64,000 nt of DNA. Source: Agathobacter rectalis ATCC 33656. Its GTDB lineage: Bacteria > Bacillota > Clostridia > Lachnospirales > Lachnospiraceae. The position numbers and the translations under genes were made by a program. The stretch lies in NCBI RefSeq assembly GCF_000020605.1, contig NC_012781.1, positions 243,501 through 307,500 of the forward strand. The letters run 5' to 3'. Below are positions 1-64,000 of the stretch, one piece after another; position 1 is the first letter of the stretch; the number at the start of each line of letters is the position of its first letter. Under the pieces are notes generated by a model. The model was not told where the DNA came from and made no database searches. It was given only the letters and a program-made list of their open reading frames with translations.

Positions 1-1
1 T

Positions 2-778
2 GCGTTCGGAAGGCTGCTTGTTGATGCCGTAAAGGAGCAGGGCATCGACACAACAGGCGTGCGCTATGATGATAATGTCCATACCACTCTTGCATTTGTC
101 CAGACCGCAGCAGACGGAGACAGAGATTTCTCATTTTACAGAAATCCGGGAGCAGATATGATGCTGACAGCGGATGAGGTGGATTTATCCCTTGTGAGAA
201 ACGCAAAAATTTTCCACTTCGGAAGTCTTTCAATGACAGATAAGATCTGTGAGAATGCGACAAAGCATGCAATAGCTGCCGCAAAAGAGGCAGGCGTACT
301 GATTTCCTTTGACCCTAATCTGCGCAAACCGCTCTGGAAGAGCATGGACGATGCAAAAGAGAAGATAAGCTGGGGCCTGAGTCAGTGTGACATCTTAAAA
401 ATATCTGATGATGAGATTGAATTCATGACAGGCGAAAAGGACATAAAGACAGGTGTGAAGAAGCTCATAGATGAGTATCACATTCCGTTTATCTGTGCCA
501 CCATGGGCAAAAACGGAAGTATGGCATTTTTTGACGGACATATCGTGGAGGCAGCTCCGTTCCTGCGAGATGACACTGTCGAGACTACAGGTGCAGGAGA
601 TACCTTCTGTGCGTGCCTGCTTCACGATGTGCTGGAGCATGGTATCAATGACCGGAAGGATGACGGTGTGAAAAAGATGCTCACATTCGCAAATGCGGCA
701 GCTTCTCTTATTACTACGAGAAAGGGCGCACTTCGCGTGATGCCTGAGAAGGGTGAGGTTGAGGCTGTGATTAAGTAG
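2..778 (+). CDS. PfkB-family sugar kinase (fructokinase-like), 5' truncated by the window
   Basis: ATP-dependent sugar kinase of the ribokinase/PfkB fold, probably phosphorylating fructose in the cytosol. The frame is open to the left edge, so the N-terminus lies outside the window; 258 residues are visible of the roughly 320 usual. Family marks seen: the FDPNLRKPLW segment of the nucleotide/sugar domain and, near the C-terminus, the anion-hole and catalytic-base motif GAGD (bases 590-601) preceded by DTVETT. A GTG at 59 is internal, because homologous sequence (AFGRLLVDAVKEQGIDTTG) continues upstream. Fructokinase is the commonest annotation for this subtype, but other 2-keto sugar substrates are possible. 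It could serve the fructan locus at 20.7-27.8 kb, though it is not linked to it. Confidence 0.85.
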   Translation, partial: AFGRLLVDAVKEQGIDTTGVRYDDNVHTTLAFVQTAADGDRDFSFYRNPGADMMLTADEVDLSLVRNAKIFHFGSLSMTDKICENATKHAIAAAKEAGVLISFDPNLRKPLWKSMDDAKEKISWGLSQCDILKISDDEIEFMTGEKDIKTGVKKLIDEYHIPFICATMGKNGSMAFFDGHIVEAAPFLRDDTVETTGAGDTFCACLLHDVLEHGINDRKDDGVKKMLTFANAAASLITTRKGALRVMPEKGEVEAVIK

Positions 779-804
779 TTATAATTTAATACGATAAAAG
801 AGAT

Positions 805-851
805 TATACTCTTCTTAATCTATGTTTAAAAACGTGATTAAGAAGAGTATA
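805..851. repeat. Perfect 16-bp inverted repeat, copy 1 (shared with 46185-46231)
   Basis: Arms TATACTCTTCTTAATC (805-820) and GATTAAGAAGAGTATA (836-851) are perfectly complementary around a 15-base spacer that can pair further (GTTT/AAAC). The same arms, with the same spacer length but a different spacer sequence, recur at 46185-46231. Both copies lie upstream of an AAA-type ATPase fused to a PD-(D/E)XK nuclease-like domain. It may act as terminator for the sugar kinase gene, but there is no clear U-tract, and conservation of the arms favours a protein-binding or mobile palindrome. Confidence 0.8.
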
Positions 852-932
852 TTTGTTTCTTGCAGTGCATAATTGTATTGGCTATAATATCATATATAAA
901 ACAATGATTTGAGACTATACAGGGAGTCAGAT

Positions 933-2630
933 ATGGTAAAAACGATTGGTATTGGGAAACAGGATTTTGCTTCTGTTATAGAAGATAATTGCTTTTTTGT
1001 GGACAAAACGAGCTTTATAAAGGAATGGTGGGATTCAAAGGATGATGTGACTCTCATCACGCGTCCGAGGCGTTTTGGAAAAACACTTAATATGAGCATG
1101 CTTAACTGCTTTTTTTCAAATCAGTATAAGGACAGGAGCGATTTGTTTGATTCATTGTCTATATGGGAGGATGAGGACTATCGAAAAATTCAGGGTACTT
1201 ATCCTGTGATTTTTATGAGCTTTGCTTCGGTTAAGGCCGACAATCTGGGAGATGCAAAAATCCAGATAAAAGCACAGATAGAGGCTGTTTACAAAAGGCA
1301 CAGATATCTGCTTGAGGGGGATACTCTGACAGCAGACGAAATAGCTGATTTTGAAGGAACAAATACCAGGATGGGTGATGCTGAGAGTGGATTAAAATTA
1401 AATATTTTGTGTGAGTATTTTCATCGTTACTGGGGAAAGAAGACGATAATTATCCTTGATGAGTATGATACTCCTATACAGGAGGCATATCTTCATGGAT
1501 ATTGGAATGAGTTTACTGCATATATAAGAAGCCTGTTTAATGCAACGTTCAAGACAAATCCGTATATGGAGCGTGCTATTATGACAGGAATCACGCGTGT
1601 ATCAAAGGAATCAATTTTTTCAGACCTCAATAATCTGAATGTAATAACCACGACCTCAAGCAGTTATGCAACGAGCTTTGGATTTACAGAGAATGAAGTT
1701 TTTGATGCAATGGAAGAGTATGGTCTGTCCGGTGAAAAAGATACTGTAAAAAAATGGTATGACGGTTTTAAATTTGGAAATCACAGTGATATTTATAATC
1801 CATGGTCTATAACGAATTTTCTAAAGGAAAAACAGATAAGTCCATACTGGGCATCTACCAGCTCAAACGGTCTGGTAAATCGTTTGATCAGAACAGCATC
1901 TGCAGAAATAAAATCTATGATGGAAACACTTCTGGAAGGCGATTCTGTGGAGGTTAGCATTGACGAACAACTGGTGTTTGAACAGCTCGATAACGATGAA
2001 AATGCCATTTGGAGTCTTTTGCTTGCCAGCGGTTATTTAAAGGTTGATTCCTTAGAAAAAAGAGGTCTTACGCTTGAACCGTGGTATCATCTGAGCATTA
2101 CAAATCTTGAAACCGTAAGTATGTTTTCAAATATGTTCAGAGGATGGTTTAATGCCTCTGTTTCGAATTATAATGGATTCATAAGGGCATTGCTTAGAGG
2201 CAATGTAAAGGAAATGAACATATACATGAATGAGGTCGCTTTATCTACCTTCAGCAGCTTTGACAGCGGAAAGCATCCTTCGGGAAAATCTGAACCGGAG
2301 AGATTTTATCATGGTTTTGTCTTAGGCCTGCTGGTCGAGCTTAGAGATAAATATGAAGTGCAGTCAAACCGTGAAAGTGGCTATGGCAGATATGATGTGA
2401 TGATCATTCCACGTGATAAAAATTCGCAGGCTGTAATAATAGAATTTAAGGTTATTGATTCGCAAGAGGAGACATCACTGGATATGACTGCGGATAGTGC
2501 TTTGAAGCAGATTGAAGAGAAAAATTATGATGCAAAGCTTTTGGAACGAGGATATAAAAGAGAAGCAATTCAACATTATGGTTTCGCATTTGAAGGAAAG
2601 AAAGTATTGATAAAGAAGGCACAAATCTAA
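933..2630 (+). CDS. AAA-ATPase-like protein with C-terminal PD-(D/E)XK nuclease domain (DUF1703 type)
   Basis: 565 residues. The N-terminal half is the AAA-ATPase-like domain: Walker A variant RRFGKT at about residues 46-51, Walker B IIILDEYD near residue 170. The C-terminal part ends in a PD-(D/E)XK-like core, with GRYDVMIIP followed by VIIEFKV (D...ExK). This architecture is widespread and highly duplicated in gut Firmicutes and Bacteroidetes; its function is not established, and defence or mobile-element roles have been suggested. ATG at 933 is chosen over an in-frame TTG at 909 because AGGGAG (921-926) is well spaced from it. Its stop codon directly abuts the SulP start, so the two are probably co-transcribed. 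An inverted repeat shared with another ATPase gene lies just upstream. Confidence 0.85.
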   Translation: MVKTIGIGKQDFASVIEDNCFFVDKTSFIKEWWDSKDDVTLITRPRRFGKTLNMSMLNCFFSNQYKDRSDLFDSLSIWEDEDYRKIQGTYPVIFMSFASVKADNLGDAKIQIKAQIEAVYKRHRYLLEGDTLTADEIADFEGTNTRMGDAESGLKLNILCEYFHRYWGKKTIIILDEYDTPIQEAYLHGYWNEFTAYIRSLFNATFKTNPYMERAIMTGITRVSKESIFSDLNNLNVITTTSSSYATSFGFTENEVFDAMEEYGLSGEKDTVKKWYDGFKFGNHSDIYNPWSITNFLKEKQISPYWASTSSNGLVNRLIRTASAEIKSMMETLLEGDSVEVSIDEQLVFEQLDNDENAIWSLLLASGYLKVDSLEKRGLTLEPWYHLSITNLETVSMFSNMFRGWFNASVSNYNGFIRALLRGNVKEMNIYMNEVALSTFSSFDSGKHPSGKSEPERFYHGFVLGLLVELRDKYEVQSNRESGYGRYDVMIIPRDKNSQAVIIEFKVIDSQEETSLDMTADSALKQIEEKNYDAKLLERGYKREAIQHYGFAFEGKKVLIKKAQI

Positions 2631-4769
2631 ATGAAACAAAAATTATCAGTTGCACCAACACTCAAAAACTACGACAAGAAAAATCTCCCAAAGGACATTC
2701 TTGCGGGAATCATCATCATGGCGGTTTCGATTCCTATATCGATGGGCTATGCGCAGATATCCGGGCTACCGGCGGTATATGGCTTGTATGGCTCGGTATT
2801 CCCAATCATATTGTTTGCTCTGTTTTCCACATCACCGCAGTTTATATTCGGTGTGGATGCTGCTCCGGCGGCGCTTGTCGGAGCAGCAGTGCTTGGCATG
2901 GGAATAGAGGCAGGAAGCAAAGAGGCCATGACGGTTGTACCGGTGTTTACATTTTTTGTGGCACTGTGGCTTTTGGCATTTTACTTCATGAATGCCGGAA
3001 AGCTGGTGAACTACATATCTGCGCCGGTTATGGGCGGATTTATCACAGGCATATGTACTACAATCATACTGATGCAGGCACCAAAGCTCATGGGCTCTGC
3101 GGCAGGAACCGGAGAGCTTTTTGAACTGTCTGAGCATATATGGGAGGCCTTACACCACATAAATGCAGCCGCACTTGTCATGGGGATTGTAGCGCTTGCC
3201 ATTTTGGTTGTGAGTAAGAGGCTTGTTCCAAAGTTTCCTATGGCGGTTGTGCTCATGGTAACAGGCGCGCTTTTTACATATTTTGGACCGGTAAAGGAGT
3301 GGGGAGTGCCGACTCTTTCAGCAGTTGAGCCCGGCATGCCGCGGTGGTATATACCGGATTTCGAGGCAGTTTTTTCAGTTCAAAAGGCCTCAGAGGTAAT
3401 AGTTTTAAGTCTTTCGGTTGCTGTTGTCATCATGGCAGAGACACTTCTGGCAGAAAACAATTTCGCACAGAAAAACGGATACAGAATAGATGATAACACG
3501 GAGCTTTTGGCATTTTCCATAGGAAATATGGCTGCGGCTTTTACGGGCTGCTGTCCGATAAACGGTTCAGTGTCACGAACTGCGATGAGCGAGCAGTACG
3601 AGGGTAAGACACAGCTCACAGGGCTTGTTGCAGGCGTTTCCATGATAGCAGTGCTTCTTTTTTGCACAGGCTTTATAGGATATCTGCCGGTTCCGGTGCT
3701 CACGGCGATTGTCATATCAGCGCTCATGGGTGCCACGGAGTTTCATCTGGCAAAGAGACTGTGGAAGGTCAGCAGGACAGAATTTTTCATATTTGTTGGT
3801 GCTTTTTTCGGAGTACTTATTCTGGGTACGATAAACGGAGTTTTGATAGGAATCATTTTGTCTTTTGCCGAGATGATAATCAGAAGCGCAAAGCCGGCCA
3901 CCTGCTTTCTCGGTGTGCAGCCGGGACACAGTCATTTCCGCGATATCAGGGAGAGCACAAACATCCACGAGATTGACGGTGTGATTATTTACAGATTTTC
4001 GAGCGGCCTGTTTTTTGCAAATGCAAAGGTACTTGTGCGTGATATTGAGGACCACCTAAAGCATGATACAAAAGCTGTCATAATCGATGCCGGAGCTATC
4101 GGAAGTATTGATATCACAGGAGCTGACAGCATAGAGTCACTTTACCGCTCACTGAAACAAAAAGGTGTAAAGCTATACATAACAGAGCACATTGCAGAGC
4201 TCAACGAGCAACTCAGGAAGCTGGGCTTAGGTTATTTAATTGAGCAGGGCTGTGTCAGAAGGACAATACATATTGCGCTAAAGGATATGGGAATAAACAG
4301 ACCTTATCCGCTTGAGGGTGGCGTAGATAACGAGGAGCGCAGTGCCTCAAGAAAGCGTGCTGACAACAGAGTGCAGGAGTTTGTCTGGGCGTTTGGCGCC
4401 GAGAGTGAGGAGCAGATTGAAAAGCAGATAAAGCTTCAGATAGAACAGCTCAAAAAGACAAAGGATATAGAGGAAATCATGCATGGCCGCTGGGCGCATA
4501 TGGATGAGTTTGACCAGGATGAGTGGCTGGAGCATCTGGAGGAGCATCTGAAAGAAATCGTCAACATATCAGGAAAGGATGTGCACACGCTTGCGGCAGA
4601 TATCGAGATGCACCGTCGCGAGGTGCATGAGCGTATAGCAAGAGAGCATCCGGAGCTTGCAGAGCGGTTTGCACAGAGGAGACACCTGCTTGATAAGCAT
4701 CTGAAGGAGAGAAGGCCTGAGGTCTACAGGATTATCGTGCAGCTAAGGGAGGACAACAAGCATAAATGA
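2631..4769 (+). CDS. SulP-family anion transporter with STAS domain and long charged C-terminal tail
   Basis: Inner-membrane SulP transporter (SLC26 relatives), moving sulfate, bicarbonate or another anion. About residues 20-420 are hydrophobic helices including the conserved N-terminal stretch DILAGIIIMAVSIP and ISGLPAVYGLYGS. Residues about 440-550 form the STAS domain (IIYRFSSGLFFANAK, then VIIDAGAIGSIDITG). Unusually, roughly 150 more residues follow, very rich in E, K, R and H and probably helical/coiled coil; ordinary bacterial SulP proteins stop near the STAS domain. ATG directly follows the upstream stop, with AGAAGG at 2614-2619 inside the upstream gene. The last four bases overlap recQ (ATGA), so all three genes form one operon. 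Substrate cannot be told from sequence. Confidence 0.9.
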   Translation: MKQKLSVAPTLKNYDKKNLPKDILAGIIIMAVSIPISMGYAQISGLPAVYGLYGSVFPIILFALFSTSPQFIFGVDAAPAALVGAAVLGMGIEAGSKEAMTVVPVFTFFVALWLLAFYFMNAGKLVNYISAPVMGGFITGICTTIILMQAPKLMGSAAGTGELFELSEHIWEALHHINAAALVMGIVALAILVVSKRLVPKFPMAVVLMVTGALFTYFGPVKEWGVPTLSAVEPGMPRWYIPDFEAVFSVQKASEVIVLSLSVAVVIMAETLLAENNFAQKNGYRIDDNTELLAFSIGNMAAAFTGCCPINGSVSRTAMSEQYEGKTQLTGLVAGVSMIAVLLFCTGFIGYLPVPVLTAIVISALMGATEFHLAKRLWKVSRTEFFIFVGAFFGVLILGTINGVLIGIILSFAEMIIRSAKPATCFLGVQPGHSHFRDIRESTNIHEIDGVIIYRFSSGLFFANAKVLVRDIEDHLKHDTKAVIIDAGAIGSIDITGADSIESLYRSLKQKGVKLYITEHIAELNEQLRKLGLGYLIEQGCVRRTIHIALKDMGINRPYPLEGGVDNEERSASRKRADNRVQEFVWAFGAESEEQIEKQIKLQIEQLKKTKDIEEIMHGRWAHMDEFDQDEWLEHLEEHLKEIVNISGKDVHTLAADIEMHRREVHERIAREHPELAERFAQRRHLLDKHLKERRPEVYRIIVQLREDNKHK

Positions 4770-6745
4770 ACATAAACCAGACACTCAAACAATACTTTGG
4801 CTACGACAGTCTTAGAACAGGGCAGGAGGAGCTCATAAACGGCATACTTGCAGGGCACGATGTGCTCGGTATCATGCCGACAGGCGCAGGAAAATCGCTG
4901 TGCTACCAGCTTCCGGCGCTTATGCTTAAAGGAATTACGCTTGTCATTTCGCCACTTATCTCGCTTATGTCAGATCAGGTCAAGGCTTTAAACCAGGCAG
5001 GAGTGCATGCCGCCTATATCAACAGCTCACTGACCGAAAACCAGATAAGGATGGCACTTTCGTATGCCTCACAGGGGCGATACAAGATAATCTATGTCGC
5101 TCCGGAGCGCCTCAACACGCCGCGTTTTCTGGATTTTGCCTGCAACGCGGACATATCGATGCTGACAGTTGATGAGGCACACTGTATATCGCAGTGGGGA
5201 CAGGATTTCAGACCGAGCTATCTGGAAATTGCCGGATTTTTAACGAGACTTCCAAGACGACCGATAGTCAGTGCGTTTACAGCGACCGCCACGGAGCGCG
5301 TGAAAAATGATATAGTGGCTTCGCTTGGACTTAACAATCCGGTTACTATGGTGACTGGGTTTGACAGACCTAACCTGTTTTTCAGGGTTGTTACAAGAAA
5401 GGGAGGCAGCCAGAAGGACAACAGTATAATCAATTATGTGAAAAAGCATGAGGACGAAAGTGGAATAATATACTGCGCAACGAAAAAGAATGTGGATAAG
5501 CTGTATACTCTTTTAAATGAGCAGGGTATTTCGGCGGGCCGTTACCACGCAGGGCTTTCAAATGATGAACGTAAGCAGAATCAGGAGGATTTTACATACG
5601 ACAGAATCCGTGTGATGGTTGCCACAAACGCATTTGGAATGGGAATCGACAAGTCAAATGTGAGATATGTGCTGCATTACAACATGCCACAGAGCCTCGA
5701 GTATTACTATCAGGAGGCCGGAAGGGCGGGGCGAGACGGTGAGGAAGCGGAATGTGTGCTGTTTTTCTCAAAGCAGGATATCATGATAAACAAGTTCCTT
5801 CTGCAAAATAAGGCTTCAGCAGGCGATGTGGCATCCGACATGCAAAAGACAGCCAATGACAGGAGGAAGCTGCAGCAGATGATAAATTACTGTGAAACGG
5901 ACAAATGCCTGAGAGAGTTTATACTTTCATATTTCGGAGATACAACGCCATGCATCTGCAACAAATGCAGCAACTGTGTGGTTGTGGAGGATGAAGAGGA
6001 GGAGACATACGTTGAAACCGGCAAAAAGCGCAAAAAGGCAGCACAGCTTGCAGGGCTTAACGAGCTTGGTGCTGCGCTGTTTGAAAAGCTGCGCAGCGTG
6101 CGTACAGAGCTTGCTGCAGAAAAGTCGGTGCCTCCGTATATCATCTGCTCCGACAAGACCTTAAAGGATATGTGCGCGAAGCTGCCGCGGGATAAGGAAC
6201 AGCTTGCCGATGTGTACGGAATGGGTGAGCAGAAGATACAAAATTATGGTGAAGCGTTTGTGACGGCGGTAAATTCATTTGTTGCAGATAACCCAAATCC
6301 ATCAGGCAGTACGACCGGTGAAAGACCACAGACTGTTTTAAGTGATGAGGAGGCTGTTGAAATCGGCAGCACGAGAAAAAAGAAGCTTCCGTTTTACATC
6401 GAGCCACAGAGGCTTGATGAGGTAGAGCTCACCGACAAATGCAGGCTTACAGAGCTTACGAACAAAATAAATGAGCTGTGTCCTGCGGATAAGGAGCACA
6501 AAAAGCTTGCAGCCTCGTTTATAAACGAGCTTCTTATTGCAGAGGGATATCTGGAGGAAGTTACAGAAGACGGGAACAAGATAAAGCGTGTCACCGAAAA
6601 GGGACGAAGCGTAGGAATAGATGAGGAAGAGCGCAAGGCAAAATTTGGTGGAAGCTATTACGCTATCACCCACTCGAAGCAGAGCCAGCAGGTGATAATA
6701 GAAATGCTGAAAAAACACTATGGCAGCATTAAACCACAGGAGTAA
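4766..6745 (+). CDS. recQ: ATP-dependent DNA helicase RecQ
   Basis: 3'-5' superfamily 2 DNA helicase acting in recombination and replication-fork repair. Motifs seen: Walker A PTGAGKS at residues 38-44, DEAH box at 136-139 followed by the RecQ signature CISQWGQDFRPSY, SAFTATAT (motif III), and YYQEAGRAGRDG (motif VI). A zinc-binding cluster follows (CETDKC ... CICNKCSNC), then an HRDC-like helical domain around residues 445-520 (LPRDKEQLADVYGMGEQKIQNYG). A further C-terminal segment of about 130 residues looks like a winged-helix extension as in minor RQC-type RecQ proteins, which is inference. 659 residues is within the family range. It starts inside the SulP stop (ATGA overlap), implying translational coupling. 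Confidence 0.95.
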   Translation: MNINQTLKQYFGYDSLRTGQEELINGILAGHDVLGIMPTGAGKSLCYQLPALMLKGITLVISPLISLMSDQVKALNQAGVHAAYINSSLTENQIRMALSYASQGRYKIIYVAPERLNTPRFLDFACNADISMLTVDEAHCISQWGQDFRPSYLEIAGFLTRLPRRPIVSAFTATATERVKNDIVASLGLNNPVTMVTGFDRPNLFFRVVTRKGGSQKDNSIINYVKKHEDESGIIYCATKKNVDKLYTLLNEQGISAGRYHAGLSNDERKQNQEDFTYDRIRVMVATNAFGMGIDKSNVRYVLHYNMPQSLEYYYQEAGRAGRDGEEAECVLFFSKQDIMINKFLLQNKASAGDVASDMQKTANDRRKLQQMINYCETDKCLREFILSYFGDTTPCICNKCSNCVVVEDEEEETYVETGKKRKKAAQLAGLNELGAALFEKLRSVRTELAAEKSVPPYIICSDKTLKDMCAKLPRDKEQLADVYGMGEQKIQNYGEAFVTAVNSFVADNPNPSGSTTGERPQTVLSDEEAVEIGSTRKKKLPFYIEPQRLDEVELTDKCRLTELTNKINELCPADKEHKKLAASFINELLIAEGYLEEVTEDGNKIKRVTEKGRSVGIDEEERKAKFGGSYYAITHSKQSQQVIIEMLKKHYGSIKPQE

Positions 6746-6929
6746 ATGGACTTTAGATAAACTGGATATATAAATTTATATAAAATTGGATATATACTTG
6801 ATGCCACATAAGAGTATTATATACTTTAATTATAACTATTAAGAACTATTGAGAAAAAAACTGATGCATCATGCTTGGATGTAAGCAGCAGATTTTGAAT
6901 AGTTACATATAATCAAATGGAGGCATTTT
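6746..6929 (+). promoter_or_regulatory. AT-rich leader with nested stems before the ECF S-component gene
   Basis: This untranslated stretch has a 7-bp outer stem AACTATT (6844-6850) with AATAGTT (6898-6904), enclosing a smaller hairpin TGCTT (6872-6876)/AAGCA (6883-6887) and the palindrome GATGCATC. Vitamin ECF S components are often riboswitch-controlled, but I do not recognise the conserved core of TPP, FMN, cobalamin, THF or preQ1 switches here. It may simply be a leader hairpin. The ribosome binding site TGGAGG (6918-6923) lies just after the outer stem. Confidence 0.35.
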
Positions 6930-7520
6930 ATGAGAAACGAAAAAGTTCAAAAACTCACACTTACAGCACTTATGGCAGCTTTATCATATGTCATATTCAC
7001 ATTTTTACAGATTAAGGTCACATTACCGGGTGGCAGCGCCACATCCTTTCACCTTGGCAACGCAGTCGTAGTACTTGCAGCTTTGCTCTTAGGCGGAGTA
7101 TACGGAGGAATCGGTGGAGCAATCGGAATGACAATCGGTGATTTACTTGACCCGATATATATCACCGGAGCACCAAAGACATTTTTCCTCAAGCTTATGA
7201 TTGGTGTTATCACCGGTCTTGTAGCACACAAGCTTGGAAAGATTACATATTCAACAGACAAGAAGCATGTATTTAAATGGACAGTCCTTGCAGCATGTGC
7301 AGGAATGCTCTTCAACTTTATTTTTGACCCGATAATAAGCTATTTTTACGATATGCTTATCCTCGGAAAGCCGATGGCACAGCTCAAAATCGCATGGAGC
7401 GTGACCACAACAGGAGTCAATGCAGTGATATCGGTGATTGCTGCAACAATCGTGTATGTGGCACTGAGACCGGTGCTCATCAAGGCAAATCTGTTTTTCA
7501 AGATTGGCAAAGAAAAATAA
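6930..7520 (+). CDS. ECF transporter S component (substrate-binding membrane protein)
   Basis: 196 residues with about six hydrophobic segments, the N-terminal pattern KVQKLTLTALMAALSYVIF typical of energy-coupling-factor S components, and a glycine-rich second half-helix (LLLGGVYGGIGGAIGMTIGD). These proteins bind a vitamin or precursor and work with a shared EcfA/EcfA'/EcfT module encoded elsewhere. The substrate is not evident: no biosynthetic gene is linked and the leader gives no recognised riboswitch. Start ATG has TGGAGG seven bases upstream. A second, only distantly similar S component lies at 51309-51854. It is followed by a strong bidirectional terminator shared with trpF. Confidence 0.85.
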   Translation: MRNEKVQKLTLTALMAALSYVIFTFLQIKVTLPGGSATSFHLGNAVVVLAALLLGGVYGGIGGAIGMTIGDLLDPIYITGAPKTFFLKLMIGVITGLVAHKLGKITYSTDKKHVFKWTVLAACAGMLFNFIFDPIISYFYDMLILGKPMAQLKIAWSVTTTGVNAVISVIAATIVYVALRPVLIKANLFFKIGKEK

Positions 7521-7537
7521 TAGTTACATAATTTCAT

Positions 7538-7586
7538 AAAAAAATCCACATACATCATGTTGAAAGAGATGTATGTGGATTTTTTT
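7538..7586. terminator. Bidirectional rho-independent terminator between ECF S gene and trpF
   Basis: A perfect 19-base inverted repeat, arms 7538-7556 and 7568-7586, containing ATCCACATACATC and its complement with an 11-base loop. A-run on the left and T-run on the right make it work in both directions. The right arm overlaps the trpF stop codon. Confidence 0.95.
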
Positions 7587-8250
7587 ATGATTTTATTGCC
7601 GCAACAAAATCATGTATCTTGTCCGGATTCTTACCCGCTTTGTCATCATTTTCCACACCTGATGATACATCGACTCCGTCAGGATGCACGGCTTCAATTG
7701 CCATGCGCACATTGTCTGGATTTAAGCCACCTGCGAGCAGCAGCAGCTTTTCATCGCGGGGGATATTGTCAACCAGCTTCCAGTCAAAGGTTTTTCCACT
7801 GCCGGGTTCGATGGCATCAAACACATAGCCTGCGATGCGTGAATCGTTGTGATACTTTTCATAGCTGTCCATATCAGAGACATTGAAGGCTTTAAGAATC
7901 GGGATAGCTATTGCTGCCTCCGCCTCTGTCTCCGGAATTTCCCCATGTATCTGGACATAGTCAAAGCCTGCAGCCTCAATCTGCCTTATCTGCTCTATGG
8001 ATGGCGAAACGACAACCGCAACCCTTTTGATGGAAGCATCAAGGGCTGCCATAATATCCTTTGCCTGTTCGATGGATATATTCCTCTTACTCTTTGGAAA
8101 AAATAACACCATACCCGCAAAATCAACGTGATTTTCGTTGAGATACCGTGCTTCAGCAGGTGAAGTCAGACCGCAGATTTTTATTTTTGTGTTGGAATTT
8201 GTATTTATATTATTATCACTAATTTCTTTAGCTGTATTCTGTGTATTCAT
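7585..8250 (-). CDS. trpF: Phosphoribosylanthranilate isomerase
   Basis: TIM-barrel isomerase converting phosphoribosyl-anthranilate to carboxyphenylamino-deoxyribulose phosphate in tryptophan synthesis. Seen: KICGLT (catalytic Cys), YVQIHGE, LLLAGGLNPDN and GVDVSSGVEN (phosphate-binding and catalytic Asp region). 221 residues, slightly longer than usual because about 22 Asn/Thr-rich residues precede KICGLT; no better in-frame ATG exists, though a shorter start cannot be excluded. It is unusual in standing alone on the minus strand with no trp neighbours in the window, so it is either a detached operon member or a second copy. Ends inside a strong bidirectional terminator. Confidence 0.92.
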   Translation of the reverse strand: MNTQNTAKEISDNNINTNSNTKIKICGLTSPAEARYLNENHVDFAGMVLFFPKSKRNISIEQAKDIMAALDASIKRVAVVVSPSIEQIRQIEAAGFDYVQIHGEIPETEAEAAIAIPILKAFNVSDMDSYEKYHNDSRIAGYVFDAIEPGSGKTFDWKLVDNIPRDEKLLLLAGGLNPDNVRMAIEAVHPDGVDVSSGVENDDKAGKNPDKIHDFVAAIKS

Positions 8251-8280
8251 ATCCTAAGAATAGCATTGTTGCAGGTTGAT

Positions 8281-8352
8281 CGCAAGTGGATATATTTTAA
8301 ATTATTGAGCATTAATTGCAAGTGGATTTACGTTAAATTATTGAGTATCGTT
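8281..8352. repeat. Two tandem 36-bp repeats abutting structured element copy 1
   Basis: Units 8281-8316 and 8317-8352 both read YGCAAGTGGAT, then (A/T)TTAAATTATTGAG and end in a pyrimidine-rich TT; they differ at several positions. A third unit seems to start (CGCAAG at 8353) inside the left arm of the palindromic element. This suggests duplication at the edge of the element. Confidence 0.7.
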
Positions 8353-8614
8353 CGCAAGCCGCGGGTACCCTGGAGCACACACTATCCCGCGAAAGCGAAT
8401 AGCGGAGCTGCTTAGAGACTGTAGAATTGTGCTATGTAAAGCAGAAATGCCGAGGCATGGACGCCGAGGCAAGGAGAAATCGAGCCATGGATGGCGAGTT
8501 TCGACGGTTTCGTCGAGTTAAGAAAACCTTGGGCACAATTCGTACAGCCTCTTAGCTGCGTAGCGTAGCGAACGTGGGATAGTGTGTGCACCATGGTACC
8601 CGCGGTTTGCGAAC
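8350..8614. ncRNA. Candidate structured RNA or palindromic repeat, copy 1 (unassigned family)
   Basis: Outer stem: 8350-8369 pairs with 8595-8614 (one mismatch), then a small internal loop, then GCACACACTATCCC with GGGATAGTGTGTGC. An asymmetric internal loop contains GCGTAGCGTAGCG on the 3' side. A second stem pairs 8410-8432 with 8533-8556. Inside sit hairpin A (8448-8456/8463-8471, loop ATGGAC), hairpin B (8481-8486/8493-8498, loop ATGGAT) and a small CGACG/CGTCG hairpin. Hairpins A and B each carry adjacent G.A and A.G mismatches, typical of sheared tandem GA pairs. The same layout recurs at 39870-40138 with compensatory changes. No coding frame is supported. Strand is uncertain because the element is nearly self-complementary. 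Confidence 0.7.
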
Positions 8615-8724
8615 AGGTGTACTACTACAAACAACTACAAACAACGGTTAATACGGATTGCATGCGCAAAAATGAGATGTTATAATGCAGTTAATAAACA
8701 GTAATAAAGCAGGAGATAACAATT

Positions 8725-9750
8725 ATGTCAACAGAAAAGATTAAAGAATATATCGGAACACAGCTCAAAGCACTCACATCAATAGCAAGCCCTACAGGTT
8801 TCACAAAAAATGCCACAGACTATCTGATGAAGCAGCTTGAGGCTATGGGATATGCGCCACAGCTTTCAAATAAAGGAAATGTCAGCGTGGAAATCGGTGG
8901 AGTTGGAGCACCTTTGGTATTGGCAGCGCATGTGGACACGCTTGGAGCCATGGTTCGCTCAATAAAGGATAACGGACGTTTGCGCCCAACAACTATCGGT
9001 GGTCATCAGTGGAGCACAGCAGATGGAGAAAACTGCATGGTTTTTACGCGTGATGGCAGAATGTACACAGGCGTGGTGCTAAATACAGAGCCATCGGCAC
9101 ATGTGGCAGATGAAAAGGTCGAGACAAAGGAAGAAAATATGGAAATCCTGCTCGATGAAAATGTAAATGATAAGCAGGGGGTGGCGGCACTTGGCATCCA
9201 GACAGGGGATATTATCGCCATGGATCCGCGCACAGTCATCACGGAGAGCGGCTATATCAAGAGCCGTTTCCTTGATGATAAGCTGTCAGCCGCCATCTTA
9301 CTCGGTGTGGCTCATGCCGTAAAGGAGGAGGGCTGGAGGCTAAACCGCAAGGTCACACTGCTCTTTACGGTTTATGAGGAGGTAGGCCATGGCGGAAGCT
9401 TTGTACCGGCTGATACTGAGGAGATGATTTCCGTAGACATGGGCTGCGTTGGAGCAGACCTAGGCTGTACAGAGCATATGGTTTCAATCTGTGCTAAGGA
9501 CTCAGGCGGACCTTACAACTATGAGCTTGTTACAGAGCTTTCAAATCTGGCAAAGAGCGAGGGGCTTGACTATGCAATCGATGTTTATCCGCACTACGGC
9601 TCTGATGTTGAGGCAACACTGCACAGCGGATATGATATCCGTCATGGGCTTATCGGTGCAGGAGTTTATGCATCGCATAACTATGAGCGCTCACATATGG
9701 ATGGCGTGGAGAATACTTATAAGCTTTTGAGAAAATATATTACAAAATAG
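8725..9750 (+). CDS. M42-family metallopeptidase (glutamyl aminopeptidase-like)
   Basis: Cytosolic dodecameric zinc/cobalt aminopeptidase of the M42 family (PepA/tetrahedral aminopeptidase group), trimming peptides. Metal and catalytic motifs: LAAHVDTLGAMV (first metal His and Asp), FLDDKLSAA (bridging Asp), YEEVGHGG (catalytic Glu pair), SVDMGCVG, and the late His in HYGSDVEA/SHNYERSH. 341 residues, the usual length. ATG is preceded by AGGAG at 8711-8715. Some relatives are annotated as cellulase M, a historical misnomer. It stands alone between structured element copy 1 and a VOC protein gene on the same strand. Confidence 0.92.
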   Translation: MSTEKIKEYIGTQLKALTSIASPTGFTKNATDYLMKQLEAMGYAPQLSNKGNVSVEIGGVGAPLVLAAHVDTLGAMVRSIKDNGRLRPTTIGGHQWSTADGENCMVFTRDGRMYTGVVLNTEPSAHVADEKVETKEENMEILLDENVNDKQGVAALGIQTGDIIAMDPRTVITESGYIKSRFLDDKLSAAILLGVAHAVKEEGWRLNRKVTLLFTVYEEVGHGGSFVPADTEEMISVDMGCVGADLGCTEHMVSICAKDSGGPYNYELVTELSNLAKSEGLDYAIDVYPHYGSDVEATLHSGYDIRHGLIGAGVYASHNYERSHMDGVENTYKLLRKYITK

Positions 9751-9809
9751 TATCATTGTGATACATTATTTCATGTATTCAAACAAAGTAGGAGAGAGGT
9801 AAATACACC

Positions 9810-10190
9810 ATGAATTTAAAAAAAGTTCATCATATTGCCATTATTGGGAGCGACTATGAGAAATCAAAGCACTTTTATGTGGATCTGTTAGGTTTTTCTA
9901 TTATTCGAGAAAATTACAGACCGGAACGTGATGATTATAAAATTGATCTTCAACTCGATGAGATAGAATTAGAACTTTTTATCATTAAAAATTGTCCGAA
10001 GCGTCCAAGTTATCCAGAGGCTTATGGTCTCCGGCATCTTGCCTTTGCTGTAGATTCGGTCGATGATACTGTAAGAGAATTGAATAAAAGGGGCATCATA
10101 ACTGAGCCGATTAGACTCGATACTTACACAGGCAAAAGAATGACATTCTTTCATGATCCGGACAATCTACCCTTGGAAATTCACGAATAA
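9810..10190 (+). CDS. VOC-superfamily metalloprotein (glyoxalase-like, GloA2 type)
   Basis: 126 residues with the two beta-alpha-beta-beta-beta modules of the vicinal-oxygen-chelate fold. It starts LKKVHHIAIIGSDYEKSKHFYVDLLGF and carries the second-module pattern YGLRHLAFAVDSVDDTVRELNKRG, ending FFHDPDNLPLEIHE, which gives the expected His and Glu metal ligands in each half. Such proteins include lactoylglutathione lyases, fosfomycin resistance proteins and uncharacterised cytosolic enzymes. The exact reaction is not inferable; glutathione is not expected in this organism. GAGAGG lies about 13 bases upstream of the ATG. It is the last core gene before the accessory island. Confidence 0.85.
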   Translation: MNLKKVHHIAIIGSDYEKSKHFYVDLLGFSIIRENYRPERDDYKIDLQLDEIELELFIIKNCPKRPSYPEAYGLRHLAFAVDSVDDTVRELNKRGIITEPIRLDTYTGKRMTFFHDPDNLPLEIHE

Positions 10191-10527
10191 GGTATTGCAG
10201 TTAAAAGATGTGCCCTGTTTTTGGCTGTGATTTTATAAATTTAAATGTGTAGGGAACAGAAACTTTGAATTCTCACTTGAGGTATTTTTAGGGATTTAAT
10301 AACTGTTATATCTTGTTATAAAAATCTCGGCAGACCCTTGAAAACACTAAAGTTTTTGTTGGTGTCCTATTCATCACATCTTGTATCGTGTTATACCGTT
10401 TTACCCTTGGTTATGAACCCTCATAAGGGAAAAAATAAGGGAAAGAAAATCTGGTAACAATTTGTAATAAATTATAAAAATAGCAGTTGGGACTGGATGA
10501 GATGCTTTTAATACATTTCAATGAAAG
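10191..10527. other. Non-coding stretch before the IS30 element
   Basis: No convincing gene. Bases 10300-10345 (TTTAGGGATTTAATAAC ... GTTATATCTTG) resemble the region just upstream of the hipB-like gene at 49708-49740, so this may be a relic of a similar promoter. A G/A-rich block with two AAGGGAAA-like words lies at 10425-10447. This is the left edge of the accessory island. Confidence 0.4.
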
Positions 10528-10541
10528 GGATAAACAAGACA
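10528..10541 (+). repeat. Left copy of 14-bp direct repeat flanking the IS30 element
   Basis: GGATAAACAAGACA occurs here and at 12240-12253 in the same orientation, bracketing the transposase gene. It is most simply a target-site duplication, although it is longer than the 2-3 bp usual for IS30. Confidence 0.7.
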
Positions 10542-12239
10542 GCTAACTTGAAAAAGTAAATTCCAGTGCAGAAGTAAATTCCACACTCATTTAAAAGTTC
10601 TTGATTTTCTAAGAGTTTTATAAGCTCAAAACGCTTATTTCTGTTATAATAGGAGTAACTTCTTGGAAAAAACTGATTTGATGGTATGACAAACGGACCA
10701 CTGGAAGGTAGTGTGCGAGACTAAATTCCACCGGTCATGTGAGGAAAATGTGAAAGTTTAATTTCCAGTCCGACAGCAGATTTCTAAGTGGTTGTTAATG
10801 GTTGAAGCGAATCAGCTTAGGCGTTAGATTGACCAAATCAGGGTCAATGCGCTTAAGCTGAAATGCGTTTAGGGTTTCTTTTCCGAGTGTCTCTAATGCG
10901 GCGTCATAAGGCGTGCTTCCATTAAGACTTTCCCTTGGAGTGGAGTTGATGTGATTCACGATTAGATTCACATCCCATTGTGTCAAAAATTCAAAACTAG
11001 TTCCTTTGGGAAGCACCATGCGAAGCATGGTGTGAGCTTGCTCAAGACCTCCTTTTTGTCCGCTACGCATGGGATCACAATAGTAGATGCTGGTACGCTG
11101 AATTTCATCCAGTCCTGTTTCAAGAGCGACAGGATCTCCGAATTCTGAACCTCTGTCTGTCAAGATATATTCAAAGACAGATAAGAACTCATAGGTGCCC
11201 ATACGTTTTTCTAAACGGTCAAAAATAAGCCGGACAGCGCCTTTAGTACAACGATTCAGGAGAAAGGCAAGGAACAGCTTTTCCTTAGTGAAGAAAAAGG
11301 TCAGTAACGTCTTGTTGGATTCTCTGGATGAGTGTACCGTATCCATTTCTACAAAAGAGGATAACCGCAGCTCACTAAAATCACTGAATAACCTTTTCTC
11401 GAAGACGGTTCTGTTTGTAATCTGTGTTTTATGGCACTTTCGTGGCTTGAAGCCGGGCTTACGTTTTAAATCAATGTTTCTGGCTGTAAACAGACCTTGA
11501 TCCAGATAGGTGTACAAGGAACGGACTGACATATCCAGTTCTGGATGATTGGTAATGATTTGATATGGAGATTGTCCCTGCTCGATTAAAGGAGAAACAA
11601 TGCCATCCTTTTTGCGTAATTCATGTTTTGTCATGTTTATACCGGCTCTGGAACCGGAAAGCTTTTCACGGTATTTTCTATCAGCAAAACGTGCATCGTA
11701 TCTGTATTTCTGGGCGATGGTGCAATGATTTATCTTTTTTGTGCAGCCATTACAGACATAGGGCGCCTTATCCAGTCTTTTGCACTGTTCCTTCACAAAA
11801 TCCTTGCAAGTTTGATTACAGGTGGGGCAGGAAGTGCATTTTACATCGCAGAGAATGATTTTTCCGCAGACATTGGTTTTCCGGCAATGGAAGCGATGAA
11901 TACAAAAGTTATGGGCATTATAGAAAGTACCTTTGTGATACCAGTCGGATAGACGGTGAGCCCTTACTTCTTTGGAAATGGTTGTTGGATCCTTGCAAAG
12001 AAAGCGGGCAATGTTCTTAAAGGTTTCTCCCTTGTTCAGTTCGTTTTCGATATAGATACGGTCTTCAAGGGAAAGGTGCTTCTGGTTTCCTGGAATATAT
12101 TTACTCATGGATATCCTTCTTTCTACTGCTGTCAGAAAGAAAGATAACCTTACCATTTTTATATGAAAGAGTAAACCTTTACTGTGCGGGAGTAAATTCC
12201 ACCACCAAATGTGGTGGTGGAATTTAAAATTTCATTTTT
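10542..12239 (-). mobile_element. IS30-family insertion sequence, about 1.7 kb
   Basis: The interval between the two 14-bp direct repeats contains one transposase gene and about 250 bases of non-coding left end. Both ends are rich in the word AAATTCCA: AGTAAATTCCA at 10555, 10573 and 12191, CTAAATTCCA at 10721, and inverted TGGAATTTA at 12218. These look like subterminal transposase sites. The right end also has a GGTGG/CCACC hairpin (12201-12220). Exact ends are inferred from the direct repeats. Confidence 0.75.
10795..12108 (-). CDS. IS30-family transposase
   Basis: 437 residues. The N-terminus has the IS30 helix-turn-helix (HLSLEDRIYIENELNKGETFKNIARFLCKDPTTISKEVRAHR). A cysteine-rich segment follows (CDVKCTSCPTCNQTC, CNGCTKKINHC), a probable zinc ribbon seen in larger IS30 members. 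The C-terminal catalytic core gives a DDE triad: VEMDTVHS, ILTDRGSEF and GLEQAHTMLR. ATG at 12108 was chosen because AAGAAGGA lies just upstream; an upstream in-frame start at 12156 would add 16 residues without a ribosome binding site. The gene appears intact, so the element may still be mobile. Confidence 0.93.
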   Translation of the reverse strand: MSKYIPGNQKHLSLEDRIYIENELNKGETFKNIARFLCKDPTTISKEVRAHRLSDWYHKGTFYNAHNFCIHRFHCRKTNVCGKIILCDVKCTSCPTCNQTCKDFVKEQCKRLDKAPYVCNGCTKKINHCTIAQKYRYDARFADRKYREKLSGSRAGINMTKHELRKKDGIVSPLIEQGQSPYQIITNHPELDMSVRSLYTYLDQGLFTARNIDLKRKPGFKPRKCHKTQITNRTVFEKRLFSDFSELRLSSFVEMDTVHSSRESNKTLLTFFFTKEKLFLAFLLNRCTKGAVRLIFDRLEKRMGTYEFLSVFEYILTDRGSEFGDPVALETGLDEIQRTSIYYCDPMRSGQKGGLEQAHTMLRMVLPKGTSFEFLTQWDVNLIVNHINSTPRESLNGSTPYDAALETLGKETLNAFQLKRIDPDLVNLTPKLIRFNH

Positions 12240-12253
12240 GGATAAACAAGACA
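12240..12253 (+). repeat. Right copy of 14-bp direct repeat flanking the IS30 element
   Basis: Exact match to GGATAAACAAGACA at 10528-10541, directly right of the inferred IS end. Confidence 0.7.
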
Positions 12254-12349
12254 TCTGTAAAATTTGTTGAAATATGGTAAATAATATAGTATACTTTTGC
12301 AGTGAATATATCTTTAGTGAAAGGAAGTGAGACTGTATTTTATTAAGCT

Positions 12350-12455
12350 AATAATCAAATTAGGGCAAACTTATGGAAACGTAAGGACGCAAAACATGAA
12401 GTCTAAGTAATAAAATAAAATACACGTATTTTATTATATTGACGGTTCGGTTGCA
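12350..12455 (+). promoter_or_regulatory. Cyclic di-GMP-I (GEMM-I) riboswitch
   Basis: The conserved GEMM-I core is readable. AGGGCAAAC (12363-12370) is followed by a stem CTTATG/CGTAAG closed by a GAAA tetraloop (12370-12385), then GGACGCAAA (12385-12393) and GTCTAA (12401-12406, the tetraloop-receptor side). A long AT-rich arm follows (around 12410-12440), then GGTTCGGTTGC closing the aptamer. The family senses the second messenger c-di-GMP and commonly controls surface, motility and adhesion genes. It is directly followed by a terminator hairpin and then the large secreted protein gene, so it most likely controls transcription read-through. The P1 strand is not clear to me, so whether ligand turns the gene on or off cannot be stated. 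Confidence 0.87.
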
Positions 12456-12480
12456 ATGGTTATCATTGCAGCTTTTTTAA
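12452..12480 (+). terminator. Riboswitch expression-platform terminator
   Basis: TGCAATG (12452-12458) and CATTGCA (12464-12470) form a 7-bp hairpin with a 5-base loop, followed by GC and six T. The 5' arm overlaps the 3' end of the GEMM aptamer, as expected for ligand-controlled attenuation. Confidence 0.88.
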
Positions 12481-12500
12481 TTTTAGGAGGTTAATGTATT

Positions 12501-15500
12501 ATGAAGAGATTAAAACAACGAATCTTAGCAGGGGTGCTTGCATTCGTAATGTGTATTAGTACAGTAAATGTAACTGCATTCGCTCAGGAAAATGAAACGA
12601 CCAGTGAAATTCAGGAAATTATTGCAATTAGCGAAGCGGGAAGTGAAAATGAAGTATCGACAGAAAATATTGAAATAACAGATACTTCTGTTTCGGGAAA
12701 TAACGTGGAACCAGTTGAAGATAAGCCACGTAATAAAAAGCATAAAAAAGTGGCGAATGAAAAAGTTTATGAAGGTGAAAATTATAATGTTACATTTTCG
12801 GTAACATCTTCTTGGGAATCCGGTTATAATGCAAATGTCAAGGTTGAAAACACAGGAAATGATACGATACAGAACTGGTATTTATCATTTGAATATGATG
12901 ATCAAATTACCAATATTTGGAATGCAGAGATTTCTACACATGAAGAAAGTCAATATATTATTAAGAATGCCGACTGGAATCAGGATATTGTTGTTGGAGG
13001 AAGCATAGAATTTGGTATTTCAGGTAGTACAGCATTTAATGAGTTCCCAGAAAATTTTAATGTTGTAGGAGAAAATAAAGAGGTTCAAGAGGAAGATTAT
13101 TCTGTACAATATCAGGTTGATAGTGATTGGGGAAGTGGTTTCACAGGTAGCATTCAGATTACGAATAATACGGACAAGACATTAGAAGATTGGGTGTTAG
13201 AGTTTGATTTTGAAAGAGAAATAACAAATATTTGGAATGCTGTTATTGAGTCCCACGAAGGAAATCATTATGTAATAAGAAATGCCGGATATAATGCGAA
13301 TATTACTGCCGGACAGAGTGTTTTGTTTGGATTTAATGGACATGGTGGTTCAGCAAATAATGTAGCAGAAAATTGTGTATTATATTCATGGGAAATAGAT
13401 ACTACTGAATATGTAGAACTTTCTGATGGCAAGATTGAAAAAAATTATTTGGAAAGAGCAATATACACAAATTTATTGTTACAAGGTTTGTCGATTGATA
13501 ATATCCGGTTGGCGGATGATTACGATGAAGATGGTTTGACATTATCACAGGAATATGAATATGATACCAATCCATTTTCAAAAGATACGGATGAAGACGG
13601 ATTAAATGATTATGAAGAGATTAATCTACATAAGACAAATCCTATAAAATACGATTCAGACGAGGATGGAATGAGTGACGGAACAGAAATCGCTTGTGGA
13701 TTGAATCCTTTAAGTTCTGATACAGATGGAAATGGAGTTATAGATAGCCAAGAAATCGTAACACAAGCGGTTAGAATAGACACGGTGGAACAATATCAGC
13801 TTCAAGAAGTTGGAACATTACCCAATATTCAAATAACGGGAAAAGGAGATTATAGTCAAAAAATATATGCAACGGCATTGGAAAATGATGCTACAATAAT
13901 GGATATTGACTGTCTTGTAGGAACTGCGTTTGATTTTATTCATGATGAAGACTTGTCTTTTGAAAATAGTCAATTAACATTTACAATCAGTAATGAAATT
14001 TTGAAAAAAAATAAATTAACCGACTTAGCGATTGCTTGGTACAACGAAGAAGAGAATGCACTTGAATTATTAGACACAACACATAATATGGACAATTGCA
14101 CAATATCAGCAGAAGTTAGTCACTATAGTACTTATATGGTAGTATCGGTGCCTGATTATTTTTTTAATATTGATTGGGAAAATGAAGATAGTATTATTGA
14201 AGCAGGCAAAGCCGATGTTGTATTTGTGATTGATACTACTGGTTCTATGGGAAATGAAATACAAAATGTTAAAAATAACATAGAGACAGTTGTATCTAGT
14301 CTGGAAGAAAATAAGGTTGATATTCGCTTGGGACTAGTAGAATATAGAGATATTTATGCAGATGGAATTGGTTCCACCAAAAGTTATGATTGGTATACAA
14401 GTGTATCTTCCTTTAAAAGTGAGTTAGCTACTTTGGGTGTAAGTGGTGGTGGAGATACTCCGGAGTCCGTAGTAGATGCGTTGTATTGTGCAAGAAATAT
14501 GGAATATCGTACAGGAGTAAAAAAATATGTAATACTTTTAACAGATGCAAATTATAAAAATGGTACATCTGTAGATTCTGGTGCAACACTTACAGATGAG
14601 ATAAGAAGACTTGTAGAAGAAGAGCTTGTTGTATCGGTGGTTACAACGCCATCTTATTATTCTACATACAATAGTCTTGTTAGCCAGACCGATGGAGTTA
14701 CTGCAAATATTAATCAAAATTTTGCATCTGCACTTGCTCCATTAATTACTAAAATGGGAGAACAAGTAAATCAGGGATGCTGGATAAGATTATCCAACGG
14801 TTCTGTTGTATCATTAGACAAGGATCCTACTTTAGGAGATGAAACCATTGACACGGACGATGATGGTATACCAGATATCATTGAATTAAAGTCCAGTTAC
14901 AAGGTGCATGCTTATAACCCGTATACAAAGAAAATGCAGGAAATTGATACATGGTCTTTTTACAGTAATCCGTCAAAAAGAGATACGGATGGTGATACAT
15001 TAAGTGATATCGATGATTTGCAACCAACAAAATACGATACTGTTGTTATAAAAGAGAATGATTCATCTATTGCGTTTAATACAGGAAGAACCTGGTACAA
15101 TATAAGTTGCACATCTTTTGATTATTTAGACAATTTAATGCAGATGGTAGATGGAAAAGTAGACAACCCGATTCCAATAGAGCAATTTCGGCAGATTATT
15201 CAAAATGTAGCGAATAATGAAAAGCAAGCCTTTACCATTGAGGAACTAACGTATATTGCAATCATGAATAATGAAGGTTCCAAGTTATATATGCATAATT
15301 TGTCGTCAGTCACAAGGGAAAATGTATTCCAGAAAATTGCTGGTAGAGAAAGTCGTTATTATAAGCATAGCGGTATATGGTGGAATGAAAATTGGAGTGA
15401 AGTTCCAAAAGGAACTGAAAGTGGTTTCTTTAAAGGAACGGTTTTATCGGAAGCAGATATTAATCTATCTTGGGAAATTTATTGTGTATGTGATGTATAT

Positions 15501-16061
15501 ACAGTATTAACAACAGTAGCACAAGTTGGTGCGTTAGTCATTGCAATTGTGGTAGTGGCCGAGGTTACACCTGTTGTTCTTGCCAATATTCAAGGGCTGG
15601 CATATTATGTAAAAACATTTGGAATTGTTCAAGGAATTCAAATGTATCGGTATTTGGGAATTCAGAACTTGCCAAACGGTGTAATTTCATGGTTGCAAAT
15701 GGATATGGCAGATGGAGACAGTTCTGTAGATGATGTTGCATTAGCCATTCAAAAAGAAAGTGTAGAAAAGAAATTGGACACTTACTTATTAAATAAAGAT
15801 CATCCTGTAGGAGGTTCTAAAGCGAATTGGTTTGAAAAAGCATTAGGTTTTACAAAAGAAAATGCAGGACAACTTGCAAAACAGATTGTATTTGATGAAA
15901 ATGTGGCTGTCCAGACGGCTGTTACGGAACATGGAATTAAATACAATCAGTTGATATCTATAGTAGGAGCGAATGGGAAGAAGATAGATGTTGTATTTGT
16001 GTGGATAAAAAACAACGATGGATTTGTAAGATTGGTTACTGCGATACCAACAAAGAAGTAG
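12501..16061 (+). CDS. Large secreted vWA/CBM2-like/calcium-repeat protein with C-terminal DUF6883-like toxin domain
   Basis: 1186 residues. A signal peptide runs to about residue 28 (cleavage near AFA-Q). Two CBM2-like beta domains at about 92-185 and 200-295 share the pattern ITNIWNA(E/V)I and end in IEFGISG/VLFGFNG. Thrombospondin-3-like calcium repeats cover about 338-430 (DYDEDGL, DTDEDGLNDYEE, DSDEDGMSDG). A von Willebrand A domain starts near 570 with MIDAS VIDTTGSMG. More calcium repeats lie near 783-835 and a hydrophobic stretch near 1000-1030. Residues about 1098-1186 (KDHPVGGSKANWFEKALGF ... RLVTAIP) match DUF6883 as I recall it. AGGAGG precedes the ATG by 10 bases. The next gene resembles DUF4926, the usual partner. 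I infer a surface-displayed polymorphic toxin under c-di-GMP control; the toxic activity is unknown. Confidence 0.82.
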   Translation: MKRLKQRILAGVLAFVMCISTVNVTAFAQENETTSEIQEIIAISEAGSENEVSTENIEITDTSVSGNNVEPVEDKPRNKKHKKVANEKVYEGENYNVTFSVTSSWESGYNANVKVENTGNDTIQNWYLSFEYDDQITNIWNAEISTHEESQYIIKNADWNQDIVVGGSIEFGISGSTAFNEFPENFNVVGENKEVQEEDYSVQYQVDSDWGSGFTGSIQITNNTDKTLEDWVLEFDFEREITNIWNAVIESHEGNHYVIRNAGYNANITAGQSVLFGFNGHGGSANNVAENCVLYSWEIDTTEYVELSDGKIEKNYLERAIYTNLLLQGLSIDNIRLADDYDEDGLTLSQEYEYDTNPFSKDTDEDGLNDYEEINLHKTNPIKYDSDEDGMSDGTEIACGLNPLSSDTDGNGVIDSQEIVTQAVRIDTVEQYQLQEVGTLPNIQITGKGDYSQKIYATALENDATIMDIDCLVGTAFDFIHDEDLSFENSQLTFTISNEILKKNKLTDLAIAWYNEEENALELLDTTHNMDNCTISAEVSHYSTYMVVSVPDYFFNIDWENEDSIIEAGKADVVFVIDTTGSMGNEIQNVKNNIETVVSSLEENKVDIRLGLVEYRDIYADGIGSTKSYDWYTSVSSFKSELATLGVSGGGDTPESVVDALYCARNMEYRTGVKKYVILLTDANYKNGTSVDSGATLTDEIRRLVEEELVVSVVTTPSYYSTYNSLVSQTDGVTANINQNFASALAPLITKMGEQVNQGCWIRLSNGSVVSLDKDPTLGDETIDTDDDGIPDIIELKSSYKVHAYNPYTKKMQEIDTWSFYSNPSKRDTDGDTLSDIDDLQPTKYDTVVIKENDSSIAFNTGRTWYNISCTSFDYLDNLMQMVDGKVDNPIPIEQFRQIIQNVANNEKQAFTIEELTYIAIMNNEGSKLYMHNLSSVTRENVFQKIAGRESRYYKHSGIWWNENWSEVPKGTESGFFKGTVLSEADINLSWEIYCVCDVYTVLTTVAQVGALVIAIVVVAEVTPVVLANIQGLAYYVKTFGIVQGIQMYRYLGIQNLPNGVISWLQMDMADGDSSVDDVALAIQKESVEKKLDTYLLNKDHPVGGSKANWFEKALGFTKENAGQLAKQIVFDENVAVQTAVTEHGIKYNQLISIVGANGKKIDVVFVWIKNNDGFVRLVTAIPTKK

Positions 16062-16136
16062 GATAAATATATAAAGATTTAGTTCTATTGAGCAGATTGA
16101 GATCTTTGAGTATTGTAAGAAAAGGTGAACGCATTT

Positions 16137-16340
16137 ATGTATGAAGAATTGCAAGTAGTAAAAGCGACAAAAAATTTATCAGACAAAGTTAAGATGGGAT
16201 GTATTGGTACAATTTTATATGTATATTTTGAAGAAAAGAGAGGATATGAAGTAGAGTTTGTCAACGATGACTACGAAACATTAGACATCTTAACCGTAGG
16301 TGAGACGGATATTGAAATCGTAGAAAATAATATGAGATAG
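16137..16340 (+). CDS. DUF4926-like small protein, putative immunity/antitoxin to the DUF6883 tip
   Basis: 67 residues. The sequence VKMGCIGTILYVYFEEKRGYEVEFVNDDYETLDILTV follows the DUF4926 pattern (GxxGTVVEV ... YEVEFVDxxGETxAxxTL), a small SH3-like beta-barrel family commonly encoded beside DUF6883 proteins. ATG at 16137 is preceded by AAAGGTG (16121-16127) with 9-base spacing, better than the GTG at 16125. It lies 75 bases after the large toxin-like gene on the same strand, consistent with an immunity gene. Function is by family and position only. Confidence 0.75.
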   Translation: MYEELQVVKATKNLSDKVKMGCIGTILYVYFEEKRGYEVEFVNDDYETLDILTVGETDIEIVENNMR

Positions 16341-16341
16341 A

Positions 16342-16650
16342 CAAACTGGAGAACAAGCTTTGGCAATATCACACTCAGGTAATTCACAAAAATATTTTCA
16401 GACATTTGTTAATGTGTAAAAGGTGGAAGGTATGTGGGCCAATATTGAAATAGAGTTGCATATGAAGCCAACCTGTCTGAGCCGAAGAATAAAAACGCAG
16501 ATATTGAAAGATGCATATTTAATGAAAAATGGAGATGTTACCGCTGTTGTTTGGGAGTTTTTTAGAAGTGATATTACTGGTCGGGGTGGTGCAACTCAAC
16601 AATTACTTGATTTCTTGACACAAAATGGAATCCAGTATGTTATTCATTAA
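16342..16650 (+). pseudogene. Orphan nuclease-toxin tip (restriction-endonuclease-fold-like fragment)
   Basis: The codable part starts at ATG 16432 (AAGGTGG upstream) and gives 72 residues ending SDITGRGGATQQLLDFLTQNGIQYVIH. Together with IELHMKPTCLSRRIKTQILKD and VVWEFFRS this resembles the C-terminal end of restriction-endonuclease-fold polymorphic toxins. The same frame is open upstream from 16342 (QTGEQALAISHSGNSQKYFQ), also toxin-like, but is interrupted by TAA at 16417-16419. I read it as a displaced toxin tip, as polymorphic toxin loci accumulate by recombination. Translation of the shorter form is possible. The next gene may be its immunity partner. Confidence 0.6.
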
Positions 16651-16671
16651 CAGTTATAAGAGGTGACATGT

Positions 16672-17253
16672 ATGCAATATAATGGAATGACCCCGCCGTT
16701 TGAACTTATATCATTTGAAGATATGAAGAAAAAGCAAGCTGAACAATATTTTGTATGGTATATTGATACCATAGAGCAGAGGATACAGAATTTAGAAAAG
16801 TATATTAATTTAACGGGAACGCGTATGGTATTGGATAAAACACCCAATTCATTAATTGAATTATGGGATTGGTTTTCAAATCATATTGAGGTGTGTACAA
16901 AGGATGAACAAGAATTAATGTTGGAATCAGCTATGCGTCCAGATTGGATAAAAGCACATATTATGAGCGATAGACGAAAGCTGTCTCTAAATACAATTAT
17001 GATAGCAGTTGATATTTCAGCGTATTTTGGAGAAGTATTTATTAAGAATAATCCCAACATATATTGGGGTTATTTATCAAAACCAAAGAAACTTCATGGT
17101 GTAAATAGACCTAGACTATTGGGGTTTGCTGGAGATATGTCAGTTTATGCGTATGGTCGAGTTGAGATGTGTATTTGGAAGACAATAGAGACAGTAGATA
17201 ATATGCATTTGTTTAATATGTATCAAGTATGTTTGAAAATGATACAATCATAA
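16672..17253 (+). CDS. Uncharacterised protein, putative immunity protein of the orphan toxin tip
   Basis: 193 residues, no signal peptide or membrane segment, rich in aromatic residues (EQYFVWYIDTIEQRIQNLEKYI, IELWDWFSNHIEV, NIYWGYLSKPKKLHGVNRPRL). I do not recognise a named family with certainty; proteins of this kind occur behind polymorphic toxin genes. ATG at 16672 is favoured over GTG 16663 because AGAGGTG (16659-16665) is then correctly spaced. It lies 21 bases after the orphan toxin tip and before a terminator, so it closes the toxin/immunity array. The function is inferred from position only. Confidence 0.55.
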   Translation: MQYNGMTPPFELISFEDMKKKQAEQYFVWYIDTIEQRIQNLEKYINLTGTRMVLDKTPNSLIELWDWFSNHIEVCTKDEQELMLESAMRPDWIKAHIMSDRRKLSLNTIMIAVDISAYFGEVFIKNNPNIYWGYLSKPKKLHGVNRPRLLGFAGDMSVYAYGRVEMCIWKTIETVDNMHLFNMYQVCLKMIQS

Positions 17254-17296
17254 CTTCTTTCTTTGTTTCGAATTGTAATATTTAACACAATGCAGA

Positions 17297-17322
17297 GGGG
17301 CGATTTTATCTCGCCCCTTTAT
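17297..17322 (+). terminator. Terminator closing the toxin/immunity array
   Basis: GGGGCGA (17297-17303) pairs with TCGCCCC (17311-17317) around a 7-base loop, followed by TTTAT. Outer GCAGA/TCTGC words extend the dyad. Confidence 0.7.
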
Positions 17323-17490
17323 CTCTGCTTTGGTAAGGTCGGTTGACGTTCTGCTTGTCAGCTTGCTCTTGATATCGTTGTATCTTTTTGTGTATGGTTT
17401 CAGGTTTCGGAGATTTCTCTCCGTAGGTTTCTTCCCACTTGGCACCTTCTTTCTGATATGCGTCTGTGGCACGCTGCGCGGTATAAAACG
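17306..17490 (-). pseudogene. 3' end fragment of a mobilization-associated protein (YodL/LPD-domain type)
   Basis: Read on the minus strand, the frame ending at TAA (17306-17308) gives FYTAQRATDAYQKEGAKW, then EETYGEKSPKPETIHKKIQR and YQEQADKQNVNRPYQSRDKG. This is the C-terminal tail I associate with large proteins of Firmicutes conjugative elements that lie beside relaxase genes. The upstream part of the gene is absent: homology stops at about 17490, where rhuM sequence begins on the other strand. It is therefore a truncated relic of an integrative element. Confidence 0.55.
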
Positions 17491-17499
17491 CAGACTATT

Positions 17500-17862
17500 C
17501 TTATCAATTATTACAATCTGGACGCCATTATTTCCGTTGGTTACAGGGTAAACTCCATTCAGGCAACCAGGTTCCGTATATGGGCAACCGGTATTTTGAA
17601 GGAATATATGATAAAGGGCTTTGCTATGGATGATGAGCGCCTGAAACAGGGTAAAACAGCTTTTGGAAAAGATTATTTCCGTGAATTGCTGGAAAGAGTT
17701 CGCTCCATCCGTGCCAGCGAACGCAGAATATGGCAACAGATAACGGATATATTTGCCGAGTGCAGCATTGATTATGACAGAGATTCAGATACTGCATATC
17801 ATTTTTATGCCACCATACAGAATAAATTCCACTATGCCATTACACACAAGGTGCTGAAGTAG
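17500..17862 (+). pseudogene. Truncated RhuM-family protein
   Basis: From about 17508 the frame reads YYNLDAIISVGYRVNSIQAT, RFRIWATGILKEYMIKGFAM, then FRELLERVRSIRASERRIWQ, the conserved part of RhuM-family proteins (first described in a Salmonella pathogenicity island and frequent in phages and defence islands). The first 70-100 residues and the start codon are missing. The sequence abuts the mobilization-protein fragment at about 17490-17507, so the break is a recombination junction. The 3' end (THKVLK, TAG at 17860) looks natural but is earlier than in full-length members. Confidence 0.75.
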
Positions 17863-17901
17863 CTTTTTATAATTTAGGCGAACTCAATATAAAACAATGT
17901 A

Positions 17902-18000
17902 GTGGTTGTTGTATTATCCCGTGATGATGAGCAAAGCGGTGACAGCAACAGTATCATAAACCAGAAGAAAATGTTGGAGAAATTTGCAACCGAACAGTTA
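17902..18000 (+). pseudogene. N-terminal fragment of a large serine recombinase (TnpX/resolvase type)
   Basis: The frame from 17902 reads VVVVLSRDDEQSGDSNSIIN and QKKMLEKFATEQ. The SRDDE...GDSNSI(x)NQK motif is the start of the resolvase domain of large serine recombinases in conjugative transposons (usual form YCRLSRDDE). The residues before it, including the expected tyrosine/cysteine, are altered, and the catalytic domain is cut off after about 33 codons. It is a relic of the integrase of a lost element. Confidence 0.7.
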
Positions 18001-18034
18001 TTAAATCTCAATCGAAAGTTACGGAGGAAACATA

Positions 18035-18454
18035 ATGGAATACAGAAAATTTGATAATATAATAATAGCGAGAATTGACAAAGGGGAGGAGATTTTGGAG
18101 CAACTGAAAGCAATTGCCATAACTGAGAATATAAAGCTTGCCAGTATTAATGCTCTTGGAGCTATCAATGATTTCACAGTCGGAGTATACAAGACAGATG
18201 AGAAGAAATATTACTCAAACAGTTTTAAAGGCTATTATGAAATAACATCGCTGACAGGTACAATCAATACAATGGATGGAGAATATTATGCACATCTTCA
18301 TTTGAGTGCCGGTAATGAAAAAGGTGAAGTGTTTGGAGGACATCTGAACAGAGCTGTTGTAAGTGCAACTTGCGAGCTCGTTATTACGGTAATTGATGGA
18401 AAAGTTGACAGAGTTTATGATGAAGAAACAGGACTTAATGTATTCAATTTCTGA
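18035..18454 (+). CDS. PPC/DUF296-domain protein
   Basis: 139 residues covering one complete PPC (plants and prokaryotes conserved, DUF296) domain. IIARIDKGEEILEQLKAIA leads to SINALGAINDFTVGVY, GYYEITSLTGTI and the conserved HLHLS AGNEKGEVFGGHL segment. In plants the domain occurs in AT-hook nuclear proteins; bacterial forms are trimeric, of unknown function, with a conserved His cluster suggesting metal binding. Start ATG has CGGAGG seven bases upstream. It lies between mobile-element relics, suggesting it was carried as cargo. Confidence 0.88.
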   Translation: MEYRKFDNIIIARIDKGEEILEQLKAIAITENIKLASINALGAINDFTVGVYKTDEKKYYSNSFKGYYEITSLTGTINTMDGEYYAHLHLSAGNEKGEVFGGHLNRAVVSATCELVITVIDGKVDRVYDEETGLNVFNF

Positions 18455-19107
18455 ACACTTTTTGGTTTTTCATAATAGTATCTACAACTGTTGTTATTTT
18501 TATTTGTGGTCGATATTATTTTGCACACAATAAAAGCTATAAAAATGAGGCAATTGATTATGCAAAATGGGAGAACTTTGCAAAAGTAATTAAAAGAGCA
18601 ATGATCGCATGTGAAAACAGCGGGCACAGTATTCCAGACGATTTTCCTGAAGTCAGGAAAATCGTTGAAGCTGGAGTCACCACGAACCCCAAAAAAGATT
18701 ATGAACTGTCAAGATATGCATGTTATCTGATCGTTCAGAATGGAGATCCAAGAAAAGAGGTCATTGCATTAGGACAGACTTATTTTGCAATCCAGACATA
18801 CAGACAGGAGGTTGCTGACCATTTTAATGAACTGGACGAAGATAACAGAAGACTTGTTGTCAGGGGAGACATCAAACAGTGGAATCAAATGTTGGCAGAG
18901 ACAGCACATAATGCAGGAGTTATTACGAATGAGGAATTTGCGATTTTTCAAAATGCCGGATATATGGGACTATATGGTGGATTAGATGTTGAAGGTATTT
19001 TGGCAGCAGTTTATCAGAGTGTGTTTGGTGGAGATGTATATCTGTCATTAGAGGAAAAAGTAGCTAATTTATTATTTAATGAAATTGGTAACTCGCAAGT
19101 TGTTTAA
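18439..19107 (+). pseudogene. DinD-like protein (DNA damage-inducible protein D), chimeric and truncated
   Basis: From about 18550 to 18985 the frame matches DinD: DYAKWENFAKVIKRAMIACE, LSRYACYLIVQNGDPRKE, ALGQTYFAIQTYRQEVADHF and FQNAGYMGLYGG. DinD inhibits RecA strand exchange in E. coli and is widespread on mobile DNA. Upstream, the frame is open to 18439 but encodes an unrelated hydrophobic segment (WFFIIVSTTVVIFICGRYY) with no start codon. After GLYGGL the sequence departs from the family (DVEGILAAVYQSVFGGD...). The first ATG is 18601, inside the domain. I read it as a fusion of broken pieces, probably inactive. Confidence 0.7.
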
Positions 19108-19117
19108 TGGAGAATGT

Positions 19118-19762
19118 ATGAAGAAGAGAATAACGCTTATTGTTTTTTCGGTGCTAATAATTGTTGCTTTATATGTGTTGTATTGTTTTAATTATATTCC
19201 ACATAAAAAATATACAAATGCAGATTTCAATATAGAAGCTTACAAGAGCAATATTGATAAAGACAATGATGGCATAGATGACCAAACAGATATATTAAAT
19301 AATGCAAATAATTACATAAAAACTAATCCAAAATATAAAAGCAAATATTACAACACAGGTTATCCAGATGATGAATATGGGGTTTGTACTGATGTAGTAG
19401 CTTTTGCTTTAAAAGATGCAGGATATGATTTGATGGTATTAGTAAATGAGGATATAAAAAACAATAAAGAATTATATGATATAGATGCCGTTGATAAAAA
19501 TATAGATTTTAGAAGAGTTAAAAACTTAAAAGTATATTTCGATAATAATGCAATAAGTCTTACTACAGATATAAATGAAATAGAAGAATGGCAAGGTGGA
19601 GATATTGTTGTATTTAAAAAACATATCGGCATTATATCTGACAAGAGAAATCGAAAAGGTATATGTTTTGTTATTCATCATGCAAACCCATATCAAATAT
19701 ATTATGAAGAGGATATACTGGAACATCGTGATGATATCATAGGACATTATAGAATCAGTTAA
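19118..19762 (+). CDS. DUF1287-family membrane-anchored protein (NlpC/P60-like amidase relative)
   Basis: 214 residues: an N-terminal membrane anchor or uncleaved signal (about residues 4-26), an EF-hand-like loop DKDNDGIDD near 45-55, then a DUF1287 domain. That domain is recognised by CTDVVAFALKDAGYDLMVLV (the CTD cysteine in the position of a papain-like nucleophile), IDFRRVKNLKVYF, GGDIVVFKKHIGIISDK and VIHHAN. The family belongs to the NlpC/P60-like fold, so peptidoglycan or isopeptide hydrolysis outside the cell is plausible but unproven. ATG at 19118 is preferred over 19079 because the hydrophobic anchor then starts the protein and GGAGAA lies just upstream. Confidence 0.8.
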   Translation: MKKRITLIVFSVLIIVALYVLYCFNYIPHKKYTNADFNIEAYKSNIDKDNDGIDDQTDILNNANNYIKTNPKYKSKYYNTGYPDDEYGVCTDVVAFALKDAGYDLMVLVNEDIKNNKELYDIDAVDKNIDFRRVKNLKVYFDNNAISLTTDINEIEEWQGGDIVVFKKHIGIISDKRNRKGICFVIHHANPYQIYYEEDILEHRDDIIGHYRIS

Positions 19763-19818
19763 ACAACTCCCAGTTTTTGAAACTGAGAAATCGGAATTTG
19801 CTAAAGGAGATGGTAAAT

Positions 19819-20031
19819 ATGTGGTGGTCTATTGGTGGTGGAATCATAATCTTTGCGTTAGGTATGTTTATCTTCTTAAAGCCGGGCTTAATATGGAAAT
19901 TAACAGAAGAATGGAAATCTTATCGTGCAGATGAACCATCTGAGTTTTACTTGAAAACAACAAAAATAGGTGGTATTCTATTTGCCCTATTTGGAATTAT
20001 TATGATTATGCTTCCGGTTATTTTGGAGTAA
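19819..20031 (+). CDS. DUF6199-like small membrane protein
   Basis: 70 residues with two membrane helices (about residues 2-19 and 48-68) separated by a soluble loop (WKLTEEWKSYRADEPSEFYL) conserved in DUF6199 proteins of Firmicutes. AAAGGAG (19803-19809) is 9 bases upstream of the chosen ATG; an in-frame ATG at 19810 directly abuts that site and is unlikely. Function unknown. It is the last intact gene of the AT-rich island and is followed by a strong terminator. Confidence 0.7.
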   Translation: MWWSIGGGIIIFALGMFIFLKPGLIWKLTEEWKSYRADEPSEFYLKTTKIGGILFALFGIIMIMLPVILE

Positions 20032-20035
20032 TAAA

Positions 20036-20105
20036 TTCAAGTTTGCAGAACTGACCAAAAATACAAACAGTTCGTAAAAGCATATTTTTACGAACTGTTT
20101 TTTTG
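20036..20105 (+). terminator. Terminator-containing repeat, copy A
   Basis: TTCAAGTTTGCAGAAC is followed by TGACCAAAA and a hairpin AACAGTTCGTAAAA/TTTTTACGAACTGTT, then a run of seven T. The block is nearly identical to 28226-28293; in that copy the base pair next to the hairpin end is C-G instead of A-T, a compensatory change. It ends transcription of the DUF6199 gene. Confidence 0.9.
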
Positions 20106-20221
20106 CGTATTTACGGCTTTCTTTTTCTCAATAATAAAATAGGTAATGGCAATTCTTACCAGTATTTGATATTGTAAAGTTACCACACAAAACAATTCAA
20201 TACAGAAAGACACCACCGCCC

Positions 20222-20338
20222 ATGAAAAGACTACCATTTGAACGCTTTTCTGACAAGCGGTTTTATTATGCTAATGCACCTCCATGTAAGCAGGGGGGTT
20301 CATTAACTACTGATATTTCACCCTGCTTATTCTTGTAG
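20222..20338 (+). other. Small open frame, probable mobile-element relic
   Basis: 38 codons starting MKRLPFERFSDKRFYYANAP. The MKRLPFERP-like start is familiar from short proteins of Firmicutes conjugative elements, but the body does not continue that way. No ribosome binding site is evident. Its 3' half forms an AAGCAGGG/CCCTGCTT dyad that may terminate the minus-strand gene fragment next to it. The rest of 20106-20326 holds nothing recognisable. Confidence 0.3.
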
Positions 20339-20677
20339 TAACCAATCGGCTATATCGTGAATTTCGATTCCTTCATAACTATATTGGGGATGTTTGGTTC
20401 TGGCAATAATCATTTTCGGATAAGCATCTCGAACCTGAAGCAGAGGAGAGTGTTCTCTCTCAAATGTTTCCTGCCCGGAAATGTTGTCGCTGACCTGAAT
20501 ATAAATCTTCTCGCTGCCTCTCTGAGCAACAAAGTCGATTTTCTTTTGATAGAGCTTGCCGACATAAACATCGTATCCACGGCGAAGAAGCTCGATGCAA
20601 ACGATGTTTTCATATAGTCGTCCGCTTTCAAAAACACAATTATTAACTCGACTTTTTGACAGGCAGTGTATCAACAA
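20327..20677 (-). pseudogene. C-terminal fragment of a DUF4143-type AAA ATPase
   Basis: 116 residues reading [58 protein letters not shown] and ending IHDIADWLL. This is the PD-(D/E)XK-like C-terminal part of the common AAA+ ATPase/DUF4143 proteins (D in KIDFVAQ, then YIQVS). The AAA domain (about 280 residues) is missing; upstream sequence to 20716 is AT-rich and unrelated. Together with the intact genes at 933 and 46347 it is a third member of the ATPase/PD-(D/E)XK class in this window. Confidence 0.8.
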
Positions 20678-20716
20678 TAATCTTTCCGATATATCAATAT
20701 AAATATAATTGAGTTA

Positions 20717-21766
20717 TTAAAAAGATGTTATATTAGTCGAATTTCGAATGATCAATTCTGTTTCATATTGACAGAAAACATGAGGGCAATTAGGATGCTG
20801 AATTCTTTCAAGAATTTGTCTTGCAGCAGCAATACCTAGATATTTCTGAGGAGTGCTTATGGTTGTCAATGACGGTGAAATTCTGGAAGCAGCAGGGATG
20901 TTATCAAATCCAACAACACATATATCTTTGGGAATCTGGAAACCAAGGAACTGCAGTGCGTATATCAACTGGATAGCAGTCCAGTCATTTCCGCAGATGA
21001 ATACATCTGGCAGTGATATCATAGCTTGCAAATTATTAACTGTGGTCTGAAAATTCCGAAAATCCTCCGGCGTTTGATGAAGAAGGCAATTCTTCTGATT
21101 AAGTGGAAGCTGATGTTCAGCAAGACACTCGGATAAGGCATTATAACGTTCCTGGAATCCACGGCTTACATTAGGGGAATAGAGGTCTCCAACAAAACCA
21201 AAGCTTTCAGCTCCTTTTTCTATAAGTTGATTAATTATTTTTTTTAGATTCTTTTTACTTTCCATTGTGACTACATCTATTCCATTTAGTTCTTCAAACG
21301 GAACATTTGGCATATCTACAGATACAATTGGAAGATTAAATTGTGAGAGGGCATCGCATACAACTTTATCACAGATCTCAACAAGAATAATTCCTTTGAT
21401 AGAAGAATCAGAAATAGTTTGTGGGAAATTGAGTTGTTTTAGATCACTGTCGGACATGATACTGATTGCCAGATGATAATTCGCATTTGAAAGAATCGAT
21501 TCAATTCCTCGTAAAACGGTGGTCCAAAATTCGGAGTCGGAAGCGTAAGTTCTGGTAAGGAAAAGAATCGTCCCATTGCTGCCTGTTTCGGAGGCAGGTA
21601 TGACAGGGGTGGCGAAAGTGGCATTTTTATAACCAAGCTTAGAAGCTGTCTTTATAACCAGATTTCTTGTATTTTCAGATACCTCAGAACTGTTTTTTAA
21701 GGCTTTTGAAACAGTATTTCTGGAAAGCCCCAGATGATCAGCAATATTTTGAATGGTACATTTCAT
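20717..21766 (-). CDS. LacI-family transcriptional regulator of the fructan/difructose locus
   Basis: 349 residues. The N-terminal LacI helix-turn-helix and hinge read TIQNIADHLGLSRNTVSKALKNSSEVSENTRNLV, and the rest is a periplasmic-binding-like sugar sensor (LYSPNVSRGFQERYNAL, VFICGNDWTAIQLIYALQFLGFQIPKDICVVGFDN). It is transcribed away from the GH32-transporter-GH172 genes across a 308-base region full of TGCAC/TGCAA words, the probable operators. The usual role is repression relieved by the imported sugar or its phosphate; effector unknown. The full-length family size and intact domains argue that it is functional. Confidence 0.9.
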   Translation of the reverse strand: MKCTIQNIADHLGLSRNTVSKALKNSSEVSENTRNLVIKTASKLGYKNATFATPVIPASETGSNGTILFLTRTYASDSEFWTTVLRGIESILSNANYHLAISIMSDSDLKQLNFPQTISDSSIKGIILVEICDKVVCDALSQFNLPIVSVDMPNVPFEELNGIDVVTMESKKNLKKIINQLIEKGAESFGFVGDLYSPNVSRGFQERYNALSECLAEHQLPLNQKNCLLHQTPEDFRNFQTTVNNLQAMISLPDVFICGNDWTAIQLIYALQFLGFQIPKDICVVGFDNIPAASRISPSLTTISTPQKYLGIAAARQILERIQHPNCPHVFCQYETELIIRNSTNITSF

Positions 21767-21818
21767 AGTAAACTCCTTTTATATTGTATTTATATGTTTC
21801 AGATATAGTATAACACAA

Positions 21819-22022
21819 AATGCACGAATTGCAAACAATACAATATAAAAACAAAATGCACAAAATGCACGGAAAAAGAAGAGAATAATATAAATAATGC
21901 ACAAAAAATATGAGGCTAAAATATAGAAAAGAGGGAAAAAGAGAAAATACTGTGCAAAAACTTGAAACAATGCAAAGAATATGATAATGTAAATGCATGA
22001 AACGAAATGTGCAAATGGTGCA
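21819..22022. promoter_or_regulatory. Divergent control region with repeated TGCAC/TGCAA words
   Basis: Between lacI and the GH32 gene the word TGCAC or TGCAA occurs at 21821, 21830, 21857, 21866, 21898, 21954, 21971, 22010 and 22019, far more often than expected in such AT-rich DNA. Two adjacent pairs read AAAATGCACAAAATGCAC. These are likely half-sites for the LacI regulator. A possible promoter for the GH32 operon is TTGAAA (21962-21967), 17-base spacer, TAATGT (21985-21990). For lacI a TATACT box on the minus strand lies at 21806-21811. Confidence 0.55.
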
Positions 22023-22027
22023 AAAAG

Positions 22028-22100
22028 GAGGGCAAAAATGAGGCAATTATTTTATAAACAAAAGGAGGGTAAAAATGGGGCGATTATTTTATAAACCAGA
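22028..22100 (+). repeat. Tandem duplication of ribosome binding site and start region of the GH32 gene
   Basis: The block GGAGGGCAAAAATGAGGC plus AATTATTTTATAAAC (from 22028) is repeated immediately as GGAGGGTAAAAATGGGGC plus GATTATTTTATAAACC. The first ATG (22038) opens an 18-codon frame, MRQLFYKQKEGKNGAIIL, that runs through the true start (22075) and stops at 22094. Ribosomes using the first site would overlap the second. Confidence 0.85.
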
Positions 22101-23529
22101 AAATGCCTGGGTTGGTGATTTGATTCCATATTATGAAAACGGAACCTATTATGGATTTTATCTTCATGATCCAAGAATACGTGATAAAGAATATGCCGAA
22201 GATACTACATGGCATCTGATTGAGACCAAAGATTTTGTTAATCTGGATTATAAAGGTGAATCAATTGCAAGAGGTGGTATTCATGATGCCAACAAGAACG
22301 CATATACAGGATCGGTTATCAAATGTGAAAAAGATGGATTGTATCATGTTTTTTATACCGCTTATAATGAGGATTTTAAACTTCGCGGTAAAACAATTCA
22401 ATCTGTAATGCAGGCCACAGGGAAAAATCTGGAAAATTTGGAGACAGTAAAAGATTTTTTGTTTGTCTCAGATGGAAAACAGTATGAAGAGTTTGACTGG
22501 AGAGACCCTTTTGTTTTTTGGAATGACGAAGACCAATGCTATTATATGCTGTTGGCGTCAAGAGTGACGAACAGAGGAGATCTCAGGGGTGGATGCATTG
22601 CATTGTGTAAGTCCGAAGATTTAATAAACTGGACTTATGAGAAACCTTTTTATGATCCTAAAATGTATATTACGATGGAATGTCCTGAACTGTTTAAAAT
22701 GGGCGAATATTGGTATCTGGTATTTTCAACATTTTCAGATCAGTTTACAACACATTATCGTATTTCGAAAAACTGGAATGGCCCATGGGAAATACCTGAT
22801 GATGATGTTTTTGATACAAGAGCTGATTATGCAATCAAGACTGCTTCTGATGGCAAAAGACGATTTGCTTTCGGATGGATAGCGAGCAAATATGGAAATA
22901 CTGATTTTGGTCCATGGGAATGGGGCGGAACAATGAATTTTCATGAAATAATTCAGAATTCGAAAAACGGAGAACTTAGAATTAAAGCTATTCCGGAAGT
23001 GCTGGATTATTTTTCGAAAGAGATTGAATTGAAAAAAGAAACTTTATATAACTGCAAGATGGTACAGGCGCAGGATGGAGTCAGCGTTGAAAGTGATACG
23101 CTGGGGGCTCTTTTATATCCTTTAGAAGGTGATACTTTTGCGTTGGATATGGTAATAAAGCCTGAGAGATACCATGAATTTGGAATTGCGTTACATGTGG
23201 ATAAAGAACTCGAAACGGGTTATTTCTTACGTATGAACCCTAAAAATCAATTAGTTGCATGGGATATGTGGCCAAGAGGAGAACAGGGAAGATATCAGTG
23301 GCAGATAAAGGGAGATGTTCCTTATCAGATAGAAACTGCAAGAAAACTGCCAAAAGCGGAAGAATATCGAGTTCACATCATAAAAGAAAAAGATATCTGC
23401 GTAGTGTATATTAATGATGAAATTGTTCTTTCGACCAGGATGTATAATCATAAAGATGGTTATGCAGGTATTTATGTAGTACAAGGCGATGTAAAATTAA
23501 TTCAATATAAAGAAAAAAGGAGCGAGTAA
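22075..23529 (+). CDS. Glycoside hydrolase family 32-like enzyme
   Basis: 484 residues, no signal peptide, so intracellular. Five-bladed beta-propeller marks: AWVGDLIPYYENGTYYGFYLHD at the N-terminus (position of the GH32 nucleophile Asp), FDWRDPFVFW near residues 140-149 (RDP motif, transition-state stabiliser), and MECPELFKMG near 200 (EC motif, acid/base Glu). A C-terminal beta-sandwich (about 340-484) follows. GH32 enzymes cleave or transfer fructosyl units (sucrose, inulin, levan, difructose anhydrides). The N-terminal WVGD variant, instead of WMNDPNG, places it in a divergent subgroup, so substrate is uncertain. It heads the operon GH32, binding protein, two permeases, GH172. Confidence 0.85.
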   Translation: MGRLFYKPENAWVGDLIPYYENGTYYGFYLHDPRIRDKEYAEDTTWHLIETKDFVNLDYKGESIARGGIHDANKNAYTGSVIKCEKDGLYHVFYTAYNEDFKLRGKTIQSVMQATGKNLENLETVKDFLFVSDGKQYEEFDWRDPFVFWNDEDQCYYMLLASRVTNRGDLRGGCIALCKSEDLINWTYEKPFYDPKMYITMECPELFKMGEYWYLVFSTFSDQFTTHYRISKNWNGPWEIPDDDVFDTRADYAIKTASDGKRRFAFGWIASKYGNTDFGPWEWGGTMNFHEIIQNSKNGELRIKAIPEVLDYFSKEIELKKETLYNCKMVQAQDGVSVESDTLGALLYPLEGDTFALDMVIKPERYHEFGIALHVDKELETGYFLRMNPKNQLVAWDMWPRGEQGRYQWQIKGDVPYQIETARKLPKAEEYRVHIIKEKDICVVYINDEIVLSTRMYNHKDGYAGIYVVQGDVKLIQYKEKRSE

Positions 23530-23530
23530 T

Positions 23531-24832
23531 ATGAGGAAAAAGATAATTAGTGCTATGTTGGCATTGTGTATGGCTGGTAGCTTATTAACAGGATGTGGGA
23601 CGTCTGCTGATGCAGAAAAGAAAAGTAAAGACAGCGGGGACGTTACTACCGTAAAATGGTTTACGTCAAGACCGGTTGACGGAGCGATTGATCAGGTAAT
23701 GCATGAAATCGCAGATGAATACAGTGAGAAGATGGGTGGAAAATGGAAGATTGAATTTGAAACTACAGCTGATAGACCATCATATTTGCAGAAACTGAAA
23801 ACATTGATTGCAGGTGGAAATATGCCGGATATCATTGATATTGACGCAGATCCGTATTGCCAGGAACTGGTTGATGCAGGAATGCTTGTAGATGTAAAAA
23901 AATTCCTGAAGGATAATGGTAAATATGATAGTTTTTATCCGACTGCTCTGAAATATCAGGAATTTACAGACGGATCCATGTATACACTTCCATTGGAATA
24001 TCATGTTGAAATGACCTGGTATAATAAGGAAATTTTTGACAAATATGGTTTATCAGTACCGAAAACTATGGATGAGTGGCTGGATGTATGTAAAACGTTG
24101 AAGGAAAATGGAGTAACACCAATTTCAGTAGATGGTGTTGACAGATGGCCGGTACAGAGATATCTGGCAATGATGCCGTTTAGAGAATCTGGTAACGATT
24201 ATATTATCAATCTTCGTGATGGAAAAGAAAAAATGGCCGGAGATGAAGGTAAAGAGGCAGCAACATTCATGAAGAATATTGGACAGTATTTTAATGATGG
24301 ATTTGCAGCAACGGATTATGCAACTGCACAGTCGATGTTCCTGGATGGAAAATCCGCAATGTACTACATTGGTGATTGGGAGATTGCAGCTATGCAGGAC
24401 GCTTATAAAGCTGGAAAAATAGATTATTTCTATCTTCCAACTATCGAAAACGGAAAAACAGATGCAAGTGAATTTTGCGTAAACTCTGGAATCGGAATGG
24501 CATTCAATGCAAAAACATTTGATGCAAAAACCAAAGACTTTATACTTTACGTACTGGATAACTATGGTGAAAAATATGCAGCAAAACAGCAGATGTCACC
24601 AATCAAAACAGAACTTCCGTCAGATGTAGAATTCTCAGATCTGTATCTTAGAATTCGTGATGATATGGATAAAACAGGTGCGCAGTTCCTGAAACCATGG
24701 GATACATATCTGGATGCAGATACTAATACAACTATGCAGGATAATTTATTGCTTCTTGCATCCGGGGATATGTCAGTTGATGATTTCTGCAAACTGATAG
24801 ATGATTCTATTGCAACCAACGCGAAAAACTAA
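23531..24832 (+). CDS. Sugar ABC transporter substrate-binding lipoprotein
   Basis: 433 residues. Lipoprotein signal peptide with lipobox LLTGCG (Cys near residue 22), followed by a type-1 extracellular solute-binding fold: GGNMPDIIDIDADPYCQELVDAG, YTLPLEYHVEMTWYNKEIFDKYGL, WLDVCKTLKENGVTPI, and FLDGKSAMYYIGDWE. Related to carbohydrate uptake family 1 (MalE-like). It starts one base after the GH32 stop with AAAGGAGCG upstream. Anchored outside the membrane, it delivers an oligosaccharide, probably a fructo-oligosaccharide or difructose anhydride, to the two permeases that follow. Confidence 0.92.
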   Translation: MRKKIISAMLALCMAGSLLTGCGTSADAEKKSKDSGDVTTVKWFTSRPVDGAIDQVMHEIADEYSEKMGGKWKIEFETTADRPSYLQKLKTLIAGGNMPDIIDIDADPYCQELVDAGMLVDVKKFLKDNGKYDSFYPTALKYQEFTDGSMYTLPLEYHVEMTWYNKEIFDKYGLSVPKTMDEWLDVCKTLKENGVTPISVDGVDRWPVQRYLAMMPFRESGNDYIINLRDGKEKMAGDEGKEAATFMKNIGQYFNDGFAATDYATAQSMFLDGKSAMYYIGDWEIAAMQDAYKAGKIDYFYLPTIENGKTDASEFCVNSGIGMAFNAKTFDAKTKDFILYVLDNYGEKYAAKQQMSPIKTELPSDVEFSDLYLRIRDDMDKTGAQFLKPWDTYLDADTNTTMQDNLLLLASGDMSVDDFCKLIDDSIATNAKN

Positions 24833-24840
24833 GGATGTTT

Positions 24841-24870
24841 GATGTCTGGGAGAAGACTCTCCCAGACATC
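24841..24870 (+). other. Intercistronic hairpin between binding-protein and permease genes
   Basis: GATGTCTGGGAG (24841-24852) and CTCCCAGACATC (24859-24870) form a perfect 12-bp stem with a 6-base loop and no T-run. Such hairpins commonly protect the binding-protein mRNA from 3' exonucleases or partly attenuate read-through, giving more binding protein than permease. Confidence 0.8.
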
Positions 24871-24896
24871 CTGTATTTAAAACCATGGAGGGCAAT

Positions 24897-25784
24897 ATGG
24901 GCGTAATTAAGAACAGAAAATGGTTTTTTATATTTTTATTACCTGGACTGTTATTTTATATTTTGTCAGTTTTTTATCCAATTGAAGAGTCTATTAGGTT
25001 AAGCTTTATGGAATGGAACGGAATTGGTGATAAAACTTTTGCAGGTCTGCAAAATTATGTTACAATGTTTCATGATCCAACATTTTATAAATCATTTTTA
25101 AACAATCTGATTTATCTTCTTATTGTGGTAGTTATGCAGCTTGGAATCGGACTTGTTTTTGCTGTATTACTGACTTTTATGAAAAAACATGTGACATTTG
25201 TTAAGACTTTATACTATGTTCCTTGTATTATCACAACTGTAGCTATCGCACAGCTGTTCAGAAGTATGTATGCAACAGAACCTATGGGGCTGATAAATCA
25301 GTTTTTTCAGGCTATAGGAATGGAAGGAATGGTTACTTCCTGGCTGGCAAATATTCACACTGCACTTATGGCAGTGTCAGTGCCAGAAGGCTGGAGATTT
25401 ACAGGAATGTATATGGTTATTTTTTATGCAGCGTTAATTTCGCTTGATCCATCTGTATACGAAGCAGCAAAAGTCGATGGTGCAACAGATTTCCAAATTC
25501 TGTTAAAAATAAAACTTCCATTGATTAAGGATATTATTCTTCTGACTCTTACTATGTGTTTGACAGGTGCGCTGAGAGGATTTGATATTCCATTTCTTCT
25601 TACAAGTGGAGGACCGGGAAATGCAAGCGAGCTGCTCTCTACATACATGTATAAGAAAGCATTTTCCAATAACCAATATGGTTATGGTAGTGCTCTGGCA
25701 GTGTTTATCATTATTGAAAGTATGTTGGTGGTATTTATACTTCGTAAAATATTTTCAGAGCGGAAGGAGTGTAAAGAATCATGA
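24897..25784 (+). CDS. Sugar ABC transporter permease (MalF/UgpA type)
   Basis: 295 residues, six predicted membrane helices, N-terminus in the cytosol. The EAA loop that contacts the ATPase reads YEAAKVDGATDFQILLKIKLPLI. The conserved start WFFIFLLPGLLFYILSVFYPI is typical. ATG at 24897 is preceded by TGGAGG (24886-24892); the in-frame ATG at 24885 overlaps that site. Its last four bases overlap the second permease gene. No ATPase gene is present, so the transporter must borrow a shared MsmK/UgpC-like ATPase encoded elsewhere, as is common in Firmicutes. Confidence 0.92.
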   Translation: MGVIKNRKWFFIFLLPGLLFYILSVFYPIEESIRLSFMEWNGIGDKTFAGLQNYVTMFHDPTFYKSFLNNLIYLLIVVVMQLGIGLVFAVLLTFMKKHVTFVKTLYYVPCIITTVAIAQLFRSMYATEPMGLINQFFQAIGMEGMVTSWLANIHTALMAVSVPEGWRFTGMYMVIFYAALISLDPSVYEAAKVDGATDFQILLKIKLPLIKDIILLTLTMCLTGALRGFDIPFLLTSGGPGNASELLSTYMYKKAFSNNQYGYGSALAVFIIIESMLVVFILRKIFSERKECKES

Positions 25785-26608
25785 AAAAGAAAATTGGAAA
25801 AATTGTATTTGCGATAGTTATTCTTGCCTTTCTGCTTATTCAGGTTTATCCTATAATATGGCTTTTTATGGCAAGTGTTAAGCCGACGATAGAATTGTCT
25901 ACAACGCCGTTTGCTTTGCCGAAAGTGGTGACATTTGAAAACTTTATAAAGGTATTTTCAGATGGAAAAATAGGCATTTATATGTGGAATAGTTTAAAAG
26001 TAACGGGAATCTCACTGATTCTGATTATTTTTCTCAGTTCGACAGTAGGCTATGCATTGTCAAAATTCAGAATACGTGGAAAAAAACAAATTTATAAATT
26101 TTTTACGTTCGGAATCATGGTGCCAGTACAGATTACATTGATTCCACTGTTTATTTTCTATAGTAAAATGGGAATCTTGAATACAAGTTTTTCACTGATT
26201 TTACCACAGGTTGGATTTGCTCTTCCTCTGGCTGTGATGATGTTTGTAAGTTTCTATGATTTTGTTCCGGATGAGCTGGTTGAGGCGGCTATTGTAGATG
26301 GATGTAATCCAGGTGTTACATTTATAAAAATTGTGTTTCCATTGGCACGAAATACAATAATTACAATTGCATCCATGTATAGTATTCTTATATGGAATGA
26401 TTTTATTTTTGCAAATACATTTATCAGTGACAGTAATGCAAAAACAGTTGCAATGGGATTGAAGGATTATGTGGGAGCATTTGGTAATGTAGACTGGGGT
26501 TTAACATTTGCAGCTATCGTTATATCTATACTTCCACCACTTATTATTTATTTTGCACTTAATAAATGGGTTACTGCAGGTATGACAATGGGAGCAACTA
26601 AAGGTTGA
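25781..26608 (+). CDS. Sugar ABC transporter permease (MalG/UgpE type)
   Basis: 275 residues, six membrane helices. EAA loop reads VEAAIVDGCNPGVTFIKIVFPLAR. The ending (FALNKWVTAGMTMGATKG) is characteristic of MalG-type proteins. Its ATG lies within the stop of the preceding permease (ATGA overlap), indicating translational coupling and an obligate heterodimer in the membrane. Confidence 0.93.
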   Translation: MKKKIGKIVFAIVILAFLLIQVYPIIWLFMASVKPTIELSTTPFALPKVVTFENFIKVFSDGKIGIYMWNSLKVTGISLILIIFLSSTVGYALSKFRIRGKKQIYKFFTFGIMVPVQITLIPLFIFYSKMGILNTSFSLILPQVGFALPLAVMMFVSFYDFVPDELVEAAIVDGCNPGVTFIKIVFPLARNTIITIASMYSILIWNDFIFANTFISDSNAKTVAMGLKDYVGAFGNVDWGLTFAAIVISILPPLIIYFALNKWVTAGMTMGATKG

Positions 26609-26637
26609 TAAATAGAATGATATTAGGAGGATATGAA

Positions 26638-27741
26638 ATGATATTTCCGGGAGATATCTCAAAGATGCCCTATCTGACACATGGGAAAAGCAGAGCAATT
26701 AATGCTGAGAACAGGACAGGAGAAAAAGGAAAAGGCGGGATGGCAGCCAGCCCGCTTGGACCTTCACGTAAGGGAAGCCCGTGTTTGAATAATATTCAAC
26801 CGGGACAGGAAGAAGTTTTGGCAGATATTGAGGGGCCAGGTGTGATCCAGCATATATGGATAACTGTTGACAGTAAGACCTCGGAAGGTGACTGTTTTGT
26901 ACTGAGGGATCTGATTATGCGAATGTACTGGGATGGAGAAGAGAATCCGTCGGTAGAAGTGCCATTGGGTGATTTCTTCTGTTGTGGATTTGGCCAGGAA
27001 TGTATTGTGAATTCTGCTATTATAACTGTTGTTCCATCACGAGGACTTAATTCTTATTTTGCAATGCCATTTCATAAACATGCTCGCATTACTATTGAGA
27101 ATCAGCATAAAAATCCAATACCGGCCTTTTTTTATCAGATTGATTACTGCCTGTATGATTCGCTTCCAGAAGACACTTCTTATTTTCATGCTCAGTGGAG
27201 AAGGCAGGCAATCACTGAAATTGGAAAAGATTATGTTATTCTTGATAATGTAAAAGGAAGTGGCCATTATGTAGGTACTTATCTGGGACTTTCAGCTTTG
27301 CAGAGGTACTGGTGGGGAGAGGGTGAAGTTAAATTCTACATTGATGGAGATGAAAAATATCCAACAATATGTGGAACAGGAATGGAAGACTATTTCGGAG
27401 GTTCCTGGAGTTTCGCATCAAATGAAAATGGCAGAATTGTAGAACAGAATTATTCTACCCCATATTTGGGATATCCATTTTATTCCAGACATGATTCACT
27501 TGTTTGGAATCAATATCATAATGATGATTGTCCGCCAATGCGTGGATTTTACAGATGGCATATCCCTGATCCTGTATTTTTTGAGGAAAATCTGAAAGTA
27601 ACGGTACAGCAAATAGGGGTTAGTCATAATGGATTGTTTGAGCGACAAGACGATCTTTCAAGTGTGGCATACTGGTATCAGAGTGAACCTCATCAGAAGT
27701 TTAAAGAACTACTACCGGTAGAGAAGAGATGGCCAAGATAA
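26638..27741 (+). CDS. GH172-family (DUF2961) fructofuranosidase / difructose dianhydride-type enzyme
   Basis: 367 residues. DUF2961 signatures: the early Arg/Ser-rich segment (MAASPLGPSRKGSPCLNNIQ), DIEGPGVIQHIWITV, LIMRMYWDGEENPSVEVPLGDFFC, and CGTGMEDYFGGSW. DUF2961 founded family GH172, whose characterised members are alpha-D-fructofuranosidases and difructose dianhydride I synthase/hydrolases that act as trimers or multiples of them. Neighbouring GH32 and sugar-transport genes fit that chemistry well. No signal peptide, so it acts after import. ATG at 26638 has AGGAGG (26625-26630) upstream; the TTG at 26605 would lengthen the protein without support. Exact substrate is inferred. Confidence 0.85.
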   Translation: MIFPGDISKMPYLTHGKSRAINAENRTGEKGKGGMAASPLGPSRKGSPCLNNIQPGQEEVLADIEGPGVIQHIWITVDSKTSEGDCFVLRDLIMRMYWDGEENPSVEVPLGDFFCCGFGQECIVNSAIITVVPSRGLNSYFAMPFHKHARITIENQHKNPIPAFFYQIDYCLYDSLPEDTSYFHAQWRRQAITEIGKDYVILDNVKGSGHYVGTYLGLSALQRYWWGEGEVKFYIDGDEKYPTICGTGMEDYFGGSWSFASNENGRIVEQNYSTPYLGYPFYSRHDSLVWNQYHNDDCPPMRGFYRWHIPDPVFFEENLKVTVQQIGVSHNGLFERQDDLSSVAYWYQSEPHQKFKELLPVEKRWPR

Positions 27742-27751
27742 ATGTTATAGG

Positions 27752-27795
27752 AAAAGTCCTGCATTACTTTTTACGAGTGAGGCGGGACTTTTGTG
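27752..27795 (+). terminator. Terminator of the fructan operon
   Basis: AAAAGTCCTGC (27752-27762) pairs with GCGGGACTTTT (27782-27792) with one G-T wobble, ending in a T-run. Confidence 0.85.
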
Positions 27796-27879
27796 AGTGT
27801 TATTTGAGCGGTTCAAAATCAACAGCGAGAGTGTAATATAAAGTGCGGTATCTTTAAGAAAGAAGTTTCAGGATTAAAT

Positions 27880-28113
27880 ATGGCAGAAATAAAGAACTCG
27901 GAATCAGATATGAGCACTCAGCAGAAAGCTGAGCAGGACAAAGAGAAAAGAAGAGAAGAAAGAGGCAAAAAGAGCAAAAAGACAGCACTACAGGGAACTG
28001 AATGAGCCACCAAAACTCACCGTGCTTGAGGAAGTGGGAAATGCAGTCACACATGGAATAGGAGCAGGACTGATTCAACATTGCTGCTGTGAATTGAGAT
28101 TCCAAAGCGTTTT
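27880..28113 (+). pseudogene. N-terminal fragment of a hemolysin III-family membrane protein
   Basis: A frame from ATG 27880 encodes a Lys/Glu-rich start (MAEIKNSESDMSTQQKAEQD) and stops at 28003. In another frame, overlapping its end, the sequence continues YRELNEPPKLTVLEEVGNAV and THGIGAGL, the conserved N-terminus of HlyIII/YqfA family proteins. The seven-helix body is missing after GIGAGL. So the gene has both a frameshift and a large 3' deletion. It lies beside repeat copy B, at a recombination-prone edge. Confidence 0.7.
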
Positions 28114-28130
28114 TGAAGGATATACATTTG

Positions 28131-28193
28131 ACAAATTACAGATTTACTTTCAGCTACGATGGCACCCACTATCACGGCTGGGAGATCCAATAA
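28131..28193 (+). pseudogene. Short relic resembling the N-terminus of tRNA pseudouridine synthase TruA
   Basis: About 20 codons reading NYRFTFSYDGTHYHGWEIQ then TAA. TruA proteins begin with a strand of this form (SYDGTxYxGWxxQ), and some Lachnospiraceae have a second copy. No start codon or remainder is present. Low certainty because the fragment is short. Confidence 0.4.
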
Positions 28194-28225
28194 AAGTTAT
28201 AAAAAAGATGAAACAGACTGATAAC

Positions 28226-28293
28226 TTCAAGTTTGCAGAACATGACCAAAATAAAACCAGTTCGTAAAATGACATTTTTACGAACTGGTTTTT
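28226..28293. terminator. Terminator-containing repeat, copy B
   Basis: Same block as 20036-20105: TTCAAGTTTGCAGAAC, TGACCAAAA, then hairpin ACCAGTTCGTAAAA/TTTTTACGAACTGGT and T-run. A-rich left and T-rich right flanks let it also terminate the minus-strand rubrerythrin gene. The two copies flank an 8.1-kb segment containing the fructan locus. Confidence 0.88.
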
Positions 28294-28330
28294 GAGTTGC
28301 ATTTTCAAATAATATTTATCTATTTTGTAA

Positions 28331-28918
28331 TTAACCAAAATATCTGTCAAGAAGTCCCTTAAGGGCTCTTCCGTGTCTAGCCTCGTCACGAGCCATCTCA
28401 TGAACTGTATCATGGATTGCATCGAGGTTATTCTTCTTAGCACATTTAGCAAGGTCAGTCTTTCCTGCTGTAGCACCGAACTCACAGTCAACTCTCCAAG
28501 CGAGGTTGTCCTTTGTAGTAGCCTTCATGTTAGGCTCAAGGTCCTCACCGAGCATCTCTGCAAACTTAGCTGCATGCTCAGCCTCTTCGTAAGCTGCCTT
28601 CTCCCAGTAGAGACCAATCTCAGGATATCCCTCACGATGAGCTACACGAGCCATGCAAAGATACATACCTACCTCAGAGCACTCGCCCTCGAAGTTAGCC
28701 TTTAACTGCTCGAAGATGTATTTCTTATCTTCATCAGAGATTTCAGGATTGTTCTTAACAGTTGAAGCGTATACTCCAAACTCATGCTCTGCAGCAAGTG
28801 TTAAATCTCCCTCAACCTTCTTGAATTTATCTGCGCCAACGTGGCATACCGGACACTCTGCCGGTGGATTCTCTCCCTCATAAACGTATCCACAAACTGT
28901 ACAAACCCATTTTGCCAT
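28331..28918 (-). CDS. Reverse rubrerythrin (NADH-linked peroxidase component)
   Basis: 195 residues. Unlike classical rubrerythrin, the rubredoxin domain is N-terminal (CTVCGYVYEGENPPAECPVCH, residues 6-26), followed by the ferritin-like diiron domain with ligands in EGECSEVGMYLCMARVAHREG, EEAEHAAKFAE and ARDEARHGRALKGLL. Reverse rubrerythrins of clostridia reduce H2O2 (and oxygen) to water with electrons from NADH via a rubredoxin reductase. AAGGAGG lies before the ATG. It lies 63 bases behind perR on the same strand, so it is probably in the peroxide-stress regulon controlled by that repressor. Confidence 0.95.
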   Translation of the reverse strand: MAKWVCTVCGYVYEGENPPAECPVCHVGADKFKKVEGDLTLAAEHEFGVYASTVKNNPEISDEDKKYIFEQLKANFEGECSEVGMYLCMARVAHREGYPEIGLYWEKAAYEEAEHAAKFAEMLGEDLEPNMKATTKDNLAWRVDCEFGATAGKTDLAKCAKKNNLDAIHDTVHEMARDEARHGRALKGLLDRYFG

Positions 28919-28981
28919 AATAATGTTCCTCCTTTTAAAGATAGTAAATAAATGTTTAATTGTTGTAAAAATTGTCAGGCT

Positions 28982-29368
28982 CTAGGAAAGCTCATTCTTG
29001 CAATCCGGGCAAAGTCCCGTAAACGAAACTGAGCAGCTCTCAATGGCTAAATCAGTGGATTCCTGCACCTGTGTCATCAGCTCATCGGCGAAGTCCAAAT
29101 CGATATCCATCACGCGTCCGCAGCCTCTGCATATAAAGTGATAATGAGGCGCTGTGTTGTAATCGTAATGGTCAGGACCGACTCCGGTCGAAATCTTGAT
29201 GATCTCACCAATTTCCTCAAGCAAGGAAAGGTTTCTGTAAACAGTTCCAAGACTGATGTTTGGAAATTCTTTTTTGATATTCTGATAGATAGTTTCAGCA
29301 GTCGGATGATCGGTCCGGCTCGCCAGAAAGTTGACTATCGACTCTCTTTGACGACTATACTTAATCAT
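28982..29368 (-). CDS. perR: Fur-family peroxide-stress repressor (PerR type)
   Basis: 128 residues. N-terminal winged helix (SRQRESIVNFLASRTDHPTAETIYQNIKKEFPNISLGTVYRNLSLL), then the metal domain with DHYDYNTAPHYHFICRGCGRVMD and CPDC. The two CxxC pairs form the structural zinc site. The Asp and His arrangement (HYD, HYH, VMD) matches the PerR regulatory iron/manganese site rather than ferric-uptake Fur. Start ATG at 29368 is preceded by AAGGAG; a longer in-frame start at 29440 would begin inside the -35 element. Co-directional with reverse rubrerythrin downstream, supporting a PerR role. Confidence 0.88.
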   Translation of the reverse strand: MIKYSRQRESIVNFLASRTDHPTAETIYQNIKKEFPNISLGTVYRNLSLLEEIGEIIKISTGVGPDHYDYNTAPHYHFICRGCGRVMDIDLDFADELMTQVQESTDLAIESCSVSFTGLCPDCKNELS

Positions 29369-29411
29369 ATGAATCTCCTTTTTAATGAAATCAGGAATTG
29401 TTACTGATATC

Positions 29412-29440
29412 AATATACATGATAGTACTATAATTGTCAA
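29412..29440 (-). promoter_or_regulatory. perR promoter with internal palindrome
   Basis: On the minus strand TTGACA (29435-29440), 17-base spacer, TATATT (29412-29417). The spacer contains the palindrome ATAGTACTAT within ATTATAGTACTATCAT, resembling a Per box and placed to allow autoregulation. Confidence 0.8.
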
Positions 29441-29578
29441 GAGGAAAATAAGAATAATTCCTATTTTATTTTCACAAGATGGCTCGAATAGCTATAAATC
29501 AAGTATAAATTAATAATACACATAATATCACTGCTCCACTCATAGAATAGTACAAAACGCGCAGGCGGGTAAATAAGC

Positions 29579-30340
29579 ATGAAGAGATTCGTTACATACC
29601 TGTATTTATATGATGGCAGAATAAAAGGAAATAATGCAGGCTTTATAAAAGTAGAAATAAACGGAGAAAAAAGTGCATTTCTCGTACAGATAAAAAATCT
29701 CGGAAAATACTCTGGAAAAGGAAAAGTGTATCTGGTATATGAAGCGGAAGAATCCATAGAGGCAGGAGAGCTTACGGTAAAAAACGGTGAAGCGCGAGAG
29801 ATATATAATGTAGATACCGAAAACGTAAAGGACAGTGGAAAGACATTTTTGCAGGTGCTCGGTGTAAAAATAGAACTGGAAAATGCAGATGAAAAATTTC
29901 TGGCAAGTTGCTGGACGGATAACACGGAAGCAGTAATAGGAAAACCACTCAAGGTACAAGCAGAGTTATCAAATAAGAGAAACCCTGTATCGACTCCTAA
30001 GCCTGAACCGGGCTGTCAGAAAGAGGTTCATAGTCAAAATGTTGATGACAGTCAGGACAAAATCCGGCGCATAGACATATCAGAGCTTCGCACGCTTCCG
30101 GCCAAAAACTGGTACATAGTCAACAACAGCTTTCTTACACACGGTTACGCAAACTATAAGCATCTCGTCATCAAAACGGATACAGATGGCAGGCAATATC
30201 TCGGAGTGCCGGGCGTGAGCGAGCCGCAGGAGCGCATGATGGCAGGGATATTCGGCTTCACGGAATTTGAGCCGGCCGCCCCGGCAAATGCAGCGGATGT
30301 CGATAGCGGAGTGTTCGGATACTGGTTCTGCCCGCTGTAG
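29579..30340 (+). CDS. DUF6128-like protein of unknown function
   Basis: 253 residues in two parts. The N-terminal beta-rich domain (about 1-130) starts MKRFVTYLYLYDGRIKGNNAGFIKVEING with SAFLVQIKNLG, like small beta-sandwich proteins common in Lachnospiraceae. After a Pro/Asp-rich linker (about 140-160) comes a C-terminal module DISELRTLPAKNWYIVNNSFLTHGYANYKHLVI ... YLGVPGVSEPQERMMAGIFGF ending in VFGYWFCPL. I associate this arrangement with DUF6128. No signal peptide. Function unknown. A weak ribosome binding site (GCGGGT) precedes the ATG. It lies alone between perR (divergent) and the nucleoside operon. Confidence 0.65.
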   Translation: MKRFVTYLYLYDGRIKGNNAGFIKVEINGEKSAFLVQIKNLGKYSGKGKVYLVYEAEESIEAGELTVKNGEAREIYNVDTENVKDSGKTFLQVLGVKIELENADEKFLASCWTDNTEAVIGKPLKVQAELSNKRNPVSTPKPEPGCQKEVHSQNVDDSQDKIRRIDISELRTLPAKNWYIVNNSFLTHGYANYKHLVIKTDTDGRQYLGVPGVSEPQERMMAGIFGFTEFEPAAPANAADVDSGVFGYWFCPL

Positions 30341-30373
30341 TTTTTATAGATTGTAAGAAAATGTCCTTTCCTC

Positions 30374-30402
30374 TGCACAAAACCACAGAAATTGTGTATA
30401 AT
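30374..30402 (+). promoter_or_regulatory. Probable promoter of the nucleoside salvage operon
   Basis: TATAAT at 30397-30402 with TGCACA (30374-30379) 17 bases upstream as a weak -35 box. CACAGAAATTGTG forms a small dyad in the spacer, a possible operator. Confidence 0.55.
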
Positions 30403-30440
30403 TAAAGCTAACAAAAGAAAACTGTGGGAGGTGGCATTAC

Positions 30441-31223
30441 ATGAAAAATTATTCAAAGGATCCTGACAGACAGTATCATATCCAGGTCGCAAAGGGAGAG
30501 GTCGGCAGGTATGTTATCATGCCGGGAGACCCGAAGAGATGTGTTAAAATAGCTCAGTACCTTGACAATCCGGTCTTGATAGCTGACAACAGGGAGTTTA
30601 TCACATACACCGGCACATTGGATGGAGTGAAGGTCAGTGTGACATCGACAGGCATTGGCGGACCATCCGCATCTATAGCGATGGAGGAGCTGTACAGATG
30701 CGGTGCAGATACCTTCGTGAGGATCGGAACCTGCGGAGGCATGCAGACAGATGTGAAAAGCGGTGACATCGTGATTGCGACAGGCGCCATCCGCATGGAG
30801 GGCACATCAAAGGAGTATGCGCCGATAGAGTTTCCGGCTGTGGCAGATTTAGATGTCACAAACGCGCTTGTTGCGGCAGCAAAGCAGAAAAACTTTACGC
30901 ATCACACAGGCGTGGTGCAGTGCAAGGATGCATTTTACGGACAGCACGAGCCCGAAAAAATGCCGGCAGGCTACGAGCTTATCAATAAATGGAATGCATG
31001 GAGGATGCTTGGCTGTCTTGCGTCAGAGATGGAGTCAGCCGCGCTTTTTGTCGTTGCGGCAAAGCTTGGAGTCAGGGCAGGTTCATGCTTCCTTGTGGTC
31101 GCAAATCAGGAGAGGGAAAAGCTCGGGCTTGAGAATCCTGTGGTACGCGATACTGACATGGCGGTTCAGGTGGCGGTTTCGGCAGTGCGAAATCTCATTA
31201 GTGAGGATTGCGCCGGAGAATAA
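30441..31223 (+). CDS. udp: Uridine phosphorylase
   Basis: 260 residues of nucleoside phosphorylase family I. It cleaves uridine with phosphate to uracil and ribose-1-phosphate. Seen: [11 protein letters not shown] (phosphate loop), [29 protein letters not shown], and EMESAALF (ribose-binding Met-Glu-Ser). GGGAGG is well placed before the ATG. First gene of a six-gene run in which each spacing is under 130 bases: udp, deoC, cdd, add, deoB, punA, which together degrade ribo- and deoxyribonucleosides to bases and pentose phosphates. Confidence 0.93.
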
Positions 31224-31257
31224 GTCAGACATAAAACACAGAAACGGAGAACAGACA

Positions 31258-31911
31258 TTGGATATAAATGAAATTTTAAAACACGTTGACCATACACTTT
31301 TATCCCCACAGGCTACATGGGACGAAATCAGGCAGATATGCGATGATGCGATAAAATATCACACAGCATCGGTCTGCATACCGCCGAGCTATGTAAGTCA
31401 GGCGTCAAAGTATCTGGGTGAAAGGGTAAAGGTCTGTACAGTGATAGGCTTCCCTAACGGATATTCGACCACTGCGGTGAAAGCCTTTGAGACAGAGGAT
31501 GCCCTTGCAAACGGAGCGAAGGAGATAGATATGGTCATCAATATCGGCTGGCTCAAGGATAAAAGGTATGAGCTGATAGAGGATGAAATAAAGAAGCTCA
31601 AGTCCATATGCAAGGATAAGGTGCTTAAAGTCATCATCGAGACCTGCTTTCTCACAGATGATGAGAAAATCAGGATGTGCGATATCACAACGAGCGCAGG
31701 GGCTGATTACATCAAGACATCTACAGGCTTTGGCACGGCAGGTGCGACCTTTGATGATATAAAGCTGTTTTCAGTGCATATCGGAGAGGGTGTGAAGATG
31801 AAGGCTGCCGGAGGCATTTCTTCATTAGATGATGCAGAAAGATTTCTTGAGCTTGGCGCTGACAGGCTTGGGACAAGCCGTGTGGTGAAGCTTATTAAGG
31901 CTATGGAATGA
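31258..31911 (+). CDS. deoC: Deoxyribose-phosphate aldolase
   Basis: 217 residues, class I aldolase splitting 2-deoxyribose-5-phosphate into acetaldehyde and glyceraldehyde-3-phosphate. Seen: HVDHTLLSP at the N-terminus, EIDMVINIGWLK, KVIIETCFL (Schiff-base lysine K of VLKVIIE), and YIKTSTGFGTAGAT (second active-site Lys), then GVKMKAAGGI. The start is taken as TTG at 31258, with GGAG at 31246-31249; no in-frame ATG exists before the conserved N-terminus. Takes the deoxyribose-5-phosphate made by DeoB downstream in the same operon. Confidence 0.94.
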   Translation: MDINEILKHVDHTLLSPQATWDEIRQICDDAIKYHTASVCIPPSYVSQASKYLGERVKVCTVIGFPNGYSTTAVKAFETEDALANGAKEIDMVINIGWLKDKRYELIEDEIKKLKSICKDKVLKVIIETCFLTDDEKIRMCDITTSAGADYIKTSTGFGTAGATFDDIKLFSVHIGEGVKMKAAGGISSLDDAERFLELGADRLGTSRVVKLIKAME

Positions 31912-31946
31912 ATTTTCGTATACAATAAATAACCGGGGAATTATAT

Positions 31947-32366
31947 ATGGATAAAAAAACAATTGAAAAACTGATTGATACAGCCATTGCACAGCTTGAT
32001 TTTTCATATGCGCCGTACTCAGGCTTCAATGTCGGTGCGGCTCTTTTAGCAAAAAATCAGGCAGTCTACACCGGCTGCAATATAGAAAATGCAGCCTACA
32101 CACCGACAAATTGTGCGGAAAGGACAGCATTTTTCAAGGCAGTGAGTGAAGGTGTGCGGGATTTTGAGGCAATATGTATCGTGGGCGGAAAGAACCAAAA
32201 ACCGACAGGTTATACAGCGCCATGCGGAGTATGCCGCCAGGTTATGATGGAGTTTTGTAATCCGAAGACCTTTAAAATAATACTGGCGATTGACAGGGAA
32301 AATTATAGGATTTTTACGCTTGAGGATATGCTCCCGCAGGGGTTCGGACCTGCGAACCTTGAGTAG
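31947..32366 (+). CDS. cdd: Cytidine deaminase
   Basis: 139 residues, zinc-dependent homotetrameric enzyme turning cytidine and deoxycytidine into uridine and deoxyuridine. The catalytic zinc motif is C-A-E in NIENAAYTPTNCAERTAFFK, with the second cysteine pair in APCGVCRQVMMEF. The substrate segment APYSGFNVGAAL is present. Feeds uridine to the Udp encoded first in the operon. GGGGAA lies 9 bases before the ATG. Confidence 0.95.
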   Translation: MDKKTIEKLIDTAIAQLDFSYAPYSGFNVGAALLAKNQAVYTGCNIENAAYTPTNCAERTAFFKAVSEGVRDFEAICIVGGKNQKPTGYTAPCGVCRQVMMEFCNPKTFKIILAIDRENYRIFTLEDMLPQGFGPANLE

Positions 32367-32485
32367 AGCGACCTGTAGCTGTACCTTTAAGGGGCTGCAT
32401 AATGGTCTGTAATAGTTGTTGATTATATGGTCGTGTGAACATTAGCCGCCTCAACAGGAAGTGGGAAACCGGAAATGGGGGAAAT

Positions 32486-33472
32486 ATGGAGAGAGAAGAG
32501 AATATAAGAGACAATATAATAAAGCTGCCGAAAATAGAGCTTCACTGCCATCTGGATGGCTCATTAAGCCGTGAATTTGTCGAGAAAAGGCTTGGCAGGA
32601 CAGTGCAGGAGGCAGAGCTTAGCGTGTCGGATGACTGCACAAGTCTTGCACAGTATCTGGAGAAATTTGACTTGCCGGGGCAGTGCATCCAGGATGAAAA
32701 GGGGCTTGAGGGAGCCGCCTATGATGTGCTTAAGGGCATGCACCGGGAAAACGTCGTATACGCGGAAATCCGTTTTGCACCGCTGCTTTCAGAGAATGAG
32801 CGCATGAGCTGTGAGCGCGTGATAGAGGCTGCACTTAAGGGACTTGAGAGAGGTAAAAAGGATTTTGGCATAGAATATGGGCTTATTGTGTGCGCCATGA
32901 GGCATCACGGCGAGGAACAAAACAGACGCATGCTGCACACCGCAAGGGAATTTTTAGGCGCGGGTGTGTGCGCGGCAGACCTCGCAGGTGCTGAGGTGCC
33001 TTATCCTATGTCCGGCTTCATGGAGCTTTTCAAATATGCAAAGCAGCTCGGGCTGCCTTTTACAATCCATGCGGGAGAGTGTGGAAATGCACAGAATATT
33101 ATAGATGCAGTGGAGGCCGGCGCAGCCAGGATAGGCCATGGAATAGCCATGAGAGGTCACGATGATCTGGAAAGGCAGCTTTCGGCAAAGGGCATAGGCA
33201 TCGAGCTTTGTCCAATAAGCAATCTACAGACAAAGGCGGTGGCATCTGCAGATGAATATCCCATCAGGGAGTTTTTGGATGCGGGATTAAAGGTCACAAT
33301 AAACACAGACAACCGCACCGTAAGCAACACAACTTTATCTAAAGAGCTTGAGTTCATAGAAAAAACATATGGCATACGCGATGAGGAGCTGCCGCTTATG
33401 ATGAAAAATGCACTGGACGTGGCATTTGCGGATGATGCCGTGAAGGAGCGGATTTTCAGACAGCTGGTATAG
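32486..33472 (+). CDS. add: Adenosine deaminase
   Basis: 328 residues, zinc amidohydrolase of the TIM-barrel metal-dependent hydrolase superfamily, converting adenosine to inosine. Metal and catalytic motifs: IELHCHLDGSLS (His-x-His), FTIHAGECG (His plus catalytic Glu), ARIGHGIAM (His), and KVTINTDNRTVS (metal Asp; canonical enzymes have NTDDP, here NTDNR). ATG at 32486 is preceded by a GGGGG-like site (32476-32480); the GTG at 32435 lacks support. Inosine produced is split by PunA downstream. The NTDN variant occurs in some adenosine deaminase-like proteins, so a related purine substrate is possible. Confidence 0.9.
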   Translation: MEREENIRDNIIKLPKIELHCHLDGSLSREFVEKRLGRTVQEAELSVSDDCTSLAQYLEKFDLPGQCIQDEKGLEGAAYDVLKGMHRENVVYAEIRFAPLLSENERMSCERVIEAALKGLERGKKDFGIEYGLIVCAMRHHGEEQNRRMLHTAREFLGAGVCAADLAGAEVPYPMSGFMELFKYAKQLGLPFTIHAGECGNAQNIIDAVEAGAARIGHGIAMRGHDDLERQLSAKGIGIELCPISNLQTKAVASADEYPIREFLDAGLKVTINTDNRTVSNTTLSKELEFIEKTYGIRDEELPLMMKNALDVAFADDAVKERIFRQLV

Positions 33473-33547
33473 TGCCGTGAGACTTATGGAGATTTAACAG
33501 CTCCCCGCTGTGCAAATTTACGGACCGGAAAATGGAGGTATGACACT

Positions 33548-34735
33548 ATGAAGAAATACAACAGAATTTTTGTGATAGTCCTGGATTCTCTGGGAATCGG
33601 CGCGATGCCGGACTCGGAAAGGTTTGGAGACACAGATGTAGACACCTTTGGACATATACTTGAGAGGATGCAGACTCTCGACATCCCAAATCTTACAAGG
33701 CTTGGAATGCTCAATCTGCACTGTGGCGGTCAGATGCAGCCGGCTGCTGAGCCAATCGGCAGATTTACGCGGTTGGCAGAGGCAAGCAATGGCAAGGACA
33801 CGATGACAGGCCACTGGGAGATGATGGGCATAAAAACCGAAAAGCCCTTTAAGACCTTCACAGAGCACGGATTTCCACCGGAGCTCATCGCTGAGCTTGA
33901 GAAGCAGTGCGGAAAAAAGGTCATAGGCAACAAGAGCGCCAGCGGCACTGAGATAATCGAGGAGCTCGGAGAGGAAGAGATAAAGAACGGTTCGATGATT
34001 GTATACACGTCAGCGGATTCGGTGCTTCAGATTTGCGGTAATGAGGAGACCTTTGATTTACAGAATCTCTACCGCTGCTGTGAGATAGCCAGAAAAATAA
34101 CACTCAAGGACGAGTGGAGAGTAGGGCGCGTCATTGCAAGGCCATATGTGGGAAAGAAAAAGGGTGAGTTCGTGCGAACCTCAAACAGGCACGACTATGC
34201 GCTTAAGCCTACAGGTCTTACTGCATTAAATGCATTAAAGGACAGTGGACTGGATGTCATTTCAGTCGGCAAAATCAATGATATTTTCTGCGGAGAGGGC
34301 ATTACAGAGGCATTCCGCTCAAAGAGCTCGGTTCATGGAATGGAGCAGACCATTGATATTTGTGAGAAAGATTTTACCGGGCTGTGCTTTGTGAATCTGG
34401 TCGATTTCGATGCACTGTGGGGACACCGCAGAAATGTGACAGGCTACGGAGAGGAAATTGAGAAATTCGACAAAAATCTGGGCATTTTAATGGAAAAGCT
34501 AAGGGATGATGATCTGCTCATACTGACCGCAGACCACGGAAACGACCCTACCTACAAGGGAACGGACCACACACGCGAGTATGTGCCGTTTATCGCGTAT
34601 TCAAAGAGCATGAAGGGCGGCGGTGCAATTGAGGAGGAAGCCACCTTTGCGGTAATTGGAGCCACAATTACTGACAACTTCGGCGTAAAAATGCCGGAGG
34701 GTACCATCGGACATTCTATTCTTGAAGAGCTTTAA
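33548..34735 (+). CDS. deoB: Phosphopentomutase
   Basis: 395 residues, alkaline-phosphatase superfamily mutase moving phosphate between C1 and C5 of (deoxy)ribose. Metal-binding motifs: [14 protein letters not shown] at the N-terminus, the phospho-threonine region [28 protein letters not shown], and [27 protein letters not shown] precedes the ATG. Links the phosphorylases of the operon (ribose-1-phosphate makers) to DeoC and the pentose phosphate pathway. Residue length matches the family. Confidence 0.96.
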
Positions 34736-34790
34736 GGGGTAATATCTCAGGAATTTTTTAAACTTTAACAGAAAATATATGGAGAAAAAA

Positions 34791-35612
34791 ATGAACAGTA
34801 TATATGAAAAACTTACCACATGCCTTGCAAGTGTGCGTGAAAAAACAGATTTTGTACCGGAGACAGCCATAGTTTTGGGCTCGGGACTTGGAGACTATGC
34901 AGAGCAGATTAAGATAGAGACAACCATAGATTACAAGGATATCAAGGGCTTTCCAACATCCACAGTTCCCGGACACAAAGGCAGGTTTGTATTTGGATAT
35001 GTGGATAGTGTGCCTGTTGTCATCATGCAGGGCAGAGTCCATTATTATGAGGGGTATCCGATAACAGACGTTGTGCTACCGACACGCCTCATGGGAATGA
35101 TGGGCGCAAAAAAGCTGATACTCACAAATGCGGCAGGTGGTCTCAATACTGATTTTAATCCGGGAGACTTTATGCTGATTTCGGACCATATCGCGACAGC
35201 CATACCAAGTCCACTGATCGGAGCCAATATTGATGAGCTGGGCGAGCGTTTTCCGGATATGAGCGAGGTATACAGCCGCAGAATGAGGGAAATCGTAAAA
35301 GAAAAGGCAGATAAGCTGGGCATAAAGCTGAGAGAAGGAGTCTACGTACAGCTCACAGGCCCGCAGTATGAGACTCCGGCCGAGGTCAGGATGTGTAAAA
35401 TCCTCGGAGGAGATGCCGTCGGAATGAGCACAGCCTGTGAGGCACTTGCAGCGCGTCATATGGGGCTTGAGGTCTGCGGAATCTCATGTATCACCAACCT
35501 GGCAGCAGGACTATCCGACAAAAAGCTCAACCACAAGGAAGTGCAGGAAACCGCAGACCGCGTGGCAAAGCAGTTTACAGAACTGATCACTGCTGTGGTG
35601 AGAGCAGTGTAA
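34791..35612 (+). CDS. punA: Purine nucleoside phosphorylase (trimeric type)
   Basis: 273 residues, family II trimeric enzyme cleaving inosine, guanosine and deoxy forms. Seen: ETAIVLGSGLGDYAEQI, STVPGHKGRFVFG, MQGRVHYYEGYP, LTNAAGGLN, QLTGPQYETPAEVRM and GMSTACEALAARHMGL. ATG at 34791 was chosen over 34779 because GGAG (34781-34784) then has proper spacing. Last gene of the nucleoside operon. The His in VPGHKGRF and Asn/Glu residues of the base site are present, so it looks active. Confidence 0.95.
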   Translation: MNSIYEKLTTCLASVREKTDFVPETAIVLGSGLGDYAEQIKIETTIDYKDIKGFPTSTVPGHKGRFVFGYVDSVPVVIMQGRVHYYEGYPITDVVLPTRLMGMMGAKKLILTNAAGGLNTDFNPGDFMLISDHIATAIPSPLIGANIDELGERFPDMSEVYSRRMREIVKEKADKLGIKLREGVYVQLTGPQYETPAEVRMCKILGGDAVGMSTACEALAARHMGLEVCGISCITNLAAGLSDKKLNHKEVQETADRVAKQFTELITAVVRAV

Positions 35613-35687
35613 ATGCTTAGAAACTTGACAATAAATCGTATCATAGCGTATACTTTAGAATCCTAACAGATGGGATGGAGGATTTCA

Positions 35688-36125
35688 ATGTTAAATATAT
35701 ATTTAGGGGATATGGAAAATGCAATTTACCATCCTCCGGTGTATTTTGATAACACATATGAAGATGAATGGATAACGGATGAGCTGTCTGTCAAAATGAT
35801 AAAAGATATAGATAAATCAGACGTCATTGGACCACATCTGGTACAAAGCCCGATACTGGGACCGATATCCACAAAGGAATTGTCCGGTGGAGTGAAAACC
35901 CTTATGCTGATGGCTTTTGATGATAGCGGAAAAATTTTTAACGCTTCAGCGTGTGGTGATAACTGCGCAAAGTGGATATTGAGAATTGCGGGCAAAAAGA
36001 ATTTGACAATTAATCTGCATCATATAATGGATTTTGGCAAAGATTTTGAGGCAAAGATACTGAATACGGGAGAGATGGTTCACAGTATGGCTGAATTCAT
36101 CAGTGTTGCAGGTAAATATGTATAG
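35688..36125 (+). CDS. DUF4869-like protein
   Basis: 145 residues, no signal or membrane segment. MLNIYLGDMENAIYHPPVYFDNTYEDEWITDELSVKMIKDIDKSDV fits the DUF4869 family of Firmicutes, whose function is unknown. ATG at 35688 has TGGAGG upstream. It is followed 8 bases later by a P-loop ATPase gene on the same strand, and this two-gene pairing recurs in my memory of Clostridia genomes. It could be a toxin-antitoxin or defence module, but the sequence alone does not show this. Confidence 0.65.
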   Translation: MLNIYLGDMENAIYHPPVYFDNTYEDEWITDELSVKMIKDIDKSDVIGPHLVQSPILGPISTKELSGGVKTLMLMAFDDSGKIFNASACGDNCAKWILRIAGKKNLTINLHHIMDFGKDFEAKILNTGEMVHSMAEFISVAGKYV

Positions 36126-36133
36126 GAGAAGGT

Positions 36134-37102
36134 ATGAAGGGTAAGCATAAAATTGTTGTGAAAAACAATAGACTTCATTATGAATTTGAAATAAAAAGAA
36201 ATATCACGATAATAAAAGGGGACAGTGCTACAGGGAAAACAACACTCATAAATATGATCAGACAATTTGCAAATCTGGGTAATGCAAGCGGAATTGAAAT
36301 CGAATGTGATGCCCCGTGCACAGTTCTTGAGGGAAACCTGTGGCAGATGCTGCTCAAAAATTTATCAGGAAATATCATTTTTATTGATGAAGAAAATCAG
36401 TTTATAAGACAGCAAGAGTTTGCTGAACTTGTAAAGGCGTCAGATAATTATTTTGTGATAATAACAAGAGAAAATCTGTACAATCTGCCATATAGTGTTG
36501 AAGAAATATATGGACTGTATTCTTCAGGAAAGTATCAGAACACAAAACAAATATATCAGGAGATGTATCATATTTATCCTTTAAATCAGGATCTTTCATG
36601 TAAACCTGACAAAATAATTGTTGAAGATACAAATTCTGGATATGAGTATTTCAAGGCAATATCGAAAGAAAAAAATATAGTGTGTGAAAGCGCTGGTGGA
36701 AAAACAAAAATATTTGCTATGCTAGAACAACTAAAAGCTGAAACAGAGAGTATTTGTGTAATAGCTGACGGTGCAGCAATTGGCCCGGAAATGGATGCAT
36801 TATATAAAATGTCTGTGGAAAAAGGCAATATAAAGTTATATCTGCCGGAATCATTTGAGTGGATTATACTCAGTTCTGAGTTGCTTGAAGACAAAGAGAT
36901 TAAGGATATTATAGACAAACCTGAGAATTATATAGAAAGTCAGGAATATTTCAGTTGGGAGCGATTTTTTACAAAGCTGCTTGTGGATAAAACAGCAGGA
37001 ACATACCTGAAATATCAAAAAGGAAAGCTTAATCCAACATATTTGCATGAGAAGAATAAAAATATAATTTTGAAAAATATAAAAAATAGTATAGATTTTT
37101 AA
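36134..37102 (+). CDS. P-loop ATPase paired with DUF4869 protein
   Basis: 322 residues. Walker A GDSATGKTTL near residues 28-37 is preceded by a short antiparallel start (KIVVKNNRLHYEFEIKRNITIIK) as in ABC/SMC-type ATP domains. A Walker B-like IIFIDEENQF lies near 76-85. No ABC signature is evident. The C-terminal half contains VIADGAAIGPEMDALYKMSV and a Toprim-like acidic pattern is possible (IIVEDTNSGYEYF near 158, VIADGAAIGPEM near 215), which would make it a distant relative of OLD-like proteins; this last point is inference. Co-transcribed with the DUF4869 gene and followed by a terminator. Confidence 0.65.
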   Translation: MKGKHKIVVKNNRLHYEFEIKRNITIIKGDSATGKTTLINMIRQFANLGNASGIEIECDAPCTVLEGNLWQMLLKNLSGNIIFIDEENQFIRQQEFAELVKASDNYFVIITRENLYNLPYSVEEIYGLYSSGKYQNTKQIYQEMYHIYPLNQDLSCKPDKIIVEDTNSGYEYFKAISKEKNIVCESAGGKTKIFAMLEQLKAETESICVIADGAAIGPEMDALYKMSVEKGNIKLYLPESFEWIILSSELLEDKEIKDIIDKPENYIESQEYFSWERFFTKLLVDKTAGTYLKYQKGKLNPTYLHEKNKNIILKNIKNSIDF

Positions 37103-37114
37103 AAAGTATGATAA

Positions 37115-37150
37115 ATTGGCGCAGAAATTGTTTCCTGCGCCAATTGTTAT
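37115..37150 (+). terminator. Terminator after the DUF4869/ATPase pair
   Basis: TTGGCGCAG (37115-37123) pairs with CTGCGCCAA (37134-37142), followed by TTGTTATGTT. It can also stop the opposing acetyltransferase gene. Confidence 0.75.
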
Positions 37151-37168
37151 GTTAAATTATAAATGGGC

Positions 37169-37714
37169 TTATTTATTAACAAGCCCGTAAATATAGTGAT
37201 TACACCACTTCCCATGTAGTATAAGATAATCATGCAATAGCCCCTCCTGCACGAAGCCAAGCCCATTAAGAAGCTTCATAGAAGGCACATTCCCCGGGTG
37301 GACAACCGCTGTCACCTTGTGCATGCGAAGCTCATTAAAGGCAAGCTTGGTGCAGAAGCCGACTGCCTCAGTGGCATACCCCATGTGGTGAAACTCACTG
37401 GAAAATTTATAGCCAATTTCACAGCTTCCGTAGAAAGCCGGAGCGATATTATGTATGCACACAGTGCCGATAATCCGGCACGGATTTTCTTTCTGAAAAA
37501 CATAAAATCTGAAAAGCTGTGATTTGACAGCCATATTGTATTCATATCTGAGCACCTTCTGCAGGTGCTTCACAGTATAAAAGTCCGGCACACGGTCTAT
37601 TTCATACATTTCGAAAAGCTCTTTATCCCTATTGTAAAAATCCAAAACCTGCGGGGCACAATCAGCGCGTAATACCTTAAGAAGCAGGCGTGGGGTCTCA
37701 TATTGAAAAAACAT
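37169..37714 (-). CDS. GNAT-family acetyltransferase (RimJ/RimL type)
   Basis: 181 residues. The RimJ/RimL-like GNAT fold is shown by ETPRLLLKVLRADCAPQVLDF at the start, IIGTVCIHNI (beta 4), CEIGYKFSSEFHHMGYATEAVGFCTKLAF (acetyl-CoA-binding motif A, variant Q/RxxGxA as HMGYAT) and AVVHPGNVPSMKLLNGLGFVQEG. Such enzymes acetylate N-terminal amines of ribosomal proteins or small amines; target unknown. Transcribed opposite to its neighbours, with a multi-branched palindromic region just upstream of its start. Confidence 0.9.
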   Translation of the reverse strand: MFFQYETPRLLLKVLRADCAPQVLDFYNRDKELFEMYEIDRVPDFYTVKHLQKVLRYEYNMAVKSQLFRFYVFQKENPCRIIGTVCIHNIAPAFYGSCEIGYKFSSEFHHMGYATEAVGFCTKLAFNELRMHKVTAVVHPGNVPSMKLLNGLGFVQEGLLHDYLILHGKWCNHYIYGLVNK

Positions 37715-37749
37715 ATTTTCCTTCTTTCACATTTGGTGTATCATGTAAT

Positions 37750-37934
37750 TATTCAAAACCACCTCACGCACATTCGCAAAAGCGCACGATACTCGTGCTT
37801 TGTCACTGCTACGCAGTTAATTTTGCTCATATGTGTGGGGTGGCTCTATTCGAGCCACCTTGAGAACAAGAAAAACTGCTGCTTACATGCGAGCATGACG
37901 CATCAGCTTTTCTTGTTCTCAGTGGTTCTGAATA
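37750..37934. other. Multi-branched palindromic region before tadA
   Basis: An outer stem TATTCAAAACCAC (37750-37762)/GTGGTTCTGAATA (37922-37934) encloses three branches. Branch 1 is CTCACGCACAT/ATGTGTGGG with an inner GCACGA/TCGTGC hairpin. Branch 2 is GGTGGCTC (37839-37846)/GAGCCACC (37852-37859). Branch 3 is TGAGAACAAGAAAA (37861-37874) with TTTTCTTGTTCTCA (about 37908-37921) around a small CATGC/GCATG hairpin. The region is GC-richer than its flanks and non-coding. It could be a small structured RNA, an attenuator for tadA, or a palindromic repeat. Nothing in it matches a family I know. Confidence 0.6.
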
Positions 37935-37977
37935 GTTATTGTATTATAATAGATTATAACACATGGAGCAGACAAAT

Positions 37978-38451
37978 ATGACACAAGATGAAAAATATAT
38001 GAAACAGGCAATAAAACAGGCAAAAAAAGCATATGCACTTGATGAGGTGCCGATAGGCTGCGTAATTGTAGCCGGTGACAAAATCATCGCACGCGGTTAC
38101 AACCGCAGAAATACCGACAAAAATCCACTCGCTCACGCTGAGCTTTCTGCCATCCGTAAAGCCAGCAAAAAGACCGGAGATTGGCGTCTTGAGGAATGCA
38201 CCATGTATGTCACCCTTGAGCCCTGTCAGATGTGTGCCGGAGCAATAGTACAGGCACGCATTCCCAGGGTGGTAATAGGTGCCATGAATCCGAAAGCAGG
38301 CTGTGCAGGCTCAATCATCAATCTACTGCAGATGCAGCAGTTTAATCATCAGGTGCAGACAGATATAGGCATCTGTGGTGACGAATGCAGCACCATGCTT
38401 TCTACCTTTTTCAAAGAGCTGCGAAAGAAGCGCAAGCTTCAAGGGCAGTAA
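37978..38451 (+). CDS. tadA: tRNA-specific adenosine deaminase
   Basis: 157 residues, zinc-dependent deaminase making inosine at wobble position 34 of tRNA-Arg(ACG). Zinc motif PLAHAELSAIRKA (His-Ala-Glu) and TLEPCQMCAGAIVQARI (PCxxC). ATG at 37978 is preferred because TGGAG (37964-37968) is 9 bases upstream; the ATG at 37963 has none. In many Firmicutes tadA is followed by the SRP RNA and then dnaX. Here SRP RNA follows after a sigma/anti-sigma pair and a repeat element, and dnaX lies 15 kb away, so the ancestral cluster looks split by insertions. Confidence 0.95.
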   Translation: MTQDEKYMKQAIKQAKKAYALDEVPIGCVIVAGDKIIARGYNRRNTDKNPLAHAELSAIRKASKKTGDWRLEECTMYVTLEPCQMCAGAIVQARIPRVVIGAMNPKAGCAGSIINLLQMQQFNHQVQTDIGICGDECSTMLSTFFKELRKKRKLQGQ

Positions 38452-38580
38452 AGACGGCTATATGGATGGAACTTGCTTCTACATAATATACGTTATATAC
38501 ATTTTCTTATGAAAAAAATATCTACAGGTGTCAGAAATGGAATAAGAAATTGTGTATATAAGTGAAAGGAGGAAGTGAGC

Positions 38581-39141
38581 ATGGATGATAGCGCAATAGT
38601 TGAATTGTTTTGGAAGCGTGATGAACAGGCAATTGCTGCAACAACAGAAAAATATAATGTATATTGTTTATCAATTGCGATGAATATTTTGGGAAACATT
38701 GAGGATGCAGAGGAATGTGTGAATGATGCATATCTGAATACATGGAATTCTATTCCGCCAAACAAACCTAAAATGTTATCGACTTATCTTGGAAAGATAG
38801 TCAGAAATATGTCATTCAATTTGTATAAGAAAAACAGAGCTAAGAAGCGCACAAATGGAAGCTTCACGTTAATATTGGATGAATTATCTGAGATAATCAC
38901 TGATTCGAAAAATATTGAAGATGAGGGCAATGCCAGGTTCCTGTTAGAGAACATTAATTCTTTTCTTAAGGAAATACCGGCTGAGAAAAGACAAATTTTT
39001 GTGTGTCGTTACTGGTATTCTGACAGCGTCAGGGACATAGCAAAGAGATATGGCATGACTGAAAACAATGTTTCAGTTACATTAAAGAGGATAAGAAAAA
39101 AATTACATGATTACCTTGTTGAAAGGGGCGTTGATTTATGA
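38581..39141 (+). CDS. ECF-type RNA polymerase sigma factor
   Basis: 186 residues. Region 2 (IEDAEECVNDAYLNTWNSIPPNKPKMLSTYLGKIVRNMSFNLYKK) and region 4 (EKRQIFVCRYWYSDSVRDIAKRYGMTENNVSVTLKRIRKKLHDYL) are clear. ATG at 38581 has AAAGGAGG (38565-38572) 8 bases upstream; the GTG at 38575 is a poorer choice. It overlaps the next gene (ATGA), which encodes a membrane-anchored anti-sigma-like protein. Together they form a cell-envelope signalling pair. No target promoter is recognisable. Confidence 0.9.
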   Translation: MDDSAIVELFWKRDEQAIAATTEKYNVYCLSIAMNILGNIEDAEECVNDAYLNTWNSIPPNKPKMLSTYLGKIVRNMSFNLYKKNRAKKRTNGSFTLILDELSEIITDSKNIEDEGNARFLLENINSFLKEIPAEKRQIFVCRYWYSDSVRDIAKRYGMTENNVSVTLKRIRKKLHDYLVERGVDL

Positions 39142-39869
39142 ATGCAGAGAAGATATTTGATGTAATGGAAAACATAGACGAACAATATATTATAGAAGCT
39201 CATCAAAAAAATGTTATCAAAAATAAAAAAAAGACAATTCGTAAAATAGTAGTATTTGCTGCGTGTTTTTCTTTAATAATAAGTATAACAGCAGTTGTTG
39301 GAATTGGCATAAAACGAAATTCTACATGTACTGTTTCGGCAGCGGAAATAGGGAAAGAGGAGGTACAGCTTGAGGCGACCATGCCAAGTATAATCTATTA
39401 TGATCAGGATAAGGTGATAATGTATGATTATATTGGAATATGGGTTTATAATCTAAAAAAAGAAAAGCTAGTGGGATTTTGTGATTTCAGACCAATAGAT
39501 ATGACACAGATACAAGGTTATCCGTGTGTTTTCGTTGAAGCATCATCAGATGGCAGATACGTAAGATTTTACAAATCAGATGATTCTGTGAAGTTTTTGT
39601 ACAATGTGGAGAAAGACACATATAAAGAAGTCAAAAGCTATGATAAAAAATTGAAATGGACATTCAGCTTAAAGGATGTAACCACTCAATATTCGATATC
39701 AGATTATTCAGAGACATATGAAGTGGCAAAGAAAGAATATTTATCATACTCCTTAGACATTAGCCCGGATTCGAATGAGGCGGTCAGGTATAAGGACTTG
39801 GTTATTGTAGTTGAAAAAAATGGTCAAAAAACAGAGTATAAGCCATTTGTCGTTAAAACTACAACGTAA
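39138..39869 (+). CDS. Membrane-anchored anti-sigma-like protein
   Basis: 243 residues: about 35 cytosolic residues (MNAEKIFDVMENIDEQYIIEAHQKN), one membrane helix at about 36-57 (IVVFAACFSLIISITAVVGIGI), and a roughly 185-residue exported beta-rich domain with WD-like phrases (VIMYDYIGIWVYNLKKEKLVGFCDF, SSDGRYVRFYKSDDSVKFLYNVE). Start overlaps the sigma-factor stop, the standard arrangement for an anti-sigma factor that holds the sigma protein at the membrane. No zinc anti-sigma HxxxCxxC motif is present, so it belongs to another type. The stop codon directly abuts structured element copy 2. Confidence 0.8.
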   Translation: MNAEKIFDVMENIDEQYIIEAHQKNVIKNKKKTIRKIVVFAACFSLIISITAVVGIGIKRNSTCTVSAAEIGKEEVQLEATMPSIIYYDQDKVIMYDYIGIWVYNLKKEKLVGFCDFRPIDMTQIQGYPCVFVEASSDGRYVRFYKSDDSVKFLYNVEKDTYKEVKSYDKKLKWTFSLKDVTTQYSISDYSETYEVAKKEYLSYSLDISPDSNEAVRYKDLVIVVEKNGQKTEYKPFVVKTTT

Positions 39870-40138
39870 GGCACGTAAGCCCCGGGTACAGGACGCGCAT
39901 ACGTACTCTTGCAGGGGCGCATAGCGAAGATGTTTAGAATCTGTAGGATTATGCCGGAAAGCCAGAAATGCCCAGCCATGGACGGCTGGGCAAGGCGTTA
40001 TGCGCCACGGACGGCGCATAAAAGCCGGTTTCGTCAAGCATAGAAAACCATCATGCATAATCCGTACAGAATCTTAACAGCGTAGCGTAGCCACGGCAAG
40101 AGTACGTATGCGCGTCCGGTACCTGGGGCTTGCGTGCC
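39870..40138. ncRNA. Candidate structured RNA or palindromic repeat, copy 2 (unassigned family)
   Basis: Outer 43-bp stem 39870-39912/40096-40138 with only two wobble pairs and one mismatch. Conserved internal loop with GCGTAGCGTAGC (40080-40091). Second stem 39931-39954/40055-40079. Hairpin A TGCCCAGCC (39969-39977)/GGCTGGGCA (39984-39992), loop ATGGAC. Hairpin B TTATGCGCC (39998-40006)/GGCGCATAA (40013-40021), loop ACGGAC. Compared with 8350-8614 the stem bases differ but pairing is kept (for example GAATTGTGC/GCACAATTC there, GGATTATGC/GCATAATCC here), while loops and junctions are conserved. It lies between an anti-sigma gene and the SRP RNA promoter. Confidence 0.72.
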
Positions 40139-40169
40139 GTACTCATACCACAAGAAGTTGCAATAAATC

Positions 40170-40199
40170 TTGACAAAACCCTGCATTATAGCGTATACT
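40170..40199 (+). promoter_or_regulatory. SRP RNA promoter
   Basis: TTGACA (40170-40175), 18-base spacer, TATACT (40194-40199), placing the start near 40205. Confidence 0.85.
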
Positions 40200-40204
40200 T
40201 AAGA

Positions 40205-40470
40205 CTCCGAGCAGCCGGGGTGGTAGCGGTACCTTGAACCAACAATCCGCTATAGTTGGGGTGATGCTTCGTAGAGGGCTTAAGCGGTGGAGCTGCCCTC
40301 CATAAGTGGCGTTGACGTCTGGGTCTTGCGCAATGGAAATCTATGAACCGTGTCAGGGTGGGAACACAGCAGCACTAAGTAGAAGCTTCCATGTGACGCG
40401 AGGCAGCCTGGAGGGAGTTAACTGTGGAGGTAACGTCTGTTGTGATGGTTCGAAGCGAGGCGCTCGGATT
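40205..40470 (+). ncRNA. ffs: Signal recognition particle RNA, large (Bacillus-like) type
   Basis: The conserved SRP domain reads GTGTCAGG ... GAACACAGCAGCACTAAG (about 40350-40380), the asymmetric-loop and Ffh-binding signature. The 5' part GCCGGGGTGGTAGCGG and following hairpins form an Alu-like domain, so this is the about 265-nt Gram-positive form rather than the short 4.5S type. Ends pair: CCGAGC near 40208 with GCTCGG at 40463-40468, followed by a T-run as terminator. The RNA scaffolds Ffh for co-translational membrane targeting. The exact ends are inferred from the promoter and closing stem. Confidence 0.92.
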
Positions 40471-40514
40471 TTTAGCGTATAAAAAAAGGCGAATTTTCGG
40501 TTGTAGTGGCACGG

Positions 40515-40534
40515 GTTTATACGCGCGTATAAAC
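40515..40534. promoter_or_regulatory. 20-bp perfect palindrome upstream of nudC
   Basis: GTTTATACGCGCGTATAAAC is perfectly self-complementary, and the flanks ACGG/CCGT extend it. A half-site GCGTATAAA occurs 30 bases upstream (40477-40485). Likely a regulator binding site or small hairpin between SRP RNA and nudC. Confidence 0.6.
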
Positions 40535-40586
40535 ACCGTCTGATAACATAGTTAATCAGCGGAAATAAGGAAAATCGAGGCATACA

Positions 40587-41471
40587 ATGATTCAAGACAT
40601 TGCACCACATACGTGGGACATAACATACAAAAACATACAGCCGGACCCGGACAGCAGGGTCCTTTTTTTTAGCAGGGGACAGCTTCTTGTGCAGCAGGCA
40701 TCGGACATGTCTGCTGACGAATCCAATCAGGATATTCATCAGATAAGCTTTCCAAGATATGAGGATATAAAAGCAGAATGTCCCGATGCTAAATATCAGT
40801 ATCTGTTTACACTTGACGATACTGCATTTTTCAGGGTGGCACTGTCACATGCTGACAAAATGCATATACTGGAAGTAACAGGTGGCAAATTCATAAACCG
40901 GCACTATATGCGCAGCGCGGCACCGAAGGAGTACGTGCTTGCCGCGATAACGGGATTTCATCTGGATGGCTGGTATGATAAGAACCATTTCTGCGGCAGA
41001 TGCGCCAACAGGCTGGTAGAGGACGACGTGGAGCGCATGCTCAGATGTCCGGTCTGTGGCAACATGGTTTACCCGCGCATCAATCCGGCAGTGATAGTGG
41101 GAGTTACAAATGGAGATAAGCTGCTTTTGACAAAATACAATGGCAGAGAGTATAAAAAGTACGCACTTGTGGCAGGCTTTAACGAGATAGGTGAGTCACT
41201 TGAGGAGACCGTGCGCCGTGAGGTCATGGAGGAAACAGGACTGCGTGTGAAAAACATCAGATACTACAAATCGCAGCCGTGGGGCTTTACCGACAATATA
41301 CTAGCGGGATATTTCTGTGAAGTTGACGGAACAGATGAGATTGAGGTTGACATGCAGGAACTTTCGATGGCAAAATGGGTGTCAAGAGAAGAAATACCTA
41401 CATCCCTAGAGGAATTAAGCCTGACAAATGAAATGATTTCTGTTTTTCGGCTTGACAAAGGCGATTTCTGA
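40587..41471 (+). CDS. nudC: NAD(+)/NADH diphosphatase (NudC-type Nudix hydrolase)
   Basis: 294 residues. An N-terminal domain of about 130 residues, then a four-cysteine zinc ribbon (FCGRCANRL ... LRCPVCGNMVYPR), then the Nudix box GFNEIGESLEETVRREVMEETGL and the NudC signature SQPWGFTDNIL. The enzyme cleaves NADH to NMNH and AMP, and family members remove NAD caps from RNA. Encoded just after the SRP RNA, it ends 42 bases before iscR, whose promoter lies within its last codons. The length is slightly above the E. coli enzyme (257). Confidence 0.92.
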   Translation: MIQDIAPHTWDITYKNIQPDPDSRVLFFSRGQLLVQQASDMSADESNQDIHQISFPRYEDIKAECPDAKYQYLFTLDDTAFFRVALSHADKMHILEVTGGKFINRHYMRSAAPKEYVLAAITGFHLDGWYDKNHFCGRCANRLVEDDVERMLRCPVCGNMVYPRINPAVIVGVTNGDKLLLTKYNGREYKKYALVAGFNEIGESLEETVRREVMEETGLRVKNIRYYKSQPWGFTDNILAGYFCEVDGTDEIEVDMQELSMAKWVSREEIPTSLEELSLTNEMISVFRLDKGDF

Positions 41472-41480
41472 ATGTATAGT
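41452..41480 (+). promoter_or_regulatory. Promoter of the iscR-iscS-iscU-mnmA cluster
   Basis: TTGACA (41452-41457), 17-base spacer, TATAGT (41475-41480), overlapping the 3' end of nudC. Confidence 0.82.
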
Positions 41481-41513
41481 AAAGCAGTAGGAAATGAAAC
41501 AGAGGTGCTATAA

Positions 41514-41948
41514 ATGAAAATTTCAACAAAAGGACGTTATGCTCTTCGCCTCATGATGGATCTTGCAGAGAACAACACTGGTTCACCCATCAGCCTGAAG
41601 GATGTAGCGAAGAGACAGGATATTTCAGATAAATATCTTGAACAGATTATATCCATTTTAAACAAGGCGGGCTACGTCAGAAGTGTCAGAGGCGCCCAGG
41701 GTGGATACATGCTGAAGATGGAACCGCAGAACTACACAGTCGGCATGATTCTCAGACAGACTGAGGGCAGCCTTGCGCCGGTAGCATGTATAGAGGATGA
41801 CGAGATAGTCTGTGACAGACAGCAGCAGTGCGTCACATCTATTGTGTACAAGAAGATCAATGATGCAATCTCAGGTGTGGTTGACAATATCACCTTGCAG
41901 GATCTGGTAGACTGGCAGAACGAGAAGAATGGAAATTATGTCATATAA
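41514..41948 (+). CDS. iscR: Rrf2-family Fe-S-responsive regulator (IscR-like)
   Basis: 144 residues. Rrf2 winged helix (MKISTKGRYALRLMMDLAENN ... ISLKDVAKRQDISDKYLEQIISILNKAGYVRSVRGAQGGYML) and three cysteines in VACIEDDEIVCDRQQQC, the cluster-binding set of IscR. IscR senses [2Fe-2S] cluster supply and controls Fe-S assembly genes. It directly precedes iscS and iscU, and AGAGGTG lies before the ATG. In related Firmicutes the equivalent protein may also respond to cysteine (CymR-like), but the three-cysteine motif and context favour IscR. Confidence 0.92.
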   Translation: MKISTKGRYALRLMMDLAENNTGSPISLKDVAKRQDISDKYLEQIISILNKAGYVRSVRGAQGGYMLKMEPQNYTVGMILRQTEGSLAPVACIEDDEIVCDRQQQCVTSIVYKKINDAISGVVDNITLQDLVDWQNEKNGNYVI

Positions 41949-41967
41949 AGAAAGAAGGTTATCATAG

Positions 41968-43161
41968 ATGAGCAGATTAATTTATTTGGATAATGCGGCA
42001 ACCACACAGGTATATCCGGAGGTTGTGGATGCAATGCTTCCTTACTTTACAGAGCATTACGGCAATCCATCAGCTATATACAGCTTTGCAGATGAGGCAG
42101 AAAGAGCAGTGGATCATGCCAGAGGAGAGGTCGCAGACCTTATCGGAGCCAAGAAGGATGAAATATATTTCACAGGCGGCGGCAGCGAGTCCGACAACTG
42201 GGCATTAAAGGCCACAGCAGAGGCATATGCTGCAAAAGGAAAGCACATCATCACATCAGCCATCGAGCATCATGCAATTCTTCACACAGCACAGTGGCTT
42301 GAGAAGCATGGCTTTGAGGTGACATATGTGGGTGTTGATGAGGACGGAAAAATCAAGCTTGATGAGCTTAAGGCAGCCATCAGACCTGACACAATCCTTA
42401 TCTCAGTTATGGCGGCAAACAACGAGATTGGAACTATCCAGCCGCTTAAGGAGATCGGAGAGATAGCAAAGGAGCATGGCATTTTGTTCCACACAGATGC
42501 AGTTCAGGCATTCGGACACATTCCGATTAATGTAGATGATATGCATATCGACATGCTCAGCGCCAGCGGTCACAAGCTCAACGGGCCAAAGGGCATCGGC
42601 GTGATGTATATCAGAAAGGGCGTAAAAATCCGCTCATTTATCCACGGCGGAGCACAGGAGCGCCAGAGACGTGCGGGAACACACAATGTGCCGGGTATCG
42701 TAGGACTCGGCAAGGCAGTAGAGCTTGCAAAGGCTAACATGGCAGAGCGCAGCGCATATGAGACAAAGCTCAGAGACCACCTCATCGAGAGAGTGACAAG
42801 CGAGATTCCATATACACGCTTAAATGGACACAGAACAGACAGACTGCCAAACAATGCAAACTTCTGCTTCAGATTTATCGAGGGAGAGTCAATGCTTATC
42901 CTGCTTGACCAGGCAGGCATATGCGGCAGCTCAGGTTCAGCCTGCACATCAGGCTCACTCGACCCATCACATGTGCTCCTTGCAATAGGACTGCCACATG
43001 AGATAGCACACGGCTCACTGCGTCTTACATTATCAGAGAAGACCACTCTTGAGGATATCGACTATACAGTGGACAAGTTAAAGGAAATCATAGCAAGGCT
43101 CAGAAGCATGTCACCGTTATACGAGGATTTCGTAAAGAAAAACGGCAAAGCAGAGGCATAA
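41968..43161 (+). CDS. iscS: Cysteine desulfurase (NifS/IscS type)
   Basis: 397 residues, PLP enzyme providing persulfide sulfur for Fe-S clusters and tRNA thiolation. Seen: YLDNAATTQVYPEV, SAIEHHAI, the PLP-Asp/Gln FHTDAVQAFGHI, the Schiff-base lysine in SASGHKLNGPKGIGVMYI, and the catalytic loop cysteine in GSSGSACTSGSLDPSHVL. AAGAAGG precedes the ATG. Group I desulfurase length. Partners are the scaffold and the 2-thiouridylase encoded next in the cluster. Confidence 0.96.
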   Translation: MSRLIYLDNAATTQVYPEVVDAMLPYFTEHYGNPSAIYSFADEAERAVDHARGEVADLIGAKKDEIYFTGGGSESDNWALKATAEAYAAKGKHIITSAIEHHAILHTAQWLEKHGFEVTYVGVDEDGKIKLDELKAAIRPDTILISVMAANNEIGTIQPLKEIGEIAKEHGILFHTDAVQAFGHIPINVDDMHIDMLSASGHKLNGPKGIGVMYIRKGVKIRSFIHGGAQERQRRAGTHNVPGIVGLGKAVELAKANMAERSAYETKLRDHLIERVTSEIPYTRLNGHRTDRLPNNANFCFRFIEGESMLILLDQAGICGSSGSACTSGSLDPSHVLLAIGLPHEIAHGSLRLTLSEKTTLEDIDYTVDKLKEIIARLRSMSPLYEDFVKKNGKAEA

Positions 43162-43232
43162 ATGATCAGGTCAAAATTATAGTGACTATCACAACATTAA
43201 TATATACATGAAAATTAGGAGGAACTAAGGAC

Positions 43233-43679
43233 ATGGCATACAGTGAAAAGGTAATGGACCATTTTAACCATCCAAGAAACGTAGGAGAGATGGAGAATCC
43301 AAGTGGTGTCGGCACAGTAGGAAACGCAAAGTGCGGAGACATCATGAGAATGTATCTGGATATAGATGACAACGGCATTATTCAGGAGGCAAAATTCAAG
43401 ACCTTCGGATGCGGCGCAGCAGTTGCAACAAGCAGTATGGCAACAGAGCTCGTAAAGGGCAAGACAATCCAGGAGGCGCTTGAGGTTACAAACAAGGCAG
43501 TTATGGAGGCACTTGACGGACTTCCACCTGTAAAGGTACACTGCTCACTTCTCGCAGAGGAGGCAATCCATGCAGCACTCTGGGATTACGCAGAGAAAAA
43601 CGGCATCAAGATCGAGGGACTTGAGAAGCCTGTAAATGATATCAGCGAGAAGGAAGAGGCGCCTGAGGAAGACTATTAA
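43233..43679 (+). CDS. iscU: Fe-S cluster scaffold protein (IscU/NifU N-terminal type)
   Basis: 148 residues. The scaffold has three ligand cysteines: VGNAKCGDIMRMYL, KTFGCGAAVATSS and VKVHCSLLAEEAIHAAL. Asp next to the first Cys is present. A short acidic tail (ISEKEEAPEEDY) follows. AGGAGG precedes the ATG by 10 bases. Its stop overlaps the mnmA start by one base (TAATG), so the two are translationally coupled; sulfur from IscS can flow either to clusters here or to tRNA via MnmA. Confidence 0.95.
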   Translation: MAYSEKVMDHFNHPRNVGEMENPSGVGTVGNAKCGDIMRMYLDIDDNGIIQEAKFKTFGCGAAVATSSMATELVKGKTIQEALEVTNKAVMEALDGLPPVKVHCSLLAEEAIHAALWDYAEKNGIKIEGLEKPVNDISEKEEAPEEDY

Positions 43680-44767
43680 TGAAAAAGAAGGTTGTAGTAG
43701 GAATGTCGGGCGGAGTGGATTCGTCAGTAGCGGCATATTTATTAAAGGAACAGGGATACGATGTCATCGGAGTCACAATGCAGATATGGCAGGACGAGGA
43801 CGTATTTAAACAGTCACAGGAGGGCGGCTGCTGTGGGCTATCCGCAGTGGAGGACGCCAGACGAGTGGCAGCAGTGCTTGATATTCCATATTATGTGATG
43901 AACTTCAAGGCTGATTTCAAGAAATACGTCATAGACTATTTCGTGTCCGAATACGAGCGCGCATACACGCCAAATCCGTGTATCGCCTGCAACCGTTATG
44001 TGAAATGGGAGTCGCTGCTTCACCGCTCGCTTGAGATAGGAGCAGACTATATAGCAACAGGCCATTATGCCCGCATAGCACAGCTTCCAAACGGTAGATA
44101 CACCATAGCCAACTCAGTCACAGCGGAAAAGGACCAGACATATGCGCTTTACAATCTGACACAGGAGCAGCTTCGTCGCACGCTGATGCCTGTTGGAGAG
44201 TATGAAAAGCCACAAATCCGCCGTATCGCAGAGGAAGCCGGACTGCCGGTAGCGCACAAGAGCGACAGTCAGGACATATGCTTCGTGCCGGATCATGACT
44301 ATGCCTCATTCATCGAGAATGAGACAGGCAAAACCTATGAGCCGGGAAACTTCGTGGATGAATCGGGCAATATTCTCGGCCGTCATAAGGGCCTCATCCA
44401 CTATACTATCGGACAGCGCAAGGGGCTTGGAATTACAGCCGCAACACCTTTATTCGTGAAGGAGCTGCGTCCGGCAACAAATGAGGTCGTAATCAGCACA
44501 AATGAGTCACTTTTCTCAGACACCTGTTATATCAGCGATATAAACTATATGGCACAGGAGCACATCACACCGGACACCCGCAGCATAGGAAAGGTACGCT
44601 ACTCTCACAGGGGAGCTGACTGTACACTTACCCCTATGGAAAACGGCATGATAAAATGCGTATTTGACGAGCCGCAGCGCGCCATGACACCGGGGCAGGC
44701 AGCGGTATTCTATCAGGATGGGCACGTACTGTGCGGTGGAACAATTGAAAAGATGATGGTAAATTAG
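43679..44767 (+). CDS. mnmA: tRNA-specific 2-thiouridylase
   Basis: 362 residues, ATP-dependent enzyme making 2-thiouridine at position 34 of Lys/Glu/Gln tRNAs. PP-loop GMSGGVDSSVAAYLL at residues 8-22, catalytic cysteines in PNPCIACNRYVKW (near 101) and SDSQDICFV (near 200), GQRKGLGI in the central domain and a C-terminal beta-barrel. Placed directly after the desulfurase and scaffold, its sulfur donor pathway. Full family length. Confidence 0.97.
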   Translation: MKKKVVVGMSGGVDSSVAAYLLKEQGYDVIGVTMQIWQDEDVFKQSQEGGCCGLSAVEDARRVAAVLDIPYYVMNFKADFKKYVIDYFVSEYERAYTPNPCIACNRYVKWESLLHRSLEIGADYIATGHYARIAQLPNGRYTIANSVTAEKDQTYALYNLTQEQLRRTLMPVGEYEKPQIRRIAEEAGLPVAHKSDSQDICFVPDHDYASFIENETGKTYEPGNFVDESGNILGRHKGLIHYTIGQRKGLGITAATPLFVKELRPATNEVVISTNESLFSDTCYISDINYMAQEHITPDTRSIGKVRYSHRGADCTLTPMENGMIKCVFDEPQRAMTPGQAAVFYQDGHVLCGGTIEKMMVN

Positions 44768-44801
44768 CAGGACTTTTGAATAGTCGCGAATATATTATAA
44801 T

Positions 44802-44838
44802 ATAGCAGACCGCATAACTAAAATGCCGTCTGCTCTAT
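44802..44838. terminator. Hairpin after mnmA
   Basis: ATAGCAGAC plus GCAT pairs with ATGC plus GTCTGCTCTAT (one C-C mismatch). There is no strong T-run, so termination efficiency is uncertain. Confidence 0.5.
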
Positions 44839-44886
44839 TAAATTAGTACGTTGATGATGCATGTAAGTATGGGAGTTTCATTGATT

Positions 44887-45174
44887 TCAAATAGTAGGTT
44901 TTGTAGGTCTTACTGTAAGCTGTAAACCGAGATGCTGAAAAATATTAAGCAGTGTTCCGAGATTTGGTGTTGTTTTGCAGGATTCGATTCGAGCTACGGA
45001 TGATTGTGGAATACCACGCATTGCAGCAAGCTCTCTCTGGCTAAGTCCGAGAGAAGTACGCTGCTCCACCATGGCACTTACGATTGAGGATATATTTTCA
45101 ACCTCATCAATGTCTTTTACAATTTCAGGATCAACAGTTCTTACATGTTCCTTATAGTCGTTCCAGGTTTTCAC
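44887..45174 (-). CDS. XRE-family helix-turn-helix protein (HigA-like)
   Basis: 95 residues. C-terminal HTH: RTSLGLSQRELAAMRGIPQSSVARIESCKTTPNLGTLLNIFQHLG. The N-terminal part (MKTWNDYKEHVRTVDPEIVKDIDEVENISSIVSAMV) is typical of HigA-type antitoxins that follow a RelE/HigB toxin, but no such toxin gene is adjacent: the next upstream gene on this strand is hepT. It starts at GTG with AAGGAGG upstream. It may be an orphan antitoxin or a regulator of the neighbouring module. Confidence 0.8.
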   Translation of the reverse strand: MKTWNDYKEHVRTVDPEIVKDIDEVENISSIVSAMVEQRTSLGLSQRELAAMRGIPQSSVARIESCKTTPNLGTLLNIFQHLGLQLTVRPTKPTI

Positions 45175-45220
45175 AATTATTCAGCCTCCTTTCGAGCAAG
45201 GTAATCATCGGCGTATGTAA

Positions 45221-45544
45221 TTATATTATTTCAAGTAATTCCGGAATATCAGGCTTGAGTGTTTCAAAAACCACGTTCAAATCTACATTTCCATAATCGT
45301 GGACTATACGATTTCTCAATCCATAGATTGCATTCCATGGAACGTTTCCTCTGTGGAGTTTATATTCATCTGACAATTTTTTTGCATTCTCAGATATTTG
45401 AATCATACGAAATAACATGGAATCAAGAAGGACTTCATTTGCATTAAGTTCTTCAATATCAACATTTTTCATATGTGTAACAACAAATTCTAAATCCTGT
45501 TTCAACCTTTTAATATAATAAGCATCATTCTTAACATTATCCAT
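45221..45544 (-). CDS. hepT: HepT-like HEPN toxin (DUF86)
   Basis: 107 residues. Helical HEPN-domain protein with the RX4-6H ribonuclease motif in GLRNRIVHDYGNVDLNVVFE (Arg-Asn...His) and the preceding MIQISENAKKLSDEY segment typical of DUF86. HepT toxins cleave or otherwise attack RNA and are neutralised by AMPylation of the tyrosine in the motif (H-D-Y here) by the partner MntA. Overlaps the 3' end of the mntA-like gene by 8 bases. The order antitoxin then toxin on the minus strand fits an MntA-HepT pair. Confidence 0.9.
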   Translation of the reverse strand: MDNVKNDAYYIKRLKQDLEFVVTHMKNVDIEELNANEVLLDSMLFRMIQISENAKKLSDEYKLHRGNVPWNAIYGLRNRIVHDYGNVDLNVVFETLKPDIPELLEII

Positions 45545-46010
45545 ATATTTTTATTCCATCTTTTAGTATTTCCTGTGTCAGCTCAAAATTATCTTTCAAT
45601 TGATTTATATCAAGTACATCAACTTTTTTGTGAAGTGCAGTTCTTATATCCTCCACTAATCCATAGAATTTTAGTCCGGTCGCATCTGTCGAAATTAAAA
45701 GATCAACATCGCTGGTTGGTTTTGCCTTTCCTTTTGAGTATGAGCCAAACAGATAACAGAAATTAACATTATATTTATCAAATACATCTGAGCATTTTCT
45801 TTTTATATAATCAATATCTACTATACCATTTTCTTCATCAATAGGATTAATTTCAGATATTTTTTCAATCATATATTTGTACTTTATGCTATCTGCCTTT
45901 TTTTCATCATTTTCATAAGATTTGTATGAACGCAAAGAAACTCCGAGTATATCCGCAGCTTGATTTTGTGTTAATTTTCTCTCAATTCGTAAAGATTTTA
46001 ATTCTCCCAT
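45537..46010 (-). CDS. mntA: HTH-fused MntA nucleotidyltransferase antitoxin
   Basis: 157 residues. An N-terminal XRE helix-turn-helix (SLRIERKLTQNQAADILGVSLRSYKSYENDEKK, residues 4-38) is joined to a minimal nucleotidyltransferase with the GSX10DXD signature (LFGSYSKGKAKPTSDVDLLI, about 92-111). MntA antitoxins transfer AMP to a tyrosine of HepT. Most MntA proteins lack an HTH, so the fusion supplies the autorepressor. ATG at 46010 is used because the HTH begins there and a GAGGTG site precedes it. The promoter upstream holds two matching palindromes. Confidence 0.9.
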   Translation of the reverse strand: MGELKSLRIERKLTQNQAADILGVSLRSYKSYENDEKKADSIKYKYMIEKISEINPIDEENGIVDIDYIKRKCSDVFDKYNVNFCYLFGSYSKGKAKPTSDVDLLISTDATGLKFYGLVEDIRTALHKKVDVLDINQLKDNFELTQEILKDGIKIYG

Positions 46011-46028
46011 GTTTGCACCTCTAAATAT

Positions 46029-46080
46029 AGAGTAGTGCAAAAATTGCACTTTGTCAAGCTGGACAGTGTAAAATTTGCAC
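46029..46080 (-). promoter_or_regulatory. mntA-hepT promoter with two operator palindromes
   Basis: Minus strand: TTGACA (46052-46057), 17-base spacer, TACTCT (46029-46034). The palindrome GTGCAAAAATTGCAC (46035-46049) fills the spacer almost exactly, and a second near-copy GTGTAAAATTTGCAC lies at 46066-46080, upstream of the -35 box. Two sites 31 bases apart (three helical turns) suit cooperative autorepression by the HTH of MntA. Confidence 0.82.
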
Positions 46081-46184
46081 TTTTGTTTTTAATTAAACGT
46101 AACTATTCTAACAATATGATTTTAGACCATTTGGAATCATGAGCTTAATGTGTTATTACAAATAAATATTAAAATGAAACAACG

Positions 46185-46231
46185 TATACTCTTCTTAATC
46201 TGTTATTTTTAACGAGATTAAGAAGAGTATA
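46185..46231. repeat. Perfect 16-bp inverted repeat, copy 2 (shared with 805-851)
   Basis: Same arms TATACTCTTCTTAATC/GATTAAGAAGAGTATA and 15-base spacer as copy 1, both followed by TTTG. A single half-site GATTAAGAAAAGTATA (one mismatch) lies at 46299-46314, close to the DUF234 ATPase start. Likely a binding site for a regulator of these ATPase genes or a palindromic repeat. Confidence 0.8.
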
Positions 46232-46346
46232 TTTGCATTTTGACTTGTTTTTTGCCACAAATACCGTTATACTTTACTTAAAGTGTATAAAAAACAGAGA
46301 TTAAGAAAAGTATAGCAATATAATATATTTTGGGTGTAGGTGCAGG

Positions 46347-47765
46347 ATGCTTGTAGGTAGAGAAAAAGAATTACATTTATTGCATGATATACAAAATGAT
46401 GATAGCTCACATTTTGTGGCAGTATACGGGCGAATGAGAGAGGGAAAGACCTTTCTGATACGTGAGGCCTTTGGCTATAGATTTACATTTCAGCATGCCG
46501 GTCTGTCAGAGGGAGGAATGAAGGAGCAGATATATGCGTTTACGTCATCTCTAAAAGATGCAGGGTATGAAGTGAAAAAGCAGCCCCAAAACTGGCTTGA
46601 GGCATTTGAAGCATTAAAGGATGTCATAAGATTGTCGAGTGAAAAGAAGAAAATAATATTTATTGATGAGCTGTCGTGGATGGACACACAAAAGAGTGAT
46701 CTTATGGTTGCTTTGGAGAATTTCTGGAATGGATTTGCTTCTGCAAGAAAAGATATAGTCCTTATAGTGTGCGCGTCAGCCACATCATGGATGCTCTCAA
46801 AGGTCGTACACAACAAAGGTGGATTGTATAACAGATTGACAGAGCAGATACATCTGCGTACATTCTGCCTCAGGGAGTGTGAAGCGTATGTAAAAGCTGC
46901 CGGGCTGGCATTAAATAGAAATCAGATATTGCAGTATTATATGATTTTTGGCGGAGTACCTTACTATTGGGGATTTTTGAAAAAGGGATTAAGCCTTTCA
47001 CAGAATATTGATAGTATATTGTTTGAAAAGGATGCGCCCCTGCGCGATGAATTTAAGTATTTATATGCTTCTGTATTCAAAAAACCGGAGAACTATGTAA
47101 AAATAATAGAAGCTCTTGGGACTAAAAAGGTTGGAATGACAAGGGAAGAAATCATTACATCGACCAAAATACCTAATTCGGGAGATCTGACAACGAAGCT
47201 CGAAGAGCTTGAAAGCTGTGGATTTATTCGCAAGTACAATGCATTTGGGATGAAAAAGAAAAATGCGATATACCAGTTGATGGATTGCTTTACATTGTTT
47301 TATTTCAAATTTTTGAAATCAGAACCGACAGATGAGCATTTTTGGACGAACCAGATTAATACGCCCGCAGTGAATACGTGGCTGGGGCTGGCGTTTGAAA
47401 GAGTGTGCATGGAGCATGTGGATCAGATTAAGTTTAAATTGGGTATTTCTGGCGTGCTGACAGAGATAAATTCGTGGTACTGCAAATCAGATCCTGATAA
47501 TGGCATTTTCGGCTCACAGATTGATATGCTGATTGCCAGAAAAGATCAGGTGATTAATTTGTGCGAGATGAAATATTCGCAGTCAGAATATACCATAACG
47601 GAGAAAGTGGACAGGAGCATTAGGAATAAAATAAGTGATCTGAGAGTGGTTTCCGGTACAAAGTATGCGATATACCCAACACTTATTACAACCTATGGTG
47701 TAGTGGAAAACTCGTATTCGCAGGAGCTGCAGTCGGTTGTTACGATGGATGATCTGTTTGCCTGA
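46347..47765 (+). CDS. AAA ATPase with C-terminal DUF234/PD-(D/E)XK-like domain
   Basis: 472 residues. MLVGREKELHLLHDI start and Walker A variant GRMREGKTFLIREAF near residues 28-42, Walker B KKIIFIDELSWMD near 104-116, sensor-like IVLIVCASATSWM. A winged-helix segment follows (about 250-310, VGMTREEIITSTKIPNSGDLTTKLEELESCGFI). The C-terminal DUF234 domain ends with a PD-(D/E)XK-like core (GSQIDMLIARKDQVINLCEMKYS: Asp, then Glu-x-Lys). Known from archaea and gut bacteria, function unestablished. No strong ribosome binding site (GGTGCAGG). It shares an upstream inverted repeat with the other ATPase gene at 933 and sits among toxin-antitoxin genes. Confidence 0.88.
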   Translation: MLVGREKELHLLHDIQNDDSSHFVAVYGRMREGKTFLIREAFGYRFTFQHAGLSEGGMKEQIYAFTSSLKDAGYEVKKQPQNWLEAFEALKDVIRLSSEKKKIIFIDELSWMDTQKSDLMVALENFWNGFASARKDIVLIVCASATSWMLSKVVHNKGGLYNRLTEQIHLRTFCLRECEAYVKAAGLALNRNQILQYYMIFGGVPYYWGFLKKGLSLSQNIDSILFEKDAPLRDEFKYLYASVFKKPENYVKIIEALGTKKVGMTREEIITSTKIPNSGDLTTKLEELESCGFIRKYNAFGMKKKNAIYQLMDCFTLFYFKFLKSEPTDEHFWTNQINTPAVNTWLGLAFERVCMEHVDQIKFKLGISGVLTEINSWYCKSDPDNGIFGSQIDMLIARKDQVINLCEMKYSQSEYTITEKVDRSIRNKISDLRVVSGTKYAIYPTLITTYGVVENSYSQELQSVVTMDDLFA

Positions 47766-47805
47766 GATAAAACTATACGTTTAATATTTTTCTGCATAAG
47801 ATCTG

Positions 47806-47866
47806 TTGACAAGTGAATAATAATAGCATAAAATAAAAGTACTAAAAAACATACGATTTTTTGTAC
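47806..47866 (+). promoter_or_regulatory. yefM-yoeB promoter and operator
   Basis: TTGACA (47806-47811), 17-base spacer, TAAAAT (47829-47834). Just downstream, GTACTAAAAAA (47839-47849) and TTTTTTGTAC (47857-47866) form an imperfect palindrome, a plausible site for autorepression by the antitoxin; YefM operators in other bacteria contain a TGTACA-type core. Confidence 0.75.
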
Positions 47867-47884
47867 GGAAATGAGGTGTTAAAT

Positions 47885-48139
47885 ATGTTAGCAGTAAAGA
47901 GCATGGATGTAAGAGAAAATTTTAAATCGTTATGTGATAAGGTTTTCAGAGGAGAAACATTGATTGTATCAAGACCAAAGAATGAAAACATAGTGATGAT
48001 GTCGGAATCTGAATACAATGAGATTATGAAAGCCAAGAGAAATGCTGAATACCTTGCTATGCTGGATAAATCTATGGCTGAAGCCGAAGCAGGTGGTTTT
48101 ATTACAAAGACAGTGGATGAGTTAGGAGCATACGAATAA
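47885..48139 (+). CDS. yefM: YefM/Phd-type antitoxin
   Basis: 84 residues. N-terminal Phd/YefM fold: MLAVKSMDVRENFKSLCDKVFRGETLIVSRPKNENIVMMSESEYNEIMK, followed by a flexible acidic tail (about 60-84) that would wrap the toxin. ATG at 47885 has GAGGTG upstream; an in-frame start at 47861 is less well supported. Its stop overlaps the toxin start (TAATG). Confidence 0.92.
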   Translation: MLAVKSMDVRENFKSLCDKVFRGETLIVSRPKNENIVMMSESEYNEIMKAKRNAEYLAMLDKSMAEAEAGGFITKTVDELGAYE

Positions 48140-48399
48140 TGAATGTTGTATTTACTCCGACTGCATGGCAGCAGTACACAGACTGGCAGAAGGAAGATAA
48201 AAAGATCGTAAAGCGGATTAACGAGCTTATAAAGAGTATAGATCGTGATGGACTATTAGAAGGAATCGGTAAGCCTGAACCGTTGAAGTATAGGAAAGTA
48301 TGTAGCAGACGGATAACGGACGAACACAGACTTACATATAACTTTGATAGTAACCAAAATCTCATAATATATTCCTGTAAATTTCATTATGAAGATTAG
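48139..48399 (+). CDS. yoeB: YoeB-type ribosome-dependent mRNA interferase toxin
   Basis: 86 residues, RelE-superfamily. FTPTAWQQYTDWQKEDKKIVKRINELIKSIDRDGLLEGIGKPEPLKY is the Txe/YoeB pattern. Catalytic residues: Glu in IGKPEPLKY, Arg in CSRRITDEHRLTY, and the C-terminal KFHYED with His83-Tyr84 equivalents. YoeB cuts mRNA in the ribosomal A site. Intact, one base overlap with the antitoxin gene. Confidence 0.95.
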   Translation: MNVVFTPTAWQQYTDWQKEDKKIVKRINELIKSIDRDGLLEGIGKPEPLKYRKVCSRRITDEHRLTYNFDSNQNLIIYSCKFHYED

Positions 48400-48485
48400 C
48401 ACCGCATTAGGTGACTTTCTTTTTACTCAATAAGCTCATTATCTAAGAGAATATTATAACAGGGCATAAAAATAAAATATTAAAA

Positions 48486-48530
48486 ACCCCATAAATTCCT
48501 GTTGACAGATAGGAATTCATGGGGTATATT
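48486..48530 (+). promoter_or_regulatory. cysK promoter overlapping a 15-bp inverted repeat
   Basis: TTGACA (48502-48507), 17-base spacer, TATATT (48525-48530). Arms ACCCCATAAATTCCT (48486-48500) and AGGAATTCATGGGGT (48511-48525) pair with one mismatch and flank or cover the -35 box and spacer. Good position for a repressor responding to cysteine or Fe-S status (CymR/IscR class), which is inference. Confidence 0.75.
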
Positions 48531-48622
48531 TATATCAACAATTAATTCATACAAATACAGTATGAATATAGGAGATTAAAACAAAGCATTAACATTACAA
48601 TGACATCAAGGAGGACACAAAC

Positions 48623-49555
48623 ATGTCAAACATTTATCAGGGAACATTAGGACTTATTGGAAATACACCGCTCGTAGAGCTTACACACGTAGAGAAGGCA
48701 TACGGACTTGAGGCAAGACTTCTTGCAAAGCTTGAGTACTTCAACCCGGCAGGATCAGTAAAGGATAGAATCGCAAAAGAGATGATCGAGCAGGCAGAGA
48801 GAGACGGAAAGCTCAAGCCGGGCTCAACAATTATCGAGCCAACATCAGGAAATACAGGAATCGGACTTGCAGCAATCGCAGCAGCAAAGGGATATAAGAT
48901 TATCATCGTTCTTCCTGAGACAATGTCCATCGAGAGAAGAAACATCATCAAGGCATATGGCGCAGAGCTCGTGCTTTCAGACGGTACAAAGGGTATGAAG
49001 GGAGCCATCGCCAAGGCAGAGGAGCTTCATGAGCAGATTCCTGATAGCTTCATTCCGGAGCAGTTTGAGAACCCTGCAAACCCGGAGGCACACAGAAAGA
49101 CAACAGGTCCTGAGATCTGGAACGATACAGACGGACAGGTAGATGCATTCGTAGCCGGAGTCGGAACAGGCGGAACAATCACAGGAACAGGTGAGTACTT
49201 AAAGAGCAAGAACCCTGATGTAAAGATTGTCGCTGTAGAGCCTGAGACATCAGCAGTGCTTTCAACAGGAAAAGCCGGAGCACACAAGATTCAGGGAATC
49301 GGAGCAGGCTTCGTACCAAACACATTAAATACAGAGGTATATGATGAGATTATCCCTGTATCAAATGAGGCATCATTTGAGTACGGAAAGATTATCGCAA
49401 AAGAGGAGGGTGTACTTGTAGGTATTTCTTCAGGAGCAGCTCTCTATGCAGCAATCGAGGTAGCCAAGAGACCGGAGTTCAAGGGCAAGACAGTAGTAGC
49501 ACTTCTTCCTGACAGCGGAGACAGATATTACTCAACTGATCTTTTCAAAGATTAA
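48623..49555 (+). CDS. cysK: Cysteine synthase A (O-acetylserine sulfhydrylase)
   Basis: 310 residues, PLP enzyme making cysteine from O-acetylserine and sulfide. Schiff-base lysine in [15 protein letters not shown], substrate loop [13 protein letters not shown], phosphate loop [17 protein letters not shown]-terminal [18 protein letters not shown] precedes the ATG. Cysteine feeds the IscS desulfurase encoded 6 kb upstream. No serine acetyltransferase gene is linked. Followed by a clear terminator. Confidence 0.96.
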
Positions 49556-49580
49556 TAAAGTATATTATGATAGCGAATAA

Positions 49581-49602
49581 GACACCCCTGCGGTGTCTTT
49601 TT
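49581..49602 (+). terminator. cysK terminator
   Basis: GACACC (49581-49586) and GGTGTC (49592-49597) around CCTGC, then TTTTTG. Confidence 0.85.
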
Positions 49603-49710
49603 GCATATAATTCAATTGATTCTTTAAATACCATAAACTTTTCCTTTGTTTTTGGATTCTCGGGTTACTATTTACCTTTACATTTTTGGGTTTTGGAGTT
49701 ATGAATATTT

Positions 49711-49767
49711 AGGGATAATATATTAGTTATATCTTGATAAAAATGCCAAAAAGGGATAATATATTAG
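49711..49767 (+). promoter_or_regulatory. Two identical 16-bp direct repeats upstream of hipB
   Basis: AGGGATAATATATTAG occurs at 49711-49726 and 49752-49767, 41 bases apart, the second ending one base before the hipB start codon. Each contains the palindrome TAATATATTA. They are probably operators for the HTH protein; there is no separate ribosome binding site, so initiation may be near-leaderless. Confidence 0.75.
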
Positions 49768-49768
49768 C

Positions 49769-50050
49769 ATGATTAACTTATATCAAAAAACATGGACAGA
49801 AATAAATAACGACATTGCACAAAAAATAGTACGCTTGCGCAAAAGAAAGAAAATCACTCAAAAGCAATTAGCTGCAAGGTCAGGTGTAAGTCTTGGTTCA
49901 CTTAAGCGATTTGAGCAGAGCGGCGAGATATCCCTGCAATCTTTGACCAAAATTGCTATAGCTCTTGATGTGGAGAACGAACTTGAAGACTTGTTTAATA
50001 ATGTGCCTTTTGCGTCTATCGAGGAGGTAATTAATGAACAGACTAAATAA
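49769..50050 (+). CDS. HipB-like XRE antitoxin/repressor
   Basis: 93 residues with an HTH (IVRLRKRKKITQKQLAARSGVSLGSLKRFEQSGEISLQSLTKIAIAL, residues about 20-65) followed by an acidic tail. Overlaps the next gene by 17 bases, as in hipBA operons. It would bind the direct repeats upstream and the HipA-like protein. The partner is damaged, so it may now be a stand-alone repressor. Confidence 0.85.
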   Translation: MINLYQKTWTEINNDIAQKIVRLRKRKKITQKQLAARSGVSLGSLKRFEQSGEISLQSLTKIAIALDVENELEDLFNNVPFASIEEVINEQTK

Positions 50051-50618
50051 GCTGGAAGTCTTTTATCATGAAAGACTCGTCGGAACGATTGCTTTGTACC
50101 AAAATCGTCTGGCTGCGTTTGAGTATGACAGTAACTGGCTGGCAAATGGATTTTCCATAAGCCCTTTTCCACTGCCTTTGGAGAAAAAAGTTTTTATACC
50201 AAAGATAGATCCGTTTGAGGGACTTTTAGAAACATCTCACAGAATACCAAATCTCGATTATGATATTCTGATGCAGCTTACACTCCAGCTTACCAAATCT
50301 ATGGAAGAGTGTGAAAAATTGTATAGACTTATGTGCTTTAATGTGTATGCGCATAACAGGGATGACCATTCGAAGAATTTTACTTATCTGTATGATGAAG
50401 ATGAATGTAGCTGGAAATTGTCACCGGCGTATGACCTCACCTACAGTAATTCAATCGGTGGAGAGCATGCTACCACGGTAAATGGAAATGGTGTAAATCC
50501 GGAACTGGATGATATTCTCGCGGTTGCCAAAAAAATTGGATTAAATATGACAATGGCAAGGAAAACCGCACTGAATATAAGAGATTGTGTTAGTGAAATG
50601 CTTGGGGAGTATCTATAG
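50034..50618 (+). pseudogene. HipA-like kinase with a large in-frame internal deletion
   Basis: 194 residues. Residues 1-65 match the HipA N-terminal domain (LEVFYHERLVGTIALYQNRLAAFEYDSNWLANGFSISPFPLPL). Then, after FEGLL, the sequence jumps to the C-terminal lobe (LDYDILMQLTLQLTKSMEECEKLYRLMCFNVYAHNRDDHSKNFTYL). The catalytic HNRDDHSKN and metal SPAYDLT motifs survive, but the ATP-binding P-loop and the lysine-bearing N-lobe, roughly 150-200 residues, are absent. The frame is intact, so a shortened protein may still be made, but it should not phosphorylate. Normal HipA proteins have about 370-440 residues. Confidence 0.8.
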
Positions 50619-50645
50619 TGCAGTGATAATATGTTATCACCTATA

Positions 50646-50700
50646 AATACCCAGTTTCCGTTATAACTATATTTTATAATGGAAACTGGGTATTTTTTAT
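50646..50700. terminator. Bidirectional terminator between hipA-like and radical SAM genes
   Basis: AATACCCAGTTTCC (50646-50659) pairs with GGAAACTGGGTATT (50681-50694), followed by T-run on the right and flanked by A on the left; serves the two convergent genes. Confidence 0.9.
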
Positions 50701-50709
50701 ACTCTATTC

Positions 50710-51309
50710 TTAATTCGAAAAATGACGTATCTTCAGATGAATACCCCTCTCATCAGCAATCTGCTGACAGGTTTTTATATCCTCCTCAGGGAGCACATCC
50801 ACGATAGAAAGCTGTGTATGCTTGATCATGCGGTTGCATTCCTCAGCAAAATCCAGCATAGCCTCATAAGCATTGTCAAAGGTTGGTCTTGTGACCTTAT
50901 TGTATTCCTCGGCATTTGCAGCATTCAAGCTGATGGAAACCGAATCAATATACTCAGCAAGCTCCGGCACGATATCTCTTCCGTGATAGAGATTTCCTAG
51001 TCCGTTAGTGTTTACGCGGATAGGAAGCTTATACTTTTCCTTCACATATTTAGCTGTTTTCTCAAGGATATCCAGCGCGCAGGTTGGTTCACCGTAGCCG
51101 CAGAAGACGAATTCCTCATATCCTGTAAAATCAAAAGCATCAATTGCGGCGATTATTTCGTCGTATGTCGGATCAACTTTGTGCCAGAGCGTTGTCGCAT
51201 CGCCTATAGCGTCCTTCTGAGAGCGTATACAGAATGTACAAGCGCAGTCACATTTATTTGTGATATTTGCATAAACCTCGTTTTTGTATGTATAGATTAT
51301 ATCAGCCAT
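50710..51309 (-). CDS. Radical SAM protein, TatD-associated type
   Basis: 199 residues. The radical SAM CxxxCxxC motif is CDCACTFCIRS (cysteines coordinate the 4Fe-4S cluster) near residues 19-29, followed by FVFCGYGEPT (GGE-like SAM-binding motif) and RVNTNGLGNLYHG. It resembles the TIGR04038 family, short radical SAM enzymes often encoded beside a TatD-type nuclease; there is no tatD gene here. Its first base overlaps the stop of the ECF S-component gene (shared base at 51309), so they are co-transcribed. Substrate unknown. Confidence 0.88.
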   Translation of the reverse strand: MADIIYTYKNEVYANITNKCDCACTFCIRSQKDAIGDATTLWHKVDPTYDEIIAAIDAFDFTGYEEFVFCGYGEPTCALDILEKTAKYVKEKYKLPIRVNTNGLGNLYHGRDIVPELAEYIDSVSISLNAANAEEYNKVTRPTFDNAYEAMLDFAEECNRMIKHTQLSIVDVLPEEDIKTCQQIADERGIHLKIRHFSN

Positions 51310-51854
51310 TATTTAGTCTCCTCCAATGTGAAAAATCTTCTCTTGAATCCGATTTTATCGAGCACCAGTCCAAGAATAACAAATATTATAGCACTTCCGC
51401 CGCTTTGTATACAGCTTCCCGGAACAGAAACCGGAATTATTGCGATGAGACCGGTGAAGGCCTGCTTTGTGAAACCATATGTGATAAATGCCTCTGCAAT
51501 GGCATAGCCGGTTGCGGAAATTGCGAAAGCTATGATTGTCGATACTACATTTCTCACGGTCACAATTTTATCTGATTTGTTGGTAAACGGGATGGATATG
51601 AGTGCCTTTATGATGATTGTTGCAGGCGCCCAGATAGGTGCGGTCAGCAAATCTGCCATGCCACCGCCGATAGCTGCGGCTGTCATTGCATACGGCCATG
51701 GAAGGAGGCACGCTGCGATATAGATAAGGCTATCGCCAAAATGAATATATCCGCCATTCTGTCCAACCGGAATGTGGCATATATATGCTGTAAAAATAGT
51801 AATCATGGCTGCCATGAGGGCAGTAAATGTGAGTTTTTTAACCTGTGAGTTCAT
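51309..51854 (-). CDS. ECF transporter S component (TIGR04002-like)
   Basis: 181 residues, about five to six membrane helices. Starts MNSQVKKLTFTALMAAMITIFTAYICHIPVGQNGGYIHFGDSLIYIAACLLPWPYAMTAAAIGGGMADLL, characteristic of ECF S components. It overlaps the radical SAM gene and lies 100 bases downstream of a pyridoxine/pyridoxamine kinase gene on the same strand, which hints that it imports a B6 vitamer or a related pyrimidine; this is inference from position. The EcfA/T module is not in the window. Confidence 0.85.
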   Translation of the reverse strand: MNSQVKKLTFTALMAAMITIFTAYICHIPVGQNGGYIHFGDSLIYIAACLLPWPYAMTAAAIGGGMADLLTAPIWAPATIIIKALISIPFTNKSDKIVTVRNVVSTIIAFAISATGYAIAEAFITYGFTKQAFTGLIAIIPVSVPGSCIQSGGSAIIFVILGLVLDKIGFKRRFFTLEETK

Positions 51855-51953
51855 AAAAATATGTTCTCCTTTGTTTTGTGTTAAGCCTAACTTAAGAGGT
51901 CAACTGACAATTCGAAAAATTTTCTGCAAAGGGTGATAAGAATCACATAAACA

Positions 51954-52802
51954 TCACATCAGCTCCCGCAAAAACTTCTCGAAATTCACTCCGTCATTCG
52001 GTGCGGTGTCATCATTCATGGTATCTGCGATGCTGTCATACAGGAATTTTCCGGCGCGCTCAGCGGCCTCCTCTGTGGAAAATCCGTTCAGCCTGCTTCC
52101 GCATATAACAGATGCAAACAGATCGCCGGTGCCGGAAAAGCTCACGTCGAAAAAGTGTGATCTGTGGGTTGTAGTACCGTTTGCGGTAGTCACGAGATTG
52201 TAGATAAAGGGCGACTTATCATCCCTGCATTTGATACCGGTGATGATTACATCCTGATTTTTGCCGGACAGACATCGCAGCTTCTCACTTATCTCTGCTG
52301 CAATCGGCAGGAGCACATCCTTTCTCGTGTCGCTGTATACCTTTTCAATATCATAGTCTGCCAAAAGGCATGCCTCGGTCAGATTTGGTGTGATGACATC
52401 GGCCTTCCTGGAAAGAGCCTTCATGCCATCCAAAAGAGCGGCAGAGTATATGCCGTAGGTTCTGCCGTCATCGCCCATCACAGGGTCCACGAGCAGCATC
52501 GTGTTTTTCTCATAAAATACATCCAAAAAATCCATAAAAAGCTCAATCTGCTTTGAGCCTGTCATGAAACCGCTGTAAATGCCGTCAAAATGGGCATTAT
52601 TTTTCTGCCAGTTGTCGATGTAGTCCTTAATCATGGCTGTCAGGTCTGTGCATTTATGATATTCATATCCTGTCTGGTTTGTCAGCACTGCTGATGCCAT
52701 GGGACAGCACTGTACGCCCTGCGCGGACAGTACTGGAATTGCGGCGGTCAGAGAGCATTTTCCAAAGCCGGACAAATCGTTAAAAACGGCTGCTTTCTTC
52801 AT
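51954..52802 (-). CDS. Pyridoxamine/pyridoxal kinase
   Basis: 282 residues of the ribokinase-like PdxY/ThiD group. Seen: MKKAAVFNDLSGFGKCSLTAAIPVLSAQG (substrate loop), LLVDPVMGDDGRTY (Asp and metal), VITPNLTEACLLAD, and VSFSGTGDLFASVI (anion hole GTGD with the base Asp). It phosphorylates B6 vitamers to feed PLP enzymes such as IscS and CysK in this window. ATG at 52802 has GGAGG directly upstream; the longer frame to 52853 lacks a site. Followed on the same strand by the ECF S and radical SAM genes. Confidence 0.9.
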   Translation of the reverse strand: MKKAAVFNDLSGFGKCSLTAAIPVLSAQGVQCCPMASAVLTNQTGYEYHKCTDLTAMIKDYIDNWQKNNAHFDGIYSGFMTGSKQIELFMDFLDVFYEKNTMLLVDPVMGDDGRTYGIYSAALLDGMKALSRKADVITPNLTEACLLADYDIEKVYSDTRKDVLLPIAAEISEKLRCLSGKNQDVIITGIKCRDDKSPFIYNLVTTANGTTTHRSHFFDVSFSGTGDLFASVICGSRLNGFSTEEAAERAGKFLYDSIADTMNDDTAPNDGVNFEKFLRELM

Positions 52803-53070
52803 ATATCCTCCAAATTTTTTGGCTGAATTTTTTATGTTCATTTGCGGCGACATTTACTCCCACTAGGCTAAGAAATTATGAAAGCGTATGTTACATGTGA
52901 ATGTCGCACCACAAATGTACAGTTGTAGGCCAATATAGGATAAGTATACATGCGTCTGACCATATTTCTATGACCAGAAAGATAAAAAAATAAATGCCAG
53001 ATAAAATGTTTTTGAAAAAGAACGCTGTCTGTGATATTATAGATGTGTATGTAAATACGGAGGTAAAAGC
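52803..53070. other. Intergenic region between divergent pdx kinase and CarD-like genes
   Basis: 268 bases with no gene. It should contain both divergent promoters; TATTAT (53036-53041) is a possible -10 box for the rightward gene. I see no riboswitch core or strong repeat. Confidence 0.4.
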
Positions 53071-53361
53071 ATGTTTCAAAAGAAACAGATTATATATAGT
53101 GAAACCCTTGGCGTATGCGTGGTTGACAACATAGTATCGCTTGCGGCATCTAAGAGAGAAAAGGCGGTGCCGTACTATGTGCTTAAGCCTGTGTTTGAGG
53201 ACAAGGTGTCATATATACCGGTAGAGCATCACCGGGTGGTACTGCGTGATATGTTCACCAGAGAAGAAGCTCTAAAGCTTAAGGAAACTGAGCAGTATAA
53301 GAATGATAAGCACCTTAGGCAGGCAGTTGACTATGTACTGGACAAGGTGGCTATAAAATAA
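53071..53361 (+). CDS. Short CarD/TRCF RNA polymerase-interacting-domain-like protein
   Basis: 96 residues. MFQKKQIIYSETLGVCVVDNIVSLA ... PYYVLKPVFEDKVSYIPVEHHRVVLRDM follows the CarD/TRCF-RID beta-barrel pattern (start-of-frame 'G..V.Y...GVC.V..I', then 'YY.L.P......IPV'). Full CarD proteins have an extra helical DNA-binding domain of about 90 residues, which is absent here, leaving a short helix (FTREEALKLKETEQYKN). It may bind RNA polymerase beta. First gene of a row with two small conserved genes and pfkA. Confidence 0.75.
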   Translation: MFQKKQIIYSETLGVCVVDNIVSLAASKREKAVPYYVLKPVFEDKVSYIPVEHHRVVLRDMFTREEALKLKETEQYKNDKHLRQAVDYVLDKVAIK

Positions 53362-53387
53362 AATTACAACAAGGAGGACAGGATTAC

Positions 53388-53672
53388 ATGGGACAGCAGC
53401 ATGCAATACACAAATTTGTGCTGGGAACCAAGGACTTCGATGATAAGCAGTCAGAGTTCATGTACGATAAAGGCTGGTACAGCATCACAGATATAGTAGG
53501 TGAGGAGAAAAATATCATCTACAAGTCAAGAAATGCCCAGGAGGCATATCTTAAGTGGAATATCTATATCGGCAGGAAAAAGGAACGCCTCACACCTGAG
53601 GAGAGGAAGAGGCAGCGTGAAGAACGCTATGAGAAAAAGAGAGAACAAAACAGAGAGCACCACAGGATATAG
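53388..53672 (+). CDS. Small charged protein of unknown function
   Basis: 94 residues. Folded-looking first 65 residues (HKFVLGTKDFDDKQSEFMYDKGWYSITDIVGEEKNIIYKSRNAQEAYLKWNIY) then a strongly basic/acidic tail (KKERLTPEERKRQREERYEKKREQNREHHRI). AAGGAGG before the ATG shows it is translated. Not recognised; it sits between the CarD-like and YesL genes in a tightly spaced row. Confidence 0.7.
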   Translation: MGQQHAIHKFVLGTKDFDDKQSEFMYDKGWYSITDIVGEEKNIIYKSRNAQEAYLKWNIYIGRKKERLTPEERKRQREERYEKKREQNREHHRI

Positions 53673-53681
53673 GAGGGCATT

Positions 53682-54332
53682 ATGGGCATTTTCAACATAG
53701 ACAACAAATTTTTCAGAGCATTAAACAAACTGGTAGATATGGTTATTTTGAGCTTTTGCTGGATCATATCATGCATACCTGTTTTTACAATAGGAGCGGC
53801 ATCCACAGCACTTTACGATACATCGCGCCGTGTCATCCATCACGATGAGGGCTATGTGTGGAGAGGCTACTGGCATGCGTTTAAGGTAAATTTCAAGCAG
53901 GCCACCAAGGCATGGCTGGTACAGCTTATAATACTTATCGTGCTTTTGGGAGATATTTATATTACGTGGTCAGGTCTTAAGACAGGCAATCAGTGGGGAA
54001 CCTTCTCCATCGTGTTCATCATAATGGCACTTATTGCCGCAGCCTGGGCCATATACACATCAGCGTATATTTCACGATTTGAGCAGGTCACAAAGATAAC
54101 CCTTAAGAATACAATACTCATTCTTATCGCCAACCTGCCGTGGACATTATTGGTCATAGTGATACTTGTGGTATCACTTATACTTGCATGGATTATTATT
54201 CCACTCATTTTCATACTTCCTGTCGGCGCAGCACTCACCTATGAGTTTATTTTTGAGCGTATTTTCAGAAAGCTCATGAATGAGGAGGATAGGCTCCGCG
54301 AGGAGGAGAAGGATAAGGAGTACAGGGATTAG
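53682..54332 (+). CDS. YesL-family (DUF624) membrane protein
   Basis: 216 residues with about five membrane helices. The DUF624 start is present: FFRALNKLVDMVILSFCWIISCIPVFTIGAASTALYDTSRRVIHHDEGYVWRGYWHAFKVNFKQATKAWL. YesL proteins are found beside sugar transporters and regulators in Firmicutes; their function is unknown. GGAGG precedes the ATG. Acidic/basic cytosolic tail (NEEDRLREEEKDKEYRD). Confidence 0.88.
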   Translation: MGIFNIDNKFFRALNKLVDMVILSFCWIISCIPVFTIGAASTALYDTSRRVIHHDEGYVWRGYWHAFKVNFKQATKAWLVQLIILIVLLGDIYITWSGLKTGNQWGTFSIVFIIMALIAAAWAIYTSAYISRFEQVTKITLKNTILILIANLPWTLLVIVILVVSLILAWIIIPLIFILPVGAALTYEFIFERIFRKLMNEEDRLREEEKDKEYRD

Positions 54333-54376
54333 CATAATAAAAGACAATCATAATAATGCATAAGGAGGAAGCAGCA

Positions 54377-55450
54377 ATGAAGAAAATTGGAATGCTTACC
54401 AGCGGAGGAGACTGCCAGGCACTTAACGCAGCCATGAGAGGTGTGGTAAAGGCGCTGGCACACAATATCGACGAGCTTGAGATTTACGGCTTTGAGAACG
54501 GGTACAAGGGACTCATATATGAGAACTACAGAATACTCACATCAAAGGATTTTTCGGGCATCCTGACAAAGGGCGGCACAATACTCGGCTCATCAAGACA
54601 GCCTTTTAAGCTTATGAGAGTGCCGGATGAGAACGGACTGGACAAGGTTGCAGCCATGAAAAACACATACAAGAAGCTTGGTCTTGACTGTCTCGTTATT
54701 CTGGGCGGAAACGGCACACAAAAGACAGCCAATCTTCTCAGGGAAGAGGGACTTAATATCATTCATCTGCCAAAGACAATCGACAATGATATCTACGGCA
54801 CAGATGTGACCTTTGGCTTCCAGAGCGCGATCAATATAGCTACAGATGCAATCGACTGCATCCACACCACAGCAGCATCCCACAACCGTGTATTTATCGT
54901 TGAGGTTATGGGCCACAAGGTAGGCTGGCTCACACTGTACGCAGGTGTTGCGGGCGGTGCAGACATCATTCTGCTTCCTGAGATACCATACGATATTGAC
55001 AAGGTCGTAGATGCCATCCACAAGAGAACAAAGGAGGGCAAGGGCTTTACCATTCTTGCAGTAGCAGAGGGAGCCATCTCCAAGGAGGATGCAGCCCTTT
55101 CCAAAAAGGAATACAGGAAGAAGCTTGCAAAGAGCAAATACCCGTCAGTATCATACGAGGTTGCAGACCGCATCAGCGAAAGACTCGGTCTTGAGGTCAG
55201 AGTGGCAGTTCCGGGACATACACAGCGAGGCGGCAGCCCATGTCCTTACGACAGAGTGCTTTGTACACGTCTTGGCTCAGCAGCAGCAAAGGCCATCATG
55301 GATGAGGATTACGGCTGCATGATAGCCATGGTAAACGGACAGACAAAGAGGGTTCCGCTTGCCGACGTAGCAGGAAAGCTTAAGACTGTAGATCCAAAGA
55401 GCCAGATGATCAAGGAAGCAAAGCGCACCGGCATCTGCTTCGGAGATTAA
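54377..55450 (+). CDS. pfkA: 6-Phosphofructokinase
   Basis: 357 residues, phosphorylating fructose-6-phosphate to the 1,6-bisphosphate in glycolysis. Seen: IGMLTSGGDCQALNAAMRG, LGGNGTQKTANLL, the PKTIDNDI catalytic segment, EVMGHKVGWLTLYAG and PGHTQRGGSPCPYDR. Two positions differ from E. coli PfkA: the GGDGS loop is GGNGT (Asp103 to Asn) and PGTIDND is PKTIDND (Gly124 to Lys). Lys124 is typical of pyrophosphate-using and mixed-type enzymes, Gly104 of ATP-using ones, so donor preference is open. ATG at 54377 has AAGGAGG upstream. Confidence 0.93.
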   Translation: MKKIGMLTSGGDCQALNAAMRGVVKALAHNIDELEIYGFENGYKGLIYENYRILTSKDFSGILTKGGTILGSSRQPFKLMRVPDENGLDKVAAMKNTYKKLGLDCLVILGGNGTQKTANLLREEGLNIIHLPKTIDNDIYGTDVTFGFQSAINIATDAIDCIHTTAASHNRVFIVEVMGHKVGWLTLYAGVAGGADIILLPEIPYDIDKVVDAIHKRTKEGKGFTILAVAEGAISKEDAALSKKEYRKKLAKSKYPSVSYEVADRISERLGLEVRVAVPGHTQRGGSPCPYDRVLCTRLGSAAAKAIMDEDYGCMIAMVNGQTKRVPLADVAGKLKTVDPKSQMIKEAKRTGICFGD

Positions 55451-55484
55451 GCAGCAATATTAGATATAAGGAAGGTGAAAAGGC

Positions 55485-57056
55485 GTGTCTTATCAGGCCC
55501 TATACCGTAAGTTCCGTCCACAGGAGTTCGAGGACGTAAAGGGACAGGAACACATTGTAACAACACTGAAAAACCAGATAAAAGCTGACAGAATAGGGCA
55601 TGCCTATTTATTTTGCGGTACGAGAGGTACGGGAAAGACCACTGTGGCCAAGATATTTGCAAAGGCAGTCAACTGTGAGCACCCTGTAGACGGAAGCCCG
55701 TGCGGCGAATGTCCGTCGTGCAGGGCAATCACTGAGGGCTCATCCATGAATGTCATAGAGATAGATGCAGCGTCAAACAACGGCGTGGACAATATCAGAC
55801 AGATTCGTGAGGAGGTCACATACCGCCCGACAGAGGGCAGGTACAAGGTCTATATCATCGACGAGGTTCACATGCTTTCGGCAGGAGCCTTCAATGCACT
55901 TTTAAAAACACTCGAGGAGCCGCCGAGCTACGTTATATTTATACTGGCGACCACCGAGGCACACAAGATACCGATTACTATCCTGTCCAGATGCCAGCGC
56001 TATGATTTTCACAGGATTTCCATAGATACGATTGCATCTAGACTCAGCGATTTGATGGAACAGGAGCATGTGGAGGTTGAGGAGCGCGCCATAAGGTACG
56101 TGGCCAAGGCAGGAGACGGCTCCATGAGAGATGCGTTAAGTCTCCTTGACCAGTGCATTGCTTTCCATCTGGGAGAGAAGCTCACCTATGAAAATGTGCT
56201 CGAGGTGCTTGGAGCGGTGGACACAGAGGTGTTTTCAAGGCTCTTAAGGCGCATACTCGACGAGGATGTGACAGGCGCCATCCGCATACTGGGCGAGCTC
56301 ATAGATGAGGGCAGGGAGCTGTCGCAGCTTGTCAATGATTTCACCTGGTATATGAGGAATCTTTTGCTTTTGCAGAGCTCAGACGATATGGAGGAGGTGC
56401 TCGACATCTCCAAGGACAATCTTGAGGCACTTAAGGAAGAGGCAGCGCTTGTAAAGCCTGAGACACTCATCAGGTATATCAGGGTATTTTCCGAGTTGTC
56501 CAGCCAGGTAAAGTTTGCATCGCAAAAGCGTATTATGGTCGAGATAGCCATAATAAAGCTGTGCAGGCCGCAGATGGAAAAGAGCTATGATTCGGTGCTT
56601 GACCGCATAAACAGCATAGAGAAAAAGCTTGAAAAGGGTATACCTATAGCGGCACAGGCTGCGCAGACACAGGATATGCAGCAGGCCGCAGCAAGCGAGC
56701 CTATAGTGAAAAAGGAGCTTCCCAAAGCAATACCACAGGATATCTCAGAGCTCATGAAGCACTGGAAATCCATACTTTCGGAGATGGGAGCAACATCAAA
56801 GGTTTATCTGAACAAGGCTGTGACATCGCTGGGCAATTCATCTGACCTGATTTTAATGTTTGATGATGAGAATGCGTATGAGTATCTCTCTGAAAACCGT
56901 GCAGGCTGTATGGATACGCTGGCTTCGCTTATAGAAAAGCGTATAGGCAAAAAAGTCGAGGTGACGGTCAAGAAAAATAATTCCGCAGTCAGCGCAAAGG
57001 AAGCGGTTGTGGACTTGACAGATATGATAAATTTTGATATAGAGGAAGAAAACTAA
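55485..57056 (+). CDS. dnaX: DNA polymerase III subunit gamma/tau
   Basis: 523 residues, clamp-loader motor. MSYQALYRKFRPQEFEDVKGQEHIV start, Walker A FCGTRGTGKTTVAKIFAKAVNC, zinc cysteines C-x8-C-x2-C-x2-C (CEHPVDGSPCGECPSC), DEVHM Walker B, SRC motif LSRCQRYDFHRI. Domain III and a tau-like C-terminal part (about 370-523) follow; no frameshift site for a gamma form is evident. Start is GTG at 55485 with AAGG sites upstream. First gene of the conserved dnaX-ybaB-recR cluster. Confidence 0.96.
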   Translation: MSYQALYRKFRPQEFEDVKGQEHIVTTLKNQIKADRIGHAYLFCGTRGTGKTTVAKIFAKAVNCEHPVDGSPCGECPSCRAITEGSSMNVIEIDAASNNGVDNIRQIREEVTYRPTEGRYKVYIIDEVHMLSAGAFNALLKTLEEPPSYVIFILATTEAHKIPITILSRCQRYDFHRISIDTIASRLSDLMEQEHVEVEERAIRYVAKAGDGSMRDALSLLDQCIAFHLGEKLTYENVLEVLGAVDTEVFSRLLRRILDEDVTGAIRILGELIDEGRELSQLVNDFTWYMRNLLLLQSSDDMEEVLDISKDNLEALKEEAALVKPETLIRYIRVFSELSSQVKFASQKRIMVEIAIIKLCRPQMEKSYDSVLDRINSIEKKLEKGIPIAAQAAQTQDMQQAAASEPIVKKELPKAIPQDISELMKHWKSILSEMGATSKVYLNKAVTSLGNSSDLILMFDDENAYEYLSENRAGCMDTLASLIEKRIGKKVEVTVKKNNSAVSAKEAVVDLTDMINFDIEEEN

Positions 57057-57106
57057 GTTATAAACAGGGCTGGGATTAGCCCATCAAAAACAAGGAGGAC
57101 GCCAGA

Positions 57107-57448
57107 ATGGCAAGAAGAGGTGGATTCCCTGGAGGAATGCCGGGAAACATGAACAATCTTATGAAACAGGCGCAGAAGATGCAGCGTCAGATGGAGGAGG
57201 CTCAGAAGCAGCTTGAGGATGCTGAGGTTACAGCAAAGGCAGGCGGCGGAGCAGTCGAAGTCACTGTTTCTGGAAAAAAGGAAATCACAAAGGTCAAATT
57301 ATCTGAGGAGGTAGTGGATCCTGACGATATCGAGATGCTCGAGGATCTCATCATGGCAGCAACCAATGAGGCGCTTCGCCAGATTGATGAGCAGTCACAG
57401 GCATCTATGTCCAAAATTACCGGTGGCCTGGGTGGCGGTCTGTTTTAA
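57107..57448 (+). CDS. YbaB/EbfC nucleoid-associated DNA-binding protein
   Basis: 113 residues. Coiled-coil N-terminal segment ([51 protein letters not shown]) and [19 protein letters not shown] are the YbaB signature. A Gly-rich start ([13 protein letters not shown]) is usual in Firmicutes. Dimeric DNA binder. CAAGGAGGA precedes the ATG. Its stop overlaps the recR start (TAATG). Confidence 0.96.
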
Positions 57449-58044
57449 TGGATTTTTACAGCAGTGAGATATCAAAATTAATAGAGGAGCTGTCACAGCT
57501 TCCGGGAATCGGAGCCAAGACAGCGCAGAGACTGGCATTTCATATCATAAATATGCCAAAGGAGCAGGCAAAATCGCTCTCTGACGCCATAATCGATGCG
57601 AAGGAGCATGTCAGATACTGCAAATGCTGCTATACACTCACAGATGACGAGCTATGCCCCATCTGCAAGGATGCGGCAAGAGACCACAAGACCATCATGG
57701 TTGTTGAGAATACGAGGGATCTTGTGGCATACGAAAAGACCGGTAAATATGAGGGAGTGTATCATGTGCTTGGTGGCGCAATTTCACCCATGCTTGGCAT
57801 AGGCCCTGCAGATATCCGTCTGAAGGAGCTTATGGTTCGCCTTGAAAAAGACGTAGACGAGGTCATTATAGCGACCAATTCAAGCCTGGAGGGCGAGACT
57901 ACGGCCATGTATATCAGCAAGCTCATCAAGCCTACCGGCATCAAAGTGACACGAATCGCAAGCGGAGTTCCCGTAGGAGGCGATTTGGAATATATTGACG
58001 AGGTGACCCTGCTTAGGGCGCTTCAGGGAAGAACAGAGATATAA
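57448..58044 (+). CDS. recR: Recombination mediator protein RecR
   Basis: 198 residues. Helix-hairpin-helix ([20 protein letters not shown]), four-cysteine zinc finger ([16 protein letters not shown]), Toprim domain ([37 protein letters not shown]) and Walker-like [22 protein letters not shown]. With RecF/RecO it loads RecA at gapped DNA. Translationally coupled to ybaB. Confidence 0.97.
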
Positions 58045-58062
58045 ATGATAGAAGGAGACATC

Positions 58063-58899
58063 ATGAACAATCTTGAACTTGAGAAGATGGCGAATGAAAT
58101 TCGCAAGGACATTGTGACAGCAGTTCACAGTGCCAAATCCGGACATCCGGGTGGATCACTTTCATCAGCAGATATTTTTACATATCTGTATTTTGAGGAG
58201 ATGAATGTAGACCCTGCCAATCCTAAATGGGAGGACAGGGACCGTTTCGTGCTCTCAAAGGGACACGTAGCACCGGGACTTTACTCTACACTCGCAGAGA
58301 AAGGATATTTTCCAAAGGAGGATTTAAAGACACTCCGTCATACAGGCTCATATCTGCAGGGACATCCTGATATGAAGCACATCCCTGGCATTGATATGTC
58401 AAGCGGCTCTCTCGGACAGGGTGTATCTGTCGCAGTAGGAATGGCTGCAGCAGGAAAATATGACAAGAAGGATTACCGTGTATACACACTCACAGGAGAT
58501 GGCGAGATTCAGGAGGGACAGATCTGGGAGGCAGCCATGTGGGCAGGCCACCGCAAGCTCGACAACCTCGTAGTCATCGTTGACAACAACAACCTCCAGA
58601 TAGACGGTTCTGTTGAGGATGTATGCTCACCATACCCAATCGACAAGAAGTTTGAGGCATTCAATTTCCACGTAATCAATATCGATGGCAACGATTTTGA
58701 CCAGATCAGGGCAGCCTTCAAGGAAGCCCGTGAGACAAAGGGCATGCCTACAGCCATTATCGCAAAGACTGTAAAGGGCAAGGGCGTATCCTTCATGGAA
58801 AATGCCGCAGGATGGCATGGAAAGGCTCCAAATGACGAGGAGTATGAAATTGCAATGGCAGACTTAGAAAAGGCAGGTGAAGCATTATGTCAGAAGTAA
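58063..58899 (+). CDS. Transketolase, N-terminal subunit
   Basis: 278 residues, thiamine-diphosphate-binding half of a split transketolase. Seen: HSAKSGHPGGSLSSADI, LSKGHVAPGLYSTLAEKG, SGSLGQGVSVAVGMA, and the ThDP/Mg motif GDGEIQEGQIWEAAMWAGHRKLDNLVVIVDNNNLQIDG. ATG at 58063 has GAAGGAG upstream; the ATG at 58045 directly follows recR and has no site. Overlaps the C-terminal subunit gene by 13 bases. Works in the non-oxidative pentose phosphate pathway, taking pentose from the nucleoside operon. Confidence 0.94.
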   Translation: MNNLELEKMANEIRKDIVTAVHSAKSGHPGGSLSSADIFTYLYFEEMNVDPANPKWEDRDRFVLSKGHVAPGLYSTLAEKGYFPKEDLKTLRHTGSYLQGHPDMKHIPGIDMSSGSLGQGVSVAVGMAAAGKYDKKDYRVYTLTGDGEIQEGQIWEAAMWAGHRKLDNLVVIVDNNNLQIDGSVEDVCSPYPIDKKFEAFNFHVINIDGNDFDQIRAAFKEARETKGMPTAIIAKTVKGKGVSFMENAAGWHGKAPNDEEYEIAMADLEKAGEALCQK

Positions 58900-59828
58900 A
58901 GAAAATCGCTACAAGAGATAGCTACGGAAACGCACTCGTAGAGCTTGGAAAAGCACACGATGACCTTATTGTACTTGATGCTGACCTGGCAGGTGCCACA
59001 AAGACCTGTATCTTCCAGAAGGAGTTTCCTGAGCGTCACTGGGACTGCGGAATCGCAGAGTGTAATATGACAGGTATCGCAGCAGGACTTGCTACATGCG
59101 GCAAGGTGCCTTTTATCAGCTCATTTGCCATGTTTGCAGCAGGAAGAAACTATGACCAGGTAAGAAACTCAATCGGATATCCTCATCTCAATGTCAAGAT
59201 AGGTGCCACACATGCAGGAATCTCTGTAGGTGAGGACGGAGCTACACATCAGTGCCTCGAGGACCTTTCGCTCATGAGAGAAATCCCGGGCATGGTTGTA
59301 ATAAACCCATCAGACGATGTGGAGGCAAGAGCCGCAGTAAAGGCTGCATATGACCATGTGGGCCCTGTATACCTTAGATTCGGCAGACTTGCAGTGCCTG
59401 TAATCAACGACACACCGGACTACAAGTTTGAAATCGGAAAGGGTATTGTACTCAAGGAAGGCAAGGATGTATCTATATTTGCAACAGGACTTGAGGTATC
59501 AGAGACACTTGAGGCAGCAAAAATGCTCGCAGCAGACGGCATAGATGCTGAGGTTATCAATATCCATACAATCAAGCCAATCGATAGAGAGCTGATTGTT
59601 AAATCTGTATCAAAGACAGGCAAGGCAGTTACAGTAGAGGAACATTCTATCAATGGAGGACTCGGAAGTGCTGTGGCAGAGGTACTCTGTGAGGAGCAGC
59701 CTGCAAAGCTTCTGCGTATCGGTGTTGAGGACCGTTTCGGCGAGTCAGGACCGGCAGTGGAGCTTATCCACAAGTATGGACTGGATGCAGAGGGCATCTA
59801 CAACAAAGTAAAGAATTATATGAAGTAG
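58887..59828 (+). CDS. Transketolase, C-terminal subunit
   Basis: 313 residues, pyrimidine-binding and C-terminal domains of split transketolase. Seen: DADLAGATKTCIFQKEFPERHWDCGIAECNMTGIAAGLA (catalytic Glu of ThDP activation), GATHAGISVGEDGATHQCLEDLSLMREIPGM, VYLRFGR and TVEEHSINGGLGSAVAEVL. Forms an alpha2beta2 enzyme with the preceding product. Followed by a long hairpin and terminator. Confidence 0.94.
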   Translation: MSEVKKIATRDSYGNALVELGKAHDDLIVLDADLAGATKTCIFQKEFPERHWDCGIAECNMTGIAAGLATCGKVPFISSFAMFAAGRNYDQVRNSIGYPHLNVKIGATHAGISVGEDGATHQCLEDLSLMREIPGMVVINPSDDVEARAAVKAAYDHVGPVYLRFGRLAVPVINDTPDYKFEIGKGIVLKEGKDVSIFATGLEVSETLEAAKMLAADGIDAEVINIHTIKPIDRELIVKSVSKTGKAVTVEEHSINGGLGSAVAEVLCEEQPAKLLRIGVEDRFGESGPAVELIHKYGLDAEGIYNKVKNYMK

Positions 59829-59837
59829 TGGATTTTA

Positions 59838-60055
59838 TGTGCTTCGCACTTGGAGGCTGTGTTCACCGGTGCAGCATACAGTATATTCCTCAGAAAAATA
59901 TGAAGTCAGCCGCAGGATTTCGTGTGGATAGCGTGTGGAATGAGTTTAGTCATTCTTGCTATTTTACATAATGGAACCCTGCGGCAGTTCATATTGTTTC
60001 TTCGGAACATGCTGTATGCTTTCCGGTGGTATGTAGTTTGTTGAGTGCGAAGCAT
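59838..60055. other. Long imperfect hairpin (about 218 nt) after the transketolase genes
   Basis: The left half reads TGTGCTTCGCACT, CACCGG, AGCATACAG, AATATGAA and GCCGCAGG in order; the right half contains their complements in reverse order (CCTGCGGC, TTCATATT, CTGTATGCT, CCGGTG, AGTGCGAAGCA). The tip has a GAATGA/TCATTC hairpin inside GATAGC/GCTATT. Bulges and mismatches separate the paired blocks. It lacks the ATGGAC loops and GCGTAGCGTAGC of the 8350 and 39870 elements, so it is a different family: a 3' UTR structure or a MITE-like palindrome. Confidence 0.7.
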
Positions 60056-60082
60056 TTTACTTCTTCATATGTGTGAAAAGTC

Positions 60083-60110
60083 GGGCGCATGGGTTCATGC
60101 GCCCTTTTTT
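60083..60110 (+). terminator. Transketolase operon terminator
   Basis: GGGCGCATG (60083-60091) and CATGCGCCC (60096-60104) with a GGTT loop and six T. Confidence 0.95.
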
Positions 60111-60205
60111 CGTTGGGGATTAACTGCAAAATACCTTTATAATCGCACAATTTTGCATAAATTTACATTTTGCAAGTGCTATGCTGACCGAAAAAGGAGG
60201 CTGGC

Positions 60206-61180
60206 ATGATAGATATTGTGACGAACAACGTCAGGCAGATTGGCACACCGGCGGATGAGGGCCGGGTTTACATATCGGAGAAAGCGTACAAGCGCATAAA
60301 GACAGAGGGCTTTAAGGATAAAGAGGTTTTTGTACTTATGGGGCATACGGAGAGCAGCGGAGGCAGGTATGCAACATTTGTGGAGGCGGCGATTGCAGTA
60401 TATGATATGGAGTTTGACAAAAATGCGCCTCTTTGGACCAACAAGGTATGGAGCAGGGTGTTTGCGGAGATAAAGAAAAGCTACGAGGAGCTGATTATCG
60501 TCGGATGGGCATTCAGGCAGGAGGATTTTCCGGCTGAGCCAACACCCATGCTTGAAAATATACACAGGGAGCATTTTGGCGGCGCTCATCAGCTTATGTT
60601 CCTTTTGAACAGGACCGAGCAGGAGGAAAACTTCTTTATCAAAAAGAATAATCATCTGAAGAAAAAGACAGGCTTTTTTGTATATTACCGCATGAATGAG
60701 CATTGTGATAGTGCTGACAGCTATAATGAAACTGACACCTGCAATAAAACCTACAGCTATAGTAATGCAAACAACAATAATAAAATAGACAGTTATAGTA
60801 ATGCCGATGACAATAATAAAAGCAGCAACCGGTATGAGGACACTGACACAGCGGCCAAAAGCAGCTACAGCCGGATACATAGAAGAGCTTCGGCAGATGA
60901 CAGGATCAATGTGTCGTTTCCTGAGGAATTTGGCAGCATATCGAAAGAACGTGGCCGGTACAGAAAAGCCATGGAGGCAGGAAAAGAAGAGCGCAAGGGT
61001 TCGTTTGCATCTGTAGTGATGATTGCAGCGATAGCAGTGCTTATAGTGCTTATCGGGCTTAAAGCCGGCGCTGGAATGAGCGGCACAATAGACAAAAAGG
61101 AGACACTTCCTGCCATGTCCACAGAAGAAGATTTAATTCCTGTGGAAAAAATATCCGGTGAATGGTATACTGACAAGTAA
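60206..61180 (+). CDS. Uncharacterised protein with degenerate JAB/MPN-like domain, Asn/Ser-rich linker and C-terminal membrane helix
   Basis: 324 residues. Residues about 15-155 (VYISEKAYKRIKTEGFKDKEVFVLMGHTE ... LIIVGWAFRQEDFPAEPTPMLENIHREHF ... GFFVYYR) follow the order of strands of JAB/MPN-fold proteins, but the JAMM metal ligands (Glu, HxH, Asp) are not in place, so protease activity is unlikely. Residues about 165-215 are low complexity (Asn, Ser, Tyr, Asp) coded by short tandem repeats. One membrane helix lies near 272-292 (FASVVMIAAIAVLIVLIGL), leaving a short outer tail. AAAAAGGAGG precedes the ATG. The fold assignment is inference. It is followed by the DUF5711 and CvpA genes. Confidence 0.65.
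   Translation: MIDIVTNNVRQIGTPADEGRVYISEKAYKRIKTEGFKDKEVFVLMGHTESSGGRYATFVEAAIAVYDMEFDKNAPLWTNKVWSRVFAEIKKSYEELIIVGWAFRQEDFPAEPTPMLENIHREHFGGAHQLMFLLNRTEQEENFFIKKNNHLKKKTGFFVYYRMNEHCDSADSYNETDTCNKTYSYSNANNNNKIDSYSNADDNNKSSNRYEDTDTAAKSSYSRIHRRASADDRINVSFPEEFGSISKERGRYRKAMEAGKEERKGSFASVVMIAAIAVLIVLIGLKAGAGMSGTIDKKETLPAMSTEEDLIPVEKISGEWYTDK
60751..60821 (+). repeat. Two in-frame 35/36-bp tandem repeats
   Basis: CTACAGCTATAGTAATGC ... AACAATAATAAAA (60751-60785) is followed by TAGACAGTTATAGTAATGC ... GACAATAATAAAA (60786-60821). They code the Asn/Ser/Tyr-rich linker and could expand or shrink by slippage. Confidence 0.75.
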
Positions 61181-61214
61181 CAAATATTTTGGAAGTAGAC
61201 AAAAGGATAAGATT

Positions 61215-62402
61215 ATGGCACGGAAATCAGACTTTAAAACTGTCGAGACCGATTTGGACGAGCTCGAGGAGAAAATACGAAAGCATAGAAGAAAAATAGC
61301 AAAAAGAATAATAATAGTCGTGGCAGCAGTCGTGGCTTTATTTCTTATAGTATGGTTGTGGATGGCGCTGCGCACCTACAAGTCATTTGACGTCAAAAAC
61401 AGCGTGGAGCAGAAGGACAAGAGTGCGGTGTCATTCGTGGATTTCTGCGGAGCAGTAGTGGAGTACAGCAATGATGGTGTATTGTATACAGACTCAGACG
61501 GAAACCGTATATGGAACCAGGCATTTGAGATGTCATCGCCACAGGTAGTTACATGCGAAAGCTTTATGACTATCTATGACAGGGGTGGAACAGACCTCTA
61601 TATCATGGACAAGAAGGGAGTAAAAAAAGAAATAGGAACATCGTGGCCTATTATAAAAGCCTGCATAGCAAGCCAGGGCACAGTGGCAGTCCTTGTCAGT
61701 GAGAATGAAAATTATTATGTAAAGCTGTATGATGTAAACGGAAAAGAGCTGGCAAGTGGTGAGTTTTTCGGAGAACAGAAGAACATACCTGTTGATATAG
61801 CTCTTTCATATGATGCTAAAAAACTGGCTGTAGATATGATAGATGTCTCCGGAGGAAAGACGGACAGCGTTATATCCTTTTACAATTTTGGATCAGTAGG
61901 ACAAAATGAGATAGACAACAATGTCGGCACCTACAAGTATGAGAATCAGCTCATACCTGAAATAGCATATGTTTCCGACAGCAGGATGATAGCAGTTTCA
62001 GATCAGAATATTATGGTATTTGACGGAAGCCAGAAGCCAAAGCTCAAGCAGACTATTAAGCTGGAAAAGTTGATAGACAGCGTATTTTACAATAATAAAT
62101 ATATAGGAGTAGCATACTCCAACAATGATAAAAATTGCACCAGTCATATCAAGCTTTATGATTTTAACGGTAAGATGCTTATGGAAAACGACACAGCTAT
62201 TGCCTACAATAGTATAGAGTTTGACAGCAATAACGAGGTGTGCGTCACAGGAGACACAGCATGTGAGATATACACCATACACGGAGTTAAGAAATTCTAT
62301 CATACATTTGACAACAAACTGTACAAGGTGATGTATAAATCGGGTATGAATAACTATATCTTCATCTATGACGGCGCAATGGACGAGGTGAGACTGAAAT
62401 GA
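61215..62402 (+). CDS. DUF5711-like membrane-anchored beta-propeller-like protein
   Basis: 395 residues. Cytosolic start with a charged helix (DLDELEEKIRKHRRKIAKR), membrane helix at about 31-53 (IIIVVAAVVALFLIVWLWMAL), then an exported repeat domain of about 340 residues with PQQ/WD-like phrases (VLYTDSDGNRIWNQAFE, YVKLYDVNGKELASG, ENQLIPEIAYVSDSRMIAVSDQNIMVFDG, IKLYDFNGKMLMEND). This is the DUF5711 pattern of Lachnospiraceae. ATG at 61215 has AAAGGAT upstream; the earlier in-frame start at 61158 lies in the preceding gene. Overlaps cvpA (ATGA). Function unknown, probably envelope related. Confidence 0.82.
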   Translation: MARKSDFKTVETDLDELEEKIRKHRRKIAKRIIIVVAAVVALFLIVWLWMALRTYKSFDVKNSVEQKDKSAVSFVDFCGAVVEYSNDGVLYTDSDGNRIWNQAFEMSSPQVVTCESFMTIYDRGGTDLYIMDKKGVKKEIGTSWPIIKACIASQGTVAVLVSENENYYVKLYDVNGKELASGEFFGEQKNIPVDIALSYDAKKLAVDMIDVSGGKTDSVISFYNFGSVGQNEIDNNVGTYKYENQLIPEIAYVSDSRMIAVSDQNIMVFDGSQKPKLKQTIKLEKLIDSVFYNNKYIGVAYSNNDKNCTSHIKLYDFNGKMLMENDTAIAYNSIEFDSNNEVCVTGDTACEIYTIHGVKKFYHTFDNKLYKVMYKSGMNNYIFIYDGAMDEVRLK

Positions 62403-63013
62403 ATTGGCTGTTAATTGCGGTAATATGTATTATTGCGTGGAATGTGGTGAGAGGCTACACAAGAGGTGTGCTTCGCATGGTATATTCGCTTGCAGCCTGG
62501 ATAGTAATGCTTGCTGCATCAACCATGGCAGCCCCATATGTCAGGGATCAGATATTATCACAGACAGGAATAGAGCCCGTAATTTTAAACGGTATTGAAA
62601 AACAAATAGCTGCACAGGGGCAAAAAGCCACAGGCGATTTTGATATGGCAAACATATTGCTGCAGCAATCCGGAGCATACGACACCATATCCGCACAGCT
62701 TACAAATGCCATTATGACAGGTTTGTCATTTTTTATAGTATTTTTTTTGCTGGGAATAGTGGCATACATAGTCCGTCACATCATCAGAAAAATAGAAAGG
62801 GTGCCTGTTATTGGCACTGTGAACCGGATTGCAGGCTTTGCAGTAGGTTTTATTAAGGGAATGGTCATCGTATGGCTGCTCCTTGCCCTGACATCATTAT
62901 TTGCCGCATCTGAAATAGGACAGACAATGACAGCATATATAAATGATTCTATGATGCTTAAGTATCTGTATGAAAACAATCCTGTCATAAAGCTGATAGA
63001 AAATATACTGTAG
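62399..63013 (+). CDS. CvpA-family membrane protein
   Basis: 204 residues, four membrane helices. NWLLIAVICIIAWNVVRGYTRGVLRMVYSLAAWIVMLAASTMAAPYVRD and IERVPVIGTVNRIAGFAVGFIKGMVIVWLLLAL are the CvpA signatures. The family is needed for colicin V production in E. coli and bile/envelope tolerance in enterobacteria; the mechanism is unclear. Start lies in the stop of the preceding gene. A Gln/Ala-rich exported loop (about 55-100) is longer than in E. coli CvpA. Confidence 0.9.
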   Translation: MNWLLIAVICIIAWNVVRGYTRGVLRMVYSLAAWIVMLAASTMAAPYVRDQILSQTGIEPVILNGIEKQIAAQGQKATGDFDMANILLQQSGAYDTISAQLTNAIMTGLSFFIVFFLLGIVAYIVRHIIRKIERVPVIGTVNRIAGFAVGFIKGMVIVWLLLALTSLFAASEIGQTMTAYINDSMMLKYLYENNPVIKLIENIL

Positions 63014-63148
63014 CTTAAACCGGTGTAATAATGCATAAAAGAGAAAAGTACATAAGCAATAAATGGTATGTGGATAAGTATGTAAATACAATATATAGTT
63101 GTGTAAAAACAATGAGAAAAAAATATATATAAAAAGATAAAAAATGTG

Positions 63149-63177
63149 TTGACTTTATGCGACACAGATGATATTAT
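63149..63177 (+). promoter_or_regulatory. rrn promoter P1
   Basis: TTGACT (63149-63154), 17-base spacer, TATTAT (63172-63177), about 420 bases before the 16S gene. Confidence 0.75.
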
Positions 63178-63295
63178 ATCAAAGCTGACTCGCGGGACAC
63201 ATTGAGTTGTAGAGCTTGTGAGTTACAATTTACAAACATGACTTTATAAATATTGCTTTGAAATAAGCTGATTAAATAAGTTATGAAAAAAGTTC

Positions 63296-63324
63296 TTGAC
63301 AAATGAAAAACATTTTGATAGAAT
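63296..63324 (+). promoter_or_regulatory. rrn promoter P2
   Basis: TTGACA (63296-63301), 17-base spacer, TAGAAT (63319-63324), with A/T-rich upstream sequence. Followed by CAAGCTGTCGCAAGA, a leader word repeated after P3. Confidence 0.85.
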
Positions 63325-63382
63325 AAACAAGCTGTCGCAAGACAGAGAACTTAAAACAGAGTTCAAAAAAATAAAAAAGTGC

Positions 63383-63411
63383 TTGACAAACGAACAGTGA
63401 TTTGATAAAAT
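63383..63411 (+). promoter_or_regulatory. rrn promoter P3
   Basis: TTGACA (63383-63388), 17-base spacer, TAAAAT (63406-63411). Sequence from the -35 box through CAAGCTGTCGCAAGA duplicates the P2 unit, 87 bases downstream of it. The remaining leader (63425-63593) holds hairpins such as CTTCAATGAAAATTGAAG, likely for 16S processing. Confidence 0.87.
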
Positions 63412-63593
63412 GATCAAGCTGTCGCAAGAGAGCAAAACAAAGAACATTGATAACTGAACAGTGAGAAACCTTGAAAGATTTTGAGAATCAATCAGAACGC
63501 TTCAATGAAAATTGAAGACCTTTAAAACAGTAAATTCAGATTCTATCTGAATGAACGAATTAGCCAAGTTTAACTTGACTGAGATCAACTTTT

Positions 63594-64000
<407 letters not shown>

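Follow-up and report, generated by a model that had tools for sequence, protein, structure and literature searches.

The element found twice in the window (the whole analysed stretch of 64,000 nucleotides of the Agathobacter rectalis ATCC 33656 chromosome) is probably a miniature transposable element of the fold-back type. In this reading it is a non-autonomous, MITE-like piece of DNA of ~270-330 bp whose two halves pair, and whose inner 168 nt have been catalogued as the RNA family TwoAYGGAY (RF01731). The RNA family is already known; its transposon-like character is the new part. An Rfam scan of the window matched RF01731 to both copies with scores (Table 1) above the gathering score of 43 bits, and RF01731 was the sole family to reach its gathering score in either copy. 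Around copy 1 no other family appeared at E≤1, and GOLLD, ROOL, HEARO and RAGATH gave no match. The first-pass annotation of this DNA had proposed a candidate new RNA family and had itself named an Rfam hit as grounds for giving up that idea, which is therefore rejected. Its description of the two elements was accurate. They measure 265 and 269 nt, each is closed by a near-perfect outer stem, and they share exactly the internal loop GCGTAGCGTAGC (8558-8569 and 40080-40091). The side-hairpin loops are as it had read them, and copy 1 does show the tandem G.A/A.G mismatches. The observation that the stems differ and keep pairing also extends beyond the window, since among 30 of the 49 copies of this genome at least one two-sided change was found in 42 of 56 consensus pairs.

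AYGGAY hexaloops in two hairpins, the hallmark of RF01731, are present in both window copies, which agree with the family in structure, loops and sequence. However, the Rfam model ends at 168 nt, while the element described here goes on into paired palindromic arms. A 2010 paper lists TwoAYGGAY, with human gut, gamma-Proteobacteria and Clostridiales as its sources, as a probable RNA that is 'probably not' cis-regulatory (PMC2864571, in the part available to us). Rfam files it under type 'Cis-reg' in clan CL00106; unlike that label, the element is multicopy and mobile-like, and its context is not cis-regulatory. The accessible literature on the name TwoAYGGAY, taken without the supplement of the 2010 paper, mentions neither mobile-element ends nor inversions, and a transposon identity for TwoAYGGAY was not found in the accessible text of the literature on bacterial repeats and MITEs.

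Table 1. Parts of the two TwoAYGGAY copies in the window (window coordinates).
Feature	Position	Strand	Evidence
TwoAYGGAY copy 1, stem-bounded palindrome	8350..8614	+	Rfam, folding
RF01731 core, copy 1	8400..8566	+	129.4 bits, model 1-168
5' palindromic arm, copy 1	8350..8391	+	38/42 aligned positions complementary
3' palindromic arm, copy 1	8573..8614	+	arm alignment
Hexaloop ATGGAC, side hairpin A, copy 1; GGA (CsrA-like) motif	8457..8462	+	sequence, loop census
Hexaloop ATGGAT, side hairpin B, copy 1	8487..8492	+	sequence
TwoAYGGAY copy 2	39870..40138	+	Rfam, folding
RF01731 core, copy 2	39922..40088	+	146.3 bits
Left terminal motif TACAACGTAAGG, copy 2 (family consensus CACARCGTAAGG)	39860..39871	+	
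Right terminal motif CCGTACTCATA, copy 2 (family consensus CCGTACTATTG)	40137..40147	+	
Hexaloop ATGGAC, side hairpin A, copy 2	39978..39983	+	sequence
Hexaloop ACGGAC, side hairpin B, copy 2	40007..40012	+	sequence

Copy 1 is located between two divergent genes, one with a PRAI domain (7585-8250, minus strand) and one for an M42 peptidase (8725-9750, plus strand). A sequence of ~40 bp (GCAAGTGGAT...AAATTATTGAG) is tandemly repeated at 8258-8349, directly before the copy. Copy 2 lies between an ORF without Pfam match (39138-39869), whose stop codon is the TAA of the left terminal motif, and the gene for the bacterial large SRP RNA (40207-40467). A promoter-like TTGACA-18-TATACT stands at 40170-40199, just past copy 2. 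Elsewhere in the window, a c-di-GMP-I riboswitch (RF01051, 12354-12458) is followed by the gene for a protein of 1186 aa that has CBM_2 and VWA domains (12501-16061).

In the whole genome (3,449,685 bases, one contig) RF01731 was found in 49 dispersed copies on both strands, all above the cut-off, and a close relative (draft assembly G014) has 33. Outside the Rfam core, the arms of intact copies pair near-perfectly over ~30-60 bp; the shortest arms pair at 29 of 30 positions. Some arm alignments extend into AT-rich flanks, and the arm sequence varies from copy to copy. Many copies, not all, show weak terminal motifs, CACARCGTAAGG on the left and CCGTACTATTG or CCGACCTA on the right. In 46 of the 49 copies no drawn ORF covers most of the core; in the other three a putative ORF of 119-178 aa covers most or all of it.

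The distribution of carriers is patchy. The searches used strict filters and scored a capped number of candidates, which makes these counts lower bounds. Within the genus at least 24 of 60 genomes carry the element (this one included), and overall at least 25 of 98. Across the class, at least 36 of 391 genomes have a match at E≤0.001 and at least 27 of 391 one over the cut-off, in at least 24 of 223 genera. Copy 1 had no match in phages, and one copy of genome G054 gave just pieces at E=0.5 there. Eight pattern matches in viral contigs were found, none of which was RF01731 when scanned. A pattern scan of genome contigs returned, among the 80 of 106 stretches listed, mostly unrelated phyla, and five loci from that scan, outside G014, gave no RF01731 match.

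The ends expected of a transposon were found in relatives. In the finished genome G052, near-identical copies stand at unrelated loci: those at 187040 and 583958 are 98.8% identical in the core and 100% in a 45-nt arm, and those at 4066084 and 4026166 are 99.4% and 100% identical, respectively. Copies were searched for an inverted repeat together with an exact duplication of at least 7 bp, and in the control the left and right flanks were taken from different copies. In G052 (inverted repeat ≥16/20; 23 of at least 24 copies used, 13 of them outside paired units) 4 of the 13 copies had both, compared with 0 of 156 swapped-flank controls; the duplications were AAAATAAT, ATATGAT, CTTTATAGG and ATAATAT. 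In G054 (≥10/14; 19 of 22 copies used) both were found in 4 of 19 copies and in 1 of 342 controls, two of the four duplications being self-complementary and hence ambiguous beside a palindrome. In G134, a single-contig genome of another family (≥10/14; all 7 reported copies used), the figures were 4 of 7 copies and 0 of 42 controls, and a fifth copy had TTTTGCAT on both sides. The duplications in these three genomes are exact and 7-10 bp long. The length between them is 312-315 nt in G052, 315-321 nt in G054 (266 and 334 nt for the ambiguous pair) and 284-286 nt in G134. Most copies of G052 and G054 lack an exact duplication. In A. rectalis and G014 together (8/12), a duplication was found in 1 of 77 copies and in 1 of 453 controls; with no signal beyond chance, the copies there look old.

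Pairs of opposite copies, separated by a spacer that is free of long ORFs, recur in G052 (L313 at 3741882-3743912, and L314, L317, L318 and L320). The L313 pair lies, by eye, within a unit of ~1 kb bounded by 18-bp inverted ends, and this unit contains no ORF longer than 100 aa. Three of the other four pairs align with L313 in one piece over 581-1031 nt, the fourth over 235 nt. An autonomous partner was sought in G052 by the end motif, which occurred at 19 places; four of these lay away from the listed copies and proved to be palindromes or remnants with no Rfam match. The genes between the copies at 2803448 and 2805675 did not look transposase-like by eye. In plasmids, phages and viral contigs, searched with one end, no transposase with the element's end was found.

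As in bacterial MITEs, the element is short and has no transposase gene inside, and inverted repeats with target-site duplications are present in part of the G052, G054 and G134 copies. Like Correia, RUP, RPE, YPAL/RU-2 and CIR, it is non-autonomous and often intergenic, with inverted repeats, target-site duplications and a stable fold. The small mobile repeats (MITEs) of bacteria described in the accessible part of the review PMC2229807 are <200 bp long and give structured transcripts. Compared with the repeats in that part, TwoAYGGAY is larger (the span between duplications is 284-321 nt where these are unambiguous and 266-334 nt if the two ambiguous cases are counted) and differs in its branched core, two GGA hexaloops, copy-specific yet pairing arms and 7-10 bp duplications.

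Comparison of orthologous loci showed that the core inverts. Loci were taken as orthologous when at least one flank matched at ≥0.80, which gave 26 of the 49 loci in common between A. rectalis and G014. The core is inverted relative to its flanks at 6 of these 26 loci, or 6 of the 18 with both flanks at ≥0.80, and the G014 ortholog of window copy 1 is one of the inverted copies. In four-way alignments of the arms at all six, a position within the palindromic arm divides the variants: those that go with the flank stand solely on its outer side, those that go with the core solely on its inner side, so the exchange took place between the arms. All six inversions were scored against a draft assembly. 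However, at locus 968366 it is the finished A. rectalis genome, not the draft, that appears flipped, and the longest exact arm repeats at the six loci are 13-51 bp, which makes it unlikely that all six stem from assembly error.

The arms also change together. Concerted changes, at which the two genomes differ while both arms within each genome agree, were found at 13 arm sites in 22 ortholog pairs, compared with ~0.3 expected from independent changes. Before the doubtful pair 2999324 (12 sites alone) was dropped, there were 25 concerted sites in 23 pairs, besides 80 single-arm changes and 56 other patterns. Since the arms change in concert and the switch points lie within them, "compensatory" changes in the outer stem need no selection on RNA; arm exchange probably imitates the paired changes by which RNA genes are recognised. 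Template switching between inverted repeats has been described to homogenise arms and invert the spacer in yeast coding DNA (PMC8604942, in the part consulted). TwoAYGGAY shares both outcomes with that case, but is a bacterial repeat that is scattered over the genome and classified as an RNA family.

Both window copies fold strongly. The MFE was -146.6 kcal/mol (z -11.9) for copy 1 and -168.9 kcal/mol (z -16.4) for copy 2, and none of 200 shuffles of either folded as well. The reverse strand of copy 1 (-134, z -12.6) folds almost equally to the forward strand, and copy 1 folded as DNA gave z -10.7. As the reverse-strand and DNA folds are also strong, folding alone shows neither the strand nor whether RNA or DNA is the folding molecule. 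In the alignment of copies within the genome the conserved core is strand-specific, and in 30 of the 49 copies aligned the core helices covary between paralogs. This covariation in the core is not fully accounted for by arm exchange. Between orthologs, ~1.3-1.6% of paired core sites, 3.6% of unpaired core sites and 3.6-5.4% of arm sites have changed; the lower ends of these ranges leave out double changes, and the summaries leave out pair 2999324, matched by one flank only (1 of 23 pairs). Core changes between orthologs broke a pair in 20 cases and kept it in 14. Because paired core sites change less and the core covaries, some structural constraint exists beyond plain MITE behaviour; judged from these alignments, the present constraint on the element is modest. 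The inference of selection on RNA or single-stranded DNA structure made in the first-pass annotation thus stands in part: the nested, covarying structure is conserved, but for the outer stem the argument fails, given the arm-to-arm exchange of DNA between orthologs.

Copies decay by several routes. Of window copy 2, G014 retains an inverted half with a microhomology joint upstream of the SRP RNA promoter, and this remnant ends in the SRP promoter region. L021 is deleted in G014 with a 14-nt end scar. At the place of the G014 copy L093, A. rectalis has 6 kb and an element-end remnant, and G052 contains palindromes that have lost the core. The copies in A. rectalis look old, and some copies are being lost through deletion.

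None of the loci checked proved to be a clean empty site of the ancestral state; they were deletions with scars, or rearrangements. The scarred L021 deletion, the L093 place and the locus of window copy 2 were each rejected as empty sites on the grounds just given, and L004 was rejected because the G014 sequence beyond its flank is unrelated. Locus 495876 was rejected as well, because A. rectalis DFI.5.28 has a different palindromic element there. This element (L301, NZ_CP143948.1, ~55407-55613) is multi-branched, occupies the intergenic place of the ATCC 33656 copy and may represent another family of this type. NZ_CP143948.1 (252 kb) is labelled a plasmid of A. rectalis; it carries rpoC, metK and many ribosomal protein and other core genes, and therefore looks like a chromosome segment, not a plasmid.

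Some copies have in turn received insertions. In four copies of this genome (L041, L042, L044 and L045; at 2053357, 2184758, 2406493 and 1468841) a group II intron is inserted antisense at the same AACGCAGAAA site. Each of the four introns matches RF02001, and the one examined for a reverse transcriptase has PF00078. The G014 orthologs of two of these copies are uninterrupted. Four antisense introns at one site suggest that the TwoAYGGAY repeat serves as a homing site. In L046 and L047, which are close together (2039595 and 2042526), a partly palindromic insert of ~150-200 nt is found within side hairpin A.

We consider it unlikely that the copies are dispersed small RNA genes, each transcribed and titrating CsrA with its two AYGGAY hexaloops. 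An Rfam scan of E. coli csrB showed that CsrB shares clan CL00106 with RF01731. CsrB has GGA in hairpin loops, as TwoAYGGAY does, and A. rectalis has csrA, so that the GGA loops and the csrA gene looked for in an sRNA of this clan are both present. The motif CANGGANG occurs in both hairpins of 37 of the 44 A. rectalis copies of at least 160 nt and of 29 of the 33 G014 copies, and binding of TwoAYGGAY by CsrA was proposed from motif matches in 2014 (PMC4333381, in the part available). csrA was found in 23 of the 24 carriers of the genus; however, it was equally present in non-carriers (33 of 36), so that csrA does not explain the carrier pattern. As 56 of the 60 genomes examined in the genus have csrA, its co-occurrence was set aside as uninformative. 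TwoAYGGAY departs from CsrB in that each element has two sites, the copies are many and dispersed, no promoter was recognised, and in relatives the ends are those of a mobile element.

Several observations on the copies argue against a dedicated regulator. Relative to their neighbours, 17 of the 49 copies lie in the same direction as both, 13 antisense, 11 between convergent and 6 between divergent genes, and 2 were given no assignment; the neighbours were drawn as longest ORFs by a simple caller, and any ORF lying for the most part within the element was left out of the count. Consensus scans of the stretches round both window copies recognised no promoter-like site reading into them and no terminator-like site. 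The flipping of the core relative to the flanks would cut it off from external promoters, and in the G014 ortholog of the 1468841 copy both loops are without GGA. Varying orientation, inversions and the lack of a recognisable promoter thus all count against transcription as a sponge gene.

A further reading is that the element is an extragenic palindrome that travels in the form of folded single-stranded DNA, in the style of REP sequences and RAYT/Y1 enzymes, with the core as the recognition hairpin. The strand-specific conserved core, the strong folding as DNA and the mostly extragenic location are in keeping with it. However, no Y1 transposase (PF01797) match was found in A. rectalis or G014, on which ground mobilisation by a RAYT was rejected for this genome; among the genomes of the genus PF01797 matched in 9 of 24 carriers and 20 of 60 overall. 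Y1 enzymes are not known to make target-site duplications, and duplications of 7-10 bp point to an enzyme of the DDE type instead. We regard this route as very improbable.

The two remaining readings are the least credible. That the element is a cis-regulatory leader controlling the downstream gene rests on the type field in Rfam and hardly fits a family in which just 17 of 49 copies point the same way as the two drawn neighbours, which the accessible part of PMC2864571 calls 'probably not' cis-regulatory and whose orthologous copies flip; the gene context of the 49 copies led us to reject it. It is just as hard to believe that a recombinase flips the core as an inverton to switch the expression of neighbours: six of the 26 orthologous copies are indeed inverted, but consensus scans found no promoter-like site inside the window elements, the arms that contain the switch points are copy-specific and show no obvious common crossover sequence, and template switching yields homogenised arms together with an inverted spacer (PMC8604942, in the part consulted). 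Moreover, in DFI.5.28, whose flanks are 96-99.6% identical to those of ATCC 33656, the element is present at 4 of 5 comparable loci, and all four copies are in the ATCC 33656 orientation.

The miniature fold-back transposon is thus the preferred reading. The target duplications suggest that a cut-and-paste transposase of the DDE type would move the element in trans. In lineages where it is still moving, pairing of the halves would be under selection, and the fold may be kept there by its part in movement or because it does no harm when transcribed. Template switching, or else recombination of one arm with the other, would flip the core and keep the arms complementary without selection on RNA. 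Upon read-through from a neighbouring gene, the two GGA hexaloops of the core may bind CsrA, a putative interaction. A broader version, which we put forward as a rather doubtful speculation, is that RF01731 is a transposon that has spread a foldable, CsrA-binding RNA through the Clostridia, its fold kept by mobility and arm exchange, its covariation partly written by DNA processes, and its copies acting as a mobile sponge that works in either orientation. If this were true, the covariation that defines RF01731, and perhaps that of other palindromic 'RNA families', would be partly written at the DNA level rather than by selection on RNA.

TwoAYGGAY offers a concrete case of a long stem whose compensatory changes arise at the DNA level, through arm exchange with inversion of the spacer. 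As covariation is usually read as selection on RNA, palindromic repeats in Rfam should be checked for target duplications and inversions before regulation is assigned to them. For TwoAYGGAY itself, an RNA family listed since 2010 gains a testable identity as a fold-back transposable element.
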